A model generated the notes under the pieces. It had not been told where the DNA came from and ran no database searches. It saw only the letters and a list, made by a program, of their open reading frames with translations. From assembly GCA_030612185.1 (NCBI GenBank), contig JAUWOI010000040.1, positions 1 to 15,781 of the forward strand: DNA of 15,781 bases, read 5' to 3'. Positions 1 to 15,781 of this stretch are shown one piece after another. The position numbers and the translations under genes are program-made. Numbering within the stretch: position 1 is the first letter of the stretch; the number at the start of each line of letters is the position of its first letter. Source of the DNA: Anaerolineae bacterium. Its GTDB lineage: Bacteria > Chloroflexota > Anaerolineae > B4-G1.

Positions 1-879
1 GTTGAACGCGCCACTGATGGCCCCGGCGATCGCGCCGGTGGTGTCCACATCGCCGCCCTGGGCGATGACGAAGCGCACCGTTTCGCAATAGTCGGCGGGG
101 GTGCGCAGAAAGGCGTAGAGGCAGACGAGAACGGTGGGGACGACGAAGGGGCTGATGCCGGGCCAGTTGGGCCGCTGTCCAGGAGGAAGGCCGGCGAGGC
201 GGATTTCCCGCACGGCGGCAGTCTCGTCCATCTCCAGCCAATGCGGCAGGTATTCGATGAGGGTGGCGAAATTGCCGTGGTAGGGCCGTGCCAGGCTGGC
301 GACGAAAGTGATAAAGGAGCCAGGGTCTATCGCGTCGTGGCTGACGGCGTAGGCGACGGAGGCGGAGGCGGCAACCGCCCCGGCCAGGCAGCGCGGGTCG
401 GCGTGCGTGATGCGGCTCACATCAGCGGCAGCCTGGGCCAGTGCAGCCGGGTCGTCGTAGAGCCACAGCCCCAGCGGAGCGGTGCGCATCGCGGAACCGT
501 TGCCGGCCTTGGGAGCCAGGGTGCCCGACTCGCGCCACGAGACGCCCGCCATCAGGCGGAGGACTGCTTCGGTCGTAGCGCCACCCCGCCCGACGATCTC
601 ACCGTCTCGCCAAAGGGGAACGAAGCGGCCTGCAATGTCTGCGGGGTCCACCCGGCCCTGCTCGACCAGCGAGGTCAGGATAGCGCGCATCATCTGCGTG
701 TCGTCGGTGTACTGGCCGGGCGGGAAGAGGCCGCAGGGGTGAGGGGTAAAGTGATCAGGGAAAGGCGTGACAGCGGCCGAGGTTTCCGCAGGTCCGTGCC
801 CCTCGACTGGAAAGCCCAGTGCGTCGCCCACCGCCTGGCCAAGGATGCAGCCGGTGAAGCGACCAATGGATGGGGACAT
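1..879 (-). CDS. ADP-ribosylglycohydrolase family protein (3' end beyond window)
   Basis: Reading the minus strand from the ATG at 877-879 gives 293 uninterrupted codons that run off the left edge. Family hallmarks are visible: an N-terminal GxxxGDALG-type segment (residues 14-22), the metal-binding TDDTQ motif (58-62), GNGSAMR (126-132), a THADPR segment near residue 160, and the C-terminal GGDVDTTGAIAGAISG block (275-290) with its metal-binding Asp pair. Family members remove ADP-ribose from proteins or small molecules in the cytoplasm with two Mg ions; the substrate cannot be told from sequence. The reading frame starts 8 bp after the small ORF upstream of it, so it may be co-transcribed with it. 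Only a weak purine-rich stretch (GTGAGTGAG) precedes the start. Only the last few residues seem to be missing, judging by how late the GGDVDTTG block falls in the family. Confidence 0.93.
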   Translation of the reverse strand, partial: MSPSIGRFTGCILGQAVGDALGFPVEGHGPAETSAAVTPFPDHFTPHPCGLFPPGQYTDDTQMMRAILTSLVEQGRVDPADIAGRFVPLWRDGEIVGRGGATTEAVLRLMAGVSWRESGTLAPKAGNGSAMRTAPLGLWLYDDPAALAQAAADVSRITHADPRCLAGAVAASASVAYAVSHDAIDPGSFITFVASLARPYHGNFATLIEYLPHWLEMDETAAVREIRLAGLPPGQRPNWPGISPFVVPTVLVCLYAFLRTPADYCETVRFVIAQGGDVDTTGAIAGAISGAFN

Positions 880-886
880 CGTGCAA

Positions 887-1012
887 CTACTCACTCACCT
901 CCTCCCCAACTGACGACAGTTCACGTCCACGAGCCAGGATGAATTCTATCAGTTCTCCTATCTCAGGTTCGCTCCCTATGACCAGCACTCTGTAACCTTT
1001 CGTTTCGTTCAT
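887..1012 (-). CDS. 41-residue coupled small ORF, receiver-domain-like start
   Basis: The ATG at 1010-1012 overlaps the stop codon of the upstream antitoxin-like gene (ATGA, 1009-1012), and the frame ends with TAG at 887-889. The product reads MNETKGYRVLVIGSEPEIGE and continues with a short helix and an acidic tail. The KxYRVLVIGSEPEIxELIEFIL pattern resembles the first strand and first helix of a response-regulator receiver domain, but the usual acidic pair (DD) is replaced by GS, and nothing downstream matches the rest of the domain. It could be a remnant of a longer gene or a genuine small protein standing where a toxin would be expected. The ATGA coupling supports translation; the function is unknown. 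Confidence 0.45.
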   Translation of the reverse strand: MNETKGYRVLVIGSEPEIGELIEFILARGRELSSVGEEVSE

Positions 1013-1386
1013 ACCTTGCACCTCGTCTGGATTTCAATGGGCCAAGGCCCTTGTTCCAGCAGAATGATTTGCAGTCGTTGCGTCCAATCCTCGATCCCCT
1101 TGTGGCAGAACTCCCATTCGGCCAGGTCCAGTTCCCAGGTCTTGCTGATCGTGGCCTCAATCTCCCGCACGAATTCCTCATCGCTGGCCGTTCGCTCGAC
1201 GAAGGTCTCATAATCGCAGCCGTACTTGGTCTGGAAGTTTCGATCCCGCTGGCGCAGTTCGGCTATGCGGGCCGCGATTCGTTCAATCGCATATCGTTGC
1301 AGGGCTAGGCCCACCGTCTCTTCCAGCCTGCCCAGTGGGGCCAGCGTCTCGACGTATCGCTCTGGTATCGCAACTGTCACTGCCAT
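1009..1386 (-). CDS. Antitoxin-like small protein, orphan relative of the TumA-like gene at 3886
   Basis: A 125-residue soluble, charged, helical protein starting at ATG 1384-1386, with a good ribosome site (GGGAGGT) about 8 nt upstream. Its second half has the pattern F-x-x-K-Y-x-x-D-Y-E-T-F (near residues 51-62) followed by an acidic helix with D-L-x-E-W-E-x4-G-I-E-D-W. The same spacing of motifs occurs in the antitoxin-like protein at 3886-4197 (F-x-x-R-Y-x-x-D-F-E-T-F, then D-W-E-x4-G-I-x-D), so the two are probably homologous. The usual toxin partner is not present: downstream, with ATGA overlap, there is only the 41-residue ORF. A TATAAT-like box at 1432-1437 suggests its own promoter. 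The antitoxin role is inferred from the paralogue and its neighbours, not proven. Confidence 0.6.
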   Translation of the reverse strand: MAVTVAIPERYVETLAPLGRLEETVGLALQRYAIERIAARIAELRQRDRNFQTKYGCDYETFVERTASDEEFVREIEATISKTWELDLAEWEFCHKGIEDWTQRLQIILLEQGPWPIEIQTRCKV

Positions 1387-1431
1387 TTTTCTCGACCTCC
1401 CTGCGGGTCAATCCGCGTCAGGCTCGTGACC

Positions 1432-1437
1432 ATTATA
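1432..1437 (-). promoter_or_regulatory. Putative -10 box for the antitoxin-like gene
   Basis: The minus strand reads TATAAT here, 45 nt before the start codon at 1386. No convincing -35 hexamer is seen at the usual distance: the best candidate, TTAGTC with 16 bp spacing, matches poorly. The position, between the vapC stop and the antitoxin-like start, fits a separate transcript. Confidence 0.4.
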
Positions 1438-1455
1438 TCCACTCCAATGGCCGGA

Positions 1456-1893
1456 CTAACCCCACTCTGTCAGTGCCTCGGCGGGGTAGAGGGTGAGGAT
1501 CGCGCTGGTCACCCGCTCCCGCTGTTCCCGGTCCAGGGTGATCAGAGTGCTGCCGAAGCGCAAGGCGACAGCAGCGTAGACGGCGTCGCTGCCCCGCAGC
1601 CGGTATTGTGCCGCCACGTCGGCGGCCTGCTGGGCCAGGGTGGTGTCCAGTGGGATCAGCACCAGGTGGGGCAGGCGACTCAAGGCAGCGGCGAACTCAC
1701 GAGCCAGGTCGGCATCCTGCCGGCCCCGACCGATGGCGGCGGCCACCTCCGGCAACAACAACGTCGGCACAACGATGGGGGCCGCTTGCTCTTGCAGCAG
1801 GGCCAACAGACGACGGCTCTCCTCGTGACCCGCCTCGTAAGGGTTGAAACCGTTCACAAAGACGCTGGCATCCACAGTGTAAGTGCTGGTCAC
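1456..1893 (-). CDS. vapC: VapC-family PIN-domain ribonuclease toxin
   Basis: A 145-residue protein starting with GTG at 1891-1893, preceded by a strong AGGAGGT site. The PIN-domain acidic residues are all in place: D8 in TVDASVF, E49 in LLLPEVAAAI, D103 in GSDAVYAAVA and D121 in LITLDREQ. The length is normal for the family. VapC toxins are Mg-dependent endoribonucleases that cleave tRNA or rRNA when released from their antitoxin. It lies 9 bp downstream of the VapB-like antitoxin gene, so the two form one operon driven by the promoter at 2219-2246. The RNA target cannot be predicted. Confidence 0.9.
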   Translation of the reverse strand: MTSTYTVDASVFVNGFNPYEAGHEESRRLLALLQEQAAPIVVPTLLLPEVAAAIGRGRQDADLAREFAAALSRLPHLVLIPLDTTLAQQAADVAAQYRLRGSDAVYAAVALRFGSTLITLDREQRERVTSAILTLYPAEALTEWG

Positions 1894-1902
1894 AGCGACC
1901 TC

Positions 1903-2175
1903 CTACCGGCGCATTTCCGACAAGAGTTCAGTGCTGGTCAGGGGTGAACGCCACCCCCGGCCGATCTCCTCGCCCAACCGTGTCAACTCTTCCCAGACAG
2001 CCGTGGCTGGCTCGCCGGTGGGGGACAGGTCCGTTGGCCTGGCTTCCTCCAGCGGCATCAGCAGGCCCACCGGTCGCCCCCGATAGGTGATGATGTACCG
2101 GGCACGCCGCTCCCGCACATCTCGGATGATCTCCGAGGCGCGGATCTTCAATTCTCGCACACCAACGTCAGGCAT
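1903..2175 (-). CDS. vapB: VapB/Phd-family antitoxin
   Basis: A 90-residue protein. The start at ATG 2173-2175 is chosen over the upstream in-frame ATG because it has an AGGAGGT site at the right distance and because the Phd/YefM-like fold begins there: MPDVGVRELKIRASEI followed by RARYIITYRGRPVGLLMPLE. The N-terminal half is the DNA-binding and dimerising part (residues 1-45). The C-terminal tail (WEELTRLGEEIGRGW and on) is the type that wraps the cognate toxin. It precedes vapC by 9 bp. Antitoxins of this kind repress their own promoter as a toxin complex; the 12-bp palindrome in the promoter spacer at 2225-2236 is the obvious operator candidate. Confidence 0.88.
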   Translation of the reverse strand: MPDVGVRELKIRASEIIRDVRERRARYIITYRGRPVGLLMPLEEARPTDLSPTGEPATAVWEELTRLGEEIGRGWRSPLTSTELLSEMRR

Positions 2176-2218
2176 AACACCTCCTACCGTTCGCCAATGT
2201 AGTCCCTTGTGCGACCAC

Positions 2219-2246
2219 ATTGTACCCCGATCGGGGAGATTGTCAA
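2219..2246 (-). promoter_or_regulatory. vapBC promoter with palindromic operator in the spacer
   Basis: On the minus strand a perfect -35 TTGACA (2241-2246) and a near-perfect -10 TACAAT (2219-2224) are separated by 16 bp. Twelve of these 16 bp form the perfect palindrome CCCCGATCGGGG (2225-2236). The -10 box is 43 nt before the vapB start. A repressor bound to the palindrome would block RNA polymerase directly, as expected for autoregulation by a VapBC complex. Confidence 0.8.
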
Positions 2247-2269
2247 CGAGGGGATGCGGCGATGGTCTA

Positions 2270-3439
2270 CTAAGTCACCACGGCTTGGTACGCCGCCAGC
2301 GTCTCCCGTGCAGTGCGCTCCCAGGAGAAGCGGGCGGCCTGAGCCAGCGCGCGGCGGCTCAATTCGGCGCGGAAGCCCTCGTCAGTCGCCAGTTGGATCA
2401 GCGCACTCGCCATTCCCTCGGCGTCGTCCGGTGGCAGCAGCACCCCCGCGTCGCCCACGACCTCGGGGATGGAGGAAATGTCGCTGCCCACGACCGGCGT
2501 GCCACAGGCCAGCGCCTCCAGCGGGGGTAGGCCGAAGCCCTCGTACCGGCTGGGAAATATGAAGGCTACCGCGCCCCGGTAGAGGGCGGGCTTGTCGGCC
2601 TCATCCACGAAGCCGATGAAACGCACGAACCGCTCGTCTAGCCCCTGCTCCCGGGCTAGCCGGCGTGGGTCTGGTGTGAAGGAAGTATCCCGTTCCGGCA
2701 GCCGCCCGGCGATGACCAGCGGGCACTCCTTGCCGATGGCCGACCCGGCCCAGCGATAGGTTTGCAGCACCGTGGCGACGTTCTTGCGTACGTCAAAGCC
2801 GCCCAGGTAGAGCACGTACCGTTCTTGAAACCAGGTTTTTTCTGCAAAACCTGGTTTCTCTCCTGGGAATAGGGAGGGTTCAGGAGTGTAGCGTTCGTCG
2901 GCGGCCAGATAGACGACGCGCACGCGCTCGGCTGGCAGTCCCAGGTGGGTGACTATGTCCTGCCGGGAGGCTTCCGAGTCGGTGAGCACCAGCGCACTGT
3001 TCTGCGCGGTCGTGCTGACCAGCGCAGTGTAGAGCCGCACCAGCGGCCCGCCCCGGTACTCGCGCAGCAGCAGCGGGATCAAGTCGTGGATGGTGACGAC
3101 GGTGGGGATGGAAGAGCGAATAGGCGGCGCCCAGTACGGCACGTGGACGACGTCGGCCTCCAGGCGGCGACAGGCGCGGGGAAAGGCGACTTGCTCGAAC
3201 CAAACCTTGCCCAGAGCAGTCGTTAGCCGATAGCGGTTAGTAGTCAGCCGGAACTGGACGTTTGGGATCTGGGATTGGGGATTTGGGATTTGGGATTTGG
3301 GGTTTGGGGTTCTGCCCTCGGGCGCGATCAGCACAATCTCCAGGCCCGCCGCAGCCAGATGCTCCACCAGCAGCCGCGTGTATTGCCCGCTGCCGGTGGT
3401 GGGACTATTCCAGAACCAGGCGTTGAGAGCGACGCGCAT
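2270..3439 (-). CDS. Glycosyltransferase family 4 (GT-B fold)
   Basis: A 389-residue cytoplasmic glycosyltransferase. The N-terminal Rossmann domain begins MRVALNAWFWNSPTTGSGQY, which holds the glycine-rich acceptor-side loop. Strand/helix elements VVHVPYWAPP (97-106) and VVTIHDLIPLLL (114-125) follow. The C-terminal domain has the nucleotide-sugar features LYLGGFDVRKN (210-220) and the E-x7-E motif, E300 in SRYEGFGLPP and E308 in PLEAL. The family transfers a sugar from an NDP-sugar with retained anomeric configuration, typically in exopolysaccharide or glycolipid synthesis; the substrate is unknown. The galE gene nearby makes a sugar-pathway link plausible. Two short repeats are inserted in frame: a heptamer tract at residues 44-60 and a palindrome at residues 195-204. 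No clear ribosome site precedes the ATG, but the N-terminus matches the family. Confidence 0.9.
   Translation of the reverse strand: MRVALNAWFWNSPTTGSGQYTRLLVEHLAAAGLEIVLIAPEGRTPNPKSQIPNPQSQIPNVQFRLTTNRYRLTTALGKVWFEQVAFPRACRRLEADVVHVPYWAPPIRSSIPTVVTIHDLIPLLLREYRGGPLVRLYTALVSTTAQNSALVLTDSEASRQDIVTHLGLPAERVRVVYLAADERYTPEPSLFPGEKPGFAEKTWFQERYVLYLGGFDVRKNVATVLQTYRWAGSAIGKECPLVIAGRLPERDTSFTPDPRRLAREQGLDERFVRFIGFVDEADKPALYRGAVAFIFPSRYEGFGLPPLEALACGTPVVGSDISSIPEVVGDAGVLLPPDDAEGMASALIQLATDEGFRAELSRRALAQAARFSWERTARETLAAYQAVVT
2827..2858. repeat. 32-bp perfect inverted repeat inside the glycosyltransferase gene
   Basis: Arms GAAACCAGGTTTT (2827-2839) and AAAACCTGGTTTC (2846-2858) are perfect reverse complements around the 6-bp loop TTCTGC. 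It is read through in frame as about ten residues (EKPGFAEKTWFQ region) in the inter-domain linker. It looks like a small mobile palindrome captured in a tolerant loop. Confidence 0.85.
3261..3309. repeat. Heptamer tandem repeat (TTTGGGA) inside the glycosyltransferase gene
   Basis: Seven consecutive 7-bp units vary around TTTGGGA (TTTGGGA, TCTGGGA, TTGGGGA, TTTGGGA twice, TTTGGGG twice). On the coding strand this gives a repeated PNPxSQI-type peptide at residues 44-60, in the loop after the first Rossmann strands. Because 7 is not a multiple of 3, gain or loss of one unit would shift the reading frame. Confidence 0.9.
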
Positions 3440-3535
3440 TAATCTTCGTACCCGAGCGGGATCACACCGGCAGCCCGCACATTACGAGCCTGATGCTGCC
3501 AGCCGACCCTCCAGCCGTCGGCACAAGAGACGGGC

Positions 3536-3889
3536 TCATGGCAAGCCCATCGTAGCCAGCACGACTTCAACCTCGTCCAGGAACTCGGACAGTTCCACCG
3601 GCCGGCGTCCTTCAGCGCTAGTGTCGTGTAGGTGAAGAGCAGCGGTCACATGGCGATGCCAGACCCCATCCAGTTGATCCCGCGCATAAATTCGCTGCCC
3701 ATTGTGGATCAGAACCAGATTAGTCGTGTCGAAGCGGTCGTTGCGGTAAACTTGCACGAAAAGGCCGGGGGATACGTAAAGACGGGCCTTGAGCAAGGTG
3801 GGGCTCTGGTCAAGCACGTCCAGCCGTCTGACGTAAGCCCGGCTTCGGGCCTCCCGATGCAAGACGGAGAGCAGTTGGGCCACGTTCAT
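3536..3889 (-). CDS. TumE-like (DUF6516-type) toxin of a toxin-antitoxin pair
   Basis: A 117-residue protein starting at ATG 3887-3889, which overlaps the stop of the upstream antitoxin-like gene as ATGA. The pattern is N-terminal helix, then KARLYVSPGLFVQVYRN (34-50), TTNLVLIHNGQRIYARD (55-71) and WHRHVTAALHLHD (77-89). The order strand-FVQVY / N-x-x-L-I-x-x-G-x-R-I-Y-x-R-D / WHRHP-like block is what I recall for the TumE/DUF6516 toxin family, which is found with a small partner encoded just upstream. The biochemical activity of the family is not evident from the sequence. The assignment rests on recollection of the family pattern plus the operon layout, so it is moderate. Confidence 0.6.
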   Translation of the reverse strand: MNVAQLLSVLHREARSRAYVRRLDVLDQSPTLLKARLYVSPGLFVQVYRNDRFDTTNLVLIHNGQRIYARDQLDGVWHRHVTAALHLHDTSAEGRRPVELSEFLDEVEVVLATMGLP

Positions 3890-4197
3890 GGCTGCTGAAC
3901 CAGGCCCCTCAAACGCCGGATTTCCTCTTCCATGTCGGTAATGCCAGTTACAGCCATTTCCCAGTCAAAATAGTCTTGCTCCACCTCAAAGGTCGGCTCG
4001 GAACGCAAGACCTTATGGCGGAAGGTTTCAAAATCCTCGCTATATCTGGCTTCGAATTGACGAGCCATTGTGCGATATTTGATCAGGTTCTTTTGTGCCC
4101 GCTCCAGCAGTAGTTCTGCCAGCACCTGGTCCAGGGCTTGGTTGGGGAATAACCGGCGAGCGATGGCCTGCACCATCGCCACATTACTGATACCCAT
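3886..4197 (-). CDS. TumA-like antitoxin paired with the TumE-like toxin
   Basis: A 103-residue helical, charged protein. Two adjacent ATGs exist (4198-4200 and 4195-4197). The GGAGGT ribosome site ends only 2 nt before the first but 5 nt before the second, so the second is preferred. Residues near 44-55 read F-x-x-R-Y-x-x-D-F-E-T-F, followed by DWEMAVTGITDMEEEI and a C-terminal basic helix; the orphan protein at 1009-1386 shares this pattern. The 4-bp overlap with the toxin gene, the small size and the order antitoxin-then-toxin fit a type II module. It has its own promoter at 4321-4348. Confidence 0.6.
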   Translation of the reverse strand: MGISNVAMVQAIARRLFPNQALDQVLAELLLERAQKNLIKYRTMARQFEARYSEDFETFRHKVLRSEPTFEVEQDYFDWEMAVTGITDMEEEIRRLRGLVQQP

Positions 4198-4320
4198 CAT
4201 TTACCTCCAGAACAACATCCCCAATAACCTTGCGCGGTCAGCACCCCATTGCCCACCCGGGGTATGACTCTGCGAACATCCACAGCCGACTTGTCCCACA
4301 TCGTCCATCCGCCTGCCCGT

Positions 4321-4348
4321 ATTATACTTGAACAGACGTGAAATACAA
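4321..4348 (-). promoter_or_regulatory. Putative sigma70 promoter for the TumA/TumE-like operon
   Basis: The minus strand shows TTGTAT (4343-4348), 16 bp spacing, and TATAAT (4321-4326). The predicted start of transcription leaves a leader of about 110 nt before the antitoxin start. The -10 box overlaps the stop codon of the gene remnant at 4322-4438. Confidence 0.6.
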
Positions 4349-4438
4349 GAAAACTCCAAAGGACAGCGCCTCCGTGCCGGTGATGCCCGGCGTGACCTGG
4401 AAGCGCACCACCTGGACCGTGTCGGTGGGCAGCGTCCC
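4322..4438 (-). pseudogene. C-terminal remnant of an unidentified protein
   Basis: A frame ending in TAA at 4322-4324 encodes 38 residues with a natural-looking composition: GTLPTDTVQVVRFQVTPGIT, then GTEALSFGVFLYFTSVQV. It has alternating hydrophobic beta strands and no start codon of its own. Upstream it runs into the GCTCCTCC octamer tract and the galE stop. It looks like the tail of a beta-rich protein left after a deletion. I do not recognise the parent family. Confidence 0.4.
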
Positions 4439-4440
4439 CT

Positions 4441-4467
4441 GCTCCTCCGCTCCTCCGCTCCTCCGCT
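4441..4467. repeat. Octamer tandem repeat (GCTCCTCC) over the galE stop codon
   Basis: Three perfect copies of GCTCCTCC plus GCT. The tract ends inside the galE stop codon (4466-4468), so the end of galE is formed by the repeat. Confidence 0.85.
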
Positions 4468-5449
4468 AATCTCCATACCCATGCGGATGCGTGCGGTGCC
4501 ACTCCCAGGCGTGCTCGACGATGGTGCGCAGGTCGGGGTATTGCGGCCGCCAGCCCAGTTCCCGCCGGATCTTCTCACTGCTGGCGACCAGCACGGCCGG
4601 GTCGCCGGGGCGACGGGGGCCTACCTCAGCCGGGATTGCGTGACCGGTCACCTCCCGGCAGGTCTCGACGACCTCCTTGACGGTGAACCCCTGGCCGTTG
4701 CCCAGATTATAGATGCGGCTGCCCTCGTCGAGCGCCTGCAGGGCCAGGATGTGGGCCTGGGCCAGGTCGGTTATGTGGATGTAGTCGCGCACGCAGGTGC
4801 CATCGCGGGTGGGGTAATCATCGCCAAAGATGATGATCTTCTCGCGCTGGCCCAGCGCTACCTGCAGGGTAAGCGGGATCAGATGCGTCTCGGGATCGTG
4901 GTCCTCGCCCCGCTCGCCGGAGGGGGAAGCCCCGGCCGCGTTGAAGTAGCGCATCGCGGCGTAGCGGAAGCCGTAGATGCGGTCCAGCCAGTGGAGTATG
5001 CGCTCCAGAATGTTCTTGGATTCACCATACGGGCTGCCAGGCACGATGCGTTCCTGCTCATCAATCGGCATACGCTCTGGGTCATCGAACAGATTGGCGC
5101 TGGAGGAGAGAATGAAACGGCGTATGCCGTGAGCGACCGCCTCCTGCAGCAGGTTCAGGCCGTTGGTGACGTTGTCGCCTATGTACATGAACGGATGCTC
5201 CATAGACTCGCCCACCAACGTGTAGGAGGCGAAGTGCATCACCGCCTCGACGTCGTGAGTGTCGAACAGAGCTTTGACGGCGGCCCGGTCGCCCAGGTCT
5301 CCCTCGACGAGAGTTGCATCGGGGTGGACAGCGGCCCGGTGGCCATAGTACAGGTTGTCGAAGACGACGACCGTATTGCCTTGCTTGATCAATTCCTCAG
5401 TGACGACACTACCGATGTAACCAGCACCGCCGGTGACCAGGATATTCAT
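4466..5449 (-). CDS. galE: UDP-glucose 4-epimerase
   Basis: A 327-residue extended short-chain dehydrogenase that interconverts UDP-glucose and UDP-galactose using bound NAD, in the cytoplasm. The start at ATG 5447-5449 is chosen because AAGGAGG lies 9 nt upstream and the NAD-binding motif TGGAGYIG starts at residue 6; the longer reading only translates the octamer repeat. Other features are the catalytic Ser segment SSSANLF (115-121), the YxxxK pair Y141/K145 in YGESK, the RYFNAAGA segment, and [14 protein letters not shown] near residue 225. The length is typical. [11 protein letters not shown] departs from the common SSSATVYG form. Sugar supply for the GT4 glycosyltransferase nearby is a reasonable guess. 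Confidence 0.93.
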
Positions 5450-5476
5450 GTGTAGACCTCCTTGTGGGGTTGATGG

Positions 5477-5537
5477 ATTCGTACATTCGTACATTCGTAA
5501 ATTCGTACATTCGTAAATTCGTAGATTCGTAAATTCG
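5477..5537. repeat. Octamer tandem repeat (ATTCGTAN) upstream of galE
   Basis: Seven full units of ATTCGTA followed by C, A or G, plus a partial unit ATTCG (5533-5537). Six of the units are ATTCGTAC or ATTCGTAA and one ends in G. It fills the leader region 27 bp before the galE start codon, so unit number could alter promoter spacing or leader length. Confidence 0.92.
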
Positions 5538-5552
5538 GCCTTGACTTCTCGG

Positions 5553-5584
5553 CTTACCAAGTTACCAGTCTACCAGTTTACCAA
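5553..5584. repeat. Second octamer tandem repeat (NTTACCAR-like) at the phospholipase gene end
   Basis: Four adjacent 8-bp units: CTTACCAA, GTTACCAG, TCTACCAG, TTTACCAA. The tract overlaps the last codons and stop of the phospholipase-like gene, whose C-terminal residues GKLVDW derive from it. Confidence 0.8.
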
Positions 5585-6344
5585 TGTACTCACTTATCAG
5601 TGCCACGCTGCGCGCGTAGCCGGTATCGTGAAAGGACTGCAGGGCGGCCCGTGGAATGTGGCGGAAGACGCGCTCCTCCATCTGCTGCGGCGATCGCAGC
5701 ACAGCCTCCACCTCCGCTACCGGTACGCCCATCCTTTGGGCGAAGACTTCAGCCGTCTGCACGCTGCCTCCCGGGCCGATTTGCCCCACCAGCCAATCGC
5801 GCCACACTTGCAGGTGTTCGTCGCCGACGAAGGGCAACCAGTCCTGGGGCTCGGTCCCTTGCAGCACCGTGACCACACTGCCATTGAGCCGCTGCTGATC
5901 CTGGCGGTCCATCCAGGTGCGCAAGACGTTGTGCGGGAATATCCGCTCGCGCAAGACCTTTGCCCGGGGCTCAGCCCGATGTGTGCCACAGTCCTGCCAG
6001 AAGTAATGCAAGAATACGTCGTCGAGCCAGAGTTCATCCAGCAGCAGGTGAGCGATGTAACCGGCGACGAAGGCGGCCTGTGCTGGTGGGAGTAGTTCCG
6101 CGCGGGCCAATTGTGGGTGGGCGGCAAACAGCGCCTCGTGCGCTGGGCGGTCGGAGGTACGCGGGATGGAGTAGAAGTGCGTCTCGTCGCGGCGTTGCCC
6201 GCTGACGGTCTGAACGTCGGGCGCGGTGTGGCCCAGCAGGAACGGGCCGCGCTGCTGGGTCAGCAGGCGGCGTATGGCGGGAGGGAGAGCATCCCCACGT
6301 ATGATTTCCTCGGCCCGGGCCAGGTGCATGCCTGGAGTTGGCAT
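5562..6344 (-). CDS. Zinc-dependent phospholipase C family protein
   Basis: A 260-residue protein starting [15 protein letters not shown], the typical start of bacterial members of this family, which matches PF00882-type proteins. Candidate zinc ligands in the expected order are H7, H39 and D43 in LLGHTAPD, H56 in RRDETHFY, H69, and H99/D103 in [13 protein letters not shown]. Characterised relatives cleave phosphatidylcholine, but most genomic members have no known substrate. No signal peptide or membrane segment is visible, so it is probably cytoplasmic. The start codon follows a run of eight C residues and has no ribosome-binding sequence. The C-terminus runs into the octamer repeat at 5553-5584, so the natural stop may have been altered. 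Confidence 0.85.
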
Positions 6345-6366
6345 TGGGGGGGGTCTTGTACAACGG

Positions 6367-6420
6367 AAGGGAGTTGTAGGCCAGTCCGAGGTTGCCCAGG
6401 TCGGCCCCTTTCCTGCGCCA
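6367..6420 (-). pseudogene. TPR-repeat remnant
   Basis: Between the brxL stop and the phospholipase gene the minus strand encodes RRKGADLGNLGLAYNSL, which matches the helix A pattern of tetratricopeptide repeats (G-x-x-L-G-N-L-G-x-A-Y-x-x-L). No start or continuing repeats exist. It is probably a leftover of a larger TPR protein disrupted at the edge of the defence locus. Confidence 0.4.
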
Positions 6421-6428
6421 GGCCTGCT

Positions 6429-8459
6429 CTACGTCTCCAATGCCTTCATCACTGCCCGCTCCACATCCCCATAGAAGACCAGGTCCACCTTCTCCACCAC
6501 GTCTTCCGGCAGACCGGCGAATTGGGACTTGTTGGACAGCGGCACCACCGCCCGCAATGCGCCGTTGTCCATAGCGATGGCCAGGGGCTCCATCAACGAG
6601 AGGACACCCTTGATGTTGCCCTGGATGGTCAGGTCGCCCATCACGATGGTGCCGCTTTGCACACGGCGGTTTTGCAGCGCGGATATGATGGCTACGTAGA
6701 AGGCAATTCCACACGCACATTCGACGCGCCCGCCGCTGAGGTCCACGACTTCGGCGTAGATGTCCTTCTGTGCCAGCAGAGGCTCAATGCCGAGCCGGGT
6801 TTTAACGATTTGAAGGTAGGCAAAGGCCCGGTTGAGAGACTCGCGGAGCGACGTGTCGAGGCCGGTCGGAACGCGCAGTTTGCCAGTGCCCGCCGTCAAG
6901 GTGACCTCCAGCCTGAACAGTCCCACCCGCGCTTCCGTATCGGCTGCCGCGGTAAAGACGGTGCCTGCCGGTTGGGGATCGGTGGGGATAGCGCCCGTGC
7001 CGCCTTGCTCCGGCACGCCGACCGTTCGTTCAGTATCGTCCTCTTCGTCTATGTACGAAAAACTGGTCTTGTAAAACTCGAAGGAGCCCCGTTTTTTGAG
7101 TTGTTCCTTCACCCGGCGCCGGCCCTCCATCGCCAGTTCCAGATATTCCTGCAACTCGGCTTTGGTGTAACCGCCGTCCGGGTGGAGCAGTTTGAGCAAC
7201 CCGGCCACCGTCCGTCTGATGGCGGAAGCATCCCGGCCTTCGACGTGCGAGCCAAAGCGATAGTGCCGTTCGACGGCGTCATACAGGTTTTGCTTGCGCA
7301 GCGCGCGAAAGGCCTCGGCCAGATAGTCGGTCACGAAACCGTAGTGCACAGTCAGGATGTCTTTCGAGGTCTTGGGCACTTCCCAGCCAGGCAGATAAAA
7401 ATGCAGCCGGTCAATCACAGCCAGATCAAAGTCGGGTGGTAGGGGCTGGAAAAGGTCGGTGGCGCTGTTCTGCACCAGCGTCTCGACGGGCTGGTTCAGG
7501 TTGCCCACAAAGACCAGTGACGCATCGGCGATCACCTGCGTGATGCCTCGGCTAAAGCGCCCGTTGGCCATGTAGTCTTTCATGATCTGGATGGTCTCGA
7601 CGTTGGCAGCCTTCATTCCTCCCACTTCGTCAAAAGCCACCACATCCCAGTATCCCACCAGTCCGACCTGGCGGCGAGCGTTGTTGTAGAACAGATTGGC
7701 CGCGCTGGCCTTGCCGCCCGAGATAAGAATGCAGTAGGGCGACATCTCGCTGTAGGCGTAGGATTTGCCGGTGCCGCGCGGCCCCAACTCGACAAAGTTA
7801 TAGTTCTTTTCGACAAAGGGGATCAGCCGAGTCAAGAGCAGCATCTTGAGGCGGTGCTCCATCACGGCTGGCTCAAGGCCAGTCGTCCGTAACAGAACAT
7901 CCAGCCACTCGTCCCGTGTAAAGTTGCCACGGCCCGCGCTGAATTCTTCAAAATCGAAACGCGCCAGTTGGATGGGACGCAATTCGGCGATGTGGAAGGG
8001 GCTCTCCCGCTTGCCCATCTCGGGCGGGTGAAACTCCAGGTCCACGATAGCCCAGATGCCCCCCTCCAGCAACCGGTCGTAGCGGCGGTAGTACTCCTCC
8101 GGCACGTGGATACGGTTGTAGCCGAAGTTGTCCATCGCGGCCCAGTGTTTGACTTCGCTGGGCAGATAGCGCACCTGGACGCGGTCAATAAAACGGTGGC
8201 GACCACGTTGCTCGACCAACGACTGGGCTTTGTTGGATTCGTCGTGCCGAAAGTAGTTGCGGTGCAGCGTGTCTTTGACCGCTTCGATACCCAGGGCAAC
8301 CTCGTCTGGGTCGTCGGAGGCACAGTACTTGCCCAGCAGATACTCCAGCACGTAGGAGGGGACATTCTCGCCGCCCTTGATTTGATGGAGCAGGTCTTTG
8401 CGCACGACCTTGCCGGCAAAGACTTGATTCAGTTTTTGATCTAACACATCGGCTTGCAT
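6429..8459 (-). CDS. brxL: BrxL, BREX AAA+ protein with Lon-like C-terminal domain
   Basis: A 676-residue protein. The start at ATG 8457-8459 is chosen because TAGGTGAG lies just upstream and includes the pglZ stop codon. An N-terminal BrxL domain (about 1-210) is followed by an AAA+ core with Walker A GPRGTGKS (226-233), Walker B VVAFDE (273-278), a sensor-like FVGNLN (317-322) and an arginine in IDRLHFY. A low-complexity linker (about 475-515) precedes a Lon-protease-like domain (about 515-676). Compared with E. coli Lon, the catalytic Ser position is Ala582 and the Lys position is Pro625, so proteolysis is not expected. BrxL of type 1 BREX is a DNA-binding AAA+ ring needed for phage restriction. 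It is the last gene of the operon, 8 bp after pglZ. Confidence 0.93.
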   Translation of the reverse strand: MQADVLDQKLNQVFAGKVVRKDLLHQIKGGENVPSYVLEYLLGKYCASDDPDEVALGIEAVKDTLHRNYFRHDESNKAQSLVEQRGRHRFIDRVQVRYLPSEVKHWAAMDNFGYNRIHVPEEYYRRYDRLLEGGIWAIVDLEFHPPEMGKRESPFHIAELRPIQLARFDFEEFSAGRGNFTRDEWLDVLLRTTGLEPAVMEHRLKMLLLTRLIPFVEKNYNFVELGPRGTGKSYAYSEMSPYCILISGGKASAANLFYNNARRQVGLVGYWDVVAFDEVGGMKAANVETIQIMKDYMANGRFSRGITQVIADASLVFVGNLNQPVETLVQNSATDLFQPLPPDFDLAVIDRLHFYLPGWEVPKTSKDILTVHYGFVTDYLAEAFRALRKQNLYDAVERHYRFGSHVEGRDASAIRRTVAGLLKLLHPDGGYTKAELQEYLELAMEGRRRVKEQLKKRGSFEFYKTSFSYIDEEDDTERTVGVPEQGGTGAIPTDPQPAGTVFTAAADTEARVGLFRLEVTLTAGTGKLRVPTGLDTSLRESLNRAFAYLQIVKTRLGIEPLLAQKDIYAEVVDLSGGRVECACGIAFYVAIISALQNRRVQSGTIVMGDLTIQGNIKGVLSLMEPLAIAMDNGALRAVVPLSNKSQFAGLPEDVVEKVDLVFYGDVERAVMKALET

Positions 8460-8467
8460 ATTCTCAC

Positions 8468-11080
8468 CTAATCCAGCATCTTGTTTTTCAGCGTCAATCG
8501 CGCCCAAACCACCGGCGCCTCCGGGTTGGTGGCCCGGATCTCCACCTGGTCACCGTCGAAATCTGGGTCGAGCAGCACGGGCACAGGGGTGTCCTGACCG
8601 GCGATCAAGGTGACCTCGCGTGTGACCTCGTCGCGCGCATCGCAGTCGGCGGCATCGCCCACCTTGCGGGCAGACGGGTCCGGGCCGTCGAAGGGTTCGA
8701 TTCTGACACGGATGCTCTTCTCCAGCAACGAGTTGAACCAGACTTTGAGCCCAATCACCCGGCTGGTGAACGCATCGCTGCGATAGTGAATCTCCAGTTC
8801 CTGGCTCGTCTGTTCGGCCGGGTGGCCTTTGGCCCGCAGGGTGATCAAGGGCAAGAGACACTCTTGCAGGCTCAGGCCCCCATGAAAATAGCCGCTCCCA
8901 GCCGAGTAGAGACCAAAGCCATTCGGCACAACCAGTTCGGTAGCATCGCCCTGGATACCGACGTGCGCCGCGTTAAAGACGCGGGTACCGATCCCTTCCT
9001 TGACCTGCCTCCCCAGCAGGCTGCGCCGCTTTTTGAGAGGCCATTCCCCGGTGGGAGACTCAGTCACGACGTCGCCCGGCAGCACCTCTGGGAGGAGGAC
9101 GTGGCCGTGGTCGGTGGCGATGACGATGTAACAGTAACCCAGGCGGACCAGTTGGGTGACCGCAGCCTTGAGGTCGCCGAGCAGGTCGGTCATGTACTTG
9201 CGTGCCTCGCGCAGGGTGATGGTCTCGCCCATACGATCAATCCGGGAATCGCGCACTACCACCAGATCAGCGTTCTTGAGGCGGGCCTGACGTTTAGCCG
9301 TGGACGTCAGCGAGAGGAATTGGCTGATCTCGACGTCCACAAAACGATCACCATACTTTTCGGCCAGAAACCTCATACGGTCGGCCGAGGTTTTGAGACG
9401 ACGGTCGCCCAGGTGGGGGATCAAGTCGCCGTCCACCTGGCGCATGGTGAGCGTGCCATCCGCCCCAGGCAAAAGGGCCGCCATACCCACCAATGTGATG
9501 GTGGGGAGCGCGGACGCCCCCGGGTGCCGGGCCCTTGCACCCAGCGGGCTCAACGCCCCGGCCAGGGCCCGCCCCCTCGCGAACCGCACAGCGTCCGGCA
9601 GAAAGTAGGCCACCTTTTCGCGGGCGGCCAGCGCTGGGGCGACGAACTGGTCAAATACCTGGGTCTGGCGCAGGACGGTTTCGGGGGGCCAGCCGGTCTT
9701 TTCCACCGCTGCCAGGAAGCGCTGCTGGATGGCGTCAATCATCTCTCGATAGCGCGCCCGGCAGCGAGCGGTGACGGCTTCCAGTTCCTCACACTCGGTG
9801 CACTCGGCGATGCTCTGTTCCATCAGCCGCTGACGGCGATCCAGGTCGATCCAGCCATCCTCACGGGCGTAGGCGGCGACTATCTTGTCCACCTCTTGCT
9901 CCCACACCTGCTCGACCCGGTTGGCTACATCAAGTAAGGCCACACAACGCTCGGCCACCCGCCATACCTGCGTCCGTTCAGGCTCACTCCGCCAGACCGA
10001 CTTGGCCCGGCCAGCGATGATCTCGCGGGCGGCATCCAGTTGATCGGCCTCCAATGCCTGGGCGAGCGCGGCCAGATATTGCCGCTCCTCAAAAGCAAAG
10101 GTGTCCCGCTGGCCCAGGCGCGCCACGCCGGCGAAATGGCCCGGCAGCCCCAATTCTCGTTCGACGTGGTTGGCCAGGTCAATGTAGGTATCGCGGGTGC
10201 CGACCGTACCGCGCAGCCGCTCGGCGAGTGCGTATATCCGGTCGCGGTACGATTCGTCGGCACAGGGCAGGTTGACTAGCGCTGCGGGGAGTTCGCCGGG
10301 CAGGTCAAAGGCGAACTCGCTAAAGAGCACATACCGCGCCAGCAGTGCCCAACGCTGCTTCCATTGCTTGGCGCTCCCCGGCGGCACGAATCCCAACTCG
10401 GCCGCCAGGAGCCGCAGGACTTCTTCACCACACCCAGGCACATCAGCTACCTTCTGGACCGCTTGCAGATCGCCCAGCAACTGGACAGCGACCTCGACAG
10501 CCGACTGGGTGCCGAGGGCCTGTCTGGTCAGTGGGTAGGCGGCCCCGCGCTCTAATTGGTCGAGCATTGCCAATGCCTGCCCTGAGCCTGCCTTCGACCC
10601 TTCGGGTTTTCCGAAACCCGAAGGGTCTGTCGAAGGAGCCTGCCCTGAGCGGAGCCGAAGGGCCAGTTGCCCTTCGCGGAAGAGCCGCTCGATCTGCTCG
10701 GCCAGGTCGGGCAGCGCCTGGTAGGCCAGGGAAGCCAGTTGCTCCGACTCTTTGTCGCCGAACGTGTCCCCGGCCACCGCGAAGACCTCGAAAGGGTCTT
10801 GCAAGCGAGCATCACCTGTCGAGCGTTTGAAAGGCAGGTAGATGAGCAGATTGGCGCTTGACTCCTCTAGCGAACCAGAGACATTCAACTGGCGATAGAT
10901 CGCTCCGGCCTCGCGCCGGGCGCGCAGGCGAGACTCTTCAGCGGAGACGACGCGGCAGTTGGGAGCAGAGAAGCGTTGGACAAAGTCGCCAAAGGCCCGC
11001 TCGCCATCGTACCAGACGACGATGCGGGCTGAGTCCAGTTTGGAGGTAATTAGCCTGTGAACGTGGTTGGAAACTTTCAT
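8468..11080 (-). CDS. pglZ: PglZ, BREX alkaline-phosphatase-superfamily protein
   Basis: An 870-residue protein. The start ATG 11078-11080 has GGAAGGTGAG directly before it; a TTG four codons upstream is an alternative. The N-terminal region (1-130) begins with RIVVWYDGERAFGDFV, typical of PglZ. The central part is helical, and the phosphatase-like core begins at VAYFLPDAVRFARGRAL, where D496 is the likely metal ligand. TITLVGMAALLPG and IVIATDHGHVLL follow, with the metal-binding DHGH at 657-660. PglZ is essential for BREX defence and works with PglX and BrxL; its chemical substrate is not known. Residues 139-168 derive from a palindromic repeat inserted in frame. The core differs in wording from the E. 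coli type A PglZ as I remember it, so the PglZ subtype is left open. Confidence 0.92.
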   Translation of the reverse strand: MKVSNHVHRLITSKLDSARIVVWYDGERAFGDFVQRFSAPNCRVVSAEESRLRARREAGAIYRQLNVSGSLEESSANLLIYLPFKRSTGDARLQDPFEVFAVAGDTFGDKESEQLASLAYQALPDLAEQIERLFREGQLALRLRSGQAPSTDPSGFGKPEGSKAGSGQALAMLDQLERGAAYPLTRQALGTQSAVEVAVQLLGDLQAVQKVADVPGCGEEVLRLLAAELGFVPPGSAKQWKQRWALLARYVLFSEFAFDLPGELPAALVNLPCADESYRDRIYALAERLRGTVGTRDTYIDLANHVERELGLPGHFAGVARLGQRDTFAFEERQYLAALAQALEADQLDAAREIIAGRAKSVWRSEPERTQVWRVAERCVALLDVANRVEQVWEQEVDKIVAAYAREDGWIDLDRRQRLMEQSIAECTECEELEAVTARCRARYREMIDAIQQRFLAAVEKTGWPPETVLRQTQVFDQFVAPALAAREKVAYFLPDAVRFARGRALAGALSPLGARARHPGASALPTITLVGMAALLPGADGTLTMRQVDGDLIPHLGDRRLKTSADRMRFLAEKYGDRFVDVEISQFLSLTSTAKRQARLKNADLVVVRDSRIDRMGETITLREARKYMTDLLGDLKAAVTQLVRLGYCYIVIATDHGHVLLPEVLPGDVVTESPTGEWPLKKRRSLLGRQVKEGIGTRVFNAAHVGIQGDATELVVPNGFGLYSAGSGYFHGGLSLQECLLPLITLRAKGHPAEQTSQELEIHYRSDAFTSRVIGLKVWFNSLLEKSIRVRIEPFDGPDPSARKVGDAADCDARDEVTREVTLIAGQDTPVPVLLDPDFDGDQVEIRATNPEAPVVWARLTLKNKMLD
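10576..10663. repeat. Palindromic repeat inserted in frame in pglZ
   Basis: About 88 bp with a near-perfect hairpin at 10591-10634: CCTTCGACCCTTCGGGTTT, loop TCCG, then AAACCCGAAGGGTCTGTCGAAGG, the right arm carrying 3 extra bases. It is flanked by two copies of CCTGCCCTGAGC (starting at 10576 and 10639). The element is translated as about 30 residues rich in Gly, Ser and Pro (SGQAP...GSGQALA) in a region where PglZ would otherwise be helical. It resembles dispersed REP-like repeats of environmental bacteria. Confidence 0.85.
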
Positions 11081-11098
11081 CTCACCTTCCAATCAAGA

Positions 11099-11167
11099 AG
11101 TGAGCACATCCACGTGCGAACGGCGTTTGCAAGACCCGTTCCGCATCTGAGGACGCTCCACTCATCG
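11099..11167. repeat. 69-bp dyad element, copy A (between DUF4276 gene and pglZ)
   Basis: Identical in length, and 54 of 69 positions identical without gaps, to copy D at 13245-13313. The element has dyad symmetry: outer arms AGTGAGC / GCTCCACT and a central palindrome GAACGG...CCGTTC around TTTGCAAG. It fills most of the 101-bp gap between the DUF4276 stop and the pglZ start. Confidence 0.8.
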
Positions 11168-11181
11168 CTTGCTGATCGGCG

Positions 11182-11853
11182 CTATCTTTGAGTTTCACCG
11201 ATCTTTTCCATCTTTGTCAGCCACTTGTCAAAGTGGGAACATTCCTCACGAATCTGCTCAATGCCAATCTCAAGAATGATCAAAGGCCCATATAGCGGTT
11301 TTTGATAGCCAGGAAAAATGGCTTCAAGCCGCTTGGATGGCGCCGTTTGCGGATTGTCGTCTATCTCTTCAGGGGACTCAAATTGCTCCCTAATTGCGGT
11401 CAGTTCATCTCCTTTGTTTGTCCCAGGAAATGCCTGATTGATCTTTTCGGGAGCCACGAATAGCATGGCCTCGAACTCGTGCAGGGCCAGGTACGGAAGA
11501 AACCTGGGATGACCGATGTCCTTGCGAATCTCTCGCTCCACGTAAGCAACCTGATCATAGCACGAAACTGTTGGCACAGTCCTTCGCCCTGGAAAGTCTG
11601 TCGGAAGCCCGTAAAAGTCAACCATTGTGGTGACTGTAGCAGCACTCGTATCGCCCAAGAGCCGGACAACATCGTTCTTGAATTTACCATAGGAAACGAT
11701 CCCGCCCTTAAAATCGGGACCACTTTTCACACGCTTGGTCGTAGCCAGTTTGGCAATAGGATAGACGCCAACTGTGGATAGATGTGAGTACAGAACCTCT
11801 CGGACGAACGTCTCCTCGGTCTGGCCTTCTACAAGAATGAGAACCTTGCTCAT
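11182..11853 (-). CDS. DUF4276 family Toprim-like protein, partner of the adjacent ATPase
   Basis: A 223-residue protein whose start overlaps the ATPase stop as ATGA (11850-11853). It begins KVLILVEGQTEE, the strand-plus-acidic motif (E9, E13) of Toprim-like DUF4276 proteins. TTMVDFYGLP (D79) and YLALHEFEAMLF (E126, E128) follow and supply the other acidic residues expected for metal binding. The length matches the family. ABC-type ATPases paired with Toprim-fold proteins occur in defence systems such as PARIS (AriA plus AriB) and in OLD-family nucleases, where the Toprim partner is the nuclease effector. Here the effector domain is DUF4276 rather than the DUF4435 of PARIS, so a PARIS-like role is inferred from architecture only. 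Confidence 0.85.
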   Translation of the reverse strand: MSKVLILVEGQTEETFVREVLYSHLSTVGVYPIAKLATTKRVKSGPDFKGGIVSYGKFKNDVVRLLGDTSAATVTTMVDFYGLPTDFPGRRTVPTVSCYDQVAYVEREIRKDIGHPRFLPYLALHEFEAMLFVAPEKINQAFPGTNKGDELTAIREQFESPEEIDDNPQTAPSKRLEAIFPGYQKPLYGPLIILEIGIEQIREECSHFDKWLTKMEKIGETQR

Positions 11854-12944
11854 CGTTGCGGCCTTCCTCCCAGGATATTCTTCTCCCAGAGATCACCGAG
11901 GCCATAATCTTCTAACCAACTTTCAATCTTTTGAGCCTCCAGGTGTTTGAACTTGGACTCTCCTTCTTCTCTGTCCACAACAACGATGTCCTCTGGTCCG
12001 AACTGATTTACCAGCGAGACGGATTGTGTGGACACGATGACTTGTGCCTTGTTGGCGGCGCTTCGCAACATACTCGCCAGCAGCGTGATGGCATACGGAT
12101 GAAGCCCCAACTCGGGCTCGTCAATTAGAATAGTAGAAGGCAGGGTAGGTTGGAGCAGAAGCGTTGCGAGGCTCATAAAACGGAGTGTTCCATCCGACAG
12201 AGAATGTGCGTCAAAGTAGGCATCGGAGCCCTTTTCACGCCATTCCAGTTTGATGGTATCGGGATTACGCGGTGCGGGCCGCAGGCGAAAGTCATCGAAA
12301 AAGGGCGCTGCCAGACGAATGGTCTTTACGAGCCTATCATAGTGTTCTCGCTGTGTTTCTCGCAGCAGATACAGAAATGCAGCCAGGTTTGAAGCGTCTG
12401 GTCTCAGTTCAGTATTGTCGTCAATGTGTCCAGGCTGTTTGGCCTTGGCACTCGCGCTGGTGTCGTGGAAATGGTAGATTCGGTAACTCTTTAACCGTTT
12501 CAATACGTAGCGTGCAATTCTACCGGATTGCTTTTTGGCCTCTTCGTGGAGTTGCGTTTCTTTGTGCCCCCTACCAAGCCAAACCTCATACGGTTTATCA
12601 TATCCTTCCCCATGATACCAACATCTTTCGTCAGCGAAGATCAAGATATCCTGAGCAGATGGAACCAATCTGGCCTGGTAATCATTGATGCCATAATCCA
12701 GACGGATGAATATCTCGTCAGTGACCTTTTGGCCAAAGTACAGCAGTCCATCTACCCCGACCGACTGGGCGACAAATAACTGCAAGTTGCCTTCTACGAT
12801 GTTGTTTAGAAGTTCAAAAGCCGAGATGAAATTCGTCTTTCCTGAGCCGTTCGCGCCGATCAGGATGTTTAGAGATCCAAGTTCCAAGTCCATATCGCGA
12901 ATGGATTTAAAGCCCTTTATTTCGATACGGTCAAGTGCACTCAT
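11850..12944 (-). CDS. AAA_21/ABC-type ATPase of a nested ATPase-Toprim defence pair
   Basis: A 364-residue protein. The start ATG 12942-12944 is preferred because the conserved N-terminus (MSALDRIEIKGFKSI) begins there with GGGGG about 7 nt upstream; the longer reading to 12980 translates part of repeat copy B. ATPase motifs are complete: Walker A GANGSGKT (30-37), ABC-like signature LSDGTLRF (249-256), Walker B and catalytic Glu in TILIDEPELGLHP (271-283), and the switch STQS (305-308). The C-terminus WEKNILGGRP is common in this ATPase group. The inserted region 40-245 lacks a long coiled coil. Such ATPases sense phage factors and control an associated Toprim protein, encoded here by the overlapping downstream gene. 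The pair sits within the BREX operon, between copies of the 69-bp element. Confidence 0.9.
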   Translation of the reverse strand: MSALDRIEIKGFKSIRDMDLELGSLNILIGANGSGKTNFISAFELLNNIVEGNLQLFVAQSVGVDGLLYFGQKVTDEIFIRLDYGINDYQARLVPSAQDILIFADERCWYHGEGYDKPYEVWLGRGHKETQLHEEAKKQSGRIARYVLKRLKSYRIYHFHDTSASAKAKQPGHIDDNTELRPDASNLAAFLYLLRETQREHYDRLVKTIRLAAPFFDDFRLRPAPRNPDTIKLEWREKGSDAYFDAHSLSDGTLRFMSLATLLLQPTLPSTILIDEPELGLHPYAITLLASMLRSAANKAQVIVSTQSVSLVNQFGPEDIVVVDREEGESKFKHLEAQKIESWLEDYGLGDLWEKNILGGRPQR

Positions 12945-12969
12945 CAGCAACCCCCATTCTTCAAATTGG

Positions 12970-13038
12970 AGTGAACACACCTATGTACAAGCATTTCTTG
13001 TCAAATCCGCCCCTCATCTAGGGATGCTCTACTCCTCA
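12970..13038. repeat. 69-bp dyad element, copy B (upstream of the ATPase gene)
   Basis: Aligns end to end without gaps to copy A, with 44 of 69 identical positions, and is the most diverged copy. The ends AGTGAAC and GCTCTACT keep the inverted pairing. It lies 25 bp before the chosen ATPase start codon. A run of eight T follows on the plus strand (13041-13048). Confidence 0.65.
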
Positions 13039-13054
13039 CGTTTTTTTTCTTCGG

Positions 13055-13174
13055 CTACACCACCGTGTATTTGACTCCTCGACCCTTTCCCGTCTTCTCG
13101 ATCTTTCCTGCAGCCAACAAGGACTTGATGGCCCCATTCCATTGACCAGCCTCAACACCGCTGCGTTCAAACAG
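13055..13174 (-). pseudogene. Winged-helix C-terminal remnant
   Basis: An open frame ending in TAG at 13055-13057 encodes 39 residues: LFERSGVEAGQWNGAIKSLL, then AAGKIEKTGKGRGVKYTVV. The helix-turn-helix pattern followed by a basic KxTGKGRGxKYT wing is typical of the C-terminal winged helix of larger DNA-binding or ATPase proteins. There is no start codon; the frame begins exactly where repeat copy C starts (13174). It is therefore the tail of a gene removed by rearrangement at the repeat. The parent gene is unknown. Confidence 0.6.
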
Positions 13175-13233
13175 TGCGAGCGGCGTTTGCGTTTGCGAGC
13201 CCCGTTCCGCATCTGGAGATGCTCCACCCCTCT
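13174..13233. repeat. 69-bp dyad element, copy C (truncated on the left)
   Basis: Matches copy A from its position 17 onward (GTGCGAGCGGCGTTTGC ... CCCGTTCCGCATCTG) but carries a 6-bp duplication of GTTTGC in the centre and lacks the first 16 bp. The missing end is where the winged-helix remnant begins. Confidence 0.7.
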
Positions 13234-13244
13234 AGCGCAGGTGG

Positions 13245-13313
13245 AGTAAGCACGCCCACGTGCGAGCGGTGTTTGCATGCCCCATCCCCCACCTGGGGGT
13301 GCTCCACTCCTCG
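13245..13313. repeat. 69-bp dyad element, copy D (downstream of the ATPase-nuclease gene)
   Basis: Full-length copy with ends AGTAAGCAC and GTGCTCCACT. Inverted pairing of GGAGT-AAGCACGCCCACGTG with GGAGTGGAGCACCCCCAGGTG (on the opposite strand) extends to about 20 positions. It is adjacent to copy C in the same orientation. Between it and the stop at 13387 lie about 73 bp in which I see no gene or clear promoter. Confidence 0.8.
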
Positions 13314-13386
13314 ATTACAATAGTTTCCGAACAAGTGCGTTGCACCTGTACCCCTCTATCTGCGGTGACGAAAAGTGTCGGCCTGT

Positions 13387-15168
13387 CTACCATCGCAGCA
13401 GTGGCAACGCCCGCAGCCCAAATGCTGCCAGCAATGTGTCAAGTTGCTCCCCATCGCTGAACAGCACCCCCTCCCGCCGCAACGACGCCTCTGCTTCGGC
13501 CGTGAACCCGCTCCGGCCAAAGAACCAGCGCGCCGACGGCGGGTATTTCCACACCTCCCCCGCAACCTGGGAGGCCGCCAGAAAGCGCTTTGTCTCCTCT
13601 ACTCCTACCGGCTCTTTCCAGTTCTTGGACTCGACACACCACCACTCCTCCAGCCCGGCTGTCCCCACCACGTCTATCTCTACCTGCGGCGTTCCTTCTC
13701 CCTTGAAGGGGTGTCGCGCCACCACGCGGTCAAAGCGGGGGAGCTTGACTTTTCCTCTCGTGTTAAAGAACCGCTCTCCCTCCACCTCCCGGTCGTCGAA
13801 TTTGCGCAGTAGCAACTCTATATAAGCCTCGGCCAACAGCCCCACCAGGTCACTGTAACTGCCTTGCAGCGAGATGTACCTGGCTGTCAACTCCCGTTCT
13901 GTCTGCGTTTGGGTGATACCATACCGCTGTGCTTTGACCAGCGTACCGAGATAGCCGCGCAAGATAGGGTCCTTGACCACTCCGTAGGTGACGCCCAGGA
14001 TATCCACCGGTTCGATCAGGTCGGCCCGGGCCAGGTGTTGCAAGGATTGATATACGTCCTCGTCGCTCACTTGCCGACTCGCTGCCAGCCGGTGAGCGTC
14101 ATCCGGCGTGAACGGCTCCCCCTCCCGCTCCGCCATCGTCAACAACACCTCGCGGGTCAGGCCGTGTTGATTGGCTCGGAACAGCGTCTGCGTCACCCAA
14201 TCGCTCAGGTCGCTAAAGATCGTTCCTCGGGTGATGTCCACCGCTGTGGCCCGTGCTAATATGCCCGGGTCGTCCAGATGCCAGCCTTGCGAACCGGCCT
14301 GACTTACCACTGCCCTGATGTAAAAGGGATTGCCATCGGCGCGGTGGGCCAGTTCCGCTGCCACTTCCTGGCTGACCCGCAGGCCGTAGGGCCGGGCAGA
14401 CCGCTCGGCTAACTCAATGCCGTAATAACCCTCCAGCCCGCCAAAGCGTTCCACCTTGAAGCGCAAGAACAGAGGACCGGTGCCAAGGATCTGCCGGGTG
14501 AAGAGAGTGACGGCCGAACCGGTGATCAGATTGGGACATAGCAATCCTTCCACGCCGGGCTTAAAGAGAGCCAGGATGTCCGGTTTGCCCGCTTCGGTCG
14601 TGTCCACGTCCAGGATACGCTGAAACTCGTCCACCAGAAAGACTATCGGCGTCTGGTCCAGATCCGATACGTCCCGTGCCCCCTCCAGGGCCACCCGCAT
14701 CAGGTCTATCGGTTCGTCCAGAAAAGCGCGAAAGCGGGTCGCTACCCGCTGCAGGCCTGACGGGCCGTTCTGTTGAGCCAGGTCCAAGAGATCACCCAAT
14801 TTCAGGTCGAGGAAGCGCTCGTGTTCATCCTTGTGGCGGAAGGCAAAGTAGTGGCGCAAAAAGTTGGCAAAATAGTCCCGGGCAAAGGCTACACCGGTTT
14901 TGGCCATATCTTCCAGGTTGGCATAGACAGGGGTGACCTCGTCTTGTTCCCAGAAGAGGCGGTTGAACAGACGCAGTAGCACCTCTGTCTTGCCCATCCT
15001 GCGCCGGCCGATCAGGGCGTGACTCATCATCGCCAGGCGCGGGGTGCCCAGGATGCGCTGGAACCAGCGATCCAGAAACTCTTGCCGGTCGGTAAAGATC
15101 TCGTCCGAGATGATCTGGGTGTATGGACCTATGGGATTGTCCTTACGGCTGTGCTTCTCGTTTGACAT
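13387..15168 (-). CDS. ATPase fused to a PD-(D/E)XK nuclease, coupled to pglX
   Basis: A 593-residue protein starting at ATG 15166-15168 with GGAGGA 9 nt upstream. It overlaps the pglX end by 26 bp, so translation is probably coupled. The N-terminal ATPase has Walker A GRRRMGKT (54-61), Walker B IVFLVDEFQRIL (175-186) and an ITGS sensor segment (216-219), a pattern of the ORC/STAND-related archaeal-type ATPases. A winged-helix region follows (about 330-410). The C-terminal part has a nuclease signature: E447 in a helix, D499 in VEIDVVG, and E513/K515 in CVESKNW, i.e. E...D...ExK, with a following QVAGEVWKY helix. It is not one of the standard BREX proteins I know. A DNA- or NTP-sensing nuclease that assists or backs up BREX is inferred from position. 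Confidence 0.85.
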   Translation of the reverse strand: MSNEKHSRKDNPIGPYTQIISDEIFTDRQEFLDRWFQRILGTPRLAMMSHALIGRRRMGKTEVLLRLFNRLFWEQDEVTPVYANLEDMAKTGVAFARDYFANFLRHYFAFRHKDEHERFLDLKLGDLLDLAQQNGPSGLQRVATRFRAFLDEPIDLMRVALEGARDVSDLDQTPIVFLVDEFQRILDVDTTEAGKPDILALFKPGVEGLLCPNLITGSAVTLFTRQILGTGPLFLRFKVERFGGLEGYYGIELAERSARPYGLRVSQEVAAELAHRADGNPFYIRAVVSQAGSQGWHLDDPGILARATAVDITRGTIFSDLSDWVTQTLFRANQHGLTREVLLTMAEREGEPFTPDDAHRLAASRQVSDEDVYQSLQHLARADLIEPVDILGVTYGVVKDPILRGYLGTLVKAQRYGITQTQTERELTARYISLQGSYSDLVGLLAEAYIELLLRKFDDREVEGERFFNTRGKVKLPRFDRVVARHPFKGEGTPQVEIDVVGTAGLEEWWCVESKNWKEPVGVEETKRFLAASQVAGEVWKYPPSARWFFGRSGFTAEAEASLRREGVLFSDGEQLDTLLAAFGLRALPLLRW

Positions 15169-15781
15169 TCGCCATTTCCTCCATCTTTGAGTCGTATGAC
15201 AACAACTCCTCCTGATCCGCTTGTTTCTTCTTCTGCCTCTTCCCTCGCTTCTTCGGCGCTCTCTCCGGCACCTGGCACAACTCCTCCAACCCGTGCGCGA
15301 TGGCGATGGAGCGATCCCGCTTGCAGACCTCGCGCACGTGGTCCGGCCAGAGGGTGTAGGCCAGGTGCGCCCAGTCGTACTCGCCCGCCTCCAGTTTTTT
15401 CCATACGGCCTCGGTGTCTTTGGCCCACTTGCGCAGACGGAACAACCGGTGCAGCGGGGCGGCGTTGATGATCACGCCGTCGTTCAGGTCCGGCTTGTAG
15501 GGCAGCGCGGCGATGCGCAGCAGTTCGTCGCGGAACTCGCGCAGTTCGGCCAGAAGAGCGCGGGTTTCGTCGAGTTGGTCGCGCAGGGTGGTGGTGGCAC
15601 GGCCGATGGCCTGGGACAGGTCGGCTTCCAGGCCCGCGATATGGCCCTTCACCTGCTCGATCTTGGGCGTGACGTAGCGGTTGACTCCGGTGTAGAGGAT
15701 CTGGTCGTCGAACCGGTGGTAGTAGAGCCACAGGGTGTAGGAGCCGGAGGAGGTGGAGAGGGGCCAGTAGATGGGAGCCTT
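15143..15781 (-). CDS. pglX: PglX, BREX adenine-specific DNA methyltransferase (C-terminal 212 residues)
   Basis: The frame is open to the right edge and ends at 15143-15145. It reads KAPIYWPLSTSSGSYTLWLY near the edge, then YHRFDDQILYTGVN, a long coiled-coil segment with DLSQAIGRATTTLRDQLDET, KPDLNDGVIINAAPLHRLF, and an acidic/basic tail with KKRGKRQKKK. These are features of the C-terminal part of PglX-type methyltransferases, which modify adenine in a non-palindromic site so that host DNA is spared. The catalytic N-terminal methyltransferase domain lies beyond the window. The assignment is supported by pglZ and brxL downstream. A Type IIG-like relative would share this tail, but the context favours PglX. 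Confidence 0.88.
   Translation of the reverse strand, partial: KAPIYWPLSTSSGSYTLWLYYHRFDDQILYTGVNRYVTPKIEQVKGHIAGLEADLSQAIGRATTTLRDQLDETRALLAELREFRDELLRIAALPYKPDLNDGVIINAAPLHRLFRLRKWAKDTEAVWKKLEAGEYDWAHLAYTLWPDHVREVCKRDRSIAIAHGLEELCQVPERAPKKRGKRQKKKQADQEELLSYDSKMEEMANVKREAQP

Follow-up and report, generated by a model that had tools for sequence, protein, structure and literature searches.

Four repeats between defence genes of an Anaerolineae BREX locus are very probably copies of a REPIN family

Organization of the locus

The window analysed here, a stretch of 15,781 nucleotides from an Anaerolineae bacterium, carries BREX genes together with a pair of HEC-01-like genes and four related repeats. 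Its features are listed below, and the REP hairpins are given with the copy that contains them.

6429..8507, minus strand: BrxL (BREX)
8468..11080, minus strand: PglZ (BREX)
11097..11166, minus strand: REPIN copy A (model R1 80.1 bits, relatives-only profile 43.3 bits, 14/14 stem pairs standard); left REP hairpin 11138-11161 (minus), right 11100-11121 (plus)
11182..11853, minus strand: DUF4276 protein, HEC-01B-like
11850..12944, minus strand: AAA_21 ATPase, HEC-01A-like, with the ATG start chosen
12968..13037, minus strand: REPIN copy B, the most diverged (R1 62.3 bits, 12/14 pairs); left REP hairpin 13009-13032 (minus), right 12971-12992 (plus)
13055..13177, minus strand: open-frame tail of 40 codons and a stop, winged-helix-like, between C and B
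13175..13232, minus strand: REPIN copy C, truncated (relatives-only profile 25.1 bits); left REP hairpin 13204-13227 (minus) intact
13243..13312, minus strand: REPIN copy D (R1 77.3 bits, 12/14 pairs); left REP hairpin 13284-13307 (minus), right 13246-13267 (plus)
13387..15168, minus strand: P-loop ATPase with a possible nuclease-like C-terminus, both assigned by eye
15143..15781, minus strand: C-terminal end of PglX (BREX), continuing beyond the window

The closest homologues of the window's PglZ (P0002-P0006) have 76-89% identity, and PglZ homologues together with the relatives of the repeat point to Chloroflexota as the host phylum. In two related BREX loci (G309), PglX runs directly into PglZ, without HEC-01 and without the gene at 13387-15168, and for this reason the segment 11081-15142 looks like accessory DNA within the BREX locus. 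The protein encoded at 13387-15168 gave no matches in Pfam, PADLOC or NCBIfam at the thresholds used; its gene is the upstream neighbour of the gap containing D, C and B. The open-frame tail, in which no start of its own was seen, abuts the broken end of C, and its best Pfam match (DIP2311-like_C, E 0.006, 17.3 bits) lies under the cut-off of 27. An alternative upstream GTG of the HEC-01A-like ATPase, at 12980, falls within copy B. Among the papers searched, there was none joining BREX with repetitive extragenic palindromes or with DUF4276, and none joining REP, GGAG and tyrosine transposase; five that mention both Anaerolineae and words starting with rayt appear unrelated.

Copies of the element in the window

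Four related elements of about 70 bp, designated A, B, truncated C and D, flank the HEC-01-like ATPase/DUF4276 pair. As proposed in a sequence-only reading of this DNA, all of them are confined to the gaps on the two sides of the pair (11081-11181 and 12945-13386), and gaps between genes comprise about 8% of the window according to our own gene list. Copy A separates the stop of the DUF4276 gene (11182-11184) from the ATG of PglZ (11080), and copy B ends 23 bp upstream of the ATPase ATG (12944). The number of elements in that reading is retained, while their ends are shifted to about the coordinates listed above, on the minus strand.

Alignment of A, B and D is gap-free over 69 bp, with 54 identical positions between A and D and 44 between A and B, in agreement with the earlier comparison, and likewise 44 between B and D. 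The claim that the window has no further copy also holds, since the best non-element 69-mer matches A in 33 of 69 positions when both strands are compared, and the best match outside the copies to a relatives-only profile is 4.3 bits. This profile, constructed from 12 sequences of relatives' copies and containing no window sequence, recovers all four copies (43.3, 25.1, 24.7, and 17.5 bits, the last for the left half of copy B only); when the window was dinucleotide-shuffled 200 times, the top score was 11.7 bits, with filters off. Copy C, recognized as truncated from the outset, has only its left hairpin, and the right REP was lost where the element meets the gene remnant. Copies C and D are in register, 80 bp apart. 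Their origin by recent tandem duplication was considered and rejected: over 44 positions, C is nearer to A (37 identical) than to D (34), with 33 for A/D. An Rfam scan of the window gave no matches at gathering scores, and a degenerate element pattern gave none in viral contigs.

Hairpin structure and covariation

Each intact copy (A, B and D) is composed of two short hairpins in inverted orientation, which is the REPIN architecture, and C has one REP. Behind a short tag, each hairpin has a 4-nt loop closed by an inner stem of about 5 bp, followed by a small internal loop and a 2-bp outer stem; the stem-loop of the right REP in copy D is GCACG-CCCA-CGTGC. The dyad symmetry described earlier stands with regard to the inverted halves, but two small hairpins (REPs) describe the element better than a single palindrome with a central palindrome.

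Covariation was assessed in an alignment of 15 sequences of our own choice, some of them closely related, from which the structure itself was also derived. In the two-hairpin model, 95.2% of cells are paired and changes on both sides of a pair number 14, compared with 3.4 in shuffles, a level reached by none of 500 shuffles. A single long hairpin was weaker as the conserved structure (87.9% paired, 9 compared with 3.5 both-side changes). Because the halves of the element are homologous, both forms are possible. The covariation of stems supports the earlier suggestion of selection on structure.

The GGAG tag is present in most aligned copies of relatives and in four of the seven window halves. 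None of these seven halves has the canonical GT[AG]G tag, which places the copies outside the canonical GTAG REP superfamily.

Occurrence in related genomes

A BLAST search with the window-derived consensus revealed three strong places in the Anaerolineae MAG SJ142 (E 5e-13 to 1e-11), and a pattern scan of GTDB contigs revealed two, both in SJ142. Among 40 genomes, nine (SJ142 and its relatives) have an element match at E<=0.01. The number of model matches in an element-bearing relative ranges from 6 to 130. With strands counted apart and up to 150 candidates scored per genome, R1 matches number 57 in G001, 45 in G002, 7 in G003, 48 in G004, 11 in G014, 6 in G016, 15 in G017, 130 in G030, 62 in G178, 27 in G272, 15 in G287, 86 in G295, and 0 in G283. 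Of 11 further genomes of the class, R1 was quiet in 10. The element is interspersed in relatives nearly in the manner of an ordinary REP family, an outcome close to the one that the sequence-only reading had named as contrary to its own interpretation; overall, that interpretation is partly supported.

In four genomes, 57 of 77 element sites lie mostly outside ORFs, compared with 8.4% of random intervals, and 20 overlap ORFs according to crude gene calls. A similar extragenic preference is stated for REPs (PMC3733652). Sites with two neighbour genes (n=56) are located between codirectional genes in 41 cases, convergent in 11, and divergent in 4. A tandem array with a period of 80 was found in G030. 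The gap before a pheT-like gene contains the element in one of 11 genomes read, seven of which bear elements somewhere. Assignment to attC-like sites was dropped, as one copy separates a pheS-like from a pheT-like gene (named by eye).

The position of copy A, which starts 15 nt past the stop of the DUF4276 gene and leaves 16 nt to the PglZ ATG, would suit co-opted intergenic hairpins that tune HEC-01 and PglZ expression at the mRNA level by stabilising upstream RNA, stalling ribosomes or hiding the RBS. REPs can stall ribosomes when they are no more than 15 nt away from a stop codon, as stated in PMC12306157; in copy A, however, about 20 nt separate the stop from the first stem pair. Folding of the minus-strand RNA, suggested earlier as a check, exceeds shuffles in B and D (z -3.0 and -3.1), but there is little or no gain in A and C (z -1.4 and 0.25). 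Element orientation in relatives is unbiased with regard to transcription (22 with and 19 against, n=41). Expression tuning, one of the roles put forward in the sequence-only reading, gained no support and we regard it as unlikely.

Copies on both sides of HEC-01 and the accessory appearance of 11081-15142 compared with the G309 loci would also be expected of boundary or exchange marks bracketing HEC-01 in a swappable defence cassette and guiding its insertion or excision. Against this, none of four DUF4276 loci, possible HEC-01 pairs, in three element-bearing genomes carries the element (1.5 kb on each side where the contig allows); three of these loci are above the family cut-off. In the window, there is no copy at the PglX/ATPase border, and A and B are identical in only 44 of 69 positions. 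The 147 ORF pieces neighbouring relatives' elements disclosed 21 PADLOC families at 1e-20, without any BREX or HEC model among them, a count that has no baseline for comparison. The six related BREX loci examined are element-free, which is a nearly empty test because, of the 11 genomes encoding a related PglZ, 10 have no copy anywhere; the exception, G375, has none in its BREX locus. On the same grounds, related BREX loci are no longer taken to speak against a link with BREX. The cassette role, likewise proposed earlier, found no support and is very unlikely, though slightly less so in view of this nearly empty test.

RAYT genes in related genomes

Genes in SJ142 and G030 score 124.9 and 128 bits, above the curated NCBIfam cut-off of 80 for REP-associated tyrosine transposases (RAYTs), and both genes sit between REPs. 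The SJ142 RAYT resembles TnpArep 4er8 in sequence (E 7e-9). All seven close RAYT homologues (the query plus six with 60-74% identity) are flanked on both sides by GGAG-tagged hairpins that share their inner 5-bp stem, compared with only one of 19 distant matches (32-44% identity). A loose GGAG-hairpin scan alone also gives matches in 13 of these 19 distant loci, so only the stem shared on both sides discriminates. The hairpin flanking the RAYT gene of G272 (L204) is the stem-loop of the right half of window copy D. When no tag was required in the hairpin scan, GAGGA was found to precede stems in RAYT flanks of G178 and G272; the other flank scans demanded GGAG or GG[AC]G and hence carry no evidence on the tag.

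The correspondence between RAYTs and elements is incomplete in both directions. The RAYT of G283 is flanked by hairpins, yet this genome has no R1 matches, and a close RAYT homologue is absent from six element-bearing genomes (G002, G003, G004, G014, G016, and G017). The best RAYT-like match has 31% identity in G002 and 25% in G004, and the other four have none at E<=1e-10.

Inverted ends, a length of about 70 bp, and interspersion are shared with classical MITEs of DDE transposases with terminal inverted repeats. Target-site repeats showed no clear excess in two rough tests with imprecise element ends (4/46 compared with 9.8% by chance; 19/66 compared with a control mean of 13.2, the top of 40 controls being 21). 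Hairpin-level covariation within each half and RAYT genes flanked by hairpins bearing the family's stem argue against a MITE, making it extremely improbable. An operator for a shared regulator, also suggested earlier because of palindromes in front of genes, can practically be dismissed: neighbour pairs are convergent in 11/56 and only rarely divergent (4/56), and a duplex-binding repressor would presumably not need pairing-preserving changes.

Discussion

Structure, covariation, kinship with relatives' repeats, extragenic bias, and RAYT flanking in relatives were all observed directly, and the four repeats are very probably copies of a REPIN family, non-autonomous mobile DNA found in Anaerolineae. 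Rather than a defence signal, they probably represent DNA that hitchhikes in the gaps of a defence locus. From these observations we infer both the mechanism of mobility and the absence of a locus-specific role, and we infer the cause of clustering of four copies within 2.2 kb as well.

A REPIN of this kind comprises two inverted REP hairpins, each preceded by a short tag. The RAYT of relatives, of the IS200/IS605 HUH class and with hairpins of this form on either side, presumably recognises single-stranded REP and cuts nearby, and then may copy or move the REP doublet into extragenic DNA, by analogy with known RAYTs. Gaps around the accessory ATPase and the HEC-01 pair would have offered extragenic landing places in which old insertions diverged and one of them (C) got broken. 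If the insertions affect the expression of HEC-01 or PglZ at all, they would do so incidentally.

A more speculative and rather doubtful extension is that a Chloroflexota RAYT lineage has non-canonical REPINs of its own, with a GAGGA tag, an internal loop and stems that vary along with the transposase, and that insertions were kept at accessory-defence junctions in BREX for the uncoupling or damping effect of their hairpins on the expression of HEC-01 and PglZ.

The REPIN reading deflates a defence-looking signal, as palindromes amid defence genes can be RAYT-linked repeats. REPINs and RAYTs are themselves already known; what is added is a probable Chloroflexota REPIN family with a non-GTAG tag. 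Seven RAYT/hairpin pairs with differing stems form a natural series for testing hairpin recognition by RAYTs.

Comparison with known systems

REPINs (Bertels and Rainey 2011, PMC3116915) share with the window family two inverted REPs, a short spacer, a length of about 70 bp, extragenic and interspersed location, tandem arrays (here in G030), and a RAYT with repeats of the same kind on its flanks. In contrast to them, the family described here, from Chloroflexota, has a tag that is mostly GGAG, not GT[AG]G, and two to three unpaired bases per stem. GTAG repeats are listed for Chloroflexi among other phyla, with GTAG-23 in T. roseum (PMC3733652). These REPs are similar in their tagged stem-loop, extragenic position, dimers, RAYT association, and phylum, while the window family differs from them, GTAG-23 included, in the tag.

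RAYTs of relatives resemble TnpAREP subclass 2.6 (Bertels group 5, PMC6006769) in a length of about 180 aa and in the WQ and Y-x-H-x-N-P motifs. This subclass is listed mainly in Bacteroidetes and is flanked by atypical structures, not by GT[AG]G REPs. Its HUH motif is NH[LIV]H, whereas that of the relatives' RAYTs is mostly DHLH (4/7; DHIH, DHFH, and NHLH once each), and the residue preceding NP is Q or N in only one of the seven. The motifs were compared by eye, and the resemblance is only a lead.

Palindrome counts for three Chloroflexota genomes are given in the RepRanger paper (PMC12306157). The REPs of E. coli (PMC8266576) differ from the window family in tag, stem and loop sequences, but their stems are likewise broken by conserved mismatches, and their TnpAREP (PDB 4er8) is the protein to which the SJ142 RAYT shows sequence similarity.

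Copies of the element in the window

The four copies reported in the sequence-only reading are genuine, and all lie inside the gaps 11081-11181 and 12945-13386. Over 69 ungapped positions, A and D are identical at 54, A and B at 44, and B and D at 44; the statement that the window holds no further copy also stands, the best other place reaching 33/69. A profile of 12 relatives' copies, built without any window sequence, finds exactly four places on the minus strand (43.3, 25.1, 24.7 and 17.5 bits), against at best 4.3 bits elsewhere in the window and 11.7 bits in 200 shuffled windows. The copies and their surroundings are as follows.

6429-8507 (-): BrxL
8468-11080 (-): PglZ
11097-11166 (-): copy A
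11182-11853 (-): DUF4276, HEC-01-like pair
11850-12944 (-): AAA_21 ATPase, HEC-01-like pair
12968-13037 (-): copy B
13055-13177 (-): tail of a broken winged-helix-like frame, between copies B and C
13175-13232 (-): copy C, truncated
13243-13312 (-): copy D
13387-15168 (-): P-loop ATPase by eye, without family match
15143-15781 (-): PglX, end

Copy C is without its right half, and the break adjoins the tail of the winged-helix-like frame, which favours decay over upkeep. Of the seven halves in the window, four carry the tag GGAG, and TGAG, GGGG and GAAG occur once each; the canonical REP tag GT[AG]G was found in none of the seven.

The closest PglZ homologues are 76-89% identical. Other PglZ homologues, labelled by organism, include Anaerolineaceae (P0014), Anaerolineae (P0041) and Chloroflexi (P0042), besides one Krumholzibacteria (P0056); the host probably belongs to Chloroflexota. 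PglZ carries an in-frame insertion of 29 residues, LRLRSGQAPSTDPSGFGKPEGSKAGSGQA (10574-10660, minus strand). Of the seven closest homologues in the alignment, six lack it and one (P0002) has a shorter form. The DNA of the insertion contains a 14-bp palindrome, GACCCTTCGGGTTT ... AAACCCGAAGGGTC, and the insertion looks like a second palindromic repeat of the locus, tolerated by the protein. Tandem arrays are present at 5477-5537 (8-bp unit ATTCGTAA, ~7.6 copies, inside the reading frame listed at 4466-5560) and at 3261-3308 (7-bp unit TTTGGGA, ~6.9 copies, inside frame 2270-3439).

Two-hairpin structure

A typical copy consists of a tag followed by GT-NN(N)-GCATC-CTCA-GATGC-NN(N)-AC, then a spacer, then the same inverted. 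Versions with perfect stems of 8-9 bp occur near genes of RAYTs (REP-associated tyrosine transposases), for example GGAG TTC GCACG CCCA CGTGC GAA CGG in genome G272.

Selection on structure had been suggested from the retained length, and a covariation check on 15 copies agrees with this. The two-hairpin form pairs 95.2% of cells; five pairs are changed on both sides, giving 14 such cells against a shuffled mean of 3.4, a number reached in 0/500 shuffles, and slid versions of the structure pair at most 45.7%. In the same test a single long hairpin pairs 87.9% of cells with nine both-side cells (shuffled mean 3.5, reached in 3/500). Since the structure was read from the same 15 sequences, some of them close relatives, the comparison between the two structures outweighs the shuffle count. 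Against shuffles, the minus-strand RNA of copies B (z -3.0) and D (z -3.1) folds better, that of A slightly better (z -1.4) and that of C no better (z 0.25).

Association with RAYT genes

Searching 10 genomes for Y1_Tnp yielded 35 matches, and a narrow pattern placed GCATC-type REPs in the flanks of two of 30 loci, in the Anaerolineae MAG SJ142 (G001; L068, 180 aa) and in G030 (L049, 189 aa). Both proteins exceed the NCBIfam cut-off for REP-associated tyrosine transposase. That of SJ142 matches TnpArep 4er8, with the nearest REPs ~22 and ~25 bp off the gene ends; that of G030 has a period-80 tandem array on one side and more REPs on the other. In this array (L049 of G030:C214, 963-1203) four REPs follow one another exactly 80 bp apart, as copies C and D do in the window.

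At E<=1e-25, RAYT homologues occur in 24 of 396 genomes of the class. Seven are close: the G030 query and, at 60-74% identity, those of G295, G287, G283, G178, G001 and G272. The flank scan required GGAG-tagged hairpins; the same inner 5-bp stem stands on both gene sides in 7/7 close RAYTs against 1/19 distant matches (G045). Bare presence of a hairpin is not telling, because 13 of the 19 distant loci have one somewhere in their flanks. The upstream hairpin of G287 lies ~680 bp from the gene. The inner stem is GCATC in G001 and G030, GCACG in G272, G295 and G287, GCATG in G178 and GCGCT in G283. Copy D carries the G272 stem-loop GCACG-CCCA-CGTGC in its right half, and the window consensus gives 27-nt BLAST matches (89%; E 0.005, weak) beside the G272 RAYT.

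Distribution and placement in relatives

A degenerate pattern run over GTDB contigs hit two places, both in SJ142. BLAST with a query from SJ142 matched nine of 40 genomes (SJ142 and relatives) at E<=0.01, and R1, the covariance model of the element, was applied as well.

Element matches by genome. R1 values are matches, not places: palindromes count on both strands and no more than 150 candidates per genome were scored, so rich genomes may be undercounted.
BLAST: G001 44, G002 38, G003 5, G004 38, G011 1, G014 12, G016 2, G017 7, G030 26
R1, among candidates scored: G001 57, G002 45, G003 7, G004 48, G014 11, G016 6, G017 15, G030 130, G272 27, G287 15, G295 86, G283 0, G178 62

It speaks against the RAYT link that no close RAYT homologue was found in element-bearing G002, G003, G004, G014, G016 and G017; incomplete assemblies, or a long history of the family in these genomes, may be the reason.

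With ORFs called by a simple longest-ORF rule, 57 of 77 sites (G001, G002, G004 and G030) lie mostly outside them; for random intervals drawn from this DNA the share is 8.4%. Neighbours of 56 intergenic sites, two each, are codirectional at 41, convergent at 11 and divergent at four, and the 41 codirectional sites divide 22 to 19 by element orientation relative to transcription. Direct repeats of at least 2 bp flank 4/46 sites (9.8% by chance; the pattern misplaced some ends), and repeats of at least 4 bp flank 19/66 (profile ends, 3-bp tolerance; control mean 13.2, maximum 21 in 40 runs), with no clear excess in either test.

Within the 160 nt preceding a gene that by eye is pheT-like, the element occurs in SJ142 only, among 11 genomes read of 12 searched; counting SJ142, seven of these 11 carry the element at some place, and in two the pheT identity is 89-91%. 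The same gap in G004, G002, G017 and G016 holds other short tandem-like repeats (L271-L275), such as taattaggtaattaggtaatt in L271 and gagactagagactagagact in L275.

Among 147 ORF pieces neighbouring relatives' copies, 21 PADLOC models matched at 1e-20 (raw counts), none of them BREX or HEC-01. The commonest is mad3 (seven members, model level only); most others are PD-T4-6 models with one member each.

Related BREX loci and possible effect on expression

Two BREX loci of G309 (PglZ ~50%, BrxL 78% identical to the window) contain neither HEC-01 nor the 13387-15168 gene, and thus 11081-15142 looks like accessory DNA here. PglX overlaps PglZ by one base in L115 (G309). Overlap of the two genes was seen at L115 and L118, in G309 (C57) and G375, whereas accessory genes fill 4 kb at this place in the window; the junction may be an entry place for them. 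The element is absent from 20 PglZ/BREX loci (L101-L120, 11 genomes, some overlapping; best 8.7 bits), which means little because R1 finds it in only one of these genomes, G375 (seven matches at four places, none of them in its BREX locus). The presence of four copies in the window may be explained by the accessory genes that separate PglX from PglZ, which would have opened extragenic space where REPINs could land or persist.

Copy A starts 15 nt past the stop of DUF4276, and 16 nt separate its other end from the PglZ start codon. As REPs can stall ribosomes when a stop codon is no more than 15 nt away, according to PMC12306157, an effect of A on translation is possible from its position; however, its first stem pair lies ~20 nt from the stop, and its minus-strand RNA has just a slight folding advantage over shuffles.

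Comparison with known repeats

In Bertels and Rainey (PMC3116915), REPINs are RAYT-linked inverted doublets of REPs able to fold as a hairpin, and in that sense the window elements appear to work like REPINs. GTAG REPs have been reported from Chloroflexi (PMC3733652). Canonical REPs carry the tag GT[AG]G (PMC6006769), whereas the window family has mostly GGAG. The latter paper describes atypical flanking structures for RAYT subclass 2.6, part of whose motifs, compared by eye, are common to the RAYTs here.
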